In this document: piece after piece, positions 1-64,000 of the stretch
Position numbering within the stretch: the first letter of the stretch is position 1
Layout: the number at the start of each line of letters is the position of its first letter
Origin: Candidatus Moanabacter tarae
GTDB lineage: Bacteria; Verrucomicrobiota; Verrucomicrobiia; Opitutales; UBA2987
Reading direction: 5' to 3'
NCBI GenBank assembly: GCA_003226295.1
Contig: CP029803.1
Coordinates: forward strand, 1,358,211 to 1,422,210
Length of the DNA: 64,000 nt
Notes under the pieces: model-generated
Told to the model about the DNA's origin: nothing
Database searches by the model: none
What the model saw: only the letters and a program-made list of their open reading frames with translations
Translations under genes and position numbers: made by a program

Positions 1-77
1 CTAATCGAACCATACACAGCTTTTAGATGCTATACTAGAAGCTCATTCGCAACAAGCTAGCAACCACAAGCCATCCA

Positions 78-977
78 CTATTTCTGGATAATCGCCGAAA
101 CATCCACGGGTCCCCGAATCACATCAACCGTTAGGCGATCTTCCATTTCCGGGTTTACTGCCCAAAGTATCTCCGGATCGTAAACTCGCGGAGCTTCCTC
201 CGGCTTAGATGGCATTTGCCACTCCGGCCAAAATCGCTGAATAAGCATCTCGGCATTTTTCCAAGCAATCCGATCTTTTAAATCGTCTGAAATTGGAGCC
301 GCCTCTATCTCATTCTGAAGGTGACGGAAATCGTAGTAAGGTTGATCGGCACCGTAAATGATCCGATCCTGTCCAACAGCATTGGCCAAGTCATGGAAGT
401 CCCATTTCGTTCCTCGACCATCCGGAAATTGAACTACCTCAAAGACGAGATTCTCCAAATCTGATAGATGCTCAGTAGCGTATGTACTAGCATGTACAAT
501 AAATGTTAGGCCAGGGAATGATCGCGCAATTCGACCCATCAACGGAGTATGGCAATGAAGATTGCAGAGCCCACCATAGGCAGCCGCTACCTCGATAAAT
601 GGCAAAGAGGATTCGTTAAAAGGAGGATGGTCAACGAAGCCATCGAGCGCCAATTCCCGAAAAGCTCGGTCCAGTTCATCGAGCCCTGACTCTCCGAATC
701 GCACCTCACTGATTCCAAGTACAAGAGGAAAGGTTTTCGGAAAGGCTGCACGAGCACCTGATGCCATCTCGTTGATAGCCCTTATGTCAGCCATGCCATT
801 GAGGATCGGACTGCCGGTAGCAACGGGCATAGAAATACTCGCTACGGTATTAGTGGCTGCATTTCGGGCTAACGCCATCGGAAGATTGACACCCACCATT
901 GGAGCTCGGTTAATGGTTCGTCCAAAATGGTGATGCATGTCAATGTAAGGGCGTTCGGGCGTGGAATATTTGATCAT
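78..977 (-). CDS. Amidohydrolase-2 family metal-dependent hydrolase
   Basis: The 299-residue protein has the TIM-barrel layout of the amidohydrolase_2 family. Visible metal-ligand candidates are the HxH pair at residues 15 and 17, histidines at 141/143, His162 in FIVHAST, and Asp211 in YGADQP near the C-terminal end of the barrel. Members of this family hydrolyse or decarboxylate small cyclic or lactone substrates in the cytoplasm; several act on sugar lactones. It starts at an ATG and has no signal peptide. The next gene is divergent, about 240 bases away, so it appears to be transcribed alone or with genes to the left of the window. The substrate cannot be told from sequence. Confidence 0.8.
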   Translation of the reverse strand: MIKYSTPERPYIDMHHHFGRTINRAPMVGVNLPMALARNAATNTVASISMPVATGSPILNGMADIRAINEMASGARAAFPKTFPLVLGISEVRFGESGLDELDRAFRELALDGFVDHPPFNESSLPFIEVAAAYGGLCNLHCHTPLMGRIARSFPGLTFIVHASTYATEHLSDLENLVFEVVQFPDGRGTKWDFHDLANAVGQDRIIYGADQPYYDFRHLQNEIEAAPISDDLKDRIAWKNAEMLIQRFWPEWQMPSKPEEAPRVYDPEILWAVNPEMEDRLTVDVIRGPVDVSAIIQK

Positions 978-1219
978 GATGAAACGTAATCTATTAGTAT
1001 CAGTTCAAATGGGCAACCTAAGAACGTCCTCGATAATAAAGAATGCTTAATTGCTGTAATCTTCGTCGTTAATTTGGTCATAACTTCTGAATCAAATTGA
1101 TTATCTCTTCTAACCATTTAAAAATAATAGAAATGATTCGACTGCGGTTACGAAAAAAGAGTTTGGAGCAGGGCTGTTTTAGACATTACATTTGCGGCCT
1201 TAACTGATAATATAATTTT

Positions 1220-3340
1220 ATGCAGATTTCTCAGACAACCCCACGCAAAAGCCTCTTGGGCGATTCCACCCACCCATTTCCCATCGGAACGGAATACTAC
1301 CGTGCACCAATGCCGCCTCAGAAATTTTGGGATGAGGATTTTAAATCCATACGTAAAATGGGAATGCGCATCGTAAGGACATTCTCATTCTGGAATTGGA
1401 TGGAGCCACAGTCTGGAATCTTTGAACTTGATGACTTCGATCGAATGTTTGAGCTCGCCCAAAAAAACGATCTAAAGGTCTGGTTCGATATCACTCTAGC
1501 AACACACGGTTCTTGTCCTGAGTGGTTGTTGCGCGAGCATCCTGATATTCGAGCAGTGAAAGCAAATGGTGAAGTTGTCATGCCGTCAGCCGGCAAAGCC
1601 ATGCCTCAGGGTGTAAGAATCCAATGCTATGACCACCCGAAATGGAGAGAATATGGGGAACGACTTCTCCGCACTGTTGTTTCGCGCTACAAGGATGCCC
1701 CAAATTTGATCATGTGGGGAATTTGGGACGGAATCGGCTTATCTGGATTCGACGACGATCCGTGCTACTGTAATCACACCCTGAACCAGTACTCCCTCTG
1801 GCTAAAGGCAAAATATTCCCTCGACCAATTGAATGATCGCTTTCTACGCCGTTACCGTAACTGGGAAGATGTTCACCCTCCCAGGAACAACAACAACATC
1901 GTTGAGATGTTGCTTTATCGGCAATTTCATTACGAAAACCTTGCCAATGCCCTTAGATGGCAGGTCAAGATAGTCGAAAGCCTAGACGATCAGCACGAAG
2001 TACGTGCACATGGTGCTCATTACCCGCGTCCGTGGGACGAGATCTGTAGCCTCGAAGTCGATAGTTACGGGATGTCTATGCCATCCAACAACCTCCTGAC
2101 CAGCAACGACCCCTATCAAATCAGTGATCGTTACTTCAGTTTTGACTGGAACCGGAGTATTGGCAAAGAAGGGAGATGGTGGAATGAAGAGATCTACTCG
2201 GGAATGAGTCCTGGCGGTGTAACCTGGAGTAAGCAAACCGACCCTATGGAACTCACGTCACTCTTATGGATGACTCTGGTGAGCGGCGCAGCTGGTTGCA
2301 TGTTCTGGCAGTACACTCCGGAATACATGAGCTTTGAAGCCCCAGGCTACAGCCTGGTCTCTCCCGACCGCTCTCCAACATCCAGATCTGAAGCTGTGAC
2401 AAGAGCGATCACTGAAATTGATTCGATTAAGAAACATTTACCTATTGCAGTCCCCAAAGCTGAAGCCGCAGTAGTTTATAGTCCGAAAAGCCACGAGATC
2501 TTCACCTATGGAGGTCAGAGCGAACGGTTTATCAAGGACCTCCGCGGTGTTTACCGAACTCTCTGGGAAAACAATATCGCAATGGACGTTATTTCCCCGA
2601 GCATGGATTGGTCCGGATATAAGGTTATCTATCTACCAAACGTCGCACTCTTGGATGAGGGGACGATTGGGAAAATAAAAGAAACAATACAAGACCCAAG
2701 AGGAGCCCATCTCATCATTGATGGAAACTTCGGCAGCTATGTGGGAACAGGTTACAACAGTTTTTCTCCCCCCGAGGGGTTAACCGATCTCATCGAAGGT
2801 GGTGTTGCCGACTACTCAAAAATTACTAGTCAAGATATTGATTCCGGGAGCAATGTTCTAGTCACGGACTTCGGTGAAACAGCTATCACGAATGAATGCG
2901 GCTACTCCGTAATCAAAGTCTCAGGCGAGAGCAGGATAATTGCTACTCTCGAGAACCAGGTATTAGGAATCGAAACCAAGGACCGAAAACTTACCTGGTT
3001 CGGCCTTTCCCTGTCTACAGCCTTTGGTGACATTGGAGTCCCGGATTTGGTCCTTCCTCTTTTTAAATCTTTCCGGGTTACCTCACCAATAGAATTAGAA
3101 GGAGATAAACTTATCGCTATGCGCCGCCCTTCAAGGTTGGGAGGATGGCTGCTCTTCCTTTTCAACCTCGAATCCAAACAGGCAACATCGATCATAAAAT
3201 TTGACTCTACTATTCAGGAAGCTACTGAACTTCTTAAAGGCGAGACTTTGCCTATAGAAAATTATTGCTGTAATGTAGAGGTCGATCCAGGTGCAGTAAT
3301 CGTTCTTTATTTAAACCAAGGAAGTCATGTTCAAACTTGA
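1220..3340 (+). CDS. GH42-like glycoside hydrolase, probable lost acid/base residue
   Basis: The 706-residue protein resembles GH42 beta-galactosidases over its length. It has an N-terminal TIM barrel (about 20-400) with the TFSFWNWMEP strand near 54-63, then a trimerisation/glutamine-amidotransferase-like domain (about 415-600) and a small C-terminal beta domain. The segment after the second conserved tryptophan aligns with the GH42 cysteine-bearing region (CYCNH at 182-186, then WLKAKY). In GH42 the acid/base glutamate sits in a W-x-x-x-N-E motif; here the matching stretch is MWGIWDGIG (165-173) with no glutamate. A nucleophile candidate remains at Glu323/324 (WWNEEIYSG). No signal peptide is visible, so it would be cytoplasmic. 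It may be a hydrolase with altered chemistry or an inactive relative. The next gene overlaps its end by 14 bases. Confidence 0.8.
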   Translation: MQISQTTPRKSLLGDSTHPFPIGTEYYRAPMPPQKFWDEDFKSIRKMGMRIVRTFSFWNWMEPQSGIFELDDFDRMFELAQKNDLKVWFDITLATHGSCPEWLLREHPDIRAVKANGEVVMPSAGKAMPQGVRIQCYDHPKWREYGERLLRTVVSRYKDAPNLIMWGIWDGIGLSGFDDDPCYCNHTLNQYSLWLKAKYSLDQLNDRFLRRYRNWEDVHPPRNNNNIVEMLLYRQFHYENLANALRWQVKIVESLDDQHEVRAHGAHYPRPWDEICSLEVDSYGMSMPSNNLLTSNDPYQISDRYFSFDWNRSIGKEGRWWNEEIYSGMSPGGVTWSKQTDPMELTSLLWMTLVSGAAGCMFWQYTPEYMSFEAPGYSLVSPDRSPTSRSEAVTRAITEIDSIKKHLPIAVPKAEAAVVYSPKSHEIFTYGGQSERFIKDLRGVYRTLWENNIAMDVISPSMDWSGYKVIYLPNVALLDEGTIGKIKETIQDPRGAHLIIDGNFGSYVGTGYNSFSPPEGLTDLIEGGVADYSKITSQDIDSGSNVLVTDFGETAITNECGYSVIKVSGESRIIATLENQVLGIETKDRKLTWFGLSLSTAFGDIGVPDLVLPLFKSFRVTSPIELEGDKLIAMRRPSRLGGWLLFLFNLESKQATSIIKFDSTIQEATELLKGETLPIENYCCNVEVDPGAVIVLYLNQGSHVQT

Positions 3341-3797
3341 ATTCGGAATCATCCACAACAACTGCCCCACCAATCAATTATCGCGCCATTTCCCCGACAC
3401 TCACTTCACCAGCCCAGGCGGATTTGTTATCCGTCCGGGGCTAGTCGAAGAAGTTCTAGTGATTGACGATTCTAATGACGAAGTAGTCGATAGTGTAATG
3501 CACTTTCTTAATAACACTCCGGGCTATGAGGAATGCGAGCTTCTCGAACGCACCTTAGACCGCGCCTTCATACGCTGGCAAGCATCCTGTTCTCCCAAGG
3601 CTTTTTGCTCTCAGGTCGTGGACAAAAATCGTGCTTTCAAAATTGGGAATGAGGTACAACATGAAGGTCTTGAGCGATGGACTGTTGCCTGTTTTACCCG
3701 TGACCAGGCCGATCAGATAATTGAAGACTTAAAGGACCTTGGTGAGGTCAAAATTGCAGAAATTACCGAGACGAGTTGGGACGAAGTTTTGTACTGA
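3327..3797 (+). CDS. Hypothetical protein overlapping the GH42-like gene
   Basis: I do not recognise this 156-residue protein. It starts at an ATG inside the last 14 bases of the GH42-like gene, and an AAGGAAG ribosome-binding site lies just upstream, inside that gene, which supports translation and coupling. It has no signal peptide or membrane segment. The C-terminal third (WTVACFTRDQ followed by helix-like and strand-like segments) has the alternating pattern of a small alpha/beta ligand-binding or ACT-like domain. It faintly recalls the N-terminal sensor domain of archaeal HTH_10 regulators, but no helix-turn-helix follows. The coupling suggests a role linked to the GH42-like protein. Confidence 0.6.
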   Translation: MFKLEFGIIHNNCPTNQLSRHFPDTHFTSPGGFVIRPGLVEEVLVIDDSNDEVVDSVMHFLNNTPGYEECELLERTLDRAFIRWQASCSPKAFCSQVVDKNRAFKIGNEVQHEGLERWTVACFTRDQADQIIEDLKDLGEVKIAEITETSWDEVLY

Positions 3798-4031
3798 TTG
3801 AAGTGGATTTCCATTCTCTCATCAATAATCAAGAGATTTACCAATACCGCATTTTCCTAGCATTCTATAAATCAGGACTAGCTATTGATCCCGGACCTTC
3901 TGCCCTTCAGGTAGAAAGTGTTAAAGTCACCCGTTGAGCAAACTAAGCCCAGATGCTTCTAGTAAACTGTAGGGAAATGTGAATCTATCAGACGATCAGT
4001 AACCATTTCGTCTCCTAACAGTTTTTAATTC

Positions 4032-5141
4032 TTACAATTCCTTTTTAAAGTCTCCAGCTCGCCGCAATGCCGCAACACCCGATCCACCCACGGAAACAGG
4101 AAATTTAACGGGGCAATTCCCTTGCAGCTGAGACTGATAGATAGCCATTACCATCTCCAAAGAGCGACGTCCAACTAGACCATCGCTACGGAGCAAACCA
4201 CGCCCGTTAAGAGCATCTAGCAACTCTCCAAGTCCTAAAACATAGGTCGACGCAGCTTCTGGATGAAGCACTTCTTTTTCCTGCAACGAACTCCATTGGA
4301 AACCACTCTCGGGCTCATACATGTCTTGCTGACTCTGATATAATCGCACGCGCTCGGAATCGAAACGAATTACTCCCTCTGTTCCTCGCAACTCGAACCC
4401 GTGATTCGAATAACTGGTAAGTTCTGCTCCATATATGACGCCCGTAACACCTTTCTTGAATTTCATAAAGGCTGCGCTGAAGTCCTCAACTGGCCAAGGC
4501 TGACGTCGCTGCTCAGCCATTCCACAGAGCCAATCGACATCTCCAGCAAAGAGGTCCATCAAATCGAAATAGTGGGTAAAATCGTGGAGCAATGGCCCCT
4601 CGTTCTCGCTGCGCCATGAGGGTGCAGGTTTGCCGCCATCCATATAGCAAAAAATCATGTTAAGATCACCTATTGCCCCTTCTCTAAGGAGCTTTAACCC
4701 GAGGTTCCATTCCGGATTCCAACGACGGTTGTGATTTATCTGAAGAATTACCCCACAACTCTCACAGGCAGCGATCATCCGATCGCACTCCTCTAGAGAA
4801 AGCGCCATCGGTTTCTCGCATATGATAGCTTTGGTCGACGGCTCAGCAGCACAACCTTCGACCATCTCGCAGTGTAATTCGGGATGAGTAGCAATTATAC
4901 AGATATCCGGCTTAACTTCCTTAAGCATCTGCCGATAGTCATAATACAAGGCATTGATCCCAAACCGCTTCCCAAAGGCGCGGAGCTTTTCTTCACCTCG
5001 ATTTACTCCTGCTACTAGTTTGCAAGCCTCACTGTTCTGAACCGCCTCAGCGTGATTGTCGGGCAACCCACCAAAACTGAATTGATACCCCACTCTCCCT
5101 GTTCCAATCAGGGCCACACGATACTTCCTTTCGATGTTCAC
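4032..5141 (-). CDS. Gfo/Idh/MocA family oxidoreductase
   Basis: This 369-residue NAD(P)-dependent sugar or inositol dehydrogenase-like protein begins with a Rossmann fold (VALIGTGRVG, residues 9-18) and carries the family's EKP motif at 109-111, whose lysine contacts substrate and cofactor. The HDFTHYFD stretch (186-193) supplies the usual catalytic His/Asp region. The start is GTG, with an AGGAG about 12 bases upstream. It is divergent from the sugar isomerase to the right, so the two may share the intervening regulatory region. Family members oxidise or epimerise sugars, inositols or their derivatives; the substrate is unknown. Confidence 0.85.
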   Translation of the reverse strand: MNIERKYRVALIGTGRVGYQFSFGGLPDNHAEAVQNSEACKLVAGVNRGEEKLRAFGKRFGINALYYDYRQMLKEVKPDICIIATHPELHCEMVEGCAAEPSTKAIICEKPMALSLEECDRMIAACESCGVILQINHNRRWNPEWNLGLKLLREGAIGDLNMIFCYMDGGKPAPSWRSENEGPLLHDFTHYFDLMDLFAGDVDWLCGMAEQRRQPWPVEDFSAAFMKFKKGVTGVIYGAELTSYSNHGFELRGTEGVIRFDSERVRLYQSQQDMYEPESGFQWSSLQEKEVLHPEAASTYVLGLGELLDALNGRGLLRSDGLVGRRSLEMVMAIYQSQLQGNCPVKFPVSVGGSGVAALRRAGDFKKEL

Positions 5142-5565
5142 CTATAGTTCTCTCCTCTCTTAACCAATCAATAAATACTAGATTCAACGTCGGAAAATTT
5201 CGAATTAAAACTTTAATAACTTTTGTTCGCAGGGTTTAAGTATTCCGCTTTCGTGATATATCTACGTTTTTCGATCAATCTATTGTAGAAACTTCTAAAA
5301 ATATTGTTCTTCAGCAATGGTTCTACCTCGGACTATCCTATTAAGCGTATCTCGATTAATCAACGAACAACCTAGGAAACGATCGTCTAAACAAAGATTA
5401 CATTAATTTGCTTTTTGGATGGAAAGTTTGGATTTTAGTTCCATTTCCTGGCTTTACAGCAGGCCCCTTTCTCGAATAAAATTTGAACCTTATAATCCCC
5501 AGTTAAATCTCTTTTTTAGAAATTCCGAATAGCTCCTGTTTATATTCAGATAAAAGCAATATCTC
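5142..5565. other. Divergent intergenic region without a gene
   Basis: This 424-base AT-rich gap separates the divergent Gfo/Idh gene and the sugar isomerase gene. It must hold promoters for both, but I see no clear inverted repeat, RNA gene or convincing coding frame in it. Confidence 0.5.
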
Positions 5566-6513
5566 ATGAAAAAAGACCATCTTAAACTTGCGGTCTGGCT
5601 TGATGAGTTAGTCATGTCATTTGACGAGGGCCTTTCCGTAGTTAAGGAACTCGGCGTCGACTACGTTTGGTTTGCCGAACTGAAAGAAGAGACCCCTATC
5701 GGCTCTATGAGTGACGCTGAGGTTGATAAGATGGCCTCACGAATCGATCACCACGGGTTAAAGCTATATCAGATTTGCGCCAACCATCCCTTGCACGATA
5801 TTGAATTAATTGACCTTACCCGGGGTAAGGCCTTTGAGCATCCCCAACTGCTCCATGACTTTGAAGTCCTAGTCCGTTCGATGAAGATTGCAGCTCGCAT
5901 CGGAGTCGAGGCTGTCCTAGCCTATGGTCTTAGCTGGCCCGGCGAGTGGCGTCAACAATGGTCTAAATCGCCGACCTGGCCAATGCGGTGGGCCACCCAA
6001 GGTGGTATTATATCTGACAGTGACCTCGACAGTTTGGTGGAAGTCTTTCAACCCATCATCGAACAAGCCGAGAAATATGAGGTCGACTTAGTCCTCGGTA
6101 TGAGACCCTTTCATTTTCTCAATACTTCAGAACACTTTTGTGAACTGGCCCAACGGTTGGACTCAAGGCGTCTGCGTGCAATGTGGGCACCAGCAGACTG
6201 TTTTCTATCCGGGGAAAAAGATATCCACGGAGCAGGATTCGAACGAATGTCAACTTTCTTACACGGGTTACACCTTAAGGACGTTGTTGTTTCAAACGGA
6301 CCGCAATGTAAGTATGAATGGAAACCCTTAGGTGAGGGACAAGTCGATTACCCATCCATCATCCATCGCCTTTGCAAACACGATACTACACTTTATCTCG
6401 GCATTGCCACACACTTCCATCTGCCTGGTGTTTCACGCGTTGAGGCGATGCGGAGCAATATAACCAAAACCCGCTGCATGATTGAACAATCCACCTTAGG
6501 AACAGACCTTTAG
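5566..6513 (+). CDS. Xylose-isomerase-like TIM-barrel sugar epimerase
   Basis: The 315-residue protein has the AP-endonuclease-2/xylose-isomerase-like TIM-barrel pattern. Recognisable strands include GVDYVWFAEL near residue 30, LKLYQICANH near 65, VDLVLGMRP, RAMWAPADC, and HGLHLKDVVV followed by LGEGQVDYPSII near the C terminus, a hallmark of sugar phosphate isomerase/epimerase proteins. Such enzymes use a divalent metal to isomerise or epimerise keto sugars. It starts at ATG. It faces away from the Gfo/Idh gene, a common partner for such isomerases in sugar or inositol catabolism. Substrate unknown. Confidence 0.75.
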   Translation: MKKDHLKLAVWLDELVMSFDEGLSVVKELGVDYVWFAELKEETPIGSMSDAEVDKMASRIDHHGLKLYQICANHPLHDIELIDLTRGKAFEHPQLLHDFEVLVRSMKIAARIGVEAVLAYGLSWPGEWRQQWSKSPTWPMRWATQGGIISDSDLDSLVEVFQPIIEQAEKYEVDLVLGMRPFHFLNTSEHFCELAQRLDSRRLRAMWAPADCFLSGEKDIHGAGFERMSTFLHGLHLKDVVVSNGPQCKYEWKPLGEGQVDYPSIIHRLCKHDTTLYLGIATHFHLPGVSRVEAMRSNITKTRCMIEQSTLGTDL

Positions 6514-6727
6514 TAATTATTAGAGTGGGTTCTTAATCTAGATGCCAATTGCTGAGCAAATAGTCAAAGAATCGACAAAAAATTCCTATAGTATTCTATT
6601 GTATGATTATTCGTGACATAAACGGAATCAAAGTTGCCTTTAGTCGAGACATTGATTAGGAAAGACGACCCGTCTTTACGGGACAGATTAATCGGCCAGA
6701 ACCTTTTAGAAGCCAATTTGCAAATAA

Positions 6728-8659
6728 TTGCAACGATCAGATTATACTCCAAATCGTCGTAGGACAAAAACTGACACTCATCGGATAGTTTCCTGGCTAG
6801 CGCCGATACTTCGTATTCGAGAATTGTTGCCACTTTTCTTGCTGATTCTTGTCTACACCATTGACTTTCACCTAGACGTCCGAGAGCGGGACACATTCTC
6901 GTGGATGGACCCTTGGCAGTATTACCTCTATGGGCTGAGTCATTTTAAAGGAGAGATTGACGCTACTGGATTAACACTTCCTTCGATATTTCCTTTTTTA
7001 CTCACGCCCTTTTTTCACGTAAGTCAAACGATTCCTGCAGCTCTGTGGGCCAATGGTTTGAGTGCAATTTTCTTGGTAATAATTGTTCATGTCCTCACAA
7101 AGCAGTTAGCATTGAACTGTCCGAGTTTCTTGATTGCAGGGATTGTCTTGGCCTGCCCACTTTTACTTGGGTTGTCACGGGAGCTCTATCTTGAGTTCAC
7201 GTTAACTGCTGTTGTTGCGGGACAATTTGCAGTCTGGATCGGTCTTTGCGAATCCAACCGTCGAGTATGGATTATTCCAATGGCACTGCTGTTTATTTTC
7301 GGGGTGCTCTTGAAGGCAACATATCCACTATTCTTTCTAGCGCCACTCTTGCTAGTGGTAGCAAAGCGGATTTTGGAGGGTAGATTCATTTCCGTGATCG
7401 GATTAATAGCTACGTTTGCCATTCCTCTGTTAATCGCAGTGTTGTTCGTCAAGGTAGCATTCCCCCAGGCTTTTGAGTACTATACTTCACTGGGAAATAC
7501 CAGCCTTCCCGTTATGCCGTTAATTGGCCCGAGAGAAGCCTTTTCCTTGGAATCCTCCATGTTTTACATATCCCACATCGGGATCACGATGTTGGTGTTT
7601 CTGACACCCTTTCTCCTGTTAGCGACTTGGAAGGCATTCTGGCCGGCAGCTGCAACCACCGCACCAAAGACGAAAGATGAGCAGTGGCGAGACGTAATGC
7701 TGTGGCTATGGTTTCTAGGGCCACTGCTGATTTTAACGCTTCAGCCCGTCAAGGAACCACGTCATATTGCTCCCTGTGTCGTACCGGCGATCCTACTTAT
7801 CTTCAGAGCGATTGATCACGTGCAATATCGCCCACTGCGTCTCGTATTGACAGCCGCTCTGACTCTGACAGCACTTTTACAATACGGCGCCATCGTATCG
7901 CATCGGCTTTATTCTCCATATTTTATCGACAAGCCTATTGGATCTGCCGAAATCGAGCGGGCTGTCGTTGCCTCGGTAGTCAAGACAAGCGAAGCCAAAC
8001 AGCTGAACGAGCAGGGGAAATTTATGTTCAATTTTGCCGTGGCTGGGTTTGGGAGGAATGAAGCTCTATCGCTCGTCTGGCAATTTCATCCAGGAATCGT
8101 TTACAACTTGGACCTATTCGACCATGATCTGCGTAGAATGGATATCCCGTTGAAAGAGTTCGAAGATCTCTACACTTACGAGAGTTTTAACTCATATAAT
8201 TGGCGATGTCGTTGGCCAGTTCGATATCAATCACTCGACCAGAAAACAGTGGTAGACAATGCAGATTTTCTTATCATCAAGGGGATAGAATCTGAAAGCC
8301 TGGCAAAGAATTATCCGCGCCATCGTCTTGAGGAACGGCTACCAACAGAGGACGGAGATATCTTCATCCTCTCCCAACCGTTCCGAAACTCTCAGCACTA
8401 TCGCGTAAGGTATGGCAAATATTTTCTTCTGCAAAACGAAACTTTGAACAATATTGAGCTTAATACCGTCTACTTTGATATGGCGATGGCGGACTTCTAT
8501 AGGGGCTCCTTAAGACCGAAGGCATTGCTCGATGCATTTCCTTCAGGTTATTCGCCAGGCAAAAAGGTCCGCCAAATTCGGTACTATTCAAGCTATAGCT
8601 TGCTCTTGCCCCGTTTTGAAAAGGTCTATAACAAGATATCAAACACACTGGAGCGTTAG
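6728..8659 (+). CDS. Polytopic membrane glycosyltransferase (PMT/ArnT-like)
   Basis: This is a 643-residue integral membrane protein with about ten hydrophobic segments in its first 400 residues and a hydrophilic C-terminal domain. The motif MDPWQYYLYG after the first membrane helix matches the acidic catalytic loop of dolichyl-phosphate-mannose or undecaprenyl-phosphate-sugar transferases (GT39/GT83 type), and KEPRHIAP resembles the P-R-Y/H loop before a late helix of that superfamily. Such enzymes move a sugar from a polyprenyl carrier to an acceptor on the outer face of the inner membrane. The first in-frame start is TTG at 6728 with no strong ribosome-binding site, so the true N terminus is uncertain. 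It appears monocistronic. Confidence 0.7.
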   Translation: MQRSDYTPNRRRTKTDTHRIVSWLAPILRIRELLPLFLLILVYTIDFHLDVRERDTFSWMDPWQYYLYGLSHFKGEIDATGLTLPSIFPFLLTPFFHVSQTIPAALWANGLSAIFLVIIVHVLTKQLALNCPSFLIAGIVLACPLLLGLSRELYLEFTLTAVVAGQFAVWIGLCESNRRVWIIPMALLFIFGVLLKATYPLFFLAPLLLVVAKRILEGRFISVIGLIATFAIPLLIAVLFVKVAFPQAFEYYTSLGNTSLPVMPLIGPREAFSLESSMFYISHIGITMLVFLTPFLLLATWKAFWPAAATTAPKTKDEQWRDVMLWLWFLGPLLILTLQPVKEPRHIAPCVVPAILLIFRAIDHVQYRPLRLVLTAALTLTALLQYGAIVSHRLYSPYFIDKPIGSAEIERAVVASVVKTSEAKQLNEQGKFMFNFAVAGFGRNEALSLVWQFHPGIVYNLDLFDHDLRRMDIPLKEFEDLYTYESFNSYNWRCRWPVRYQSLDQKTVVDNADFLIIKGIESESLAKNYPRHRLEERLPTEDGDIFILSQPFRNSQHYRVRYGKYFLLQNETLNNIELNTVYFDMAMADFYRGSLRPKALLDAFPSGYSPGKKVRQIRYYSSYSLLLPRFEKVYNKISNTLER

Positions 8660-8760
8660 TTTAGAGTAATTCTTCTTCAGTCTAACTAGAGGGGAAATAG
8701 GGATAAAGAGTTTATGGATGACGGATCACCTCAAAGTTATCGGCATGCGAAATTAATTAG

Positions 8761-9774
8761 ATGATATACGAAGTAGTTGAACTGCATAATGTTGCAGAGA
8801 CCGTACCAACAAACGGAGGAATGCGTTTACAACGTGTCCCCGAGAACGTTCGGTTGGAGCTGAACGAGGCCGCTCAAATACGGGTTCTGCAGCCAGACAA
8901 CTGTGAGATACGTTTCGTCTGTGATGACGAACCGTGCTATATAACTCTTTCTTCGGAAGGAGAAACAAATGTCACTGTTTTCTTCGGAACTTTCGACGGT
9001 CGGGAACGCTATACGATTGGTAATGCGCCCACAACAATCCGACTACTTCCTCCGAATCGGCTCAAAGAACTTGATCTTGAATTTTCGAAAAACCAACCAT
9101 TCGCACCAAATGTGTGTCGATTAATCTGCGGTGGAAGATGCCGTGATCCCCTGGTTTTGCACGCCATAGAAGGTAAGGGCATTCGGCCTCCCCGTCCTGA
9201 CGAGCTGCCCTCAATCAAATACCTTGCCTATGGAACCAGTATTACACATGGGCATGACTGCGAAGGTCCACATCTGAACTACGTAGCTCAAACGGCATGG
9301 CATCTTGGCGCTGACCTTGTGAATTTAGGGGTAGCAGGAGCATGTCATTGTGATCCGGCCTTTGCTGACTACATCGCCGAAAGGAAAGATTGGAATATTG
9401 GGACCTTAGCATTATCGGTAAACATGCATGGGTTCCCTCTTGATCTGTTCCGAGAACGAGTTTCGTTTATGGTACAAAAGGTTGCAAAAGCTAACAAGGA
9501 GCGGACTGTCGCCTGTATAACACTTTACCCCTATTTTCGTGATTTCGATATCAGTGATCCAAATGCAATATACGGGGGCCCTCCTGCCCAATATCGTCAG
9601 GCGCTCCGAGATGCTGTCAACGAGTGCTCCCTCCCCAATTTGCACCTCATTGAAGGTCCTAAACTCCTGACAAACATTGGAGGTCTGACTTGTGATCTCA
9701 TCCACCCCTCTGATAACGGCATGATCGAAATGGGAAGAAACCTTTCTTCGGAACTGAAGTCCTTAATCAATTGA
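8761..9774 (+). CDS. SGNH/GDSL-type esterase with N-terminal beta domain
   Basis: The 337-residue protein has an N-terminal beta-sandwich (about 1-145) followed by an SGNH hydrolase domain. The block-I serine is Ser160 in LAYGTSITHG, block III Asn is probably Asn221 (SVNMHG), and the catalytic Asp-x-x-His is Asp312/His315 in CDLIHPSDNG. This two-domain layout is typical of carbohydrate esterases that remove acetyl or other acyl groups from glycans. No signal peptide is visible, so it would act on imported oligosaccharides in the cytoplasm. It precedes a six-hairpin glycosidase-like gene on the same strand by 129 bases. Confidence 0.82.
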   Translation: MIYEVVELHNVAETVPTNGGMRLQRVPENVRLELNEAAQIRVLQPDNCEIRFVCDDEPCYITLSSEGETNVTVFFGTFDGRERYTIGNAPTTIRLLPPNRLKELDLEFSKNQPFAPNVCRLICGGRCRDPLVLHAIEGKGIRPPRPDELPSIKYLAYGTSITHGHDCEGPHLNYVAQTAWHLGADLVNLGVAGACHCDPAFADYIAERKDWNIGTLALSVNMHGFPLDLFRERVSFMVQKVAKANKERTVACITLYPYFRDFDISDPNAIYGGPPAQYRQALRDAVNECSLPNLHLIEGPKLLTNIGGLTCDLIHPSDNGMIEMGRNLSSELKSLIN

Positions 9775-9903
9775 ATTTTAAATTTCACCTACCCGAAACA
9801 TTCAGAAAGAAAGAAGTTCTAGGACCTATACGGGTTATTTCCCCATTAAAAATCGCGTTGCCGGTCCTATTAGAGACGGTAAGAAATATCCAAATCTATA
9901 AAC

Positions 9904-11769
9904 ATGAACAAATTGAATAACCTCACAGCCACTAAACGCACATCTCCACCGACCTGGGCCGTGCTCGAACGGCAGCTGATCGATGCTATTGACCAGACCG
10001 CTTCTATTTATATCGATAAATACACCCGCTCTGATGGCTCACTTAATTGGATTAAGGAGTATCCTGGCGACGGAGTTTGGGTAGACGACCTCTACGAAGC
10101 CTTTTTTAACTGGCCGCTCTATTATTCACTTGGAGGCTCTGAATATATCGGGAAAAAGGCGGTTGACCAATGGAATGCAGTTACACGTCAAGTGACTGAC
10201 GACTATGGGCGTATCGCTGATGATTTCGTCTGTAATGATGACTGGTTTCACAACGCCGAAAACTACGTCTACTTTTACGCTCTGGGACTGTCAGATCCGT
10301 CCAACGCCAAGATGATGGAACGTGCCCGCCGTTTCTCCGGATTTTATCTGGCCGAAAATAAGGACATTCCCAACTACGACCCCATTCACCATATCATCCG
10401 TTCCCCCTTTAGCGGTAGTCTAGGTCCCCTCTCTCACGCTCGATGGAATGATGTTCGTTACAATATTGAACACGGTCACACAACACTGTTACCAAACTTC
10501 GAAATTCCATCCGAATGGACGAAACACCCTGGATCATGGAACCGAAAAAATTCAGGCAAAAAATTTTGGTGGGAGGATCCGAAAAAACGAGAGCAGATTC
10601 ATGCCCTTTTTGACAAGATCGTCATGGAAGGAGACGTACCCGTGAACCTTAGCGTTGTCGGTCTTGTCGCCCACACATTCACCCTTACAGGCGAAGAAAA
10701 GTACCGCCGTTGGATAGTCGACTACGTTGGAGCCTGGATGGATCGTATCGAACAAAACGGAGGTATAATCCCAGATAATGTCGGTCTCAACGGCCGTATT
10801 GGAGAAAACCGTGAAGGCCAGTGGTGGGGTGGCTTCTATGGGTGGATGGGTAAATATTCCCATCAAATGATGTTTAGTGCCATGACCGTGGCATCGACTT
10901 GTGCCCATTTGGTCACAGGTGATAAAAGCTATCTTGATTTGGCACGATCGCAATTAGACTTGCTCCTCGAGAAGGCTGTAGAGAAAGAGGGACAGTTGCT
11001 GGTTCCCCACCGACACAACGAAAAGGGCTGGACGGATTTTGGCCCCATGGGGCACCAACCTCCCATCCATCTCTGGTTTGCCTCTCAGGAAGAACGAGAC
11101 TGGCAGCGTCTAGAGATGATGTACCAAGGAGTTGAGGAACAATGGAACACCGTTGGATCGAATGATTTACGCAGCTGTGACGATCGCGCCTGGATTCGCT
11201 ATCTCGCGGGCGATTGTCCTCAGTTTCCCGAAGCTATTCTTCAGGGTAACTATCGAGAAATGATGAGGAGAATGGATCTTATTTCTAACGACGAAAAAGA
11301 CCTAACTGACCCAGCCCAATCAGATGTACACCACTGGCTCAACCGAAATCCGATTCATACCGAAGCACTTCAGGTCTTAACAACTGGTGCCCCACAGACC
11401 ATTTACTGGGGTGGTATCGCTCGTGGGAGAGTGCGCTATTTCGACACAGAAAAGACCCGCCCCGGGCTACCGCAAGATGTCGCCGCACTTGTATCATCGA
11501 TCCAGCCTGATAGTATTAATCTTACCCTGGTTAATCTGAGTCCTTGCAAGAATCGGGAGCTTACCGTACAAGCTGGAACCTTCGGTGAACACCGGTTTAC
11601 AACTGCGACTCCTGAAGACAATGGGAACCCGATACTAATTGATGCAAACCATTTCAATGTCTCTCTAAGTCCTGGTTGCGAAATCTCCCTGTCGATCGGG
11701 ATGAAACTGCATAACAACACTCCAAGTTGTACCCTACCCTGGCATAAGAGCGGAATTCCCTCCCCGTAA
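9904..11769 (+). CDS. Six-hairpin glycosidase-like protein, function unknown
   Basis: The 621-residue protein is dominated by repeated helix-pair segments rich in Trp, Tyr, Asp and His (for example DGVWVDDLYEAFFNWPL near 57-73, CNDDWFHNAENYVYFYALG near 105-125, and GQWWGGFYGWMGKYSHQM near 305-320). This is the pattern of an (alpha/alpha)6 barrel. A beta-rich tail follows after about residue 520. The fold and aromatic clefts suggest a hydrolase or lyase acting on a glycan, but I cannot assign a family or catalytic residues. It lies between an SGNH esterase and a lactonase, consistent with carbohydrate degradation. It has no signal peptide. Confidence 0.65.
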   Translation: MNKLNNLTATKRTSPPTWAVLERQLIDAIDQTASIYIDKYTRSDGSLNWIKEYPGDGVWVDDLYEAFFNWPLYYSLGGSEYIGKKAVDQWNAVTRQVTDDYGRIADDFVCNDDWFHNAENYVYFYALGLSDPSNAKMMERARRFSGFYLAENKDIPNYDPIHHIIRSPFSGSLGPLSHARWNDVRYNIEHGHTTLLPNFEIPSEWTKHPGSWNRKNSGKKFWWEDPKKREQIHALFDKIVMEGDVPVNLSVVGLVAHTFTLTGEEKYRRWIVDYVGAWMDRIEQNGGIIPDNVGLNGRIGENREGQWWGGFYGWMGKYSHQMMFSAMTVASTCAHLVTGDKSYLDLARSQLDLLLEKAVEKEGQLLVPHRHNEKGWTDFGPMGHQPPIHLWFASQEERDWQRLEMMYQGVEEQWNTVGSNDLRSCDDRAWIRYLAGDCPQFPEAILQGNYREMMRRMDLISNDEKDLTDPAQSDVHHWLNRNPIHTEALQVLTTGAPQTIYWGGIARGRVRYFDTEKTRPGLPQDVAALVSSIQPDSINLTLVNLSPCKNRELTVQAGTFGEHRFTTATPEDNGNPILIDANHFNVSLSPGCEISLSIGMKLHNNTPSCTLPWHKSGIPSP

Positions 11770-12002
11770 AAGAAAGATATAGTATGAGAGCAATACCTAT
11801 ACTTTATTGGAATAATCTCCCAACTTTGGGTTAAAAATCTATACAGACATTAAACTCACGTAATAGGCATTTGGTTTAATCAGCCTTCTTGCGGTCTGCA
11901 CAAAAGTCGTCCGATCGTGACGCAAAGGAGAATTCTTAGACTAGAACTTATCTAATTATCTTTCCAAGGTAACTTAAATCTAAAATTGATAAGTAAACAA
12001 AC

Positions 12003-13034
12003 ATGTCCAAAGGAAAAAATTGCCAGGCAGTCGTCTTCGTTGCCCTCACAGGTGACGAAGAGATTAAGCTCTACGACGTAAATCCGAATTCTGGAGCTTT
12101 GCAATTGCGTACGATCAGTAATGCCCATGGACCGGTAGGGGCCCTCTATCTACACCCTTCTTGCGATTTCATGCTAGCGGCTCACGTTGAGTCAACGACG
12201 TTAGCAAGTTTTCGTTTTGATAGAAATTTTGGTACTCTCAAATTAATCAATAAGATAGATGTTGGCATAAGTGTTCCAGCTCACCTCATAACAGATCGAT
12301 CCGGTCGTTTCCTTATCACCGCTTACTATGGAGGCGGTGGTGTTACCGTGCATCGACTGAACTCTGACGGCTCAATCGGGATACTCTTGCAACACCTCGA
12401 TACTAATGAGAAAGCACATTGTGTCTTCATGACCGAAGACGATCGATTTGTCTTTGTTCCACATGTCTGCCCGCCTAATAAGACATTCCAATTCCGTTTT
12501 GACAGCGAGACAGGGCACCTTAGTCCAAACAAGCCGGCCGCGCTTTTACCTCCCAATAATAAAACAGGTCCCCGTCATCTCTGTTTCCGCCCCAAAGGAG
12601 ATATCGCCTATATCGTTAACGAGCAGGGGAATACCATTACCGCCCATCGTTTCGATCCAGAACGTGGGACCCTCGAAATTCTCCAAAACATATCGACTCT
12701 ACCATCTAATTACACCAAAGGAGGAAACACCGCACACGTGGAAATACATCCGAATGGGAAATGGGCTTACGCCTCGAATCGAGGACACGATAGTATTGTC
12801 GGGTTCAAAATTGATCCAGAAGGACTACTCGACATTTTAGGGTACTATTCAGTCCCTTCCGATCCGCGGTCATTCAATATCGATCCAACCGGAAGGTTTC
12901 TTTATTGCGCTGGAGAGTCAGCTGATACTATGACTGCATACCAGGTGGATCAAAAAACTGGTATATTGCATCCAATGGCGGATTATGATGTTGGACACAA
13001 GCCGTTCTGGGTGATGGCAACATCGTTGGTTTGA
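12003..13034 (+). CDS. Seven-bladed beta-propeller lactonase (Pgl-like)
   Basis: This 343-residue protein matches the lactonase family of 6-phosphogluconolactonase-like beta-propellers. It has repeated blades with motifs such as NPNSGALQL, HCVFMTEDDRFVFVP, GPRHLCFRPKGDIAYIVNE, HVEIHPNGKWAYASNRGHDSIV and DPTGRFLYCAGESADT. Members open sugar-acid lactones, for example 6-phosphogluconolactone, or bind related ligands. No signal peptide is visible, so a cytoplasmic role is expected. In context it could hydrolyse the lactone produced by a Gfo/Idh-type sugar dehydrogenase. It starts at ATG; the 233-base upstream gap holds nothing else I can identify. Confidence 0.82.
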   Translation: MSKGKNCQAVVFVALTGDEEIKLYDVNPNSGALQLRTISNAHGPVGALYLHPSCDFMLAAHVESTTLASFRFDRNFGTLKLINKIDVGISVPAHLITDRSGRFLITAYYGGGGVTVHRLNSDGSIGILLQHLDTNEKAHCVFMTEDDRFVFVPHVCPPNKTFQFRFDSETGHLSPNKPAALLPPNNKTGPRHLCFRPKGDIAYIVNEQGNTITAHRFDPERGTLEILQNISTLPSNYTKGGNTAHVEIHPNGKWAYASNRGHDSIVGFKIDPEGLLDILGYYSVPSDPRSFNIDPTGRFLYCAGESADTMTAYQVDQKTGILHPMADYDVGHKPFWVMATSLV

Positions 13035-13255
13035 ACGAAAGCAAACATCGTTTTTTCCAACATTAACAGTAGAAATTGCGAAGGAAACTATTTTGCTATT
13101 ATCTCCCAGAGAATTGGCTTCGAGTACAAACAGTAGCCATCTAAAATGGTTAACCCACAGACCGAAATCCAGGAGACTTTCACCCGGAGCTAGCATGAGA
13201 TTCGTTCGGATGAATAAAGCGAAACATTCAAGACCAGGTCTTTGCCAATAATTTC

Positions 13256-13981
13256 ATGCCAGAACATTCGGAACCTTATTTGGATAAGGATCTCGTCGAC
13301 TACCTTTCCGAATTCATTAGTAAAGATCTTCGGCTCCAAATGGAGAGAATACTTAATCTCCGAACCCTCTCCCTTACAGTTGTTCTCGAGGACGTTTTTC
13401 AACCCCATAACACCAGCGCTGCCATTCGTTCCTGTGAAAGTTTCGGCATCCAGGATATACACATTATCGAGAACAAAAACCTCTATCGTCCAAATAAAGA
13501 CATCGTAATGGGCGCCGACAAATGGATTGAGCTCCACCGCTACGGTGGAAATTCCGGAGATCAAACTAAAGCCTGCCTCGACCGTATTAAAAGTCAGGGC
13601 TACACAATCGTCGCTACTACTCCTAAGGAAGACGCGCTTCCCCTAGACAAACTACCCATAAATAAAAATCTCGCGTTCTGTTTTGGAAGTGAAAAAAATG
13701 GTCTTAGCTCCTCTGCTCTCGCTTCGGCAGAACTCCTTACGCGAATTCCGACGGTTGGCTTCACCCAGAGTCTCAACCTTTCTGTCAGCGTAGCTATCTG
13801 TCTTTACCATATCACCGGGAGAATCCGGAAAGAACGAATGGACTGGAAACTCACCTCATTACAGAGAAGAAAGATCCTTTTGTCCTGGCTAAAAAAGGCC
13901 GTTCGTAATTCCCACCTCATTGAAAGAAGATTTCTAAATCTCACTCCACCGATCACTAAACAACATCCGACCGATTCTTAG
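13256..13981 (+). CDS. trmH: tRNA (guanosine-2'-O)-methyltransferase TrmH
   Basis: The 241-residue protein has the SPOUT fold motifs of the TrmH/SpoU family. Motif 1 is in HNTSAAIRSCESFGI near residues 47-61, motif 2 is FGSEKNGLSS, and motif 3 is TQSLNLSVSVAICLYH. A C-terminal extension after about residue 195 matches the TrmH C-terminal helix region. The enzyme would transfer methyl from S-adenosylmethionine to the ribose of a conserved guanosine (G18) in the tRNA D-loop. Its stop overlaps by four bases with the convergent SET-domain gene. Confidence 0.88.
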   Translation: MPEHSEPYLDKDLVDYLSEFISKDLRLQMERILNLRTLSLTVVLEDVFQPHNTSAAIRSCESFGIQDIHIIENKNLYRPNKDIVMGADKWIELHRYGGNSGDQTKACLDRIKSQGYTIVATTPKEDALPLDKLPINKNLAFCFGSEKNGLSSSALASAELLTRIPTVGFTQSLNLSVSVAICLYHITGRIRKERMDWKLTSLQRRKILLSWLKKAVRNSHLIERRFLNLTPPITKQHPTDS

Positions 13982-14487
13982 TCTTTTCTTGTTTTTGTGA
14001 GGATTCGTCGAAGTTTCTTCCGGTGTCTATGGGCTACAATATAACCGATACATTTCTTGCTTCCACAATGACAGGGATGTTCCTCATAATGTTCTAAGTC
14101 GTAACCGTAGTCGTAAGACAGCTCCTCGCCAACTCCAATCATTCGAACAGATACAATCCAGACCCTGCCCCTTTTTATCTGAGACTCGCAATTAGGAAAA
14201 CAAGAATGATTGATGTGCCGAGCAAAATTTTCGGGAACGTTTCCATCCAGATCATAGCGCTTATTTAACTCAAACAAATAAACCAGGCCCAAACCCTCGT
14301 TCTTGGCCTCTTCTAGGTGGGCTAACCCACGACGATCCGATTCAGTCTTCGTAACCTTCTCACCGATATATTCGATGATCCGAGTTCCTTCCATTATCTC
14401 CCTGGTCGCGAACAGACCCTTCTTATGGATTCTTGATCGACCGATTCTGTAAATAGGAGGGTCTTCGTCCTGCCTCGATCTTATCAC
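13978..14487 (-). CDS. SET-domain protein-lysine methyltransferase with post-SET zinc motif
   Basis: This 169-residue protein is a nearly bare SET domain. It contains HKKGLFATREI (21-31), RHINHSCFPNC (90-100) and GEELSYDYGYD (120-130), the S-adenosylmethionine-binding and knot-forming motifs. A post-SET zinc cluster follows (Cys139-x-Cys141-x4-Cys146, with Cys100 as the fourth ligand). A basic tail (RHRKKLRRILTK) ends the protein. Such enzymes methylate lysine side chains; the bacterial targets are mostly unknown. The GTG start overlaps the rsfS stop by four bases (GTGA), so it is the last gene of the ligase-nadD-rsfS-SET block. A 4-base tail overlap with trmH follows. Confidence 0.85.
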   Translation of the reverse strand: MIRSRQDEDPPIYRIGRSRIHKKGLFATREIMEGTRIIEYIGEKVTKTESDRRGLAHLEEAKNEGLGLVYLFELNKRYDLDGNVPENFARHINHSCFPNCESQIKRGRVWIVSVRMIGVGEELSYDYGYDLEHYEEHPCHCGSKKCIGYIVAHRHRKKLRRILTKTRKD

Positions 14488-14861
14488 ACTTCGGTTCTCA
14501 CTTCTTGTGTTACAATTTTAGCATCTCGCCATAAGGCTTCTAGACTGTAATAATCTCTTTGTTCGGGGAGGAACAAATGTAAAATAATATCGAAAACATC
14601 AATCACTATCCACCCGCTTTGAGGTTCGGATTCAACACAGGACACTATCACTCCTATATCTTTTAAACCAGAAACTACACCGTCTCGCATAGCTCGAAGT
14701 TGAGGTACCGAATTGCCAGTAGCTATGACAAAGTAATCGGCAACCGACGAAATACCTTTGAGGTCGAGCACTAAAATTGCCTCCGCCTTTCTATCCTCCA
14801 ATGAATCGCAACATTTTTTTATTTGCTGCAGAGCCAACTCCTGTTGATCGGAATACGCCAT
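14484..14861 (-). CDS. rsfS: Ribosomal silencing factor RsfS
   Basis: The 125-residue protein matches the RsfS/Iojap family: DLKGISSVADYFVIATGNS (30-48) and, near the end, DVFDIILHLFLPEQRDYYSLEALW, the typical strand and C-terminal motif. RsfS binds ribosomal protein uL14 on the 50S subunit and blocks subunit joining when nutrients are short. The close placement after nadD is the usual bacterial order. It starts at ATG, with 152 bases to the upstream nadD gene and a four-base overlap with the SET gene downstream. Confidence 0.92.
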   Translation of the reverse strand: MAYSDQQELALQQIKKCCDSLEDRKAEAILVLDLKGISSVADYFVIATGNSVPQLRAMRDGVVSGLKDIGVIVSCVESEPQSGWIVIDVFDIILHLFLPEQRDYYSLEALWRDAKIVTQEVRTEV

Positions 14862-15013
14862 ATATGCGGTTGTTCCTTAGAAATACTGTGAGAGTTTAGG
14901 AAAGTGGGCAAGGGAACAACTGTTGATTCGATAATCAGTTTTCTCGGGCACCAACCAAAAATCCTTTCTTTAACTCCTTATACTAAAAGCCTCCTTCCCG
15001 AGGAATATTCCCT

Positions 15014-15607
15014 CTAACGATATAATCCATGGAATTCAATATAGTGACAGACTTTCGGAGGCAAGAACAAGCTAACCTCGAGACCTTGTTTTACGCGTCC
15101 TCTAATCTCGGAGGCACTCACATCAAAAATATGCCCCTGAATTTCATGTATTCTCAAATCGGTTAAGGAAGGTATTTTTCGGGAATATCCAGGACGAGGG
15201 AAGCTTATAAAGTCAACGAGCTTTAAAAGTTCATCGATTCGGCGCCATTTAGGCAATTGCTGCAATTCATCGGATCCAATTAACCAGTACAGCTTAACCT
15301 CCGGATATCGAGTATGAAGCATCTCTACTGTGTCAATTGAGTAACTACTGCCACCTGCTTTAATTTCTAAGTCATCAAGCAGAAAACGGCAATCACTAGA
15401 AAGCGCCAACCGCAACATCTCCAATCGCTGTGCATCGGTTGCCTCAGGTCTGTTTAGTTTTAAGGGATTTCGAGCTGCAGGAACAAATATAACCCTCTCA
15501 AGCCTAAGGTTCTCAATCGCGTCCTGTGCGAGAAAAAGATGTCCTAAATGGATTGGGTCAAAAGTCCCTCCCAAGATCGCTAATCCTTTATTTGGGGTAG
15601 AATTCAT
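15014..15607 (-). CDS. nadD: Nicotinate-nucleotide adenylyltransferase NadD
   Basis: The 197-residue enzyme carries the nucleotidyltransferase signature GGTFDPIHLGH (13-23) with the catalytic His-x-x-His equivalent, the central YWLIGSDELQQLPKW motif, and the C-terminal SASEIRGRVKQG motif corresponding to ISST-x-I-R. It adenylates nicotinate mononucleotide in NAD biosynthesis. The ATG start overlaps the stop of the upstream acyl-CoA ligase by four bases (ATGA), implying translational coupling. rsfS follows, as in many bacteria. Confidence 0.93.
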   Translation of the reverse strand: MNSTPNKGLAILGGTFDPIHLGHLFLAQDAIENLRLERVIFVPAARNPLKLNRPEATDAQRLEMLRLALSSDCRFLLDDLEIKAGGSSYSIDTVEMLHTRYPEVKLYWLIGSDELQQLPKWRRIDELLKLVDFISFPRPGYSRKIPSLTDLRIHEIQGHIFDVSASEIRGRVKQGLEVSLFLPPKVCHYIEFHGLYR

Positions 15608-17103
15608 CGCTCTCCAAACCGGGCCCGAAGTTCCTGTTTGTTAATCTTGCCTAATGCGTTCCTAGGCAATTTTTCAATTTCAAATAACTCCCTGGGTACC
15701 TTTTGAACTGCTAAACGTTCCTTCGCCCATTCCCGTAAATTTCTTAAATCTATCGCACCCGGACGTCGCAACGCAATAACAGCCAAAACCTTCTCCCCCC
15801 ATTCGAAATCCTCAATTCCAACCACCGCACAATCTAGAATATCCGGATGTTCCCGCAACACCTCCTCAACTTCTAGTGCCGACACTTTGTATCCTCCCGT
15901 CTTAATAATATCAACGTTCTTCCGCCCGAGTATTCGATAGCTCCCTCGATCCATAATCGCGATATCGCCAGTGCGAAACCAATCGCCGCGGAATGCCGAT
16001 TTTGTAGCTTCAGGATTCTTCCAGTATCCTTGAAAAACTGTCTTACCTCGAACTTCTATTTCTCCTTCTTTCCCAGGCCCAATCCTAGATCCCTTTTCAT
16101 CGACACATCGAACCTCAACTTCAGGCAGTTCGGTTCCGACATATCCTGGCCGTCTCTCCCCATGAAGAGGGTTCGAAAGAGCCATTCCAATCTCCGTCAT
16201 ACCATATCTCTCGAGAAGAACATGACCGGTTATCGCCTTCCACCTTTCCAAGACTGCAACTGGAAGCGCCGATGAGCCCGACACCATAAGTCTTAAGCGT
16301 GAAGCACCTTGAGATAACTTCATCTTCACATCGCTCGGCGAATTCTCCCAGCCATCTATCAGCTTCGAGTAAATTGTTGGAACCGCCATAAATAAAGTTA
16401 GATTTCCTGCCGCCAACTGTTTCCACGCGCTTTCACAGTTGAACCCAATATGCATATCACATTTTGCTCCAGACATAAGTGAACAAGTGAGGATATTTAT
16501 GATACCGTGGATGTGATGGAGGGGTAATACTAGAAGAATGTGGTCCTTAGACGTCCACTCCCAAGCTTCAATCAGAGAAGTCACCTGTGCTTGGATATTC
16601 TCGTGAGTCATTAGGACTCCCTTGGGACGACTCGTTGTCCCGCTTGTGTAAAGTATCATTGCGGGTCTCCCACTTTCCAGGATCGGCATTTCCACAGATG
16701 GCCCGCTAAGCATTTCCTGAACCAAGCGCAGCTTGGATCCCTGAGTTTGGCATATCAATGTTAAACTTTCCTCAAATTCTTTAACTGTGATTACGGTAGT
16801 AGTTTCGGAGTGTGTGACCGTGTACTCGATCTCAGGATCAGGATATTGGAGCCCAAGGGGCACAGCTACACCTCCGGCTCTCCAGATTCCCCATTGTACT
16901 GCTACATAGTCAAACCCTGGAGGAACCATAAACGCAATGCGTTCACCTTTCAGATCATTCCGTTCGTCGAGCAGCGATCCTGCTACCCTACAAGAAGCGA
17001 CAAGCAAATCTCGATATGAGAAATTGCGCCCCGAGACGATAATCGCAGTTGATGTTTTACATTCCTCCGCTTTATTAAAAAGTTTAAGGTTATTTCCTCT
17101 CAT
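15604..17103 (-). CDS. Malonyl-CoA synthetase-like acyl-CoA ligase (ACSF3/MatB type)
   Basis: This 499-residue ANL-superfamily enzyme has the P-loop-like motif YTSGTTSRPKG, the ERYGMTEIGMALSNPL motif, GDWFRTGDIA, the hinge GRKNVDIIKTGGYKVSALEVEE and a catalytic lysine in NALGKINK near the C terminus. The LPLHHIHGIIN stretch and the hinge with DIIK-x-GGYK-x-S are characteristic of malonyl-CoA synthetases (MatB/ACSF3). It would activate malonate or a related dicarboxylate to its CoA thioester with ATP. It is the first gene of a block with nadD, rsfS and a SET gene. That context is unusual for this family. Specificity for malonate is inference. Confidence 0.85.
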   Translation of the reverse strand: MRGNNLKLFNKAEECKTSTAIIVSGRNFSYRDLLVASCRVAGSLLDERNDLKGERIAFMVPPGFDYVAVQWGIWRAGGVAVPLGLQYPDPEIEYTVTHSETTTVITVKEFEESLTLICQTQGSKLRLVQEMLSGPSVEMPILESGRPAMILYTSGTTSRPKGVLMTHENIQAQVTSLIEAWEWTSKDHILLVLPLHHIHGIINILTCSLMSGAKCDMHIGFNCESAWKQLAAGNLTLFMAVPTIYSKLIDGWENSPSDVKMKLSQGASRLRLMVSGSSALPVAVLERWKAITGHVLLERYGMTEIGMALSNPLHGERRPGYVGTELPEVEVRCVDEKGSRIGPGKEGEIEVRGKTVFQGYWKNPEATKSAFRGDWFRTGDIAIMDRGSYRILGRKNVDIIKTGGYKVSALEVEEVLREHPDILDCAVVGIEDFEWGEKVLAVIALRRPGAIDLRNLREWAKERLAVQKVPRELFEIEKLPRNALGKINKQELRARFGER

Positions 17104-17229
17104 TTATTCTTGTTTAAAAATCCCTAATCACACCCATATATTTGATAGTCTTTCGCTTACTGCTTGTATACCGAAATTTTGTTGAATTCAATTTGGAAAA
17201 TATAGTAGTCTCCGATAAGTACCCACCGG

Positions 17230-17245
17230 ATGCAGGATCCTGCAT
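17230..17245. repeat. Perfect 16-base palindrome
   Basis: ATGCAGGATCCTGCAT is self-complementary over all 16 bases with no spacer. It lies upstream of the acyl-CoA ligase gene (minus strand) and about 360 bases before the YqaA-like gene. It could be a binding site for a dimeric regulator; there is no direct support. Confidence 0.5.
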
Positions 17246-17544
17246 TTCTAAGCATGATCAATAAATCACAAATTAATTCTTTCTGGGAGAACTGGTTGCT
17301 TCGTGTTCCTAAATTGTTTCTAGGGGTAGAGGTTGATAAACTTGTCACAGCACTGGATTCCCTTGAAAATGATTGGGCTGGTACAATGCCAGGTTGGAGC
17401 AGCTCTTCGCGCCTTGCGCCTAGGTGGATGCTGACACGGAACAGCCCTTGGACAGCCTGGAATAATGGTGTCCGGCTACAGAGAATGGCATAGCGTAGGA
17501 ACTCCCACTCCTCAAAGACAACTAATCGGGAATCTAAGAGCAGC

Positions 17545-17574
17545 TGTTGAGTAGTATAATTCCTGGACTCAACA
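17545..17574 (+). other. Hairpin in the leader of the yqaA-like gene
   Basis: TGTTGAG (17545-17551) and CTCAACA (17568-17574) form a perfect 7-bp stem with a 16-base loop, 28 bases before the GTG start of the YqaA-like gene. No T-run follows, so it is not a simple intrinsic terminator. Confidence 0.4.
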
Positions 17575-17602
17575 AATCTAGTAGCGGAGAAGTAGGCCCC
17601 CC

Positions 17603-18181
17603 GTGCTGAGACGATTATACAATTGGGTTCTTGGATGGTCCCAGAGCCCTTACGCAACACCAGCCCTTTTTATCTTTGCTTTCGTCGAATCATCCTTTTT
17701 CCCGATTCCGCCAGATGTACTGCTCGTAGCTCTGGCTTTATCAGCCCCCAAACGGGCTCTCTACTACGCTCTGGTGTGCACAATAGGAAGCGTCTCCGGT
17801 GGAGTTTTTGGCTATTTAATCGGCTATTACTTTTACGAAATACTTGGAGTGCCAATTATTGAGTTCTACGGACTCACCAACAGTTTCACACTTGTCTCCG
17901 AACAATACAACGCAAATGCCTTTATAGTAATCGCCATTGCGAGTTTTACGCCGATACCTTACAAAGTCTTTACCATGGCGGCTGGAGTCTTCGAGGTTTC
18001 ACTGCCAACACTAATCGGCGCCTCTCTTCTTGGGCGTGCAGGCCGCTTCTTTCTAGTCGGTGGCCTAATTCGCGTCTTCGGACCCGCCATAGAAAACCTC
18101 ATCGACCGCTATTTAAATATCCTCACCATTGCATTTATTGTTCTCTTGGTGCTCGGATTTACCGCAGTGTCGTATCTCTGA
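17603..18181 (+). CDS. YqaA/DedA-family (VTT domain) membrane protein
   Basis: The 192-residue protein has the VTT/SNARE-associated Golgi domain layout: a re-entrant region with FAFVESSFFPIPPDVLL near 25-41, several membrane helices, and the second half-site FTPIPYKVFTMAAGVF near 115-130 followed by GRAGRFFLVGG. DedA-family proteins act in lipid carrier or phospholipid translocation and membrane homeostasis in the inner membrane; YqaA is a small subgroup. The only good start is GTG at 17603. A structured, apparently non-coding region precedes it. Confidence 0.82.
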   Translation: MLRRLYNWVLGWSQSPYATPALFIFAFVESSFFPIPPDVLLVALALSAPKRALYYALVCTIGSVSGGVFGYLIGYYFYEILGVPIIEFYGLTNSFTLVSEQYNANAFIVIAIASFTPIPYKVFTMAAGVFEVSLPTLIGASLLGRAGRFFLVGGLIRVFGPAIENLIDRYLNILTIAFIVLLVLGFTAVSYL

Positions 18182-18527
18182 GTCAAGACTCTATCGTCCA
18201 CTCAAATGACAGGAATTCATAGAGTGGTTCCCACGTTTAACCTACACGGGTAAAGTCGTAAGAAAGAACAGTGAAGAATCTGTTGATATCCAAACTGAAA
18301 CTTACATCTATGTATGATCCTGAATTGCCACGGTCTATTCGACACTCTTAGAATTAAGCATAAGGATGCAGTCTAATAAAAAACGTCGAAGGTGCTTTCT
18401 AGATTCCAGCGGATTGGAATAGGAGATCCAAAAATTCTGTGATACCTCCGCTTTAGACGGGTGGGAGGTGGATCCTTTCCCAAAGAAAGGATTGACTCGA
18501 GGCGAGCGAAACGCCCTAAACCTGTCA
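18182..18527. other. Convergent intergenic region with tandem hairpins
   Basis: This 346-base gap between the YqaA-like gene and the convergent isomerase gene has no coding frame I trust. It holds two adjacent hairpins: ACCTCC/GGAGGT at 18444-18469 (14-base loop) and ATCCTTTC/GAAAGGAT at 18472-18492 (5-base loop). They lie 35-85 bases past the stop of the minus-strand isomerase gene and may help end its transcript, although no T-run directly follows either stem. Confidence 0.4.
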
Positions 18528-19379
18528 TTAACATCCAGTCAAAAACTGCCCACCGAGTCTCAATCCTTCCTGTATTAACTCTGTTGATTCGCAATAATTG
18601 GCATCTTCCATTTCTATGGAAACCGCACCACGATAACCTGATTCGATCAAGATCCGAAATCCTTCCGACCATCGCATATCTCCATAACCCGGAACGGTGT
18701 AGCGCCATGTGTGTCCACCGTAGCGAATCTTCTCCGAAAATGCAGCAGGTGATTCCCAACCGTACTCATAAACTCCCTCGTTCTGAATCTCGGTATCCTT
18801 AGCATGAACGTGGAAGACCCGATCCGAGAACTCGATAAGGAAGCGTAGTGGATCAATACCCAATCGAATGAGATGGGAGGGATCGTAATTAATACCGAAA
18901 CAACTATTTGGACATCGATTAAAAAAGGCTCGAAAGACCTCGGTAGTGGAACAAACAACACCAGGACCAGGCCAGCCCTCAATCACAAGATGGGAATCGG
19001 ATTCTTCCAGTATATTTCTCAAACCACCGAAACCTTCGACCATGTATTCAAAATTTTCTTTCCTTTCCAAGGAAGAATCTTCCGGAATTGCTACAACAAA
19101 GTAGTTGGTAGGATTTCCTTCGCTTGAAGCTCGGATGAATTCAGAAGCTTGCTCTGTTATGACCTTCCTTTTCTCTCTATCGGCTGTGATCATTCCTTGC
19201 GAATTCGGTAAGTCTAGCGAACCAATCAGAAGACCCTCTGATCTCGCTCGATAAATCTTATCTAGATCCAACCCTTGAAGATCGATAACTCCAAATCCAT
19301 TTTCTTTTGCCCAAGAAATCGAATCATCAAAACACTCACGAAACCCAATCGGAAATTCTCCAGTCCTAGTCTTCAACAT
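18528..19379 (-). CDS. Sugar phosphate isomerase/epimerase (TIM barrel)
   Basis: The 283-residue protein has the xylose-isomerase-like TIM barrel with a complete candidate metal site: glutamate in LVIEGWPGPG, aspartate and histidine in GINYDPSHL, HVHAKDTE, and the C-terminal glutamate in VSIEMEDANY. The segment TVPGYGDMRW matches the family's G-x-G-x-x-x-W/D pattern before the last strands. It would isomerise or epimerise a keto sugar. It lies 122 bases downstream of a class-III aminotransferase on the same strand and may be co-transcribed with it. Substrate unknown. Confidence 0.85.
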   Translation of the reverse strand: MLKTRTGEFPIGFRECFDDSISWAKENGFGVIDLQGLDLDKIYRARSEGLLIGSLDLPNSQGMITADREKRKVITEQASEFIRASSEGNPTNYFVVAIPEDSSLERKENFEYMVEGFGGLRNILEESDSHLVIEGWPGPGVVCSTTEVFRAFFNRCPNSCFGINYDPSHLIRLGIDPLRFLIEFSDRVFHVHAKDTEIQNEGVYEYGWESPAAFSEKIRYGGHTWRYTVPGYGDMRWSEGFRILIESGYRGAVSIEMEDANYCESTELIQEGLRLGGQFLTGC

Positions 19380-19501
19380 GCTAACTTCTTTCCCTTCTAC
19401 TTATGGATGCCTATAAAATCTACCCCACTAAAACCGAAGAATTCTCGTTCAGCAAACTTTACACCTTTTCCAATACTACAGCGCTCGAAGAATCAAAAAA
19501 A

Positions 19502-20929
19502 TCAGTCAATATCCCCATCCGACCGAAGCAATCGGATTGTCTGTCGAAACGAATCTACTGTTCGTCCCAAATCATCATCGGTGTGCGCTGCGGAAACTGG
19601 GCCGCCGGGCCATCCTTGTAAATCCACTCCGTGTAGCAAGGCACCGATACGTACTTTCATGACAAATGAAGGATCCTTCGACGCGGCAATATTCTCAGCC
19701 CCAAATTCGCCGGATTCGATTTCCTTACGATCGGTCGACTTCGCCTGAGGATTGAGGAAGACATGAAATCCACCGAAGGTCCCATAAGCAACCCAGTTAA
19801 CACTTTCAGTAGAAAACATAGCGTTTAATTCGTCAATCAAGCGGTTGCCATATCCGATAGCCTCCGCGCAGGGACCTCCTGACCGTACCAAGTTCAATGC
19901 TGCGATACCGGCCGCACCACTAGCTGGAGCTGCATTAAAAGTTCCTTTATGGGAAATTCTCTCTCGGCCATCCATAGCAGTTTGACGGAAATCGATAAGA
20001 TCGAGATACTCCTTCTTTCCCACTAGAGCAGCACCGGGCAATCCTCCTGAGACTATTTTACCCAAAGTGGTGAGGTCCGGCGTCACACCGTATGCTTCCT
20101 GAGCACCGCCTGGGGAGCATCGGAATCCACTCACGACTTCGTCGAAAATCAATGTTACCCCAAATTCGTCCGCCAACCTGCGTAAGCCCACGAGGAATGA
20201 GGGCATTATAGGAACCTTGCCCCAAGTTGAACCGGTCGGCTCGAGGATCATCGCTGCGATATCATCATCACGAGACAGAATAGCGGCCGTGGCTTTGAGA
20301 TCATTGGGAGGGGCGATTACCATGGTCGCGGAAGTACCACTCGGAACTCCTGTTATTGGAGAACCATCAAAATGAGAGGTTACGCCACCCGTTACGTAAT
20401 CATGCCAACCGTGGAAATGTCCTTTAAACCTTAGAAACTTGCTACGACCCGTATGGGCCCGAGCTAAACGTAAGGCGAGCATAGTGCTCTCCGTTCCAGA
20501 ATTTGTAAAACGTACCCTCTCGGCACAGGGAACCATATCCTTAATTATGCCACCCCATTCAATTTCAAGTTCATGACCGGCTCCATAGTGAGTACCTTTA
20601 CCTAACTGGTCTCTCACTGCATCAGTAATGAGAGGATGGTTGTGCCCGAGAATCAAAGCTCCATGCCCTCCCGAATAGTCTACATATTCATTGCCATCTA
20701 CATCCCACTTCCTGGATCCTTCGGCGTGAGTAACGTATATACCATGAGGCTCGATATAGCGGGCATCATGCGTAATACCACCAGGGAAGATCTGTCGCGC
20801 TCGGTTCGCCAACGCGGAGGAACCGGGCGTTTTTCGGCAATACGCCTGCACAAGAGAGGAACCTTCAAGATTTAACGGACAAGGTGGGTCGACTTGGGCT
20901 GTAGAAGAAATTTCAGACACTATACTCAT
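19502..20929 (-). CDS. Class-III aminotransferase, glutamate-1-semialdehyde aminomutase-like
   Basis: The 475-residue PLP enzyme carries FTNSGTESTMLALRLARAHTG (141-161), the cofactor aspartate in LIFDEVVSGFR (Asp263) and the PLP lysine, Lys291, in TTLGKIVSGGLPGAA. It resembles glutamate-1-semialdehyde 2,1-aminomutase, but it is longer than HemL (about 425-430) and sits with a sugar isomerase rather than heme genes. An aminotransferase of another amino sugar, amino acid or beta-amino substrate is therefore as likely. It starts at ATG with AAAGG 8 bases upstream. Confidence 0.83.
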   Translation of the reverse strand: MSIVSEISSTAQVDPPCPLNLEGSSLVQAYCRKTPGSSALANRARQIFPGGITHDARYIEPHGIYVTHAEGSRKWDVDGNEYVDYSGGHGALILGHNHPLITDAVRDQLGKGTHYGAGHELEIEWGGIIKDMVPCAERVRFTNSGTESTMLALRLARAHTGRSKFLRFKGHFHGWHDYVTGGVTSHFDGSPITGVPSGTSATMVIAPPNDLKATAAILSRDDDIAAMILEPTGSTWGKVPIMPSFLVGLRRLADEFGVTLIFDEVVSGFRCSPGGAQEAYGVTPDLTTLGKIVSGGLPGAALVGKKEYLDLIDFRQTAMDGRERISHKGTFNAAPASGAAGIAALNLVRSGGPCAEAIGYGNRLIDELNAMFSTESVNWVAYGTFGGFHVFLNPQAKSTDRKEIESGEFGAENIAASKDPSFVMKVRIGALLHGVDLQGWPGGPVSAAHTDDDLGRTVDSFRQTIRLLRSDGDID

Positions 20930-21346
20930 GGAATTACCTTTCCTATCTAAAGCGAAATTGGATCAAACTTAACCGGAAGCAGAGTTTACAAAAATACTGG
21001 AAATACACCATGTTTTTCTTGCCGGGCATAAAATCAAATTTTGACAAATTTCTAGGCCACACCAGTGAAAGGTATTTCATCTGGATTAACCTAGTGAAGG
21101 ACACAGGCAGCAGGATTACAAGTATCATGAGGAAAATCTCGTGTGATGAGATTAGCAATGCAGTTAATGAGACGGTCCTAAGAAACTCTCTATGTTTAGA
21201 AGTAACAGACCGCAAAGGGAGTGAGATCGATAAATTCGAAGATATTCCCGCTAGAAACTACCAAACTAGATTGGAATGACCTTAGATTTCACCAATTCTA
21301 TACTATCTTATCCCCTTACAATGGAGATAGTTGATTCTGAAAGTTC
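20930..21346. other. Intergenic region, nothing recognised
   Basis: This 417-base gap between the aminotransferase gene and the aroE stop contains short open frames on both strands. None has a plausible ribosome-binding site or a recognisable product. I see no RNA gene or repeat. It should hold the promoter of the aminotransferase gene. Confidence 0.5.
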
Positions 21347-22252
21347 CTAGGAGTCTGAGACCGCCCTTCGTCCAGCTGAAAACATTGCTTCAACAGGGAC
21401 TTTTGTTTGGCTCCAAATCTCCATCGATCTGAAGCCTTGCCAAACAAGCATCGAAAACCCATTTGCAGTCTGAACCCCTCGTTCCTCAGCATTCTTCATG
21501 AGTTTTGTTCGAGGTGGACTGTAGATCATATCGAAGACCTTCAGCGAGCAATCGAATCTATTCAAGTCAATCGGAGATGGATCTTCTTCTTTCAAACCCA
21601 GAGACGTGGCATTGATAAGAATCCCTGAGGAAGGTAGTTCCCGGGGAATCTCTGCCAAATCAAATCCCTTAATTTGATTAGAGCTTTTTTGTTCTTTCAG
21701 TGCAGAAAGCATCTCCTTAAGCCGCGATACTGACCGGTTCCCGATCCACAATTCCCTACAACCGCACTCTAAACAATGAACCGCAGCAGCGCGGGCAGCC
21801 CCTCCCGCTCCCAAAATAATTACTGATTCATCGGCCAAGGTTGCTCCGAGATCCGATTCTAGTGCTCTACTCAGTCCAAACCCATCCGAGTTGTACCCAT
21901 AGTAACCGTCCGGTTGCCAATTCAAGGTGTTAACCGCCATCATCTTGCGTGCTACTGGATCGATCTCCTTCAGCAGATCCAACACTTGAACTTTGTGAGG
22001 CAAGGTCAGGTTAATTCCTCTGAATCCGTGGGAGTGGAAAAGAGGAATCGCTTCAGACAGAAGAGCAGGAGGAATATCAAACCGGAAATACTTCCATTCC
22101 CTAAACGCAGCATCGCCTTCAGCCATTTCGGATAGAGCTGCATTGTGCATATCCGGACTGATGGAATGCTCTATTGGATGACCGACCACAGCAAGGGCAG
22201 TCCCTTTAAAACTCCACCGCTTTAGTTGGGAGAGAGTGTATGTGGCAACCAA
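21347..22252 (-). CDS. aroE: Shikimate dehydrogenase AroE
   Basis: The 301-residue enzyme reduces 3-dehydroshikimate to shikimate with NADPH. It shows the shikimate-binding motif GHPIEHSISPDMHNAAL, the catalytic lysine in NLTLPHK, the Asn/Asp pair in VNTLNW and YNSDGFG, and the dinucleotide motif ILGAGGAARAAA. The family-conserved N terminus is reached from a TTG start at 22252; no ATG lies before the first motif, so the TTG start is likely. The neighbour upstream is a SirB1-like gene 92 bases away. A DAHP synthase gene of the same pathway is 5 kb away. Confidence 0.9.
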   Translation of the reverse strand: MVATYTLSQLKRWSFKGTALAVVGHPIEHSISPDMHNAALSEMAEGDAAFREWKYFRFDIPPALLSEAIPLFHSHGFRGINLTLPHKVQVLDLLKEIDPVARKMMAVNTLNWQPDGYYGYNSDGFGLSRALESDLGATLADESVIILGAGGAARAAAVHCLECGCRELWIGNRSVSRLKEMLSALKEQKSSNQIKGFDLAEIPRELPSSGILINATSLGLKEEDPSPIDLNRFDCSLKVFDMIYSPPRTKLMKNAEERGVQTANGFSMLVWQGFRSMEIWSQTKVPVEAMFSAGRRAVSDS

Positions 22253-22344
22253 GCAGTTATCCTTCCCTCTTGATAAAAGTCAGGAATCTTTGGGGTGTTG
22301 TCCTCAATCTACTCCGCAGATGGAAACCCTTACCAAACAGATTT

Positions 22345-23226
22345 CTATGGATTAGCATGCCGCCGATGACTATCCTCAAATTCATGAATGAAATTCTCGA
22401 AAAGCTGCGCTCGTTGCGAATCCCCTTGAAGCTTATAATCATCCACCAAATTTCGACAAACTCGTCGGAGAACATCCCAAATTGGCGAGGGGGCAAGATG
22501 TTCCATTGAGGGCTCGACATTACGACTTTCGAGAACTGCTTGAAGTTCTTGAGCAGTACGGAATCTTCCTCTCTCGAAAGCATCGATATAAAAGGGGACT
22601 TTCTCCGAAAAACAACCAACCAGGAAATGGAAAGGCATCCCTACCGGCTCAAGATCTAGACCGCAACGTTGAGCTACAAGAATGTATACGATACAGAGCG
22701 TGATTGGAAGCCCCTTACGTCGACGTAGAACATGGGCAATAAAACTATTTAACGGATCGTCGTAATTCTCAACATTTCCACGAAAACCATACTCGTGGAA
22801 AATCACGCGATTCAACACCTTGCACTTTTCCCAAGGGGTACTCGGTAATACCATTAATTCACGACACCGAGCACCCATTGCATCAAGCATCATGCAGCAC
22901 TCCGATGTATCCATATCCGGGAAAACGGTTCGATTAAGCAACAAACATCCAGTCTCAAGTTCAAACTGCAACGACCGGATAAACTGAATGAAACTCGTTA
23001 CTGAATCTGGACCTTCTAATTCTTCTAGGAATTGCCGGGCGTGTGAAGCGAGAATTCGATTTGATTGCAAACTCATCCTCTTCAGGAGTGCTATCCCTTC
23101 TTCTCCCTGCCGCTTAAGCTCTTCACAAACCGCTGCTCGCACAACGGGGGATTCATCATCGATCAAACGTATAATCGATCGTTCCCTGAGTGGACCCATA
23201 CCTCCTTCTGGCACCGTGCTTTTCAT
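22345..23226 (-). CDS. SirB1-like transglutaminase-fold protein
   Basis: The 293-residue protein matches the SirB1/transglutaminase_9 family. The core segment YDDPLNSFIAHVLRRRKG, followed by GLPITLCIVYILVAQRCGLDL and GMPFHFLV, is characteristic. The N-terminal 100 residues (DDESPVVRAAVCEELKRQGEEG) look like HEAT-type helical repeats. The classical transglutaminase cysteine corresponds to the cysteine in PITLCIVY, with the histidine in MPFHFLVG. Biochemical function in bacteria is poorly defined; association with chaperone or stress functions has been suggested. It lies between yggS-like and aroE genes on the same strand. Confidence 0.82.
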   Translation of the reverse strand: MKSTVPEGGMGPLRERSIIRLIDDESPVVRAAVCEELKRQGEEGIALLKRMSLQSNRILASHARQFLEELEGPDSVTSFIQFIRSLQFELETGCLLLNRTVFPDMDTSECCMMLDAMGARCRELMVLPSTPWEKCKVLNRVIFHEYGFRGNVENYDDPLNSFIAHVLRRRKGLPITLCIVYILVAQRCGLDLEPVGMPFHFLVGCFSEKVPFYIDAFERGRFRTAQELQAVLESRNVEPSMEHLAPSPIWDVLRRVCRNLVDDYKLQGDSQRAQLFENFIHEFEDSHRRHANP

Positions 23227-23346
23227 ACAATCTAATTCCTAACCAGGCGCAATACTCAATTTTCAGAAAAGACCATATTTACTGATAAACGATCGCACAC
23301 CTAGTTCCTTCTTCGCAGTATTTCAAAGCAAAGTTCACCCTATAAT

Positions 23347-24045
23347 CTAACCTCGTCGGACTCCGAATAGAGCTGTCCCTACGCGGATACAGGTGCTTCC
23401 TGATTGGATTGCCTCTTCCATGTCGTTTGTCATCCCCATAGAAAGAACTTTGAGGGGAAGACCGGACCTCTCAGCAAGTCGATCACGCAATTCACGCAGC
23501 CGATCAAAGGCTAATCTCGCCACATCTTTCTCCAGGCTTAGCGGAGCAATTGTCATCAATCCCTCAATTGCAAGATGAGGGACAGCCTGTGTCTCCTCCA
23601 TTAATTTCGGAGCTTCTTCCCTGCTAACACCAAACTTTCTTGGATCCTCTCCAGAGTTCACTTGCAAGAGAATGGAAAGAGATTTGCCCACTTCCTCACA
23701 ATGACGATTGAGCACTTTTACCAGTTTTATGCGGTCAACAGACTGAATACGGTTGAATAGCGAAACAGCCAAACGGGCTTTGTTGGTTTGCAAATGCCCA
23801 ATAAGCTCTAATCCTACTCGAGGATCTATTTCCTTCCACTTCTGGTCCGCCTCCTGCACGCGATTCTCTCCAATCCTCCTAAATCCATAACGGACTGCAT
23901 ACTCAACAGCCTCGAAAGGGTGAGACTTTGTTACGGCTACTACGTCGATTTCATCGGGATTTCGCCCGCAGACATCACAAGCAGCTCTGATTCGGGACTT
24001 CAATTGCCCTGCCCGTTCTTCAAATTGACTATAGTTAATTTCCAT
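23347..24045 (-). CDS. YggS/PLPBP family pyridoxal-phosphate homeostasis protein
   Basis: The protein is a single-domain PLP-binding TIM barrel: VVAVTKSHPFEAVEYAVRYG carries the PLP lysine, and FRRIGENRVQEADQKW, ELIGHLQTNKARLAV, LQVNSGEDPRKFG, GLMTIAPL and SMGMTNDMEEAIQSGST are all family motifs. It buffers free PLP and affects amino acid homeostasis. I place the start at ATG 24045 (232 residues), where family members begin; an upstream ATG at 24075 would add ten residues. It heads the yggS-sirB1-aroE run on the minus strand. Confidence 0.9.
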   Translation of the reverse strand: MEINYSQFEERAGQLKSRIRAACDVCGRNPDEIDVVAVTKSHPFEAVEYAVRYGFRRIGENRVQEADQKWKEIDPRVGLELIGHLQTNKARLAVSLFNRIQSVDRIKLVKVLNRHCEEVGKSLSILLQVNSGEDPRKFGVSREEAPKLMEETQAVPHLAIEGLMTIAPLSLEKDVARLAFDRLRELRDRLAERSGLPLKVLSMGMTNDMEEAIQSGSTCIRVGTALFGVRRG

Positions 24046-24327
24046 GATTATCCGGCTGGTTAAATTCACCGCCATGAATCCATCTCAGATAATGGAACTT
24101 TGTCGTTGATTTATGGTCTGTGCTCATAACGAATTTCTCAACAGCATTAAGAGCAATTGGGCTCTTTTAGGTAAGTAAACCAAGAAATGTTGTCGTACAT
24201 TTAAATCTCAGCGGTTATCTATTAGTCAGCAATAATTCAGGAAATAATCAATAGATCAGGAACTATCCCCTTTTACATCAGACAAATTCCAAAACCCTAA
24301 ACATCAAATAAGAATCAAAGGGAAACA

Positions 24328-24864
24328 ATGAACAGACTTTTCAAAATCGCTTTCGTCGTCATCTTAGGAACCCTTTGTCTTGGGGTGAAATCTCATGCTC
24401 ATCAGAAACCTTCTGATCCTCCAATCCATGATCACCAAATATTTGACTATCCAGATCCCCTTATGGAGGCCCTGGAGAGTAGAATCAGAAATTACCACTC
24501 TACTCAACAAGAACTGCAATCAGAGTTACGTAAAGAACTAGACAACCTCGACAATCCAACTGATACCGAAATTCGAGCTGTCAAAGAAAAGTTTCGGGCC
24601 AATCACGCCGATGTCATCGAACAGCAACGAGCTTTCGCAAGACGCCTTCGGCATGTTTTCCTGAGAACAAGATCTGGACCAATTCCGGCTCTTCGAAATC
24701 TTCACAAGCAATTACACCTTCTTCCCGAAGGGGAAAAAAAGGCTCTTCTCGAACAGTTTAAAGAGAAGCATGGAAGGGAACATAGGAAATTGAAAAAACT
24801 TAGAAGGAAACTCCACGACGCCATACATGATGCTAACGAGAGATCGGATAAAGTTGCCGATTGA
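24328..24864 (+). CDS. Exported charged coiled-coil protein, unknown
   Basis: This 178-residue protein has a clear signal peptide: a basic start, hydrophobic IAFVVILGTLCLGV, and a likely cleavage after SHA near residue 25. The mature part is almost entirely helical, rich in Lys, Arg, Glu and His, with heptad-like stretches (about 45-95 and 125-170). The size, periplasmic location and helical His-rich composition recall Spy/CpxP-like periplasmic proteins, but I see no LTxxQ motif, so I do not assign it. A good AAGGGAAACA site precedes the ATG. It is isolated, with long non-coding flanks. Confidence 0.65.
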   Translation: MNRLFKIAFVVILGTLCLGVKSHAHQKPSDPPIHDHQIFDYPDPLMEALESRIRNYHSTQQELQSELRKELDNLDNPTDTEIRAVKEKFRANHADVIEQQRAFARRLRHVFLRTRSGPIPALRNLHKQLHLLPEGEKKALLEQFKEKHGREHRKLKKLRRKLHDAIHDANERSDKVAD

Positions 24865-25470
24865 TTATGCGAAACCAAGTTCTGGTCTTAGGCATATCAC
24901 CCTTTGTGTAACCAGCATCCATGGAAACCCTGCAGATTCGGAAAGCAGACAACGATCCATAACGGCTGAGAAAGAAATCTCCCTCCTATCCGATGACAAA
25001 GATATAGCGGATTCTATAATATCCAATTCGGTTTCAATTATAAAACCACATAGTTCAACACTATGCTGTAGATCTTGGCGGTTGTCCCTTGAATCAGGAG
25101 TTCAAAATCGCAGACGGGAGTAACTCCCTTCCCATCTATGATTCCGGAGCCAACTTTTCAGCGGAATTGTTGGAGAGTAATCTCAGAGCAATGAGTTTCA
25201 AATGGATCTCCGGGCTAATAATGCAGAATTTTACCGATTCTAGTTTAATCTAGAGACAACCCGACCGTACAGAAACAACTCCAGATGTTGCTATCCTCTC
25301 CCAACTCCCGTAAAGGAACAATCTGTATACTAGTGGCATCCAGATCATCCCCGGACCACTTAACACTCCGACTATGAGGGAAAACCCTGGCCTTAAAACC
25401 AGGAATTCTGCTAGATGGTGATCCGTCGCGAAATACTCAGATCAGGTCTGAAGACTTAGGACAGATGCAG
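24865..25470. other. 600-base stretch without a supported gene
   Basis: Between the exported coiled-coil gene and the convergent HU gene I find no convincing frame. A 98-codon frame overlapping the end of the previous gene has no ribosome-binding site and unnatural composition. A small hairpin near 25386-25403 is listed separately. No tRNA or other RNA gene was seen. Confidence 0.5.
25381..25403 (-). terminator. Weak candidate terminator downstream of HU gene
   Basis: On the minus strand CCTGG pairs with CCAGG across an 8-base loop and is followed by GTTTT. The stem is only 5 bp and lies about 70 bases past the HU stop, so this is a tentative call. Confidence 0.3.
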
Positions 25471-25746
25471 TCAAACTAGGTTCTTAAGAGCGGCTGCAGG
25501 CTTGAATTTTACGGACCTAGATTCCGCAATTTGGATCTTATCTCCAGTCCTCGGATTTATACCCATTCGTGCAGCACGCTTGGTGACAGAGAAAGATCCA
25601 AATCCTGCTAGCTGGACAGAATTATCATTTTGGACTCCACTTTTGATCCCATCAAGGACAGCCTCCACCGCTTTTTCCACGCTGGATTTTGACACGTCAC
25701 CTCCAATTGAATTCTGCACTACAGTCACTAATTCGGCCTTATTCAT
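25471..25746 (-). CDS. HU-family DNA-binding protein
   Basis: This 91-residue protein is a standard HU/IHF-fold histone-like protein. It begins MNKAELVTVVQNSIGGDVSK, has the GFGSFSVTKRAARMGINPRTG arm segment that inserts in the minor groove (around residues 47-67), and ends with VKFKPAAALKNL. It bends and compacts DNA as a dimer. An AAGGAG ribosome-binding site stands just before the ATG. It appears monocistronic. Confidence 0.94.
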   Translation of the reverse strand: MNKAELVTVVQNSIGGDVSKSSVEKAVEAVLDGIKSGVQNDNSVQLAGFGSFSVTKRAARMGINPRTGDKIQIAESRSVKFKPAAALKNLV

Positions 25747-25975
25747 TTAGTCTCCTTTATGTGTGGTAATGTTCGATGAAGCGTTGAAAAAAACAACAGA
25801 GTTGATAAGAACGAGCTTGGAGAAATCCCGTCAATCAAATAATACCTCCCTCTCGAATAAAAACTAACCATCTCGCTTAATATGCCACTACCGCTTGTCT
25901 ATCGCTCCCTCTTTTTAGTTCTCTTGCAACTAAACAAACTTGTTCACAAGAACACTATCTTTTTCTTCTCTTAAT

Positions 25976-26920
25976 TTACTCAATTAGGCCGATTCTATCC
26001 ACGACTTTGACAACAGAATTATCTCCAGGACCAAGAGAAAGGGAAACCTTGCTATCAACAGCACTAATGCGCAAAAGGGCGTGGCCTAGGTACCCTCCTT
26101 CAGAGGGGATCATACTGCGTAACTCACCCACATCTATCCCTCCCAGAAAGAGTCTGCAAGGCATATCTAACTTATCCCTCCAGTTCTCGGAAAAAACACG
26201 ATAAAGTCCGCGTTTTACAGCACCTCGAGAAAATATGCGTGCCATGACTTCCTGTCCGAGATAGCACCCTTTCGTAAAGGATACAGAGTCTGATTCTAGA
26301 CTTCCTTCCTGGGGAAACTCATTTGGACCAATTTCGATAGGAATCCAGGGAATACCCGAGACAATTCGTTCTGTATGAAGCTCATTTTCCGAGGCCCAAT
26401 GTCCTCCCGTTTGAGCAAGGTATTCATCAACCTTGCCTTCCAACTCAGAGATGGATTCTTCTGGAACCAGGAAGTCGAGGGACTTAGATCGGGAACGCCT
26501 ACTTACCCAAATTATGCTCCCCTCTCGCTCATTAAAAGCCTCGGGATTCGGTTCATTTAGCCCCAAGGCAGCCAACCACTCCGTATCCTCAAGGCCCCAA
26601 CAGGAAAAAGACGTAAAAAGACCGGATTGGTCTGTTAGTGTAACGTCGTCAGCTATAATATTTTCTTCTAATTTTTCGATAATCGAAGAAGGCGAACAGA
26701 AATAACTGTGAATAATAAACCGGTTTGAATCCTGACAAAACACGAAGCTGTCCGCAGCGACTTTTCCCCTACGGTCCAGCCATAGGCCGTAAGTAACTAA
26801 TCCCGGACCCGTGCCCTTGAGATTGTTGCTAAACTGACTCTGTAGGAATTGGAAAGAGTCTCCCCCTTCCACAACGATACAAGTCGAAGGATGATTTTTA
26901 TAGAATACTGTTCCACTCAT
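25976..26920 (-). CDS. ygfZ: YgfZ/GcvT-domain folate-binding protein
   Basis: The protein (314 residues from the ATG at 26920) has the YgfZ signature FTKGCYLGQEVMARIFSRGAVKR, including the conserved cysteine, and the GcvT-like N-terminal fold (FQFLQSQFSNNL, YGLWLDRRGKVAADSFVF). YgfZ supports assembly or repair of certain iron-sulfur enzymes and uses folate. A longer frame from TTG at 26941 is possible, but the ATG fits the family N terminus. It is divergent from the DAHP synthase gene, about 100 bases away. Confidence 0.88.
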   Translation of the reverse strand: MSGTVFYKNHPSTCIVVEGGDSFQFLQSQFSNNLKGTGPGLVTYGLWLDRRGKVAADSFVFCQDSNRFIIHSYFCSPSSIIEKLEENIIADDVTLTDQSGLFTSFSCWGLEDTEWLAALGLNEPNPEAFNEREGSIIWVSRRSRSKSLDFLVPEESISELEGKVDEYLAQTGGHWASENELHTERIVSGIPWIPIEIGPNEFPQEGSLESDSVSFTKGCYLGQEVMARIFSRGAVKRGLYRVFSENWRDKLDMPCRLFLGGIDVGELRSMIPSEGGYLGHALLRISAVDSKVSLSLGPGDNSVVKVVDRIGLIE

Positions 26921-27019
26921 AAAAATCTCTGATAAAGACAAAGAATCGCGTTTACAATTCTTTCAGAATGGATCAAAAACTCGCTCATTCACAAACTTAA
27001 GCGCCAACCGCTATATATA

Positions 27020-28093
27020 ATGAACAAGCACCGGATAACAGATGTCAATATCGTAGACAATGCTGTACTTCCTGCACCTGAATACCTCTGTAGACAGGTA
27101 CTAAGGAACGAGGACCAGGCAGATTTCGTTATCCAATCAAGAAAACAAATAAGTGACATTATTGCTGGAAATGATAATCGGATTTTAATCATCTCCGGTC
27201 CATGTTCAATCCACGATATTGCTTCAGGCCAAGAATACGCTGAAAATTTGTCCACCCTTAGCAAAAAAATAGAGGATCGTATAGTTTTGGTAATGCGTGT
27301 CTACTTCGAGAAGCCGCGTACCACAGTCGGTTGGAAGGGACTTATCATGGATCCATATCTTGACGGAAGCCACGACATCCCCGAAGGACTCAAGCTAGCA
27401 CGGAGCTTCTTGCGCGATGTTATTGATCTCCGTATCCCTACAGCAACCGAGCTGCTTGACCCAATCACTCCTCAGTACATATCGGATCTGATCTGTTGGT
27501 CGGCGATCGGCGCTCGAACAGCAGAATCTCAGACCCATCGGCAAATGGCTTCGGGGCTATCCATGCCTTTGGGAATAAAGAACGGTACATCAGGCGACAT
27601 TCGTTCAGCAGTCAATGCAATTGAAGCTGCGATGCAACCTCAGACATTCCTTGGAGTGAGCCAGCAGGGTCTAGCCTCGGCCGTAACAACTCGTGGAAAC
27701 GCAAATTGCCATATCGTTTTAAGAGGCGGAGAAAATGGACCTAACTATACTCCAGAAAAGATCAACGCTATAGAAAAGATGCTTGTTGAACACAATCTTG
27801 CGCCCAGAGTGCTAGTGGACTGTAGTCACGGTAACAGCGCAAAAGACCACAAAAAACAATCGGCTGTTTTCGAATCTATTCTCAATCAGATCGCGATTGG
27901 ACGGAATACTATTTTTGGCCTGATGCTTGAAAGTAACTTGGTAGCGGGCAGTCAATCCGTCAGCGGCTCAAAAGAAAACTTAGTCTACGGGCAGTCCATC
28001 ACTGACAGTTGTATCGACTGGAAGACTACCGAGACATTGATCTTGAAGGCCTACCAATCTCTTGGATCGCGACTCATTGGGACAACAAAATGA
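27020..28093 (+). CDS. aroG: 3-deoxy-7-phosphoheptulonate synthase (DAHP synthase, class I)
   Basis: The 357-residue enzyme catalyses the first step of aromatic biosynthesis, joining phosphoenolpyruvate and erythrose 4-phosphate. Motifs of the AroF/G/H class are present: LIISGPCSIHD, RVYFEKPRTTVGWKG, the PTATELLDPITPQYISDLICWSAIGARTAESQTHR region, GIKNGTSGD, and VLVDCSHGNSAKDHKKQ with metal-binding residues. The length and N-terminal region suggest feedback control by an aromatic amino acid, but which one is not visible. It is followed after 17 bases by malate dehydrogenase. Confidence 0.92.
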   Translation: MNKHRITDVNIVDNAVLPAPEYLCRQVLRNEDQADFVIQSRKQISDIIAGNDNRILIISGPCSIHDIASGQEYAENLSTLSKKIEDRIVLVMRVYFEKPRTTVGWKGLIMDPYLDGSHDIPEGLKLARSFLRDVIDLRIPTATELLDPITPQYISDLICWSAIGARTAESQTHRQMASGLSMPLGIKNGTSGDIRSAVNAIEAAMQPQTFLGVSQQGLASAVTTRGNANCHIVLRGGENGPNYTPEKINAIEKMLVEHNLAPRVLVDCSHGNSAKDHKKQSAVFESILNQIAIGRNTIFGLMLESNLVAGSQSVSGSKENLVYGQSITDSCIDWKTTETLILKAYQSLGSRLIGTTK

Positions 28094-28110
28094 GATACTA
28101 AAATCAAATC

Positions 28111-29091
28111 ATGAAAGAACCAATAACTGTTTCGTTAACCGGTGCAGCAGGCCAAATTGGGTACGCACTGGCATTCCGTATTGCCTCGGGAGATTTACTT
28201 GGACCGGACCAACCGGTCCGGTTGAGACTAATCGAGATCAAACCAATGATGGACTCCCTTTCTGGTGTCATTATGGAGCTGGATGACTGTGCATTTCCCC
28301 TTCTCGATGAAGTAATTTCAACTTGTGATCCCAACGAGGGGTTTAAGGATGCAAATTGGGCTCTCCTTGTCGGTAGTGTTCCTCGTAAAGCAGGAATGGA
28401 AAGAAGTGATCTACTAGGGATTAATGGCAAAATCTTCGTCGAGCAAGGGAAGGCTATCGCTAATAATGCGGCCGGAAACGTTCGTGTCCTCGTCGTAGGG
28501 AATCCTTGTAACACCAATTGTCTCATCGCTATGCATCACGCTAAAGCGATTCCTTCCGATCATTGGTTTGCAATGACAAGACTCGATGAAAACCGGGCTA
28601 AATACCAACTTGCCTGGAAGGCAGGGGTAGCTGTGCAATCCATTTCAAACGTCACTATTTGGGGAAATCACTCAAACACTCAGTACCCCGACTTCTACAA
28701 TGCCCGCGTAAACAATTCCCCAGCCTTGGATGTAATATCTGATGTGGAGTGGCTTAAGTCGGATTTCATCACAACGGTTCAACAGAGGGGAGTCGCCGTA
28801 ATCAAAGCCCGGGGATCATCCTCAGCTGCCTCCGCCGCGAACGCAGTGATTAATACAGTACAATCGCTGACACAATCCACGGAAAAATCTGATTGGCACA
28901 GTGTAGCCATCTGTTCTGATGGAAGTTACGGTACGCAGAAGGGTCTCATAACCTCGTTTCCCATCAGGAATGACGGAGGAGATTGGGAAATCGTCCCGGG
29001 GCTCTCAATCAACGAATTCAGTCGGCAAAAGATTGATGCCAGTATTGCGGAACTGGCAGAGGAGCGAAAAATGGTAGAGGAACTTCTTTAG
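28111..29091 (+). CDS. mdh: Malate dehydrogenase
   Basis: This 326-residue NAD-dependent enzyme interconverts malate and oxaloacetate in the citric acid cycle. It matches the type-2 cytosolic-like family: the dinucleotide motif [17 protein letters not shown], then [39 protein letters not shown], and the catalytic histidine in [12 protein letters not shown]. It starts at ATG 17 bases after the DAHP synthase stop, so the pair probably shares a transcript. Confidence 0.93.
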
Positions 29092-29385
29092 TCTAAATCT
29101 AGAACACAATTAGCCTAAAGTGCTGGTGAACTACCAGAACTCAATTCTCAACCAATAAGCAAGCGGCACCCCATCGGTCTATCTCCTAGCCTTTGCGCGA
29201 CTACTTGCCTTGTCCCAGCGTTAATTTTACTGATTCAAGTTTAAATATAGCTAAGGATAAAGGGATTGTGACAGTGGGACAACTTAGTAACAGCGGTGTA
29301 CAGATCGGGAAATTCACACTGCTTCTACCACCCGTGATATACAATCATCCACATAGAGGCGCAAACCTTATCAAGTAAATCTCCC

Positions 29386-30702
29386 GTGCTAGAGCGACTA
29401 TTCCATCTCACTGCAAACGGAACAAATCCGAGAAGAGAAATCATCGCTGGCCTGACTACATTTGCCGCGATGTCTTACATTCTTGCAATCAACCCTGATA
29501 TCCTGTCTGCAGCAGGGATGGGTAAAGAAGGGCTTGTTACAGTCACTGCACTGGCCGCTGGAATCGGTACTCTTCTGATGGCTCTTTTTACAAATTACCC
29601 AATTGCTCTAGCCCCAGGGATGGGGCTCAACGCCTATTTTGCCTTCACAGTTTGCGGCGCTGCTGGGATACCATGGAAGGGTGCATTGGCCATGGTTTTT
29701 TGGAACGGGATCATCTTCCTTCTACTCTCAATTACCGGTCTTCGAACCAAAATCGCGGAATCCGTACCCCCTGCACTCAAGATAGGGGTCCAATGTGGGA
29801 TTGGTTTGTTTATAGCCTTTATTGGCCTACGAAACGGTGGAATAATTGTTAAAGACAATGTGACATTTGTGAGGCTTGGAGAACTCTCAAACCCTTCTAC
29901 CCTCCTCGTCCTAACCGGAATCATCGTTACTTTCGCTCTAGTACATAAAAAAGTTCTTGGGGGAATCATTATCTCGATCTTTCTCGTTACTATGATCGGT
30001 TTTGAGATTCCGAAAGGAGAAGGTATGGTGACCGTTGCACCAGACTCTATTTGGGGTCTACCATCAGGTATTGGAGAGACTTTCTTTGCTCTCGATATTC
30101 TTTATCCAATAACTCACTTATCCGAGGCTTGGAAAGTCGTTATAGCTCTTCTCTTCGTCGACTTATTTGATACTATCGGCACCCTAATCGGAGTTTCTCG
30201 ACAAGCCGGTCTAGTTGATGCCCAGGACCGCCTTCCCAAAATGGGCCGAGCTCTAACCTCTGATGCATGTGCTACGATAGTTGGGGCTTGCCTTGGGACA
30301 TCAACAACCACCTCATACATAGAATCCGCGGCTGGGGTACAAGCTGGAGGTAGAACTGGAATGACCTCTATCACCATTGCTTCCTGTTTTTTCCTTGCCT
30401 TGTTTTTTGGCCCTATAATTGTAATTATTCCTCCCGAAGCCACCGCTCCCGCCCTCGTAATGGTCGGAGTCCTTATGATGCAAGGAGTGAAAAACTTAAA
30501 ATTTGACGATCTAACCTCCCTTGCTCCTGCCGTTGTTACAATGATGATAATGCCGTTGGCTTTTAGTATCAGCGACGGACTTGCGATCGGATTCATAGTC
30601 TACTTTGGAACTATGCTATTGGTCGGCAAATGGAGGAAAGTTTCTTTACTCACTGCAGCTCTTGCTATCCTATTCTTCTTCTTTTACGTACTCAACCTTT
30701 AG
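29386..30702 (+). CDS. NCS2-family xanthine/guanine-type purine permease
   Basis: The 438-residue inner-membrane protein has about 12-14 hydrophobic segments and the AzgA/PbuG-type signatures: TTFAAMSYILAINPDILSAAGM near the start, ALAPGMGLNAYFAFTVCG, FVDLFDTIGTLIGVSRQAG, and GACLGTSTTTSYIESAAGVQAGGRTG. These residues define the proton-coupled hypoxanthine/guanine/adenine transporters of the nucleobase-cation-symport-2 family. The start is GTG. The 294 bases before it contain only an unlikely TTG-initiated frame. It is probably monocistronic. Confidence 0.9.
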   Translation: MLERLFHLTANGTNPRREIIAGLTTFAAMSYILAINPDILSAAGMGKEGLVTVTALAAGIGTLLMALFTNYPIALAPGMGLNAYFAFTVCGAAGIPWKGALAMVFWNGIIFLLLSITGLRTKIAESVPPALKIGVQCGIGLFIAFIGLRNGGIIVKDNVTFVRLGELSNPSTLLVLTGIIVTFALVHKKVLGGIIISIFLVTMIGFEIPKGEGMVTVAPDSIWGLPSGIGETFFALDILYPITHLSEAWKVVIALLFVDLFDTIGTLIGVSRQAGLVDAQDRLPKMGRALTSDACATIVGACLGTSTTTSYIESAAGVQAGGRTGMTSITIASCFFLALFFGPIIVIIPPEATAPALVMVGVLMMQGVKNLKFDDLTSLAPAVVTMMIMPLAFSISDGLAIGFIVYFGTMLLVGKWRKVSLLTAALAILFFFFYVLNL

Positions 30703-30760
30703 CTACGACTCCTTGGGGAAACAAATGTTACCGGAATATCTAGACACGGCTTCTTAATCT

Positions 30761-33361
30761 ATGGTACCGGTTGGAGGAAGAGAGTTGTTTAATTTCAGCA
30801 CAGAGCTTTTGAAACCTGGAAGTTATATTCTCAGTCTTGCTCTCATGATAGCGTTCTCTATCACGCTATCCAAAGCCGATGAGAACGCCCGCCTTATCGA
30901 ACTTGATGAGTTCATTGCGGAGGAAACCCTTCTGGAAGAAACAGAAACACTGTTACCGACAGAACGAAAGGTTAGCTCAGTCTTTGGTTCGGCTCGTTCT
31001 CTCATGGAAATCCCCCGTTCAGTCTCAGTTATCAATCCTGAGACTCTTAAGGAGCATGACCTTGATGATGTATATGAACTAGCAGACCGAATAGCAGGTG
31101 CTACAGTTGTCAATTTTTACGGGATAGCAGGAATACCCCATACTCGGGGTCTTTACACATCCAACTACTTTAATGGAATGCAGAGGGTGTGGAATAGAAA
31201 TGGATATCCGACCTCATTTGGTTCTCTCGAGTCACTTGATTATATCAAAGGTCCTACTCCCGCACTGTACAGTGCTTCCTCTCCTGGTGGATACATAAAT
31301 TTCATCCCAAAGTCTCCCTATTTTGACGAGTTCCGAGGTTCAGCTAAATTCACCTACGGTTCCTATAATCAATTTAATACCCAGCTAGATATCGGTGGAC
31401 CTACACTTTTATTAAGGAATCCTTCTGCCTGGAGGCTGTCTTTAACTTACCAAAATGCCGACACCTATTACAATGGCCTGTCGAATGACTACCTATCAGC
31501 CTACGCCGCCGCCAAAGTAAAGCTGTCAGATAACATCTCCTTCTTCATGGGAGGTGAATATTATCTTTATCGAGGGGACGAAAGAGTAGGCTGGAATCGC
31601 GTGACCCAGGATCTAATAGACAACAGTCACTACATAGTAGGCGATCCGCTGAATGATCTTACTAGAGAAGTGATCGAAATGCCAAACGCATGGGGTGGAT
31701 ATCTTGGTCAAAGAATCATCAACCAAACTCCTGGACGGACTAGTCGCGAAGCAATTGAATCGACCGCTCCCTTTGGTGGGATCCTGGGTAACTTTAATCG
31801 CAGTGCTAAGTTTAACCCAAATGATCTGTCAAAAGAGGCAATAAGATTCTTTTCCTTCGTTGGGGGGCTAAAAAATTGCGGAAATCCCTTCTTTTACCAG
31901 ATGTCGGGAAGCGGTTGCACCTCTCATTTGGTTGAGACAGTTAAGATATCAGGAAGGCAAAACCTTTCGAGTCCTGACGATTTCGCGGATACCGACAATA
32001 TTTTACTCTTCTGGGACGCGGTTATTTCCAACTCCGAACAATTTTCCATAACTAACAAAGTCTATTTTGAGTCCTACAGCCGACACAAGTATTCAGACTA
32101 TGGCTACGCCGAGGAAGGTGAAAATTCTACAATAGAAAATAAAATTATCGTAGAACATAAGATGTCCAATAAGCCGATTATCGATTCGTTTGTATACGGA
32201 ACGTCGATACGGTTTGAAGATGCTCTGGCTAAAACAGATTTCACGGCGGAACCATTCAGCAGACGCGATATTACGAAACTAAAAAATTTCAACACAATCC
32301 TTCCAACTGGCGGTGACCGAAATCGAGACGGTCTAACCTTTTGGGATCCTTATGGTTCTAATAAGACAAAGCTGATAACCTACGGTGTATTTTTCACCGC
32401 TGATCTGAAAGCAACGGACCGCGTCAACCTAATTTTAAATGGCCGTCTTGATCATGCTAACTGGTTCGACCGAAAACGCCCGGACGATATCAGCTTCAAT
32501 AGTTTCACTCCGAAACCAGGTGATTTAATCGGAGACGAAATGGGTGAAGGAGACAAGAATTACTTCAACTGGAGTATAAGCGGTATCAGGAAATTTACAG
32601 ACACGCTATCCGGTTACATTTCATACCATCGAGGCACCTCCTTTCAAGGTTACTATGTCTCAGGCGGTATAGCGAACAACGAGGGTGACACGAACTTCAT
32701 GGAAAACGTACTCGCAGAGGCAGGCATCAAAGTCGTGTCGAAGGAGTTGAATCTCTACGGTAGCTTTAATGTTTACCACATTGACCTCCAAGAATTCGAC
32801 GATAGAGGCGGTTTCGCTACCGATCAACGTGGTCGAGGCATTGAGTGTGACCTTACTTGGGAACCAAACGATTGGCTCTCTTTATCCGCTGCTATTTCCT
32901 GGCAGGAACACTTTTACAGAACCAGGACATTGGTTGGTGGATTTGTTCCCTTGAATGCTTCCCAGATGGTTATGTACGCTGGATCTACCTACCTTGATTT
33001 TGGACTTCAGGAATGGAGAGGAAAGGATGGCATCGCCGGAGATGGACCGCGTCATGCCATACCCGAATGGACAGGTAATTTTTACGTTCGCATCCAAACA
33101 CCCAGGGGAATCACCATTGGTATCGGACCCGTGTTTACGGATAGCCAATTCCTCAATGCGGACCGGACTTTAAGACTTCCCAGCTCGCTAGTCTGGAACG
33201 GTCGAGTCTCCTACTCGTCCGGAGCCTGGGAGCTAGCTCTGTCCGGCACGAATCTATTCAGTGAAGACTATTTCTTCCCTTCGGATAGCTTCGCATCGAA
33301 TGCAATTGTCACCAAAGCTCCCACTGCGGAGTGGAAGACAAGTATCACCTACCACTTCTGA
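30761..33361 (+). CDS. TonB-dependent outer-membrane receptor
   Basis: The 866-residue protein has a hydrophobic export segment (LSLALMIAFSITL, about 28-45), then an acidic stretch with a possible TonB box (LIELDEFIAEE). A plug domain follows (SARSLMEIPRSVSVINPETL, LESLDYIKGPTPALYSASSPGGYINFIPK), and then a long beta-barrel ending in the aromatic residue of SITYHF. It imports a large or scarce nutrient such as a siderophore, glycan or cobalamin, using TonB energy; the ligand is not visible. It lies tail to tail with the TonB energising operon, 6 bases from the TPR gene. Confidence 0.9.
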   Translation: MVPVGGRELFNFSTELLKPGSYILSLALMIAFSITLSKADENARLIELDEFIAEETLLEETETLLPTERKVSSVFGSARSLMEIPRSVSVINPETLKEHDLDDVYELADRIAGATVVNFYGIAGIPHTRGLYTSNYFNGMQRVWNRNGYPTSFGSLESLDYIKGPTPALYSASSPGGYINFIPKSPYFDEFRGSAKFTYGSYNQFNTQLDIGGPTLLLRNPSAWRLSLTYQNADTYYNGLSNDYLSAYAAAKVKLSDNISFFMGGEYYLYRGDERVGWNRVTQDLIDNSHYIVGDPLNDLTREVIEMPNAWGGYLGQRIINQTPGRTSREAIESTAPFGGILGNFNRSAKFNPNDLSKEAIRFFSFVGGLKNCGNPFFYQMSGSGCTSHLVETVKISGRQNLSSPDDFADTDNILLFWDAVISNSEQFSITNKVYFESYSRHKYSDYGYAEEGENSTIENKIIVEHKMSNKPIIDSFVYGTSIRFEDALAKTDFTAEPFSRRDITKLKNFNTILPTGGDRNRDGLTFWDPYGSNKTKLITYGVFFTADLKATDRVNLILNGRLDHANWFDRKRPDDISFNSFTPKPGDLIGDEMGEGDKNYFNWSISGIRKFTDTLSGYISYHRGTSFQGYYVSGGIANNEGDTNFMENVLAEAGIKVVSKELNLYGSFNVYHIDLQEFDDRGGFATDQRGRGIECDLTWEPNDWLSLSAAISWQEHFYRTRTLVGGFVPLNASQMVMYAGSTYLDFGLQEWRGKDGIAGDGPRHAIPEWTGNFYVRIQTPRGITIGIGPVFTDSQFLNADRTLRLPSSLVWNGRVSYSSGAWELALSGTNLFSEDYFFPSDSFASNAIVTKAPTAEWKTSITYHF

Positions 33362-33367
33362 CGTATT

Positions 33368-34765
33368 TTATATATTCGAGGAAATACAGGCCCGATTGAC
33401 CGCTTCAGAGTATTTATCCACGTTATCTGAATTCTCGACATCTAACGCTTTCTTCAGCAAGGGGACAGCATCGCAAAACTCCGATCTTGCCACGTGCATT
33501 TGAGCCTGCTCGACAAACGCTTGGTATTGGCATTCGCGAATTTCTTGCGCCGCCTCATAATGGAAGACAGACTCCTCTACTTCTCCAGCTTTACCCTGAA
33601 ACCCAGCCAGAAGCAAAAGAGATTTACAATTGAGAGGATCGCGTTCGATAATTTGTTTCAAGATATCGACCGCCTTTTCCGTTTCTCCCTCGGCCAATGA
33701 AATCTCAGACTCTAAAGAGAGCAGCTCTAGTTCATTCTTGTCCTTCAATTCGCTCCCATAGGCCCGTCTGATTGATTCGATGTAATTGGAGGCATCTTTC
33801 CACGACGCCCGGGAAGCGAGAATGCTTGCTACCCGAATCGGTCGCCGAACATCCACTTTTTCTTTGGACTTCAGCCCTTCCAGATATACAGCGTAGGCAA
33901 GGTCAGCGAGATCTTCGTTAATATAGATATCACCTAGCTGAAACAGGCTATCGGGCGTCGCTTTACCCAATCTCCGCAGGACTTCGTAGTTGGCCGCGGC
34001 TTGCATACTCCTTCCCAAACCGAGATATGCATTTGCCTGAAGCAACCAATATTCCTGCCTATCAGGACTCTCTGCTAATAACTCCTCGAAAAGCGCAATC
34101 GATTCGTCCCATTTCTGAAGATTTAGCAGACATTGAACCTTACCTAGCTTCCAGTCGTTACTTTTTGGATCGAACATCAGAGCCTGCTGGTAAGCGGCAA
34201 GGGCAGCATCGATGCGTTGTACCCTTAAATAGCAATATCCTAATAATCCAAATAGATCCCCAGATGCGTCTCCCAATTCAATTGCTTTCACGAAATGCTT
34301 AATTGCGATTTCAGTCTTTCCAAGCCGAACATGGATCTTACCCATCAAATTATGGGCTCTTCTGAAATTACTGAATTTACCGATTGCATTACGGTAGCTC
34401 TGAATTGCGGCCGTATGCTGGTCTTTCTCAAAATAGAGATTACCCAGGGTAAAGTCCAGAGCAGCGCTTGATTCAGGTGTAATGCCAGCCCGGACAGTCG
34501 TAATCGCAAGGTCTATGTTATTCTGCTCAATCTGTGCTTTAAGAAGGTCAAAGAGCTCTTTTTCCTCGGTATTAATAGTCGGTTCGGTTCTCGAATCGGG
34601 AGCATAGGAATATAGGAAGCGTTTCCGAAAGTCCTCACTCTGGAAGAATTCCTGGCGTAATGGAATCGGAATCCAACTGGATTCCTGGGCCATTACATAT
34701 CCGGAACATCCCAAAACGAACATTAATGTGATTTGAACGAATAGCGTTCTTAACTGTGCCTTCAT
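33368..34765 (-). CDS. TPR-repeat protein of the TonB operon
   Basis: The 465-residue protein starts with a signal peptide (VQITLMFVLGCSGYVMAQ, cleavage near residue 27; the cysteine at about 20 could also make it a lipoprotein). It is built from about ten tetratricopeptide repeats, for example AALDFTLGNLYFEKDQHTAAIQSYRNA and LFGLLGYCYLRVQRIDAALAAYQQAL. TPR proteins at this position are known in TonB2-like and Opitutae TonB loci and probably organise the periplasmic side of the complex. It is the last gene of the DUF3450-TtpC-ExbB-ExbD-TonB run, 29 bases past tonB. Confidence 0.87.
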   Translation of the reverse strand: MKAQLRTLFVQITLMFVLGCSGYVMAQESSWIPIPLRQEFFQSEDFRKRFLYSYAPDSRTEPTINTEEKELFDLLKAQIEQNNIDLAITTVRAGITPESSAALDFTLGNLYFEKDQHTAAIQSYRNAIGKFSNFRRAHNLMGKIHVRLGKTEIAIKHFVKAIELGDASGDLFGLLGYCYLRVQRIDAALAAYQQALMFDPKSNDWKLGKVQCLLNLQKWDESIALFEELLAESPDRQEYWLLQANAYLGLGRSMQAAANYEVLRRLGKATPDSLFQLGDIYINEDLADLAYAVYLEGLKSKEKVDVRRPIRVASILASRASWKDASNYIESIRRAYGSELKDKNELELLSLESEISLAEGETEKAVDILKQIIERDPLNCKSLLLLAGFQGKAGEVEESVFHYEAAQEIRECQYQAFVEQAQMHVARSEFCDAVPLLKKALDVENSDNVDKYSEAVNRACISSNI

Positions 34766-34794
34766 AAAACTGGATCCTGGTGGTTATTTTCGAC

Positions 34795-35457
34795 TTAACT
34801 GAGTTTGAATGCGATGGGCTGAATTCTCCGCACTTTGACGGGTTTTCCATTCCTCGTTCCTGGTTCAAATCTCCACTGTAAAAGGGCATCAACCGCCGGT
34901 TTAACAAACTCCTTGTGGCTGGCTCTCTGGGTCTTTGCGTCGATTACGTTTCCCCTTTCATCAATGATGATAATCATTCGAACCCAACCCTCAATACCTT
35001 CTCTCTTAAACTGGAATGGATAAATCGGCCGTGCGGCGAAAATTCTCCTTGGGTTGTTATCTAGATCCTTAAGCTCAAAAATCTCCATCTGGGCAATAGT
35101 ATCCGGGGTCATTCCGAAACCAATGACCGCCTGCCCCATATTCAGGGCATCCCCAAAACCAGGATTAAGAGCCGCTTCGAGTTGTGAAATGTCAAGCGGT
35201 TTCATTTCTTCTTCAAGTTCGGGCTTTTCTTCTTCAATTTCTTCTTCTTCTGGGGGAGGCGGTTCCGGCGGAGGAGCCTCTGGTGGAGGTATGTTGACGT
35301 CCGCCACCCTAACAAGCTTGTCACTCTTTTGCAAATTAGAGAGTAATTGAGTCAAAGGTAGAGCGAGAAAGATCAGAACGGCAAGAACGGCAGCACCGGC
35401 AACCGGTCCTACTGGTATCCTGTCCACCCGCGGTGGACGATATAGGTCGTTACTCAT
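34795..35457 (-). CDS. tonB: TonB energy-transducing protein
   Basis: The 220-residue protein has one N-terminal membrane helix (GAAVLAVLIFLALPLTQLL), a short Pro/Glu-rich periplasmic linker (about 50-85), and a C-terminal TonB domain (YPFQFKREGIEGWVRMIIIIDERGNV and LLQWRFEPGTRNGKPVKVRRIQPIAFKL). It carries the proton-motive force from ExbB/ExbD to outer-membrane receptors. The linker is short for TonB. The acidic run before the domain is unusual. It follows exbD closely and precedes the TPR gene. Confidence 0.92.
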   Translation of the reverse strand: MSNDLYRPPRVDRIPVGPVAGAAVLAVLIFLALPLTQLLSNLQKSDKLVRVADVNIPPPEAPPPEPPPPEEEEIEEEKPELEEEMKPLDISQLEAALNPGFGDALNMGQAVIGFGMTPDTIAQMEIFELKDLDNNPRRIFAARPIYPFQFKREGIEGWVRMIIIIDERGNVIDAKTQRASHKEFVKPAVDALLQWRFEPGTRNGKPVKVRRIQPIAFKLS

Positions 35458-35476
35458 TATCTGAATTTCCAGTACA

Positions 35477-35884
35477 TCAGCTTCCGGCCGAATTTATACT
35501 GATCTCTTCGGCCCCACCCAGCTTAGCTTCATCCATCACCCGAACCAAAATCCCTGCTGCTGCATCGTTTTCCACCTGGAGTACCACTGGTAACTTCTCT
35601 CGACTTAGCTTGTTTCGAACCTCTCTTCGAACCCCGCTCAAGCCAATACTCCTATTCTCATAAAGGATTTGGCCTTTTTGCGTTATCTTAATGGTAATCA
35701 GATCCTTATCGAGACTCTGAGAGGCGGCAGCCTGAGGCTTATTTACACCCAGACCCTCCTCTTCAACGAAGACCGTAGTAACAATAAAAAAGATCAACAA
35801 AATAAATACACAATCGATCATAGGTGAGATGTTAATCTCAATCCGATCACTCTCACCTGATAATCGTCTGCGTGACCCACTCAC
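35477..35884 (-). CDS. exbD: ExbD/TolR-family proton channel subunit
   Basis: The 135-residue protein begins with a cytoplasmic segment (RIEINISPMIDCVFILLIFFIVTTVF, about 15-40) with the essential aspartate of the family membrane helix, Asp in MIDCVF, followed by the periplasmic domain. It pairs with ExbB to use the proton-motive force. The start is GTG with a ribosome-binding AGAGGA ten bases upstream. It is 14 bases downstream of exbB and 19 bases upstream of tonB. Confidence 0.92.
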   Translation of the reverse strand: MSGSRRRLSGESDRIEINISPMIDCVFILLIFFIVTTVFVEEEGLGVNKPQAAASQSLDKDLITIKITQKGQILYENRSIGLSGVRREVRNKLSREKLPVVLQVENDAAAGILVRVMDEAKLGGAEEISINSAGS

Positions 35885-35898
35885 TCCTCAAATTTCCT

Positions 35899-36510
35899 CT
35901 AAGAATTCGCCAATTTAATCGTGAAATACTGGAGGCTATTGCTCTCCAAACGTCCGATAAATGCAGCCATCTCCTGACGCCTCCGGTTGAGCATATAGAC
36001 AAGAATGTATCCAGGAATCGCAATAATCAATCCGGTCTGAGTCGTGATGAGGGCTTCAGATATTCCTTGGGCGACAACATCAATAATCTGACCCGAGCTC
36101 ATAGCCAATCCTTTAAATGTCGTTAACATCCCCATTACCGTGCCCAAAAGTCCCATAAGAGGAGCTACCGTCACCAATATACTGAGAAAGATTATCCGAG
36201 TCTCGATAGGAGGGATGTTAGCAGCTTTAACCTCATCAAATCGACTTTGGACATCTTCGACAGTATTGACGCCATCCTGACTATAACGTATCATCGCCCC
36301 TATATTGCCACTGCTCTCCGATGGAGACTCGATCCAATGCATCCACTTAGATTCTTCGATGTCATTGTAATCGGCCCTTCGAAAAAAGAAAAGCAGCTGA
36401 AGTGCGTAGAAATAGATCATCAGGGCAAGAAGGAACAAGGGCACCATGAGCAACCCTCCAGCACTCCATACCTCCCAAATGTCGTCCCACAAGGTTGCAA
36501 TCAGAATCAC
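35899..36510 (-). CDS. exbB: ExbB/MotA/TolQ-family proton channel subunit
   Basis: The 203-residue protein has the three-helix ExbB layout: an N-terminal helix (GGLLMVPLFLLALMIYFYALQLLF, about 18-41) and two C-terminal helices in the conserved ILVTVAPLMGLLGTVMGMLTTF and GLIIAIPGYILVYMLNRRR. It forms the channel with ExbD. Its GTG start overlaps the stop of the upstream TtpC-like gene by four bases, so the two are translationally coupled. It is much smaller than the TtpC-like protein, so the operon encodes two different channel-type proteins. Confidence 0.92.
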   Translation of the reverse strand: MILIATLWDDIWEVWSAGGLLMVPLFLLALMIYFYALQLLFFFRRADYNDIEESKWMHWIESPSESSGNIGAMIRYSQDGVNTVEDVQSRFDEVKAANIPPIETRIIFLSILVTVAPLMGLLGTVMGMLTTFKGLAMSSGQIIDVVAQGISEALITTQTGLIIAIPGYILVYMLNRRRQEMAAFIGRLESNSLQYFTIKLANS

Positions 36511-37895
36511 TTTTCTGCCTCCGTATCGGTTTCCAGCCCGTTCTTAAAAGCAACCGCCGTTTGTTCCATGCTCGCTAGTACACCTTTTGTCCTACGTAGA
36601 AGAAGAGCATGGATGATTAGGGAGGGAATCGCTACACAAAGTCCAAATTCAGTTGTTACCAAAGCTTCAGAAATACCACTCGACAACGACCTAGCGTCGC
36701 CAGTACCAAAAACGGTAATCAGCTTGAAGGTCTTAATCATTCCAGTAACCGTTCCGAGCAGACCCATCAAGGGTGCTGTAGCAGCGACTACAGCAATAAA
36801 TGGAATCATTCGTTCTAACTTAGGTTGAGTCTGAATGAGCCGTTCGTAAAGAACCTCCTCGAGAAGTTCCTTATTGTCCCCGGAATGTTCCACACCATCC
36901 GTCAAGAGCAGACCCACTGGACCTTTAATTCCCTTCGCCTTATCAAGTGCCTCATCCCTCTTGCCCTCTCGCAACAAAGAAAGGATTTCTTGGAGGTCCT
37001 GGGGTCTTGCCCTCCTAACCCCGGAAATCTCAATCCACTTATAAATTGCAATAAGGAGACACAAAGCTGCTAGTCCCAAGATAAAATAACCAACAATCTG
37101 CCCTTTCTGTATATGCTCCAAAAGAGTATCCTTAGAATCAATGACTTTCCTCGCATCACCCAGGGTGGGATCGAGGGGAATCGTCCCTGAGCCATTAGCC
37201 GCAAGTTCCCGAATAGATCCTGATGCAATATCATCAATCTCAACCACTGAAGGGAGCGCCGATCCATGCTCAATGACGACTATACCGGCTGAATCACTTT
37301 CCTTGCTCGCGAAAAAAGTGATTGGCCCCATCAAAATGTAGGTTCCCTCCTCACGAACACCATCAGGCGAAAGGGCAAAACCCTCAAATGAGTCACCTCC
37401 AGCCAACGTTCCCACTCGTTCTAGACCCAGTTCAACAACATTGACCTGCCTGATCAGCTTCTGTCTTTCACTAATCGTCTGATCGTCTTGTAAATGTTTG
37501 GCCGCGTTTAAGGTATCTTCATAAAGCTGAACTTCGCCAATATGAATCTGATTCTCAAATCGCTGGACGTAATCACCCAACAAACTGGCCAGGTAAGTTA
37601 CCTCATCTTCCCTTCTTGTAATTTCCTTTTCGACTGACTGTAGATCAACCGTCCGATTATCCCGAGTTCGTAAAGACTCCTGGACTTGCCGACGTAACTT
37701 GATCACTTCACCAATTAATCGAGTGCGCTCTTGTGAGATAGGAATCTTCGCCTCGACAATCGCCTGTCGGGACGATTCAACCCGACCTAGAGCACTCTCG
37801 AGATCCTTCTTAGCAGATGATGCAGCGCGCTGGTAGTTCTCGCCGTAGCTACTAAGAGCGCAGGAAAATATAAGGAAGATGATTAGCTTTTTCAT
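36507..37895 (-). CDS. TtpC-like MotA/TolQ/ExbB protein with long N-terminal extension
   Basis: From the ATG at 37895 this is 462 residues. A signal-peptide-like start (MKKLIIFLIFSCALSSYG) is followed by a helical coiled-coil stretch (about 20-150) and a beta-rich periplasmic segment (about 155-250). An ExbB-type domain with three membrane helices ends the protein (QIVGYFILGLAALCLLIAIY; AAVAATAPLMGLLGTVTGMI; LCVAIPSLIIHALLL). This matches TtpC of Vibrio-type TonB2 systems, a scaffold needed for energy transfer there. A TTG start at 37913 would overlap the DUF3450 gene. It overlaps exbB by four bases. Confidence 0.88.
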   Translation of the reverse strand: MKKLIIFLIFSCALSSYGENYQRAASSAKKDLESALGRVESSRQAIVEAKIPISQERTRLIGEVIKLRRQVQESLRTRDNRTVDLQSVEKEITRREDEVTYLASLLGDYVQRFENQIHIGEVQLYEDTLNAAKHLQDDQTISERQKLIRQVNVVELGLERVGTLAGGDSFEGFALSPDGVREEGTYILMGPITFFASKESDSAGIVVIEHGSALPSVVEIDDIASGSIRELAANGSGTIPLDPTLGDARKVIDSKDTLLEHIQKGQIVGYFILGLAALCLLIAIYKWIEISGVRRARPQDLQEILSLLREGKRDEALDKAKGIKGPVGLLLTDGVEHSGDNKELLEEVLYERLIQTQPKLERMIPFIAVVAATAPLMGLLGTVTGMIKTFKLITVFGTGDARSLSSGISEALVTTEFGLCVAIPSLIIHALLLRRTKGVLASMEQTAVAFKNGLETDTEAEK

Positions 37896-37909
37896 TAAGG
37901 AATCCGAAT

Positions 37910-38683
37910 TCAATTCACGCCGATCGGCAATTGGACGAAGTTTGCCTTTTGAGGATCCTCATAAACATCCATGGCTTCCCGGATTGCAGGTACCAGGTCA
38001 GGGCGCTCCTGAAAATCCCAGCCCTCAGGTCCCGGTATTCCGATGCCAGCATAAGAACCTAATTTGTCGATAAAAAAGGCACATCCAAGACCAATATATA
38101 AGGTTTTAACTTGGACCGTTTGTCCATTACCAAGGGTCTTGGGGCTGCTATGAAGCGTAATTCCACCATTGAACTTGTCGACTTGTGTCAATATTCCAAC
38201 GATGTTCTGCATTCTAGCTGAAAGGGATGCACTTGTATCTTCTCCTATTTCAGGAATCCTTGTATATAGCGGAGCAATCGTATTTTGAAGAGGCTCCGGA
38301 AAGTAAGGATGCAACTTGCGAAGTTTGCCCTCTAACCCTTGAATGACTCGGTTAATGGCGCCTGAGGCTTCTTTTAGTCCATCCCGTTTGGCTCCTAGCA
38401 TAGCCCTTTTGGCATCTGCTTGAGAGATTTCCTCTTCGCTTTTCTGAAGCCTTTCCTGGAGCACTGCTTTCTCGGAACCTAAGACAGCGAGGATATTGTC
38501 GAGGATCTCTTTTTCCTCCATCCACTCGTTATTCGCTCTTGCGATCTCACTTTCCGTTTCGATCCACTTCCGAAGCGTGGTTCGAGTTTCCTCGAATTCC
38601 GACTGCCCGGGAAGTGAGGGAAGAAATATAGTGAGACCCAAACTCCAAAGCCCCAAATTTATAAACAGACAACGCGTTTCCAT
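37910..38683 (-). CDS. DUF3450 periplasmic coiled-coil protein
   Basis: This 257-residue protein has a signal peptide (LFINLGLWSLGLTIFLPSLPGQ, cleavage near residue 28), then a long coiled-coil (about 40-125: for example EKAVLQERLQKSEEEISQADAKRAML), then a C-terminal alpha/beta region (SPKTLGNGQTVQVKTLYIGLGCAFFI, YAGIGIPGPEGWDF). It belongs to the DUF3450 family that precedes ttpC genes in many proteobacteria and Verrucomicrobia. It is the first gene of the TonB operon, 14 bases from the downstream gene. Function is not known beyond association with the complex. Confidence 0.85.
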   Translation of the reverse strand: METRCLFINLGLWSLGLTIFLPSLPGQSEFEETRTTLRKWIETESEIARANNEWMEEKEILDNILAVLGSEKAVLQERLQKSEEEISQADAKRAMLGAKRDGLKEASGAINRVIQGLEGKLRKLHPYFPEPLQNTIAPLYTRIPEIGEDTSASLSARMQNIVGILTQVDKFNGGITLHSSPKTLGNGQTVQVKTLYIGLGCAFFIDKLGSYAGIGIPGPEGWDFQERPDLVPAIREAMDVYEDPQKANFVQLPIGVN

Positions 38684-39063
38684 TCTTTACTATCTTCCTG
38701 AAGAATGCCTCCGATTAGGATTAAGCGATTGCTAAACTTTACCTTTGTTACTCAAGAGGCGGTTAATCTAAATCTGTCTTCGTCGTGGTCAAGCTCTCTA
38801 TTCTAGTCCACTGACAGAGATCTTATACCAAAATTTTATACGCAGCTAACGCTACGTAAGGCCATCTACATCGCAGCTCTCAGCAGTGTCCCAAAAGGGG
38901 AATAAATGGACTTACAAAGTATGTATGTCAACCTATTCCTCAGAATCATCAAGACTCTTTCCTCATCAGAATACCTAGGTAACCACCGTGACCGGAACCC
39001 GTGTCCCTTAGATATCGCATTGCATAGAAAAAAATAACGGGTTTTAACAGTGGGCTAACCTCA
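38684..39063. other. Intergenic stretch upstream of the TonB operon
   Basis: The 380-base gap between the DUF3450 gene and the nhaC-like stop should contain the promoter of the DUF3450-TonB operon on the minus strand. It also contains a small plus-strand open frame listed separately. A short ACCTCA/TGAGGT hairpin spans the nhaC-like stop (39058-39073). I recognise no RNA gene. Confidence 0.4.
38906..39037 (+). CDS. Possible small protein (43 residues)
   Basis: A 43-codon ATG frame starts five bases after an AAGGGGA ribosome-binding sequence. The product begins MDLQSMYVNLFLRIIKTL and continues with a charged segment. It has no family I recognise and no signal peptide. It lies antisense-free between two minus-strand genes. 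It may be spurious; only the ribosome-binding site argues for it. Confidence 0.2.
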   Translation: MDLQSMYVNLFLRIIKTLSSSEYLGNHRDRNPCPLDIALHRKK

Positions 39064-40722
39064 TCATTGAGGTCTCATCGTAAGCGTGAAAATAGTGGGG
39101 ACAATTGGGAGAACACTCAGCCCCAGAAGTAAAGAAATCCAAGGGCTTAATCCGAAACCCACCGGTAAAAACCCTAAAATCAACGCGGCAAAGGCAGCAA
39201 TTAAGGCATAAGGCAATTGGGTTCGAACATGATCATGTGGCTCTACTTCACAGGCAATTGAAGAGACGATAGTTGTGTCACTTATAGGAGAACAGTGGTC
39301 ACCAAAAACAGCCCCGCTAAAAACTGCGCCGACCACCGCTGCGAGAGTTCCTCTCTCCGACTCCAAAACAGCGTCACCACTCAACCCAAAAAGCAGTGTA
39401 ACCGCCAAGGGCATAAGAATAATCATTGTTCCCCATGCGGAACCTGTGGAGAATGAGATTAAAGCTCCAAGAAGAAACACCGAGGCAGGTATAGCAAAGA
39501 TTGGGAGATGTCCCCCCAAAAGGCTGGAAATGACTTCCGCCGCTTGTAACTGAGTAAGCGTACTACTCAGGATCCACGCCCCTACCAAAATCAAAACGGG
39601 TACAAAAAGAGCCTTTACTCCTTCCAAGAACACAACCGAGGGCAATTCCCATTCGACACCACGCGGATAAAGAGAAAAAGCAATTAAGGAGGCCAAAGCG
39701 CTGGACCATAGGAGCACATTCACTACCTGGTCGCTCCCGAAAGCTCCCACAAGCTTTACTGCCGTTATTGGCCATGCCTGCTCCGTCCCAACTAGATAAA
39801 CACCAAAAAGCAAGGAAGCGACCAAAACAAATATAGGTAAAATCGCACGAACCCAGTGAGACGATTTGATTTCATCCAGAACTACCTCATCATCTCCTCC
39901 AAGAAAAATCCGGTGCTCCTGACCTACTTTATCTTCCTCCCGATCCACTCCTTCAAAGCACCCCATCGCACCAGGGTTGAAATTCCGCCTAATTGAAACT
40001 GCGAGAAGTATGAGGGTGAAGAGGCAATAAAAGTTGAACGGTATCGATTCAAAAAAGAGAGCATAGGGAGCAGCCTCTTCGGCGCGTCCGGCCATTACAT
40101 ACCCCTCTCGTATCATCGCCAACTGCGTAGCTATCCAAGTCGACACAAAGGCTACACAAGCAACCGTGGAACTTGTTGAATCGACTATATAAGCTAGCTT
40201 GACCCTAGAGACACCGCAGAAGTCAGCTAAACTTCGCATCATTCGTCCAACCAACATACTATTTGCTAGCCCATCAAAGAAGAGGACGAGACCGACGACC
40301 ATTGTAGTCCACTGTAACCTTCGGGCCGGGTGCTTGCCACGAAGAAGAAATCGAGTTACCAATCCGTTGAAGCCACCTCCTCTCTCAACTAAGGAGACAA
40401 ATCCCCCGAGAAGGAGAGTGAAAATGAGGGCTCCAACCTTCCAGCTGTCTTGTAACGACGGCACTAAGTGCTCTGAAAAGAAAGCAGCAAATGCAGATAG
40501 TAGATCTCCACCCTCGAGAATGACAACTCCTGCAGCTCCCCCTGCCATCAATCCGGTTAAAACTCGTCGGATTAAAAGAACGAGTCCCAGTGCAATGACG
40601 CTAGGCCAAATTGCCCGTATCTCAATATCAGATTTCGCAAAGAAAAAACAGGATCCCCAAAGAACCCAAGCGAGAGATAAACGCAATTTATGACTCTTCA
40701 CAAAAGTAGGATAATACAACAC
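39064..40722 (-). CDS. NhaC-family Na+/H+ antiporter
   Basis: The 552-residue inner-membrane protein has about 12-13 hydrophobic segments and the NhaC signature FGDHCSPISDTTIVSSIACEVEPHDHVRTQLPYA near residues 465-500, plus STGSAWGTMIILMPLAVTLLFG. Such proteins exchange sodium for protons or related ions, in keeping with a marine or saline lifestyle. The start is GTG at 40722; the exact N terminus is uncertain. It is separated from groEL by about 110 bases that hold the groEL terminator. Confidence 0.87.
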   Translation of the reverse strand: MLYYPTFVKSHKLRLSLAWVLWGSCFFFAKSDIEIRAIWPSVIALGLVLLIRRVLTGLMAGGAAGVVILEGGDLLSAFAAFFSEHLVPSLQDSWKVGALIFTLLLGGFVSLVERGGGFNGLVTRFLLRGKHPARRLQWTTMVVGLVLFFDGLANSMLVGRMMRSLADFCGVSRVKLAYIVDSTSSTVACVAFVSTWIATQLAMIREGYVMAGRAEEAAPYALFFESIPFNFYCLFTLILLAVSIRRNFNPGAMGCFEGVDREEDKVGQEHRIFLGGDDEVVLDEIKSSHWVRAILPIFVLVASLLFGVYLVGTEQAWPITAVKLVGAFGSDQVVNVLLWSSALASLIAFSLYPRGVEWELPSVVFLEGVKALFVPVLILVGAWILSSTLTQLQAAEVISSLLGGHLPIFAIPASVFLLGALISFSTGSAWGTMIILMPLAVTLLFGLSGDAVLESERGTLAAVVGAVFSGAVFGDHCSPISDTTIVSSIACEVEPHDHVRTQLPYALIAAFAALILGFLPVGFGLSPWISLLLGLSVLPIVPTIFTLTMRPQ

Positions 40723-40767
40723 CGAATCGCCTCAGTGCGTGATTGTCCATTTGATTTTTTAAGTGCC

Positions 40768-40805
40768 AAAAGAAAGGACGCTCCCCCCTCTCAGGGGAAG
40801 CGTCC
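40768..40805 (-). terminator. Intrinsic terminator of groESL
   Basis: On the minus strand a strong G+C stem, GGACGCTTCCCC paired with GGGGGAGCGTCC around a short loop, is followed by TTTCTTTT. It lies about 30-70 bases past the groEL stop and is the clearest intrinsic terminator in the window. Confidence 0.85.
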
Positions 40806-40836
40806 CAGTAATTTAAGTTAATATTTTTATTTGGGC

Positions 40837-42504
<1,668 letters not shown>

Positions 42505-42798
42505 TTAACCGATTATTCCGAGGATATCGTCCTCACGCACTAGAGAGTACTCCTTGTCGTCAAACTTGACCTCGGTCCCTCCATACTTGCTGACAATCAC
42601 TCGATCTCCAACTTTGACTGCGAATCCGATGACTTTTCCATTGTCATCCTTTTTTCCCGTTCCCAAAGCAACCACTTCAGCTTCCTGAGGCTTCTCTTTG
42701 GCCGTATCGGGAATAATGATTCCGCCTTTCACTTGTTCGCTTTCTTCAACCGCGGCAATCAGAATGCGGTCTCCGAGAGGTTTAATCTTAGGTTTCAT
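42505..42798 (-). CDS. groES: Co-chaperonin GroES
   Basis: The 97-residue protein matches Gro[33 protein letters not shown] (mobile loop about 18-32) and [36 protein letters not shown]. It caps GroEL. An SD-like GGGAG stands about 12 bases before the ATG. It is the first gene of groESL, about 100 bases downstream of dnaK. Confidence 0.97.
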
Positions 42799-42830
42799 AT
42801 ACGTCTTCTCCCTGTTTTGGTTATTTATAT

Positions 42831-42866
42831 CAAGTTAGCAATTCGTTGATTTATGTTATCAACTTG
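42831..42866 (-). promoter_or_regulatory. Mutually exclusive inverted repeats upstream of groES
   Basis: Two inverted repeats overlap between dnaK and groES: CAAGTT/AACTTG (arms 42831-42836 and 42861-42866) and GTTGAT/ATCAAC (arms 42845-42850 and 42858-42863). They share the bases 42861-42863, so only one can form at a time. The region lies 32-68 bases before the groES ATG. No canonical CIRCE element is present. It could be an operator or an RNA switch; the function is inferred from position only. Confidence 0.4.
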
Positions 42867-42897
42867 CGCAGTAAGCGCCCTCATTTATTAAACAAAT

Positions 42898-44859
42898 TTA
42901 TTTATCCTTCTCGTCATCAACCATTTCGAAATCAGCATCGACCACACTATCGTCACTTGCACTTCCATCCGATCCAGAACCGGGGTTTGCCTCAGGAGCT
43001 GCAGCGGAACCGGCTGAACCTGCCTCGGGTGTAGCACCGGCTTGCGCCTGGGCATACATTTGCGCGACCGCTTCCTGCAAGGTCTTGTCATTTTGAAGTT
43101 TTTCCAATGCAGCGTTCATCTTTTCAACACTGTTGGATTCGATTGCTGTTTGTGCTTCCTTAATCAATTCCCCAACCGTCTTCTGTGTATCTTCTGGAAT
43201 TTTTTCACCGTTTTCTTTGACCAACTTCTCTGTCTGATAAATTAGGGTATCGAGCTTATTTCGAACCTCTACCTCCTCCTTCAGTTTACTGTCTTCTGAA
43301 GCATGGGCTTCCGCCTCCCCTCGCATCCTGTCAATCTCTTCCTGACTCAACCCAGAGGAATTGGTAATAGAAATCTTCTGATCGCGTCCCGTTCCCATGT
43401 CCTTTGCCGTTACATCGAGAATCCCATTTGCATCGATGTCGTAGGTCACCTCAATTTGGGGCATCCCGCGCGGAGCTGGAGGAATCCCATCTAGACGAAA
43501 ATTACCCAGCACTTTGTTATCCTTAGCCATGGGGCGTTCTCCCTGGAGAATACGAATATCTACGCTGGGTTGATTATCCGCAGCAGTAGAGTAGATCTGC
43601 GCTTTCTTCGTCGGAATGGTCGTATTACGCTCGATCATGGGAGTTGCGATTCCCCCTTCAGTTTCGATACTCAGGGTTAATGGCGTAACATCCAAAAGCA
43701 GGACAGAATCTACGTCACCTTGTAGAACAGCACCTTGAATAGCGGCACCTACCGCAACTACTTCGTCGGGATTAACCCCCTTGTGAGGCTCTTTACCCGC
43801 TAGTCCCTTGGCCACTTCATGGACTTTGGGGCTACGAGTCATGCCCCCAACCATCACAAGCTCCTGAATATCTCCGGCATTTAACTCCGCATCTTCTAGA
43901 CAACTGCGGAAAGGAGCCACGGTACGCTCAAACAGCCCATCACAGAGTTGCTCAAGTTTCGCTCGAGTTAAATTGACATTGAGATGCTTGGGCCCACTCG
44001 CATCAGCTGTGATAAAAGGTAGATTTATATCTGTCTGTTGGGTCGAAGAGAGGGCAATTTTAGCCTTTTCTGCCTCCTCCTTTAGACGCTGCAGCGCCAT
44101 CGGGTCCTGTTTCAGATCTATCCCGGTGTCACTCTCGAATTCATCCACCAGCCAATCAATGATAGTAGCATCCCAATTGTCTCCTCCCAAATGTGTATCG
44201 CCATTGGTTGCTTTGACCTCAAAAACACCGTCGCCGATCTCAAGAATAGAAATGTCGTAAGTTCCTCCACCTAAATCGTATACAGCAATAACCTCGTCAT
44301 TTTTTTTGTCCAATCCGTAGGCTAGAGAAGCAGCCGTTGGTTCGTTAATGATCCTCTTGACTTCGAGACCCGCAATGGTACCCGCATCTTTTGCCGCTTG
44401 CCGCTGTGCATCATTGAAATAAGCAGGAACCGTGATGACGGCCTCAGTCACCTTTTCTCCCAGGTAGGCCTCTGCATCAGCCTTCAACTTAGCTAATACC
44501 ATTGACGAGATCTGTTCCGGTGCAAACTGCTCAGTCTTACCATCAGCCTCACATTCGATACTGGCATCTCCATTCTTACCTTTGACGATCTTATAAGGAA
44601 GATGCTCGGCTTCCTCCTGTACTTCCTCATACTTTCGTCCAATCAGACGCTTCGCTGAGAATATAGTATTTTCAGGATTAGTGACTGCCTGCCTCTTCGC
44701 AGCCTGTCCCACAAGACGTTCATCATTTTTCCCGAACGCAACAACAGAAGGGGTCGTTCGAGCTCCTTCCGAATTGGGAATCACGACGGGCTCCCCTCCC
44801 TCCATCACGGCCATGCACGAATTGGTGGTTCCCAGGTCAATTCCGATTACTTTACTCAC
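42898..44859 (-). CDS. dnaK: Chaperone DnaK (Hsp70)
   Basis: The 653-residue protein shows the Hsp70 nucleotide-binding motifs [54 protein letters not shown] and [18 protein letters not shown]. The substrate-binding domain begins around residue 385, with a variable acidic C-terminal tail ([19 protein letters not shown]). It folds and protects proteins in the cytoplasm with DnaJ and GrpE, which are not in this window. The start is GTG. It lies just upstream of groESL on the same strand, with a 100-base gap that contains inverted repeats. Confidence 0.97.
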
Positions 44860-45235
44860 GCAACCGAATCAGCAGGGAGCATGCCAAGAAGGGAAACAGT
44901 TTATATGTGTTTGGTTTTCAATACTTTACATTTTTTTATTGCCTAGATATCGAAGAGTAGATCAGCGCCATCGCTGACAGACTGTCACACTTTATGTCAC
45001 ACTTTTCGAGAAAACGAACACACACAAATTCTGCCAGTTTCTCAACTCTATTCACCTGTTAAGCTTGGATTCAAGCTTTGAATGTCTGTGGATTTATCAA
45101 CTTTCGATATTTTAGATTCATTCTGAATACTACTCCTTGACCCATTCGAGACCAGAATCCCCGTTGAAGAAATGACACTGTCCTCGCTTATACTGAATCC
45201 CGAGCGGAATATCTAATAAGCTAGTTTTCCAGAAA
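44860..45235. other. Regulatory region upstream of dnaK
   Basis: This 376-base stretch between the sodium:solute symporter stop and dnaK contains no gene. It holds the palindrome and tandem direct repeats listed separately and an AAGCTTGGATTCAAGCTT inverted repeat near 45060. I find no canonical CIRCE or clear sigma-32 promoter. Confidence 0.45.
44975..45005. repeat. Palindrome plus tandem 11-base repeats upstream of dnaK
   Basis: TGACAG-A-CTGTCA is a perfect inverted repeat at 44975-44987. It runs directly into two copies of TGTCACACTTT (44983-44993 and 44995-45005) separated by one base. The block lies about 115-145 bases before the dnaK start. Such overlapping palindrome and direct-repeat geometry is typical of regulator binding sites; the regulator is unknown. 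Confidence 0.5.
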
Positions 45236-47122
45236 TTAATCGATATCACCCGCAGGAGAGGAGCCTTCGGGCTCGCGAATGCTATCCACCATGCTCTGAA
45301 CCTCTGAACTTGGTGGTGCAGTAAACTGCGTTACCAAACCGGTTACAGTAAAATTGAGGATCATTCCAATGGTTCCTATACCTTGCGGACTAATCCCCTG
45401 AGAAAACACTCCGAAGGTCCAACGCTCCATGTCGAAAAAGACCGTACCCAAAATATAGTAGGCTGTGAAGGAAATCCCAACTAACATTCCGCACACCGCG
45501 GGAAAAGTCCCAACCCGCTTGCTAAAGATGCCAAGGACAATAACAGGAAAGAAACTTGCAGCAGCCAGGCCGAAGGCAAATGCCACCACTTGACTGACAA
45601 ACCCGGGCGGGTATATACCGAAAATCCCCGCCACAATTACCGCGACACCAATGACCGAACGCCCAACCCTAAGACGCATTTTTTCGGTTGCCTCAGGCCG
45701 AATAACCCGGAAATAGAGATCGTGCGCCACGGATGATGAAATTACCAAGAGCAATCCACTAGCAGTCGACAGGGCTGCTGCTAACCCACCGGCAGCAACG
45801 AAAGCTATTATCCAATTAGACAACTCTGCCATCTCAGGGGTCGCCAGAACGATAATATCCCGATCCGGACCACTCAGGCCTAATAACCTGAGAACCATCC
45901 GTCCGTCTTTACCCCTGGCGCCTCCAGTGTCGATCCAGAGCTGATGCTGCTGCATTACTTCAATGAATTCAGGCTCTCCCAAGGCACCGCGCCTAAATAT
46001 TTCGTTGTCCTGTCCGGCAGAATACCTAACCAACCCGTCACCGTCGTCTAACCAGAGAATAAGCCCTGTTTTTTGCCAACTATTAAACCATTGTGGAAGG
46101 TCCCCAGCAGAGGCCTCATTGAGTGTTTGCAACATGTATGTCCGGGAAAATCCCGCAATAGCAGGCGCGGTGAGATAAAGACAGGCAATGAAGAAAAGAG
46201 CCCAAAACCCACTCCACCTAGCCGCCCGTGGCGAGCGGACAGTATAAAAGCGGACAATAACATGGGGAAGGCCAGCGGTTCCCGCCATAAGGGCAAAAGT
46301 TACTAATAGGACATTTGCTTTGCTCCATCCTCCGGTAAACGCCTCCGTATAACGAAAAAATCCGAGATCTTGTTGGACCTGATCGAGTTTCTCGAGGAGT
46401 AAAACTCCACTATCCAATAATGTTCCACCCAAACCGGCCTGTGGTAAATGTGTTCCGGTTAATTTAAAAGAAATGGCGAAAGCAGGAATGAGAAAAGCCG
46501 TGATAAGAACCCAATACTGTGCGACTTGGGTCCAGGTAATTCCCTTCATCCCTCCCAATGTAGCATAAATGAATACGATCGACATTCCAATCAAGACACC
46601 AACGTTTATATCCACTTCCAGAAAACGGGAGAACACTACGCCCACCCCACGCATCTGCCCAGCAACGTAGGTAAAACTGATGAAGATCGCACACAAAACA
46701 GCCACCAAACGAGCTGGATTTTGGCTCAGTCGCCTCATCACTGAAGCGCCAACAGTTATCGATGTTTTTTCTTTGCCTCCCACCGAAGGAAATCGATCAC
46801 CCACGAAATCAGGAACAGTATAATGCCCAAATTTCCGCAAATAAGGTGCAATTAGTAATGACAACAGGACAAATCCTCCTGTCCACCCCATCAGATAAAC
46901 CCCACCGGCGTAACCCATGGTTGAAACTAAGCCTGCCATTGAAATGAAGGAGGCTGCACTCATCCAATCTGCTGCAGTGGCCATCCCGTTTGCCGCAGCC
47001 GGTACACCGCGCCCGGCAACATAGAATCCTTTCGTGTCGCGAACCCGACTCCACAAGGCAATGCCGAGGTAGAGGCAGAAAGTCACAGCGACAAAAAGGT
47101 AAGTCCAAGTCTGAACCGTCAT
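45236..47122 (-). CDS. Sodium:solute symporter, ActP-like/VC_2705 subfamily, large subunit
   Basis: The 628-residue protein has about 13 membrane helices and the sodium:solute symporter pattern (KGFYVAGRGVPAAANGMATAADWMSAASF at the start; GLPHVIVRFYTVRSPRAARWSG near 285-306; GGLAAALSTASGLLLVISSSVAHDLY near 455-480). A hydrophilic insert of about 90 residues (roughly 350-440) sits between helices. The combination with a DUF4212 small subunit upstream matches the VC_2705 (TIGR03648) type. It would import an organic acid such as acetate with sodium. Confidence 0.87.
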   Translation of the reverse strand: MTVQTWTYLFVAVTFCLYLGIALWSRVRDTKGFYVAGRGVPAAANGMATAADWMSAASFISMAGLVSTMGYAGGVYLMGWTGGFVLLSLLIAPYLRKFGHYTVPDFVGDRFPSVGGKEKTSITVGASVMRRLSQNPARLVAVLCAIFISFTYVAGQMRGVGVVFSRFLEVDINVGVLIGMSIVFIYATLGGMKGITWTQVAQYWVLITAFLIPAFAISFKLTGTHLPQAGLGGTLLDSGVLLLEKLDQVQQDLGFFRYTEAFTGGWSKANVLLVTFALMAGTAGLPHVIVRFYTVRSPRAARWSGFWALFFIACLYLTAPAIAGFSRTYMLQTLNEASAGDLPQWFNSWQKTGLILWLDDGDGLVRYSAGQDNEIFRRGALGEPEFIEVMQQHQLWIDTGGARGKDGRMVLRLLGLSGPDRDIIVLATPEMAELSNWIIAFVAAGGLAAALSTASGLLLVISSSVAHDLYFRVIRPEATEKMRLRVGRSVIGVAVIVAGIFGIYPPGFVSQVVAFAFGLAAASFFPVIVLGIFSKRVGTFPAVCGMLVGISFTAYYILGTVFFDMERWTFGVFSQGISPQGIGTIGMILNFTVTGLVTQFTAPPSSEVQSMVDSIREPEGSSPAGDID

Positions 47123-47215
47123 GTCATATTTCGGTTAAATCGAAGTCAAAAGCCGCCTACTATTTACGCTGATCCCGAGTCCAATTATTAAAAGGCAGAA
47201 AAACTAAAGAGTGGT

Positions 47216-47524
47216 TCAACTGCTATTCTTTCTCTTTTGCAATGATTCCAATTCCTCGTTGTACCAACGATCAACTCGATTCATATAGAGTGCGTAAATC
47301 AAAATAATGAAGACAAACCCGATAATACTTCCCTGCTGGGCAAACCAGAACCCCAGTGGATAACCGGTATCGAAAAGCGAATACTGATTGAGGCTGTCTG
47401 CGAACAAGATGCTGCACCCGAGACTCAAAAAGGCCCAGACCGAGAGCAATATCGCCATTATCTTTACATTCTTACGCCAATAGCGCTTTAGAATCTCGCT
47501 CTCCCGAGTTGTTTGAACTTTCAT
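47216..47524 (-). CDS. DUF4212 sodium:solute symporter small subunit
   Basis: The 102-residue protein has two hydrophobic segments (IMAILLSVWAFLSLGCSILF and SIIGFVFIILIYALYMNRVDRW) preceded by the conserved YWRKNVKI and by a loop GYPLGFWFAQQGS typical of DUF4212 (TIGR03647). It is the usual partner of VC_2705-type symporters. Its stop lies 93 bases upstream of the large subunit start on the same strand, so the pair is likely one transcript. Confidence 0.88.
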   Translation of the reverse strand: MKVQTTRESEILKRYWRKNVKIMAILLSVWAFLSLGCSILFADSLNQYSLFDTGYPLGFWFAQQGSIIGFVFIILIYALYMNRVDRWYNEELESLQKRKNSS

Positions 47525-47634
47525 AAAATCAATTTCAGAAATAGTGGAGGATGATTGTTAATCTTGCAGGCCATCTGCCAAGGATAGAATTCTCACCCAC
47601 TAGACTTCTGGACAATAGACAGCCAAGCGGATTT

Positions 47635-48411
47635 CTACCAATTCGTATCTTGCCCAAAATCCCGTATATCAATTCGAGCCATACTGGCGTGCCCTAGTTC
47701 GAGGAGAAGACCATCAGCCTCCTCTCTTCGGTCAAAAACCGGTTGCTCAAACTTTCGGGCATGCGAAAACACACCATCGAGATCGTCAAAATAGGACCCG
47801 TAAAAAGTATGGCCAATCGTGGCTTTCTTCAATTCACAATTGTCCGCCGGACGGGAGGGAAAGTTAAAATTCCAAGTTACTGGATCTATCGGAAAGTCGG
47901 CACGGATTGAAAGAAGCTCGTAAGCATCACTAACAAATTTCCTCAACCGTGGGGACAAGCGAACACCAGCCTCCTCGGGAATCTCCCGATGATCGCTCCA
48001 ATGTCTATAGACATCTCTCGCCACTTCCTGAGAAAATGCAACACCTGGAACACCGGCTATATTGGCCTCCAAACACGCCCCCACCGTGCCCGATGATAGG
48101 ACATAACCCAACCCAGTGTTTTTCCCTATATTGATTCCAGACACCACTAAATCAGGCTTCTCTTCGAAAAGATGATATATCCCGAAGTTTACACAATCTG
48201 CAGGGCTCCCGCTGAAACAGTGAACTTCCTCTCCCTCGATCTCTACCAAAGTCTTTCTAAGCTCACCTTGACGAGTCATCCTTTTCCCCATCCAACTCTG
48301 CTCATTGCTTGGTACAACTACCGTTAGCTCCCCCCAACTCCGCGCACAGCGAATTGCTATCCTTAGGAAAGGCGAATCATAACCATCATCGTTAGTCAGA
48401 AGGATTTTCAT
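47635..48411 (-). CDS. surE: 5'/3'-nucleotidase SurE
   Basis: The 258-residue protein starts MKILLTNDDGYDSPFL, with the metal-binding Asp8-Asp9 pair of the SurE family. It contains the phosphate-binding GGINIG-like segment SGINIGKNTGLGYVLSSGTVGACLEAN. SurE dephosphorylates nucleoside monophosphates and short polyphosphates, often in stationary phase. It has no signal peptide. It lies 110 bases upstream of the DUF4212 gene on the same strand, so linkage is uncertain. Confidence 0.92.
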   Translation of the reverse strand: MKILLTNDDGYDSPFLRIAIRCARSWGELTVVVPSNEQSWMGKRMTRQGELRKTLVEIEGEEVHCFSGSPADCVNFGIYHLFEEKPDLVVSGINIGKNTGLGYVLSSGTVGACLEANIAGVPGVAFSQEVARDVYRHWSDHREIPEEAGVRLSPRLRKFVSDAYELLSIRADFPIDPVTWNFNFPSRPADNCELKKATIGHTFYGSYFDDLDGVFSHARKFEQPVFDRREEADGLLLELGHASMARIDIRDFGQDTNW

Positions 48412-48524
48412 TCAACTATAACTACGGATTGTCGGATCCACGACAGAAACTAGTCGAGGATTGGATAACATTATCTAATCAAACCCATGTTACGATTAAT
48501 TCGATGACAAAGACTAGCCGATTC

Positions 48525-49373
48525 CTAGGTGGTGCGTCTCAAAGCCCTATTCCATGATTTTAAAACTTCTCGACGACAAACCTTCAAATCGTTGAAAACA
48601 TCGGGGAAACAACTTAATCCATAGCCATTCGGTGGCCCAAGTTCAGGAACCACCCACAGTGAGTTACCCGGTCGTGGTCCGGCCAACCAACAATCGAACA
48701 TAGCGTCAACGTAAGAAATCCAATCCTTAAACTCCGGGCTCAACCTACCCTTCCCATTGGTCACCGGAACCTGGCAATGGTGACCATTGAAGGGCCGCAT
48801 ATGAAACTGTCGAGAAAGTTGGATTAACTTTCTGCGTACAACCAACCGCTCCACATAGTTATCCGGATTCAGATGCTTAACTACTGCAAAGTGTGAATGA
48901 TCCCAACAAACTGGGAGATCTTTCCCTGTCTCCCTCTTGTAGCCATCGATGATCGCGAAGGACTTCTCTGGCGTTTCTGTGGCGGTATCCCGATGAATTT
49001 CGATATGAGAGTTAATCCCTAACTTCTCACTCTCCCGCATTACTGCGACTACAATACGCACAGCCCTTTCTGTCCGCGTATCATGATCCCCAGGCTGGAT
49101 ATTGATCATAGGCGATCCGGCTTCGGCAATGGATGTCAACTTCGGTCTAATCTCCTTGATCCCGCCTATGTCTTCATAGGCCAAAATTGGCATCTTATGT
49201 CTCATACTTGCAGCCAATACACCGGGTGTTGACAAACGTCCGCCGAACGCATTGAAACCAGCCACCTTCAGCTCACTTACCTTGCGATCTATAGACCACT
49301 CCCGTTTTACACTTGGGTACCCCGTGAGCGGCCAAGTCGGACCAGCGAGAATAATCTTGGGTTTTATTTTCAT
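48525..49373 (-). CDS. TIM-barrel xylose-isomerase-like protein
   Basis: The 282-residue protein shows the sugar phosphate isomerase/epimerase TIM-barrel pattern: NSHIEIHRDTATE (metal-ligand glutamate and histidine), LPVCWDHSHFAV with Asp and His, HMRPFNGHHCQ, and LWVVPELGP with a late glutamate. It starts at ATG after about 580 bases without a larger gene. It may be co-regulated with the accessory catabolic genes to the right, but it is on the opposite strand. Substrate unknown. Confidence 0.75.
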   Translation of the reverse strand: MKIKPKIILAGPTWPLTGYPSVKREWSIDRKVSELKVAGFNAFGGRLSTPGVLAASMRHKMPILAYEDIGGIKEIRPKLTSIAEAGSPMINIQPGDHDTRTERAVRIVVAVMRESEKLGINSHIEIHRDTATETPEKSFAIIDGYKRETGKDLPVCWDHSHFAVVKHLNPDNYVERLVVRRKLIQLSRQFHMRPFNGHHCQVPVTNGKGRLSPEFKDWISYVDAMFDCWLAGPRPGNSLWVVPELGPPNGYGLSCFPDVFNDLKVCRREVLKSWNRALRRTT

Positions 49374-49952
49374 AGTTGTATTCGGGCTAAAAGAATTTAT
49401 TGCACGCTCCTAATTCCCCTTAACCACAGTCAGGTTGAATTTTAGAATCTAACACAAGTCAAGCTATGGTCTCAAAAGAAAAAGTACCAAGAAACGATTA
49501 AAATACTTGCGTAGTCAATTATGGGATACTCGGTTATTCCAGTCCAAATCGTAATACAACCTGCAGAAGAATACGCAATAATTTCCCCAATCACACAAGA
49601 TTAACAAAACCCATTATCCAAACAGTTTATCAGGAGTCCGCTACAATCAATCTCTCTTAATTAGGGAAACCCATATGTCTAAGGATTTATTAAAAAGGCC
49701 GAAGAAGGATACAGTAGTACGGCAAAGACATTGCGATTTAATCCTAACGTCTCTTTTATTCGCGTGTGCCCTAAGTCACTTGGTATTTGGAAAAATCAAC
49801 CAGATAGAATATTTCCTAAAAAAACGCTGATTCAGCCCGTGAGGACATAAAGTTTTGATCTCATTCGGAAAGAACAGAGCTCCGATTTGCTTGCATTTAT
49901 TCCCATTTGTTTCTCCGGTACAATCAGTAATCATTCACTAATCCCCGTGAAT
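49374..49952. other. Long region between divergent genes with one small frame
   Basis: This 579-base stretch separates the minus-strand isomerase-like gene and the plus-strand acyl-activating enzyme. Only a 51-codon frame (49675-49830), listed separately, has a plausible start. No RNA gene or clear repeat was found; the promoters of both flanking genes must lie here. Confidence 0.4.
49675..49830 (+). CDS. Possible small membrane protein (51 residues)
   Basis: An ATG frame of 51 codons encodes a basic start (MSKDLLKRPKKD) and one hydrophobic segment (DLILTSLLFACALSHLVF), with a cysteine within LLFAC that could suit a lipoprotein or single-pass membrane peptide. An AGGGA sequence lies seven bases before the start. 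No family is recognised. It lies about 120 bases before the acyl-activating enzyme on the same strand. Confidence 0.3.
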   Translation: MSKDLLKRPKKDTVVRQRHCDLILTSLLFACALSHLVFGKINQIEYFLKKR

Positions 49953-51926
49953 ATGGGACACCCGACACCATCAGACGACAACAAATCACAATGGTTCGAC
50001 TTCATCAAAGAAGTCACAGCAAATCCCTCAATCCCTTTCGATCATCACTGGTCGAAATTTCAACAAATCTTCGAGAGGCAGGCCCCACCCGATGGACCTC
50101 CCCCCGTCTGGTATCCTCGAGAAGAGGAGTTCTCTTCAAGCAACCTTGCCCAGATAATGCTAGATCTCGGCATAGACAATTACTCAGACCTTCATACTTG
50201 GTCCATCAATAATCGTCCTGCCTTTTGGCAGTATGTCATTCAGCATCTCGGCATTGCCTTCGAAAAACCACCGGACCGTATACTTGATCTGACTAATGGA
50301 GTGAGTGACCCTCGCTGGCTTCCCGGTGCAAAAATGAATATTACAGACAGCTGTTTCCAAGTACCAGGAGACAAAACCGCAATCGTTTCTGGCAAGGAGG
50401 GATTATCAGATCTAACCGTTACCACCTACGGAGAGCTAGAATCTCTGGTCAATCGATTCGCCAATGGAATTAGAGACCATGGCTTAGCGAAAGGTGATGC
50501 TATCGGAATTTACATGCCCATGACGATGCCTTGTGTCGCCGCGTATTTGGGCACAGTCCGTTCCGGCTGCCAGGTCGTTTCTATTGCCGATAGCTTTTCC
50601 CCTGACGAAGTCCGGACTCGTATGGAAATCGCTGGAGCCAAAGTGATCTTAACAGTCGATCAATATTATAGGGCGGGTAGAAATATCCGGCTCTACGATA
50701 ATGTTAAAGAAGCTGGAATCAAACGAGCCATCGTAATCGAAGGGGATAACAAAGCAGAACTCAAAAAAGACGATATTACCTGGGAAGACTTTCTCTCAAA
50801 AGAGACCTCCTTCACATCCGTAACGGACGATCCCTACCAATATTCGAACATCTTATTCTCTTCCGGCACCACTGGAACACCCAAAGCGATACCATGGACC
50901 CATCTGACACCAATCAAATGTGCTATGGACGGCCATTTTCATGGAGATCTGAGCCCAAATGATATAGCCAGCTGGCCCTCTAATATCGGCTGGATGATGG
51001 GCCCCTGGCTTATTTATGCGTCACTCCTCAATCACGCCGCGATGGCACTCTACGAGGGGGCTCCTATTGGTCCTTCCTTCACATGTTTCGTTGAGAAAGC
51101 TAGGGTTTCTTTTCTCGGTGTCGTTCCCTCACTCGTTCGCACCTGGCGGACACAGCGGGCAATAGAGGGTGGTGACTGGACAGGAATTCGAATATTTGCT
51201 TCTACCGGTGAGCCGTCGAACCGCGAAGACTATCTATGGCTAATGAGCAAGACCGGATATCGCGCGCCAGTAATTGAGTACCTTGGCGGGACTGAGATAG
51301 GAGGTGGACATATAACGGGATCAGTAGTCCATCCAGCTTCTCCAGCTACTTTCACAACTCCCTCGCTTGGACTTGATTTTATCATCCTCGACGATAATGA
51401 CCAACCAGTTGGAGAGAATGAAATAGGAGAACTCTATCTTATCCCACCTTCCATTGGGCTATCGCAGAACCTGCTGAATAAGGATCACGAGGAGGAATAC
51501 TACACGGGTTGTCCAAACGGCCCAGACGGAGAAGTACTTAGACGGCATGGTGACACAATTGCCCGTCTCCCAAAAGGATTTTTTAGAGCCCAAGGCCGAT
51601 CTGATGACACCATGAATCTGAGTGGTATAAAAGTTAGCTCCCTTGAACTGGAACGGATTATCGATACTCACGATTCGGTTTATCAGAGCGCTGCTGTCGC
51701 AGTGCAACCCAGTGGAGAAGGAGCTGAGAAATTAGTAATATTTGCGGTCCTTATATTGATAAGAGATTGCAAGACCCTCCAAGGAGAACTGCAGACTCTG
51801 ATTGGGAAATTCCTCAACCCACTTTTTAGAATTCACGATCTAGTTATCATTGATAGTCTACCACGTACTGAATCCAACAAAATAACACGCCGCTCTCTTA
51901 GAGCCCAATATCTTTCATATAAATGA
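49953..51926 (+). CDS. Acyl-activating enzyme (AAE17/18-like acetyl-CoA synthetase family)
   Basis: From ATG 49953 the protein is 657 residues (a TTG frame would add 22). It has an acetyl-CoA-synthetase-type N-terminal region (HHWSKFQQIFERQAPPDG), the P-loop motif SSGTTGTPK (about 303-311), GGTEIGGGHITGSVV, and GRSDDTMNLSGIKVSSLELE with the hinge. A catalytic lysine lies in SNKITRRSL at the C terminus. The IGGGHITGS and GIKVSS-x-E-x-E signatures resemble plant acyl-activating enzymes 17/18. The natural acid is unknown. A thiolase follows after about 58 bases. Confidence 0.8.
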   Translation: MGHPTPSDDNKSQWFDFIKEVTANPSIPFDHHWSKFQQIFERQAPPDGPPPVWYPREEEFSSSNLAQIMLDLGIDNYSDLHTWSINNRPAFWQYVIQHLGIAFEKPPDRILDLTNGVSDPRWLPGAKMNITDSCFQVPGDKTAIVSGKEGLSDLTVTTYGELESLVNRFANGIRDHGLAKGDAIGIYMPMTMPCVAAYLGTVRSGCQVVSIADSFSPDEVRTRMEIAGAKVILTVDQYYRAGRNIRLYDNVKEAGIKRAIVIEGDNKAELKKDDITWEDFLSKETSFTSVTDDPYQYSNILFSSGTTGTPKAIPWTHLTPIKCAMDGHFHGDLSPNDIASWPSNIGWMMGPWLIYASLLNHAAMALYEGAPIGPSFTCFVEKARVSFLGVVPSLVRTWRTQRAIEGGDWTGIRIFASTGEPSNREDYLWLMSKTGYRAPVIEYLGGTEIGGGHITGSVVHPASPATFTTPSLGLDFIILDDNDQPVGENEIGELYLIPPSIGLSQNLLNKDHEEEYYTGCPNGPDGEVLRRHGDTIARLPKGFFRAQGRSDDTMNLSGIKVSSLELERIIDTHDSVYQSAAVAVQPSGEGAEKLVIFAVLILIRDCKTLQGELQTLIGKFLNPLFRIHDLVIIDSLPRTESNKITRRSLRAQYLSYK

Positions 51927-51984
51927 TCTCTTACCCCGCACTTCATTCCCTTCAAATACTTCTGAATTACAAAATCTATTGAGA

Positions 51985-53106
51985 ATGACTCAAAGACGTG
52001 TAGCCATTGTAGCAGGGGGCCGAACCCCTTTTGTTAAATCCGGAAAGACCTTCAAAAATCTCAGTCCGTTGGCGTTAGCAAAGCACACCGTCAATGGTTT
52101 GATGGACCGTCATCAAGTTATCCCAGATAAAATAGAAGCTATCTCCGTCGGAGTCGTTGTGCCGGAACCAGGAAAACCCAATCTTGCTCGCGAGATTGTT
52201 CTGGAAACAGGGCTGCCCGCCTCGATTGAAGCACAGACCGTCTCCTCGTACTGTATCTCCGGTCTGCGGTCGATTACAATCATCGCCGACGCTATTGCAT
52301 CGGGAAGAATCGATGCTGGCATTGCGGCAGGCGTAGAATCCCTCTCCCAAGCCGACATCAACTACTTTAAGGAACCGAGCTCCGGGCTACTGATGGGAGA
52401 ACACATGGAACTTACCATCAAAGATTGGGTAATACCCCGAGTAGACCAGGATAGACTCGCGCTCAACAGCCATCGCAATGCAATCGAGTCCAGGAAACGC
52501 CTTGCTGAGCAAATCTTTCCACTCCTTGGAGAAGACTCTGATTCAGGACCGAGGACAGACACCTCTTTGAAGGCTTTGACCGAGCTTCAACCTGCCTTTG
52601 GAGAAGCTGGAACTCTCACTGCAGGTAATTCATCTCCAGTCTCTGATGGTGCTGCTGCGGTACTTCTCATGAGCGAAGAACGGGCGTCTTTAGAACAAAG
52701 AGTACCTCTCGCCTTTATCCGTGGAATGGAATATAGTGCCCTCCATCCTAGAGAAGGGTTATTTATGGCCCCAGCCTTAGCCGTACCGCGTCTCTTAAAG
52801 CACACTGGTCTTAAGCTATCAGATATCGATTTAATTGAAATACATGAGGCCTTTGCAGCAGTCCCATTAGCTAATGCAAGAGCTTGGGAACAGGGCTGGA
52901 AGGAAGCACCTACCGGACGAGTAGATTGGAATAGGGTCAATGTGTGCGGCAGTTCCATAGCTATCGGTCATCCCTGGTCTGCAACTGGAGGGCGCATCGT
53001 TACGACCGTCGCTTACGAAATGACGAGACGGGACGTAAAATACGGACTTGTCAGTATCTGCGCCGCTGGCGCAATGGCCGGAGCGTTCCTACTAGAACGC
53101 AACTAA
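51985..53106 (+). CDS. Thiolase family acyl-CoA acetyltransferase
   Basis: From ATG 51985 the protein is 373 residues (TTG 51979 would add two). The acylated cysteine is Cys90 in SSYCISGLRSI. The HEAFAAVPLANARAW and SSIAIGHPWSATGGR motifs supply the conserved histidines, and SICAAGAMAGAFLLE the second cysteine. The HEAF and CAAG forms resemble FadI-type 3-ketoacyl-CoA thiolases, but the protein is 20-60 residues shorter in the loop domain (120-170). It would cleave or condense acyl-CoAs. It follows an acyl-activating enzyme. Confidence 0.83.
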   Translation: MTQRRVAIVAGGRTPFVKSGKTFKNLSPLALAKHTVNGLMDRHQVIPDKIEAISVGVVVPEPGKPNLAREIVLETGLPASIEAQTVSSYCISGLRSITIIADAIASGRIDAGIAAGVESLSQADINYFKEPSSGLLMGEHMELTIKDWVIPRVDQDRLALNSHRNAIESRKRLAEQIFPLLGEDSDSGPRTDTSLKALTELQPAFGEAGTLTAGNSSPVSDGAAAVLLMSEERASLEQRVPLAFIRGMEYSALHPREGLFMAPALAVPRLLKHTGLKLSDIDLIEIHEAFAAVPLANARAWEQGWKEAPTGRVDWNRVNVCGSSIAIGHPWSATGGRIVTTVAYEMTRRDVKYGLVSICAAGAMAGAFLLERN

Positions 53107-53570
53107 AATCCACCCCGATAAATTCAAATCTTATTTGGAGAACCTTCCTCAGAAAAACCATCTACCATTAGATGGGGAGGGTTATTCAATAGTCCTATAT
53201 ATTCTGGAAAATGAGGGAATCCAGCGATTCACCGAAACTTCTAAAGAGCTGATTTAGGACAATCTAAAGGCGAGTCGTCATATACGGGGGATCACTGTGA
53301 GATTTTCTGCAAACGCGACATTCTCTCCTCGTTACAGCTCAATAAACTGTCTCTAGACAGTGGATCAACCTCTCTCAGGGACTACCTCTCATCTTAAGCA
53401 TCTAAACAATTATGAAATCACGAATTCACCAGCAAATATGTTGAATGGTTTAACATGCTACTATAAGTTAGGCCTCGCATGTAGACTATCAGTCTAACTA
53501 GTTTATTCTTTCTTTAAAGCTTTCAAAAAAGTCCTTTTACTCCCGCTGAAGATAGATTGTATATTCTGTT
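53107..53570. other. Intergenic region after thiolase, with hairpin
   Basis: This 464-base gap has no trusted coding frame. An imperfect hairpin at 53141-53183 (inner stem CCATCT/AGATGG) lies 35-80 bases past the thiolase stop; no clear T-run follows. The region should carry the promoter of the Gfo/Idh gene. Confidence 0.4.
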
Positions 53571-54665
53571 ATGCCCTACAAAATGATCCAGGTGGGTACC
53601 GGGGGCCGGGGTAAAGCCTGGACCAGCCAGATCCTTCCCCCGAATATCGAGGACGGACTTATCGAGGTTGTCGCTGCGGTCGATATAAACCCTGAAATGC
53701 TGTGCAATGCCCAGGACGATCTCGGCTTGAGCACTGAGAAATGTTACACCGACATTCATCGTGCCTTCGACGAACACACTGCCGACTTTTGTACGATTGT
53801 AGTTCCACCCGATTTCCACGAGAATGTGGTAGATTTAGCATTAGAACATGGGATGCACATTCTATCTGAAAAACCAATTTCGGATACCATGTCTGGTTCC
53901 ATCCGCATCGCAAAAAAAGTTAAAGAGCAAGGGATTAAAATGGGAGTGACTATGAGTCACCGATTCGATCAGGACAAAACAACTCTCCGAGAAGAACTCC
54001 GGTCCGGGCTGCACGGCAGCCTTGATTACCTCGTTTGCCGCTTTACCTGTAACTGTAGAAAATACGGGGCCTGGGGAGCAAAGTTTCGCCATGAAATCAA
54101 AGACGTACTCATGATCGAGGGATCGGTCCATCACCTTGATATCCTCGCCGATATGGCGGGCTCCAAGTGCGATACAATTTATGCCCAAACCTGGAATCCT
54201 AAGTGGGGAGATTACGGAGGAGACTCTCAGGCTTTAGTGACGATGCAGATGGAAAACGGGACCCGCGCAATTTACGAAGGCGCCAAAACCAACGCAAAAG
54301 GGTTGAACGGGTGGGGCCAAGAATATATTAGAGCGGAGTGTGAAGAAGCAACGCTCATCATGAATTGCCGCCGAATCGAAAGATTTTCCTTCGACCCATC
54401 TAATACCCTAGCTAACAAGAAGGAAGGTGAAGGCCAAGAAATTCCCCTAATCGAACATCGCAAGTGGAAAGACACCTGGCTGGTGGAGAAATTTGTGCAT
54501 TGGCTTGACGGAGGGGAGCCGATGGAGACCAATGTCGAAGATAACCTGCAGTCAGTTGCTCTTATTTTCTCGGCCATCGAAAGCAGCCAGACCGGGAAGC
54601 CAGTTAAAGTCCAAGAGTTCCTTGCAAATGCGCTAGGAGAGATTGAAGATCGAGGCAATTCCTAG
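53571..54665 (+). CDS. Gfo/Idh/MocA family oxidoreductase
   Basis: The 364-residue protein begins with a Rossmann motif (MIQVGTGGRGKAW, about 4-16), followed by VVAAVDINPEM, and carries ILSEKPISDTMSG with the EKP motif near residue 102. The catalytic EGSVHHLDILADMAG segment (about 184-198) supplies the family's histidine. It would oxidise a sugar or cyclitol with NAD(P). It is the first of a plus-strand run with a PhyH dioxygenase and an SDR. Substrate unknown. Confidence 0.85.
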   Translation: MPYKMIQVGTGGRGKAWTSQILPPNIEDGLIEVVAAVDINPEMLCNAQDDLGLSTEKCYTDIHRAFDEHTADFCTIVVPPDFHENVVDLALEHGMHILSEKPISDTMSGSIRIAKKVKEQGIKMGVTMSHRFDQDKTTLREELRSGLHGSLDYLVCRFTCNCRKYGAWGAKFRHEIKDVLMIEGSVHHLDILADMAGSKCDTIYAQTWNPKWGDYGGDSQALVTMQMENGTRAIYEGAKTNAKGLNGWGQEYIRAECEEATLIMNCRRIERFSFDPSNTLANKKEGEGQEIPLIEHRKWKDTWLVEKFVHWLDGGEPMETNVEDNLQSVALIFSAIESSQTGKPVKVQEFLANALGEIEDRGNS

Positions 54666-54846
54666 AAATTCCTACACTCGACATCCATCCATCTCATCGC
54701 GATTCAATCGGAACTTGGCGGGATCTACTGTTTCAATGCTCTGTTAGTCAAACCTCGACCCTGGGTTTCGCAGATAAGATCTAGTTTACTTGTTTTTCCA
54801 TCCTGATTCCACTAAAATAAAGTTTTCTGAGTATATCTGTCATGTT

Positions 54847-55674
54847 ATGTCACAACACTTCAAATCCAACTGCACTCTAGAACCTGAAAAGATTGGGAAT
54901 TTAGTAGAAACCTTTAATCGCGATGGCTTCCTTTTCCTAGAAAATGTTCTCACTGCAGACCATGTCGCCCAATTAAAAACAGACCTTGATTGGTCTTTGG
55001 AAAACCTCAGCTCTATTGATGAAGACCCAGAAGGCAAAGTTAGCAGTCGGGAATCGACGTATAACACCTTGCTCTGTCAACGAATGTTTGAACACAGTCC
55101 TGCTAATTTGAATCTGTTCGACCTCGAGCCTATCGCCAGTTTAGCCGAAGCATTAGTGGCACCTACTTGTCACGTTATTCACAACAACTCGTTCATCACT
55201 CGACCGGGAGGCGGAATCACAAAATGGCACCAAGACGATCCGCCTCACATGATCGTAACACATGGGCACCCACCAACCAACATTCAACTGCCTGTCCTTG
55301 CGTTCACCTGCAACTACTACCTGACTGATGTCACTAAGGTCGAGCACGGTGGCACAGAAACAATTCCGGGTTCTCATCTCTTTGGATCCGACGTTAGAGA
55401 AATCAACGTCGACGCTGAATACTCAGATCAAGTCCGACACAATTTGGGGAAAGCAGGAAGTGTCATAATGTTCAACAACCAAGTATGGCACCGAGGCGGT
55501 CCCAATCACAGCAAACGTACGCGCTTTATAACCCAAGTCACTTACGGGCGCCGCCTGATCGGACACAAATACGCACCTTTTATGAATTACACCATGCCGG
55601 AACACGTCTACAAGAACGCAAATCCCAGACTTAAACGACTGCTTGGCTTCCTTCCCAGAGGAGCGTATGGGTAA
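54847..55674 (+). CDS. PhyH-family Fe(II)/2-oxoglutarate dioxygenase (1)
   Basis: From ATG 54847 the protein is 275 residues; a TTG frame at 54790 would add 19. The phytanoyl-CoA dioxygenase fold is shown by the FNRDGFLFLENVLTADHV start, by KWHQDDPPH with the iron ligands His128 and Asp130, and by WHRGGPNHSKRTR with the third iron ligand His215 and a nearby arginine for 2-oxoglutarate. ETIPGSHLFG is the usual PGSH turn. It would hydroxylate an unknown substrate using oxygen and 2-oxoglutarate. It lies between Gfo/Idh and SDR genes. Confidence 0.87.
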   Translation: MSQHFKSNCTLEPEKIGNLVETFNRDGFLFLENVLTADHVAQLKTDLDWSLENLSSIDEDPEGKVSSRESTYNTLLCQRMFEHSPANLNLFDLEPIASLAEALVAPTCHVIHNNSFITRPGGGITKWHQDDPPHMIVTHGHPPTNIQLPVLAFTCNYYLTDVTKVEHGGTETIPGSHLFGSDVREINVDAEYSDQVRHNLGKAGSVIMFNNQVWHRGGPNHSKRTRFITQVTYGRRLIGHKYAPFMNYTMPEHVYKNANPRLKRLLGFLPRGAYG

Positions 55675-55843
55675 TTTAGTTTCCCACGGTTCGGCAAGTG
55701 GAATTAGGCATGTATCGTCGAAACATACGAACCAAGATTTGACACATAATTTCAGTATTCAGGAAATCTCAAAGATTGGGAACCACGATCAGACGGACCG
55801 AAAACAAGTATGGCAGGTCCCATAGATTACCAGATCTATAAAC

Positions 55844-56653
55844 ATGAAACAACTATTGGACAAAGTCATAATTGTCACTGGCAGCACTACGGGTATTGGG
55901 AAAGCGATTGCTCGAAAATGTTTAGAAGAAGGAGCAAAAATCATTGTCTCTGGGCGAAATCGCAAGAGAGGAGAGGAGGTGGTGCATGAGTTAGGAGGAG
56001 CGGTCACGCTTCACATTGACGATCTTACCGACCCTTCTACTGGCAGTCGGCTTGTGCAAACAGCGCTGAAGGCCTACGGTAAGGTAGATGGGATTGTCAA
56101 TAATGCTGCCTGGGTTATCAGAAGTAATCTAGAAACAACCAATGTCGATCTCTTCGATCGGGTCATGTCCATCAACGTCCGAGCACCTCTCTTCTTAGTC
56201 AAAGCAGCGATGCCCGAGTTGATAAAGACTTCAGGCGCCATTATCAACATCGGGTCGGTCAACGGTTACACAGGAGCCGCCACACAACTCGACTACAGCA
56301 TTTCAAAGGCAGCACTTATGTGCCTCTCACGCAATCTCGCCAATGCCTACGCACACCAAAAGGTTCGCATCAACCACCTTAATGTCGGATGGGTTATCAC
56401 TCCCAATGAAAACAGGTTGAAAATCAAAGAGGGATTTCCAGAGGGTTGGTCCGAGGATCCGCAAATCACCGGAACTCCTACTGGCAAAATGACTCAGCCT
56501 GAGGAAATCGCCAATCATGCTATTTTCTGGCTCAGCAATGCCAGCCGCCCGATTACAGGAAGCGTTATGGAACTTGAGCAATATCCATTTATCGGCCGTA
56601 TTGTTCCGAGCGAACTAGAAAAGGCACTTAAGGAACCAGTCGAAGCCGGATAA
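55844..56653 (+). CDS. Short-chain dehydrogenase/reductase
   Basis: The 269-residue SDR has the coenzyme motif TGSTTGIGKAIA (12-23), NNAAWV, and the catalytic YSISKAA (Tyr-x3-Lys) preceded by a serine in INIGSVNGY. It uses NAD(P) to oxidise or reduce a hydroxyl or keto group. It follows the PhyH gene by about 170 bases and is the last of the plus-strand Gfo/Idh-PhyH-SDR run. A role in oxidising a sugar or an alcohol made by the dioxygenase is a reasonable inference. Confidence 0.87.
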   Translation: MKQLLDKVIIVTGSTTGIGKAIARKCLEEGAKIIVSGRNRKRGEEVVHELGGAVTLHIDDLTDPSTGSRLVQTALKAYGKVDGIVNNAAWVIRSNLETTNVDLFDRVMSINVRAPLFLVKAAMPELIKTSGAIINIGSVNGYTGAATQLDYSISKAALMCLSRNLANAYAHQKVRINHLNVGWVITPNENRLKIKEGFPEGWSEDPQITGTPTGKMTQPEEIANHAIFWLSNASRPITGSVMELEQYPFIGRIVPSELEKALKEPVEAG

Positions 56654-56895
56654 GATTCAGATTAAATCAACTTAGCAGTATATCCCTGCAACAGGTAGAA
56701 GTAAGCTGATTTTTTCATTGGCTCTACATTTATCGGATCAACCCTTACAATCGGAACCTGTTTAGGTCAAAGCCAACCAGGAAGCATTTCCATCTTCCGG
56801 TACCTTATTACTCGAATCTATTATTCGTTGGTTAAATCTCGCACAGCTTCAAGGACAAAAGTACCGCCTATTTATATACATATTTAACCAAATTT

Positions 56896-57981
56896 TCAGC
56901 GAACGATCCTCCCGGAACCTGAACCCTTCATGAGTGCTTCAACTTCTTCTTTCTGGGAAAAATTGAAATCCCCCTGGATGGAGTGCTTGAGACAAGATGC
57001 AGCTGTCGCAAAATTAAGTGCTATTTGGGGCTCTGAATATTCCGACGAATTTAGGCAGAAGATCAGGCCGCCGGCAAAAGAATCTCCACCACCTACCCGA
57101 TCTACTATGTCTCTTATCTGGTAAGGTTGGTAGGCTCCATTATTAAGAGGTGCAAAGAGAGCTTCGTCCTCCATCCCAATGTAAAGCATTGCTCCCCAGT
57201 TGTTGTGCGAAGCAGAAACACTCTCTCTTAGTGTAATTGCCACTTTCTGAACGTTAGGAAACTCACTCACAAGCTTTCGTGCCACATCGGGATAACGATC
57301 TATTCCGAGCGATCCAGCTTCCACATTAGTCGCTTCAGCACGGATACCTAGAACATCTGAACAGTCTTCTTCATTGGCCAGAACAAGATCCACAAACGGC
57401 AGAATTTTTCGCATGACCACCTCCGCTAGGTCGCGAGGTTCCATGGAAGGGTCCCATCGCCAGAGCTTCTTACGATAATTGATATCGCAGGAAACTTCGA
57501 GTCCCGCTGCTTTCGCTCTTCTTACCGCTTCGAAAGTTGAATCCGCTGCCAGCTTGGAAATGGCAGGGGTGATCCCGGTAACGTGTAACCAGCTTGAATC
57601 CTCGAAGATTGGGTCCCATTCGAACTGGGCAGGAGGAGTGAGTGCAATCGATGAGTCATTCCGATCATAGAGCACTGTACCGGGACGTTGGTTAGCTCCA
57701 GTTTCGACAAAATAGAGACCTAGTCTCCCATAGTCAGTCATCAAAATGCCACTCGTATCGATCCCAACGGATCTCAAAAAGTCCCTGCAAGCTTGGCCTA
57801 GTAGGTTATTCGGAATTGCGGTAACAAACCCGGCCTTTGTACCAAGCATACAAATAGATGCGGCGACATTGGCTTCCCCACCGGCATAGGTCACACTAAA
57901 GGATCTCGACTGTCTGATTCTCGAAAAGCCTGGGGTAGCCAGTCGCCCCATAATTTCACCGAATGTTATTATCTTCTTCAC
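56896..57981 (-). CDS. kdgK: PfkB-family kinase, 2-keto-3-deoxygluconate kinase-like
   Basis: The ribokinase-fold enzyme (361 residues from GTG 57981) has the N-terminal glycine motif SVTYAGGEANVAASICMLG, the substrate-binding RPGTVLYDRNDSSIAL typical of KDG kinases, and the catalytic VDRVGGGDSFAGGLIF with its aspartate base. It would phosphorylate 2-keto-3-deoxygluconate or a related keto-deoxy sugar acid. A longer frame from TTG 58047 overlaps the GNAT gene by four bases; the GTG site fits the family N terminus (KKIITFGEIM). It may share a transcript with the GNAT gene. Confidence 0.82.
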   Translation of the reverse strand: MKKIITFGEIMGRLATPGFSRIRQSRSFSVTYAGGEANVAASICMLGTKAGFVTAIPNNLLGQACRDFLRSVGIDTSGILMTDYGRLGLYFVETGANQRPGTVLYDRNDSSIALTPPAQFEWDPIFEDSSWLHVTGITPAISKLAADSTFEAVRRAKAAGLEVSCDINYRKKLWRWDPSMEPRDLAEVVMRKILPFVDLVLANEEDCSDVLGIRAEATNVEAGSLGIDRYPDVARKLVSEFPNVQKVAITLRESVSASHNNWGAMLYIGMEDEALFAPLNNGAYQPYQIRDIVDRVGGGDSFAGGLIFCLNSSEYSEPQIALNFATAASCLKHSIQGDFNFSQKEEVEALMKGSGSGRIVR

Positions 57982-58043
57982 TGCAAGGAATCCAAAACAG
58001 CCATCATCTTTAATCAAAACCAAGCCGAACCAACAGATCAACC

Positions 58044-58553
58044 TCAATCTCGGATGCTCAGCTTTTCAATTATAATGTCCCATCTCATCGCATGGCTTTG
58101 ATGAGTATTCAGTGGTTCAAACCCCACTGATAAGTAACACTTAATCGCTGCAAGCCGCCAGTCATCAGTCTGCAAATGGGCAACTTTAAAACCGGTCTCT
58201 TTCAATCTATGAAGGACAGCAACATTGAGCATATAACCCAAAAGTTTCCTACGGTGTGCCTCATGGATTGCAACCATGTGAACCTCTCCAACTCTCTTCT
58301 CTTCGATCGCTTTCCGCCAGGCACAAGCACTGCCTACTGGTTCCCTATTAAAAGTTGCAAAAAAAAGACCCTCTCGATCGAACCGAGAATCGTAGATTAG
58401 CCTTTCTCGGCACTTTTCGATCGTCCAACCAATTCCAATATTCCCCTCCATAATAGCGCACCAAGCCGCCTCGTCTCCGTCTTTATAGCTTCTCAGGCCA
58501 TACCCCTGAGGCACAGCTATCTCCGGCAAGTTCTTAAAGTCTGCTCGCAACAT
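58044..58553 (-). CDS. GNAT-family N-acetyltransferase
   Basis: From ATG 58553 the protein is 169 residues; a TTG start at 58604 would add 17. The GNAT fold is visible: GYGLRSYKDGDEAAWCAIM near the start, then VHMVAIHEAHRRKLLGYMLNVAVLHRLKETG, which contains the acetyl-CoA-binding region, although the canonical Q-x-x-G-x-G/A is altered. AIKCYLSVGFEPL follows. It would acetylate an amine of an unknown metabolite or protein. It lies directly upstream of the KDG-kinase-like gene. Confidence 0.75.
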   Translation of the reverse strand: MLRADFKNLPEIAVPQGYGLRSYKDGDEAAWCAIMEGNIGIGWTIEKCRERLIYDSRFDREGLFFATFNREPVGSACAWRKAIEEKRVGEVHMVAIHEAHRRKLLGYMLNVAVLHRLKETGFKVAHLQTDDWRLAAIKCYLSVGFEPLNTHQSHAMRWDIIIEKLSIRD

Positions 58554-58604
58554 CTCCAGCTGCGGTAAAGGAAGACCATCCCCAGAATCTGGATTTTTTT
58601 TCAA

Positions 58605-58971
58605 TCTATACTGATTTCTTCTAAAATAAATTTACAGATCCCGCCCATCGGAATCTTGTTCCGGATAAAGTAATCTTTACACAATTAACAGACAAAATTG
58701 GAGAAATTTGAGGTGGAACCAGAAATATTCTTTGGGAAATTTTCCTTATTATGGCACATGATTAATCTCTGGCAAATAAACCTAATTAAATCAATGGTTT
58801 CGCTGGCACCCTGTGTATCTGGATCGGACATAATCGCTTGTCTCCGCATACACTAAATAAAAATACCCCAGTAATAGAAGCTCCTCTATACCGAGTCTAT
58901 TTCCCGTATACCTTTAGATGATTTTTCGTTGCTATCCTTGTACTCATTTATAAATTCTCACGAGCAATCCC
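58605..58971. other. Divergent intergenic region, nothing recognised
   Basis: This 367-base AT-rich gap lies between the divergent GNAT and PhyH (2) genes. I see no convincing small gene, RNA gene or clear repeat. It presumably holds promoters for both sides. Confidence 0.45.
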
Positions 58972-59772
58972 GTGCACAAATCGTTCCAATCACTGACCTA
59001 TAGCACCCGCCAACATTCTCAATTCGAGAAGGATGGCTACTTACGTCTTGGTAGGTTACTGTCATCTGATGATCTATCAGACCTCCGCACACGTATTGAC
59101 GATCTCATGTTGGGCAACCGTATCATAGATGGAATCACTTTCCAGCTCGATGATTCCCACAGCAACCGCTATAAGAACCTCAGTAGCAGGACGAATGGCG
59201 CCTCCAAACAAACTCTAGCCTATCGGCGTATCGATGAACTTCACCTTGATCCATTCTTTCTCAGATACATGCAGCACCCCATTTTCCGCGATATCACTCG
59301 TCGTTATATTGGAGAAAATGTCTCGATTTTCCGTTCCATGTTTATGAATAAACCCGCCAATGGAGGAACCGAACTGCCTTGGCATCAGGACGTAGGCGCG
59401 GGCTGGGGAATCGATTCGGATCCTACCACAACTGTTTGGACAGCTCTTGATGACGCCTCCGTCGCAACCGGATGTATGCAGATTGTCCCTGGAAGCCATC
59501 ACCTAGGGATCCTAAATCAAGGCCATTTCATCTCAAAGGAGGATCAAATTGCCTACTGTTCTCAGGATCAAATAATCGATCTTGTTGTCCCGGCCGGAGA
59601 AGCAATACTGATCCATAACTGGGTCCTACACCGCTCAGGCATTAATAAAACGGGTAACCCGAGGAGGGCCTTCAGTATCGCTTATATGGATGCTGCCACT
59701 AGAAGTGTTAAAAGCGGGCAGACATTCCCGGTCATTTTCGGAGAAGGACCGTTCCCTTCCTCCGGAAAATAG
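58972..59772 (+). CDS. PhyH-family Fe(II)/2-oxoglutarate dioxygenase (2)
   Basis: This 266-residue protein starts at GTG and shows the phytanoyl-CoA dioxygenase fold: FEKDGYLRLGRLLSSDDL near the start, LPWHQDVGAGWG with iron ligands His138 and Asp140, IVPGSHHLG, and WVLHRSGINKTGNPRRAF with His220 and the 2-oxoglutarate arginine at 231/232. It is divergent in sequence from the other PhyH proteins here, so it is not a recent duplicate. Substrate unknown. Confidence 0.87.
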   Translation: MHKSFQSLTYSTRQHSQFEKDGYLRLGRLLSSDDLSDLRTRIDDLMLGNRIIDGITFQLDDSHSNRYKNLSSRTNGASKQTLAYRRIDELHLDPFFLRYMQHPIFRDITRRYIGENVSIFRSMFMNKPANGGTELPWHQDVGAGWGIDSDPTTTVWTALDDASVATGCMQIVPGSHHLGILNQGHFISKEDQIAYCSQDQIIDLVVPAGEAILIHNWVLHRSGINKTGNPRRAFSIAYMDAATRSVKSGQTFPVIFGEGPFPSSGK

Positions 59773-60005
59773 CTGGGTACAGAAAGCTTTAAGTCACAAG
59801 CAGCCGGCAATTTTACTTTCCGTAGAGATTTTCGAGTGATCACAAAAGCCTTTTCATTTCAGGAGAGATTAATCCAGTTAATTCTTATCTCAACGGTAAA
59901 CTGAACTGAGTCTAAACTCAGTAAAACTAAGCAAGTAAGTCATTTGGTGCAAAAACCAAATCTCCAACCTTGACAAGAATATCTTAACGAAATGCTTCCT
60001 TGTCA

Positions 60006-61238
60006 CTAGTCATCTAGGCGCCCGCTCTCCCAGGATCCAAACCAATTCTCTAGTGTCATTTCAGCCGGAACTTTCTCGAAATGGTAGAAAGTTTCCTGGC
60101 CTTGGAAACCTGGAAATAAACTCAGTTTTTTCTGCTGCATAACATCGTCTACAGGCTTGAATCGTTCCCAGATCATCCTAGCCTCCTCTGCAGTGAAACG
60201 CTCACTAAGCGGCATTCCCCATTGCAATGTCATTGGATGCACCTGAGTCACCCCCTGCTTCTCGTTTTCAGTAAGAGTTTCCGGATCGCGACAGCAGTGA
60301 TTATAGATGTGCTTCGCCGTCTTACTTAAACAAATCGTTGATTTTATGACACCCTTATCTCCCCTCTTGGGAAATAGCTCTTCTAACGCGGCAAGATAAG
60401 CCTTGGAGTCTTTAGCTATGACTGCTTGGAATGCATCTATAGCATAATCCATATATCCGATAGCCCTTTTATGCCATCGCCTGAAAGTCTCTTGCGCACT
60501 GGGTTCTAGGTATTGGATCCAACTCGTGGACTCCCAGTTCGTAAGCCTCGAGAAGCCCCCGTGAATGGTACGTCGAAGCCTGTTCGAATAATTGCTTCCC
60601 CAATGCAGAATCGGAAGGATATAGGCAACCCCGTCCCCAGCCTTTAAATGCGTCTGTATGCCACCTGGAACCGCTACACAGGGATCGCGTTTGATAGACT
60701 CGTTTTCTTCTTCAGTATTCGGCCGTAAATGACTACCAGGGATAACCCATAAGACATCATCATCGTAAAGTGGAATATTCCACTGAACATAACGAGGTCC
60801 AGTCTCAAGGATATCATCAACATAAGCCATCAATGGAGCATTTAGCGGTGGATAAAAGTCACGGTGCCACTTCGCTGGTCCCCGATCCGTCACCGGATTG
60901 CACATCATCATCATCTCGGTGGGCGGGCAGTCTTCTTCTGAAATCAGATAACTACTCAACCCATGAACATTTTCGCGCAACCAGAATTCGATTGTGTCTG
61001 CTGTTTGCTTGCTATGCAAACCATCCATCCTGTTGATCATTAGTCGTGGCTGGGCGCTTGTCTCCCAAATACCACCAGATGGGTCCCCTGGACGAGCTTC
61101 ACTGGCCCAGACTTCACGCTGTCTATCAACAAGGATCTCGTGGCTTTTTCTAAGCGTTTCAAGATCACCTGGAGGTATCAACCCACGACAAATCACAAAT
61201 CCCCGTTCGAGGAATTCATCACGGCTTGCTCTGATCAT
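60006..61238 (-). CDS. PhyH-family Fe(II)/2-oxoglutarate dioxygenase (3), long form
   Basis: The 410-residue protein has the PhyH core in its first 230 residues: FLERGFVICRGLIPPGDL, AKWHRDFYPPL with iron ligands His125 and Asp127, WVIPGSHLRP, and LHWGSNYSNRLRRTIHGGF with His212 and arginines 222/223. The last 180 residues are a mostly helical extension (WHKRAIGYMDYAIDAFQAVI and a TLQWGMPLSERFTAEEARMIWERF segment) not seen in the other three. It starts at ATG. It is on the opposite strand to its PhyH neighbours. Substrate unknown. Confidence 0.85.
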   Translation of the reverse strand: MIRASRDEFLERGFVICRGLIPPGDLETLRKSHEILVDRQREVWASEARPGDPSGGIWETSAQPRLMINRMDGLHSKQTADTIEFWLRENVHGLSSYLISEEDCPPTEMMMMCNPVTDRGPAKWHRDFYPPLNAPLMAYVDDILETGPRYVQWNIPLYDDDVLWVIPGSHLRPNTEEENESIKRDPCVAVPGGIQTHLKAGDGVAYILPILHWGSNYSNRLRRTIHGGFSRLTNWESTSWIQYLEPSAQETFRRWHKRAIGYMDYAIDAFQAVIAKDSKAYLAALEELFPKRGDKGVIKSTICLSKTAKHIYNHCCRDPETLTENEKQGVTQVHPMTLQWGMPLSERFTAEEARMIWERFKPVDDVMQQKKLSLFPGFQGQETFYHFEKVPAEMTLENWFGSWESGRLDD

Positions 61239-61591
61239 ACTGTAATTATAGCAGTCGAACTTTGGTTGTCGAATCCTGATTTAAATTTGACACGCGTTAA
61301 TGGAGATTAGTCTCACTTATTCAAATTGCAGAATAGTTATTTTTAGCATTCTAGGGATGGGCAGCACATTCTCCGTAAAAGACAAGGATTAGAACAACTG
61401 AGCCCCAATATTCCATTCTCCCTTGGAAAGTTCTTCATCTATCTACCCTATTACGGGGCAGATTAATTAAGCTCGAATGTTAAATAAATCCTCGAAGAAG
61501 AAATTTTTGTACTGGCGTTTAAGGATGCATTAATTCAGTACAAATCCGCTTTAAGAATTGGATAAAAAGAGCTAATTAAAGGATCTCCGTC
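61239..61591. other. Divergent intergenic region, nothing recognised
   Basis: The 353 bases between the divergent PhyH (3) and galactonate-dehydratase-like genes contain no trusted gene or repeat that I can see. Only the AAAGGA ribosome-binding site of the downstream gene, at about 61578, is clear. Confidence 0.45.
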
Positions 61592-62752
61592 ATGCCCAAA
61601 AATAACAAAGAAAAGACCCTGAATACTGGACTGGAAGATGCAGAACCCATCAATCCAAAAGACTCGATAAAAGTCACCAAGATTGAAACATTCACTCTCA
61701 CAAACTCTTGGGTTTTTGTTAAAATTTCGACCGATACAGGAATCGCGGGTTGGGGGGAAATGCTCAAGGATGATGCGAAAGCTTGTGCTGCTGGAGCACT
61801 CGAGGTTGCACCCTATTTAGTTGGCAAAGATCCCAGAGCAGTGGTACACCATTGGCAAGCCATCCATAGGGGGGCTTTCTATCGAGGTGGCCCAATCAAG
61901 AGCGCAATCTCCTCAGGCATCGATCAGGCCCTCTGGGACATCACAGGAAAGTGTTACGGCGTACCAGTCTACAAGTTATTGGGTGGTCCAACCCGAAAAC
62001 GGGTTCGGGTCTACGGTACGGTGAGCAAAACCACCGGTGTTAATGCCATGAAAGTCGGACCCAATACCACCCGTCAGGCTTTTAAATACATCGAAGGTCA
62101 GAAGTTTGTTGATGAAGTAGCGGAGAGATTCGAAGCACTACGTAATGAACATGGGCCAGAAGTTGACATCGCGATCGACTTTCACGGGGCCGTACAACCA
62201 CCAACGGCCCTACTACTCATGAAGGCACTGGAGCCTTATCACCCCTGGTTCTATGAGGAGATCGTTCAGGCCCTCAATGTAGGAGTAATGGCCGAACTAG
62301 CAAAGAAAACACATATCCCAATCGCAACCGGGGAACGGATATTCACCAAATGGGGTTTTAAGGAGATTCTCGAGAAACGGGCTGCAACTATATTACAGCC
62401 GGATGTTTGCTACGCGGGAGGCATAACCGAGATGAAAATCATCGCTGGTATGGCCGAGGCCTATTACACACCCTTGGCCCCCCACAATCCACAAGGCCCC
62501 TGTTCCCTAGCTGCAAGCCTACAGATCGCAGGAGCAATTCCAAACTTTCTCATCCAAGAGCGCGGAGACTATGATTACATGGACTTACTAGCAAAACCAT
62601 TACCGATGGTCACTGAAGGCTATCGCCCGTTACCAAACGAACCAGGTCTAGGAATCACAATCGATGAGGATAAACTCATGGCCCAGGTGGGCGAACCAAA
62701 GCCCTATCGCGTTGAATTTGATCCCGATGATGGATCAGTTGTTGACTGGTAA
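61592..62752 (+). CDS. Enolase-superfamily dehydratase, D-galactonate dehydratase-like
   Basis: The 386-residue enzyme matches the DgoD subgroup of the mandelate-racemase branch. Metal ligands appear to be Asp196 (IDFHG), Glu222 or Glu223 (YEEIV) and Glu248 (TGERIF). The acid/base histidines are His198 in DFHG and His298 in LAPHNPQGP, and both are kept. It would dehydrate a sugar acid to its 2-keto-3-deoxy form, which the KDG-kinase-like protein in this region could phosphorylate. The N-terminal 25 residues are longer than usual. It starts at ATG with AAAGGA upstream. PhyH (4) follows after 85 bases. Confidence 0.87.
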   Translation: MPKNNKEKTLNTGLEDAEPINPKDSIKVTKIETFTLTNSWVFVKISTDTGIAGWGEMLKDDAKACAAGALEVAPYLVGKDPRAVVHHWQAIHRGAFYRGGPIKSAISSGIDQALWDITGKCYGVPVYKLLGGPTRKRVRVYGTVSKTTGVNAMKVGPNTTRQAFKYIEGQKFVDEVAERFEALRNEHGPEVDIAIDFHGAVQPPTALLLMKALEPYHPWFYEEIVQALNVGVMAELAKKTHIPIATGERIFTKWGFKEILEKRAATILQPDVCYAGGITEMKIIAGMAEAYYTPLAPHNPQGPCSLAASLQIAGAIPNFLIQERGDYDYMDLLAKPLPMVTEGYRPLPNEPGLGITIDEDKLMAQVGEPKPYRVEFDPDDGSVVDW

Positions 62753-62837
62753 GATGCAACCGACATCAACGACCGTGGTTTTTTCTTTTGTATGGATAAG
62801 CATGCAAGTGTAATCGGGGCCAGATAGAGGACTGAAA

Positions 62838-63695
62838 ATGGACAGCAGAAATTGGATACATAATTGTGCAACCAAGGCACAACTAGAGCAATTCGAAGAG
62901 CAGGGGTACCTGATAGTTGAAGATGCTTTGACTCCTGACCTCCTAAGCCAAATAAACAAAGCCGTTGACCGAATCTGGAGTAAGGAGCGAAAGGCACAAA
63001 ACCTGGCCACCGATCAATTACTGGCCAAGTTTCGCACCATAGTCGAAGATGACATCTTTTTGGAACTCCTCGACAACCCCAAAACCTTTCCCCTTCTTTG
63101 GGATATTCTCGGCTGGAACATACAGCTATATATCTCGCATTTAATCGTCTACCCACCCGAGCAAAGGAACAGAGAGATAAAACCGGGCCATTGGCACCAG
63201 GATGGCGGGCGGCCAGTATGCGAAATGGAACGACCCCAACCGCGGCTATCCCTCAAGGTTAGCTATTGGTTGAGTGATGTGGATACACCCGAAAACGGAG
63301 CAATGACGATTATCCCGCGCAGTCATAAATCAGATACAAAGCCTGAAGCTTGCGATACCGGAATAGGCACACTACCAATATGCGTCAAAGCGGGAACCGC
63401 CGTTCTTTTCGACCGTCGGATGTGGCATCGGCGCGGGATCAACACTTCCGATGTGACACGACGAGTCCTTTTCTTCGGATACAGCTATCGATGGCTCCGA
63501 GGTTTGGACTACAATAATCTGTCGATGCAAATTCTATCGAAATGCGATCCTATTCGCCGTCAACTCCTCGGCGATGGCGTAGATGTAAAAGGGTGGTGGC
63601 AACCAACAGAAGAGGATGTACCACTCAAAGGCTGGTTAGAGAAGCATCGTGGCAAGGAATACGTAGCTTCTCTGGATAAAGCATCCAGAGGATAA
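62838..63695 (+). CDS. PhyH-family Fe(II)/2-oxoglutarate dioxygenase (4)
   Basis: The 285-residue protein has the PhyH pattern: QFEEQGYLIVEDALTPDLL near the start, GHWHQDGGRP with iron ligands His120 and Asp122, TIIPRSHKSD, and MWHRRGINTSDVTRRVLF with His197 and arginines 208/209. The C-terminal GDGVDVKGWWQPTEEDVPLKGWL is typical of one PhyH subgroup in Planctomycetes and Verrucomicrobia. The ATG follows a GAGG site. It is 85 bases past the DgoD-like gene and about 40 bases before a DsbA-like gene, so these three may be co-transcribed. Confidence 0.87.
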   Translation: MDSRNWIHNCATKAQLEQFEEQGYLIVEDALTPDLLSQINKAVDRIWSKERKAQNLATDQLLAKFRTIVEDDIFLELLDNPKTFPLLWDILGWNIQLYISHLIVYPPEQRNREIKPGHWHQDGGRPVCEMERPQPRLSLKVSYWLSDVDTPENGAMTIIPRSHKSDTKPEACDTGIGTLPICVKAGTAVLFDRRMWHRRGINTSDVTRRVLFFGYSYRWLRGLDYNNLSMQILSKCDPIRRQLLGDGVDVKGWWQPTEEDVPLKGWLEKHRGKEYVASLDKASRG

Positions 63696-63734
63696 ATTTC
63701 TCAACTTTTTATACTCACTTTGCGATACCTTAAC

Positions 63735-64000
63735 ATGCCTACTCTCTACTACGTTGGGGATCCAATGTGCTCATGGTGCTGGGGCTTCTCCCGAGTACTT
63801 GACGATGTATTGGGAATGCTACCTTCAGGGGTTAATTTACATTATGTCATGGGTGGGCTAGCGCCTGATTCAGACGAACTCATGCCCACTGCTGTACGCA
63901 AATACGTCCAAGACAACTGGCGGGAAGTCGCGAAGATAACTAACGCCAAATTCAACTGGGATTTCTGGCAAAAATGTCACCCCCGCCGTTCAACCTATCC
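63735..64000 (+). CDS. DsbA-family thioredoxin-fold protein, truncated by the window end
   Basis: An ATG frame runs open to the end of the window (88 codons visible). The product begins MPTLYYVGDPMCSWCWGF, with a Cys-x-x-Cys at residues 12 and 15, and continues HYVMGGLAPDSDELMP. This is the FrnE/DsbA-like (COG3531-type) pattern of cytoplasmic dithiol oxidoreductases. No signal peptide is present. It follows the PhyH (4) gene by 39 bases. The C-terminal half lies outside the window. Confidence 0.82.
   Translation, partial: MPTLYYVGDPMCSWCWGFSRVLDDVLGMLPSGVNLHYVMGGLAPDSDELMPTAVRKYVQDNWREVAKITNAKFNWDFWQKCHPRRSTY

Follow-up and report, generated by a model that had tools for sequence, protein, structure and literature searches.

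Gene content and organization of the locus

The window analyzed here is a 64,000-nucleotide stretch of the Candidatus Moanabacter tarae genome, a single contig (G000:C1, here C1) of 2.63 Mb that belongs to the Opitutales (Verrucomicrobiota). Towards its end lie genes for four PhyH-family oxygenases (PhyH-A to PhyH-D), interspersed with genes for a Gfo/Idh/MocA oxidoreductase, a short-chain dehydrogenase (SDR), a PfkB-type kinase and a DgoD-like dehydratase of the MR/MLE family (Table 1). All eight had been named in a first-pass annotation made from the sequence alone, and their open frames, positions and family assignments hold. The GNAT gene upstream of the kinase, the mixed strands and the continuation of the island beyond the window had been omitted. 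Judged from strand and spacing the island genes are no single operon but fall into five or more units, with members on either strand: Gfo/Idh–PhyH-A–SDR (+), GNAT–kinase (-), PhyH-B (+), PhyH-C (-) and DgoD–PhyH-D (+). PhyH-D starts 85 bp after DgoD on the same strand, and this last unit may extend past the window end, where the island runs on with genes for a DsbA-like protein, a Gfo/Idh protein, a xylose-isomerase-like TIM barrel and an M19 dipeptidase. In all the island spans ~20 kb (from about 47.6 kb to about 67.8 kb on the window scale) with housekeeping genes on either side, which, from reading the sequence and not from profile matches, we take to be GroEL and DnaK on the left and ptsI-type and isoprenoid-type genes on the right. 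Repeats, promoters and terminators were sought within the island and none was found above chance. Immediately 5' of the island genes lies an AMP-binding ligase/thiolase pair (49887-53106), likely a single unit given the 53-bp gap.

Table 1. Genes of the island in the window and of the adjoining pair (window coordinates).
Feature	Position	Strand	Evidence
AMP-binding acyl/acetoacetyl-CoA synthetase-like	49887..51926	+	Pfam AMP-binding 1.5e-50; best NCBIfam matches far under cut-offs
Thiolase (acetyl-CoA acyltransferase)	51979..53106	+	TIGR01930, 341.7 bits vs cut-off 240.6
Gfo/Idh/MocA oxidoreductase	53571..54665	+	Weak inositol 2-dehydrogenase likeness, 78 bits vs cut-off 355
PhyH-A, Fe(II)/2OG oxygenase	54790..55674	+	Pfam PhyH E=1.2e-19, 71.9 bits; WHQD...H...R complete
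SDR, short-chain dehydrogenase	55844..56653	+	adh_short_C2 1e-44
KDG/KDGal-type PfkB kinase	56896..58047	-	NF041633 residues 242-580, 1.9e-127; PF00294 4e-24
GNAT acetyltransferase, upstream of kinase	58044..58604	-	Acetyltransf_1 7.6e-11
PhyH-B	58972..59772	+	Pfam PhyH E=3.7e-30, 106.2 bits; WHQD...H...R complete
PhyH-C, divergent long (410 aa) PhyH-like oxygenase	60006..61238	-	WHRD...H...R complete; 18.3 bits
DgoD-like MR/MLE sugar-acid dehydratase	61592..62752	+	PRK14017, 367.2 bits vs cut-off 311
PhyH-D	62838..63695	+	Pfam PhyH E=2.4e-19, 70.9 bits; WHQD...H...R complete

The four PhyH proteins

PhyH-A, PhyH-B and PhyH-D exceed the Pfam cut-off for the family (PF05721, 22 bits). PhyH-C lies under it (E=0.003), whereas its paralogue at C1:1761036, 38-40% identical, does exceed it. 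PhyH-B also has a paralogue, 42% identical and downstream of an MR/MLE gene (C1:739511). Alignment showed the HxD...H iron triad and the 2-oxoglutarate-binding Arg, 11 residues past the distal His, in all four proteins. The complete iron sites reported by the first-pass annotation were thus confirmed, as was the little mutual similarity among the four (26-34% over partial local alignments).

The AF2 model of PhyH-D (pLDDT 84.9) matched the double-stranded beta-helix (DSBH) oxygenase fold in Foldseek, with AndA, DhiD and SptF as matches (TM about 0.66-0.68). As these are fungal and bacterial natural-product oxygenases at ~20% identity, no substrate was called from the fold. The model of PhyH-C was discarded (pLDDT 54.5), and a sequence search of the PDB gave no match for this protein. 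PDB sequence matches of the other three were weak and mixed, and the best structure matches of the PhyH proteins are likewise diverse and weak (EvdO2, PHYH, PHYHD1, EctD, DhiD and AndA), including a match of PhyH-B to PHYHD1 (2OPW) at 1.4e-11.

By their motifs the four proteins look like active Fe(II)/2-oxoglutarate oxygenases, which would hydroxylate or O-dealkylate small molecules, probably several different substrates. PhyH-D alone is a fair candidate for the DgoD route, since its gene directly follows DgoD in the same orientation. PhyH-like enzymes, including one from Poribacteria, demethylate 2'-O-methyl nucleosides (PMC12709175), and because they remove an O-methyl group from ribose, sugar O-demethylation by PhyH enzymes gains plausibility and would be chemically reasonable. 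The window proteins share both Pfam family and iron site with these PHYHD1/FJS demethylases (PMC12709175), but are equally similar to other PhyH enzymes, and neither their sequences nor the fold comparison point to the O-demethylase group in particular.

A DgoD-like dehydratase that has lost its export signal

The dehydratase passes the equivalog cut-off of PRK14017 and is by family a putative D-galactonate/aldonate dehydratase. In alignments with DgoD of PDB 3RR1 and with five relatives all metal ligands and acid/base residues were kept (DFHG, EE, GER, QPD, APH), in agreement with the earlier claim that both catalytic histidines (DFHG, APH) are present. The subfamily differs from 3RR1 in being shorter between the first barrel strands, which was seen in six of six members (the window protein, L136-L139 and L064). 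Moreover, all five relatives begin with a Tat signal (twin-arginine, SRRNWL or similar) and are Tat-exported, and the window copy does not; it has a short hydrophilic N-terminus, with a ribosome-binding-like AAAGGA about 10 bases before its ATG. Since the Tat signal of the relatives is lost, the window enzyme is probably now cytosolic, in the compartment of the kinase.

Orthologues of the dehydratase (74-78% identical) were found only in one family of the order, f7 (G009, G033, G048 and G063). No PhyH or kinase gene lies within about 10 kb of them, where the neighborhood in G009 is limited by a contig of only 12.5 kb (G009:C80). Their neighbors are presumably sulfatase-like and GMC-oxidoreductase-like, as read from frame starts without profiles. 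In a planctomycete (L064) a DgoD gene (84%) directly precedes a kinase gene (60%).

The kinase and its distant aldolase partner

The kinase resembles the kinase half of a KHG/KDPG aldolase-sugar kinase fusion (NF041633), which is matched end to end; the aldolase domain is absent, and the score is 426 bits against a cut-off of 700 for the whole fusion. Its orthologues align from residue 20-25, and the real start is probably near 57981. In a tree the window kinase is nested in an aldolase-partnered family as sister of a kinase from another Opitutales genome, G013 (support 97/92). Orthologues adjoin a KHG/KDPG aldolase gene in Opitutales (L062, L066, L140-L142), spirochaetes and planctomycetes, and those of the Opitutales sit with the aldolase, not with PhyH. 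Co-transfer of DgoD and kinase from planctomycetes was considered and rejected, as the kinase groups with G013 and not with the pair-bearing L064.

A missing aldolase had been remarked on earlier. There is indeed none in the window, but the genome encodes a single KHG/KDPG aldolase (C1:1690043; L145:9043-9693) 274 kb from the kinase, and the absence is thus explained by the usual kinase partner being encoded elsewhere. The window kinase is not the sole candidate, because a second, KduD-type KDG kinase paralogue is found at C1:513415. The dehydration and phosphorylation steps proposed by the first-pass annotation hold by the family assignments of the DgoD-like protein and the kinase.

Gene order in related genomes

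Conserved PhyH–DgoD–KdgK linkage had been put forward as a check on the idea of one pathway. Orthologue searches and neighborhood comparisons did not find the three-gene linkage in 70 Opitutales genomes, and only the DgoD–kinase pair recurs, in the one planctomycete. The outcome named beforehand as speaking against one pathway, a lack of conserved linkage in close relatives, has thus largely come about. A weaker form of the proposal draws support from the planctomycete pair and from a gene row in the same-family genome G001, described below. Three genomes of the same family (G001-G003, 81-93% complete) are without orthologues of both DgoD and the kinase. Of 141 genomes of the class, just two, G146 and G109, have an orthologue of the Gfo/Idh protein (~50%), and neither orthologue has a PhyH gene next to it (one is on a 3.2-kb contig). 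The general association of PhyH with sugar-acid genes has support from two places. In G001 a co-directional row encodes a DHDPS aldolase, an MR dehydratase, an AKR and a PhyH protein, together with transporter and SDR genes, and in G063 a PhyH gene adjoins an MR gene whose product carries a Tat signal, with TRAP-like and sulfatase-like genes next to them.

PhyH counts across the 70 Opitutales genomes are mostly 0-9, with exceptions in G016 (104), G065 (37), G036 (29) and G001-G003 (11-21). The corresponding MR counts are 18, 8 and 7 in G016, G065 and G036, and elsewhere in the Opitutales the PhyH expansion is thus largely uncoupled from that of MR. In G016 (2.1 Mb, 82% complete) many of the PhyH genes are packed on one 34-kb contig (G016:C12; L167, L168). 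On PhyH in Opitutales nothing was found in the papers searched.

Expansion and clustering of PhyH and MR/MLE genes in the genome

Profile searches of the whole genome matched 84 PhyH, 62 Gfo/Idh and 49 SDR proteins, besides the one KHG/KDPG aldolase. MR_MLE_C gave 66 matches, or about 64 genes since two are split in two. With the gene total estimated at 2,100-2,300, extrapolated from the 50 frames of 120 aa or more that fit into 64 kb without overlap, PhyH accounts for an estimated ~3.5-4% of genes and MR/MLE for ~3%. Runs of four PhyH genes in 9.2 kb were seen seven times genome-wide, versus 0.28 expected under uniform placement, with PhyH-C entered into the PhyH list by hand. The PhyH clustering is therefore real, and the window cluster is one of several.

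The two expanded families share catabolic regions. Thirty PhyH genes have an MR gene no more than 5 kb away, as compared to 14.8 expected under random rotation (p=0.004; no such excess for ABC transporters, 5 vs 8.8), and an MR gene lies just upstream of and co-directional with PhyH in six cases versus 1.3 (rotation p=0.004). Against a regional control, in which each PhyH gene was shifted only 3-15 kb, the corresponding values are p=0.60 for adjacency, p=0.30 for co-directional pairs and p=0.07 for MR upstream. Adjacency as proof of a functional tie was accordingly rejected, as its enrichment vanishes against regional density.

Three tandem duplicates were observed on C1: PhyH 847653/848513 (99.9%, unit 860 bp), MR/MLE 790340/791541 (100%, 1201 bp) and SDR 1743042/1743921 (100%, 879 bp). 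They suggest a recent, continuing expansion, or are assembly artefacts. Furthermore, about 6 of the 51 PhyH paralogues examined are without the Asp of HxD (LHGG, LHNG, HMGG, MHMHG, LHGN; L146, L147, L148, L144 and L169, near C1 positions 423000, 430858, 445071, 838512, 1347850 and 1453928). Fe/2OG halogenases carry Gly or Ala in place of this Asp, and these paralogues may therefore be halogenases or perform other chemistry.

Both expansions have counterparts in other bacteria. In Candidatus Poribacteria PhyH is the most abundant family, with >1.9% of genes in every genome (PMC3909097). The present genome is similarly PhyH-rich but belongs to a different phylum and combines PhyH with large MR/MLE and Gfo/Idh sets. 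SAR202 group I carries 80 enolase-superfamily (COG4948) genes, about 2.8% of CDS, for which many parallel sugar-acid pathways were proposed (PMC10444878, PMC6946804), and this share is the top among prokaryotes in that survey (PMC10444878). The expansion seen here is alike, but the SAR202 pathways are described as non-phosphorylative, whereas the window locus has an aldolase-partnered kinase; PhyH is mentioned in neither of the two papers.

Interpretation of the island

We consider it probable, while well short of assured, that the locus is a catabolic island specific to this lineage, which supplies a phosphorylative Entner–Doudoroff trunk and has PhyH genes drawn from a genome-wide pool. The genome would be specialised in the oxidation of sugars, sugar acids and similar small molecules. 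By what is known of their families, dehydratase, kinase and aldolase would act in this order. From an aldonate the cytosolic DgoD-like enzyme would form a 2-keto-3-deoxy sugar acid, the kinase would convert this to its 6-phosphate, and the distant KHG/KDPG aldolase would cleave the latter to pyruvate and glyceraldehyde 3-phosphate. The Gfo/Idh protein and the SDR probably supply dehydrogenase steps, and the four PhyH proteins would hydroxylate or O-dealkylate small molecules as part of the pool of about 84 such enzymes. What was observed are the families with their motifs, the order of the genes, the counts across the genome, the partner aldolase and the Tat loss; the compartment, the order of steps and the catabolic role of PhyH we infer.

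The first-pass annotation went further and placed all four PhyH proteins and the sugar-acid genes in one pathway that unmasks, e.g. by O-demethylation, a substituted sugar or cyclitol. The genes and families of this island are real, and the idea draws on four oxygenases that all look active by motif, on PhyH-D lying so closely behind DgoD, on PhyH-like enzymes able to strip O-methyl from ribose (PMC12709175) and on the PhyH gene in the MR-AKR-DHDPS row of G001. Against it stand the division of the genes, which lie on both strands, into five or more units, the orthologues of DgoD, kinase and Gfo/Idh that occur elsewhere with no PhyH neighbor, and the recurrence of four-PhyH runs in 10 kb within the genome. 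The argument for a single pathway is weak because the locus is a patch of a PhyH-packed genome and its gene order is not common to relatives; we regard one pathway as quite improbable, and the locus as real but over-interpreted. The opposite extreme, a chance neighborhood in which PhyH, MR/MLE and Gfo/Idh genes pile up by duplication and transfer in the same flexible regions and the PhyH substrates are unrelated (nucleosides, phosphonates, compatible solutes, host or algal metabolites), is unlikely but deserves more weight. In its favor, PhyH-MR adjacency is no higher than regional density, the copy numbers of the two families are uncoupled across Opitutales, and the PhyH structure matches are diverse and weak. 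The same-strand neighbors DgoD–PhyH-D and Gfo–PhyH-A–SDR argue for more than chance, as do the co-directional MR-then-PhyH pairs, whose excess is clear under rotation and marginal regionally (p=0.004 vs p=0.07).

A more specific proposal, which we offer as a long shot, is that PhyH-D and the many MR/MLE-adjacent paralogues are intracellular sugar O-dealkylases that remove methyl or other blocking groups from sugars of algal or host origin, so that cytosolic dehydratases feed a shared kinase-aldolase trunk. If true, PhyH O-dealkylation would be an oxygen-dependent 'unmasking' front end for sugar catabolism, in contrast to the P450-dependent route that serves methylated sugars of marine origin.

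More interesting than the island itself is the double PhyH and MR/MLE expansion with its apparently recent, perfect tandem duplicates. In marine and symbiotic bacteria, few families of uncharacterised oxygenases are as large as PhyH. This small single-contig genome joins a Poribacteria-like PhyH expansion and a SAR202-like dehydratase expansion with one KHG/KDPG aldolase, and thereby offers a compact system for asking what PhyH oxygenases do.
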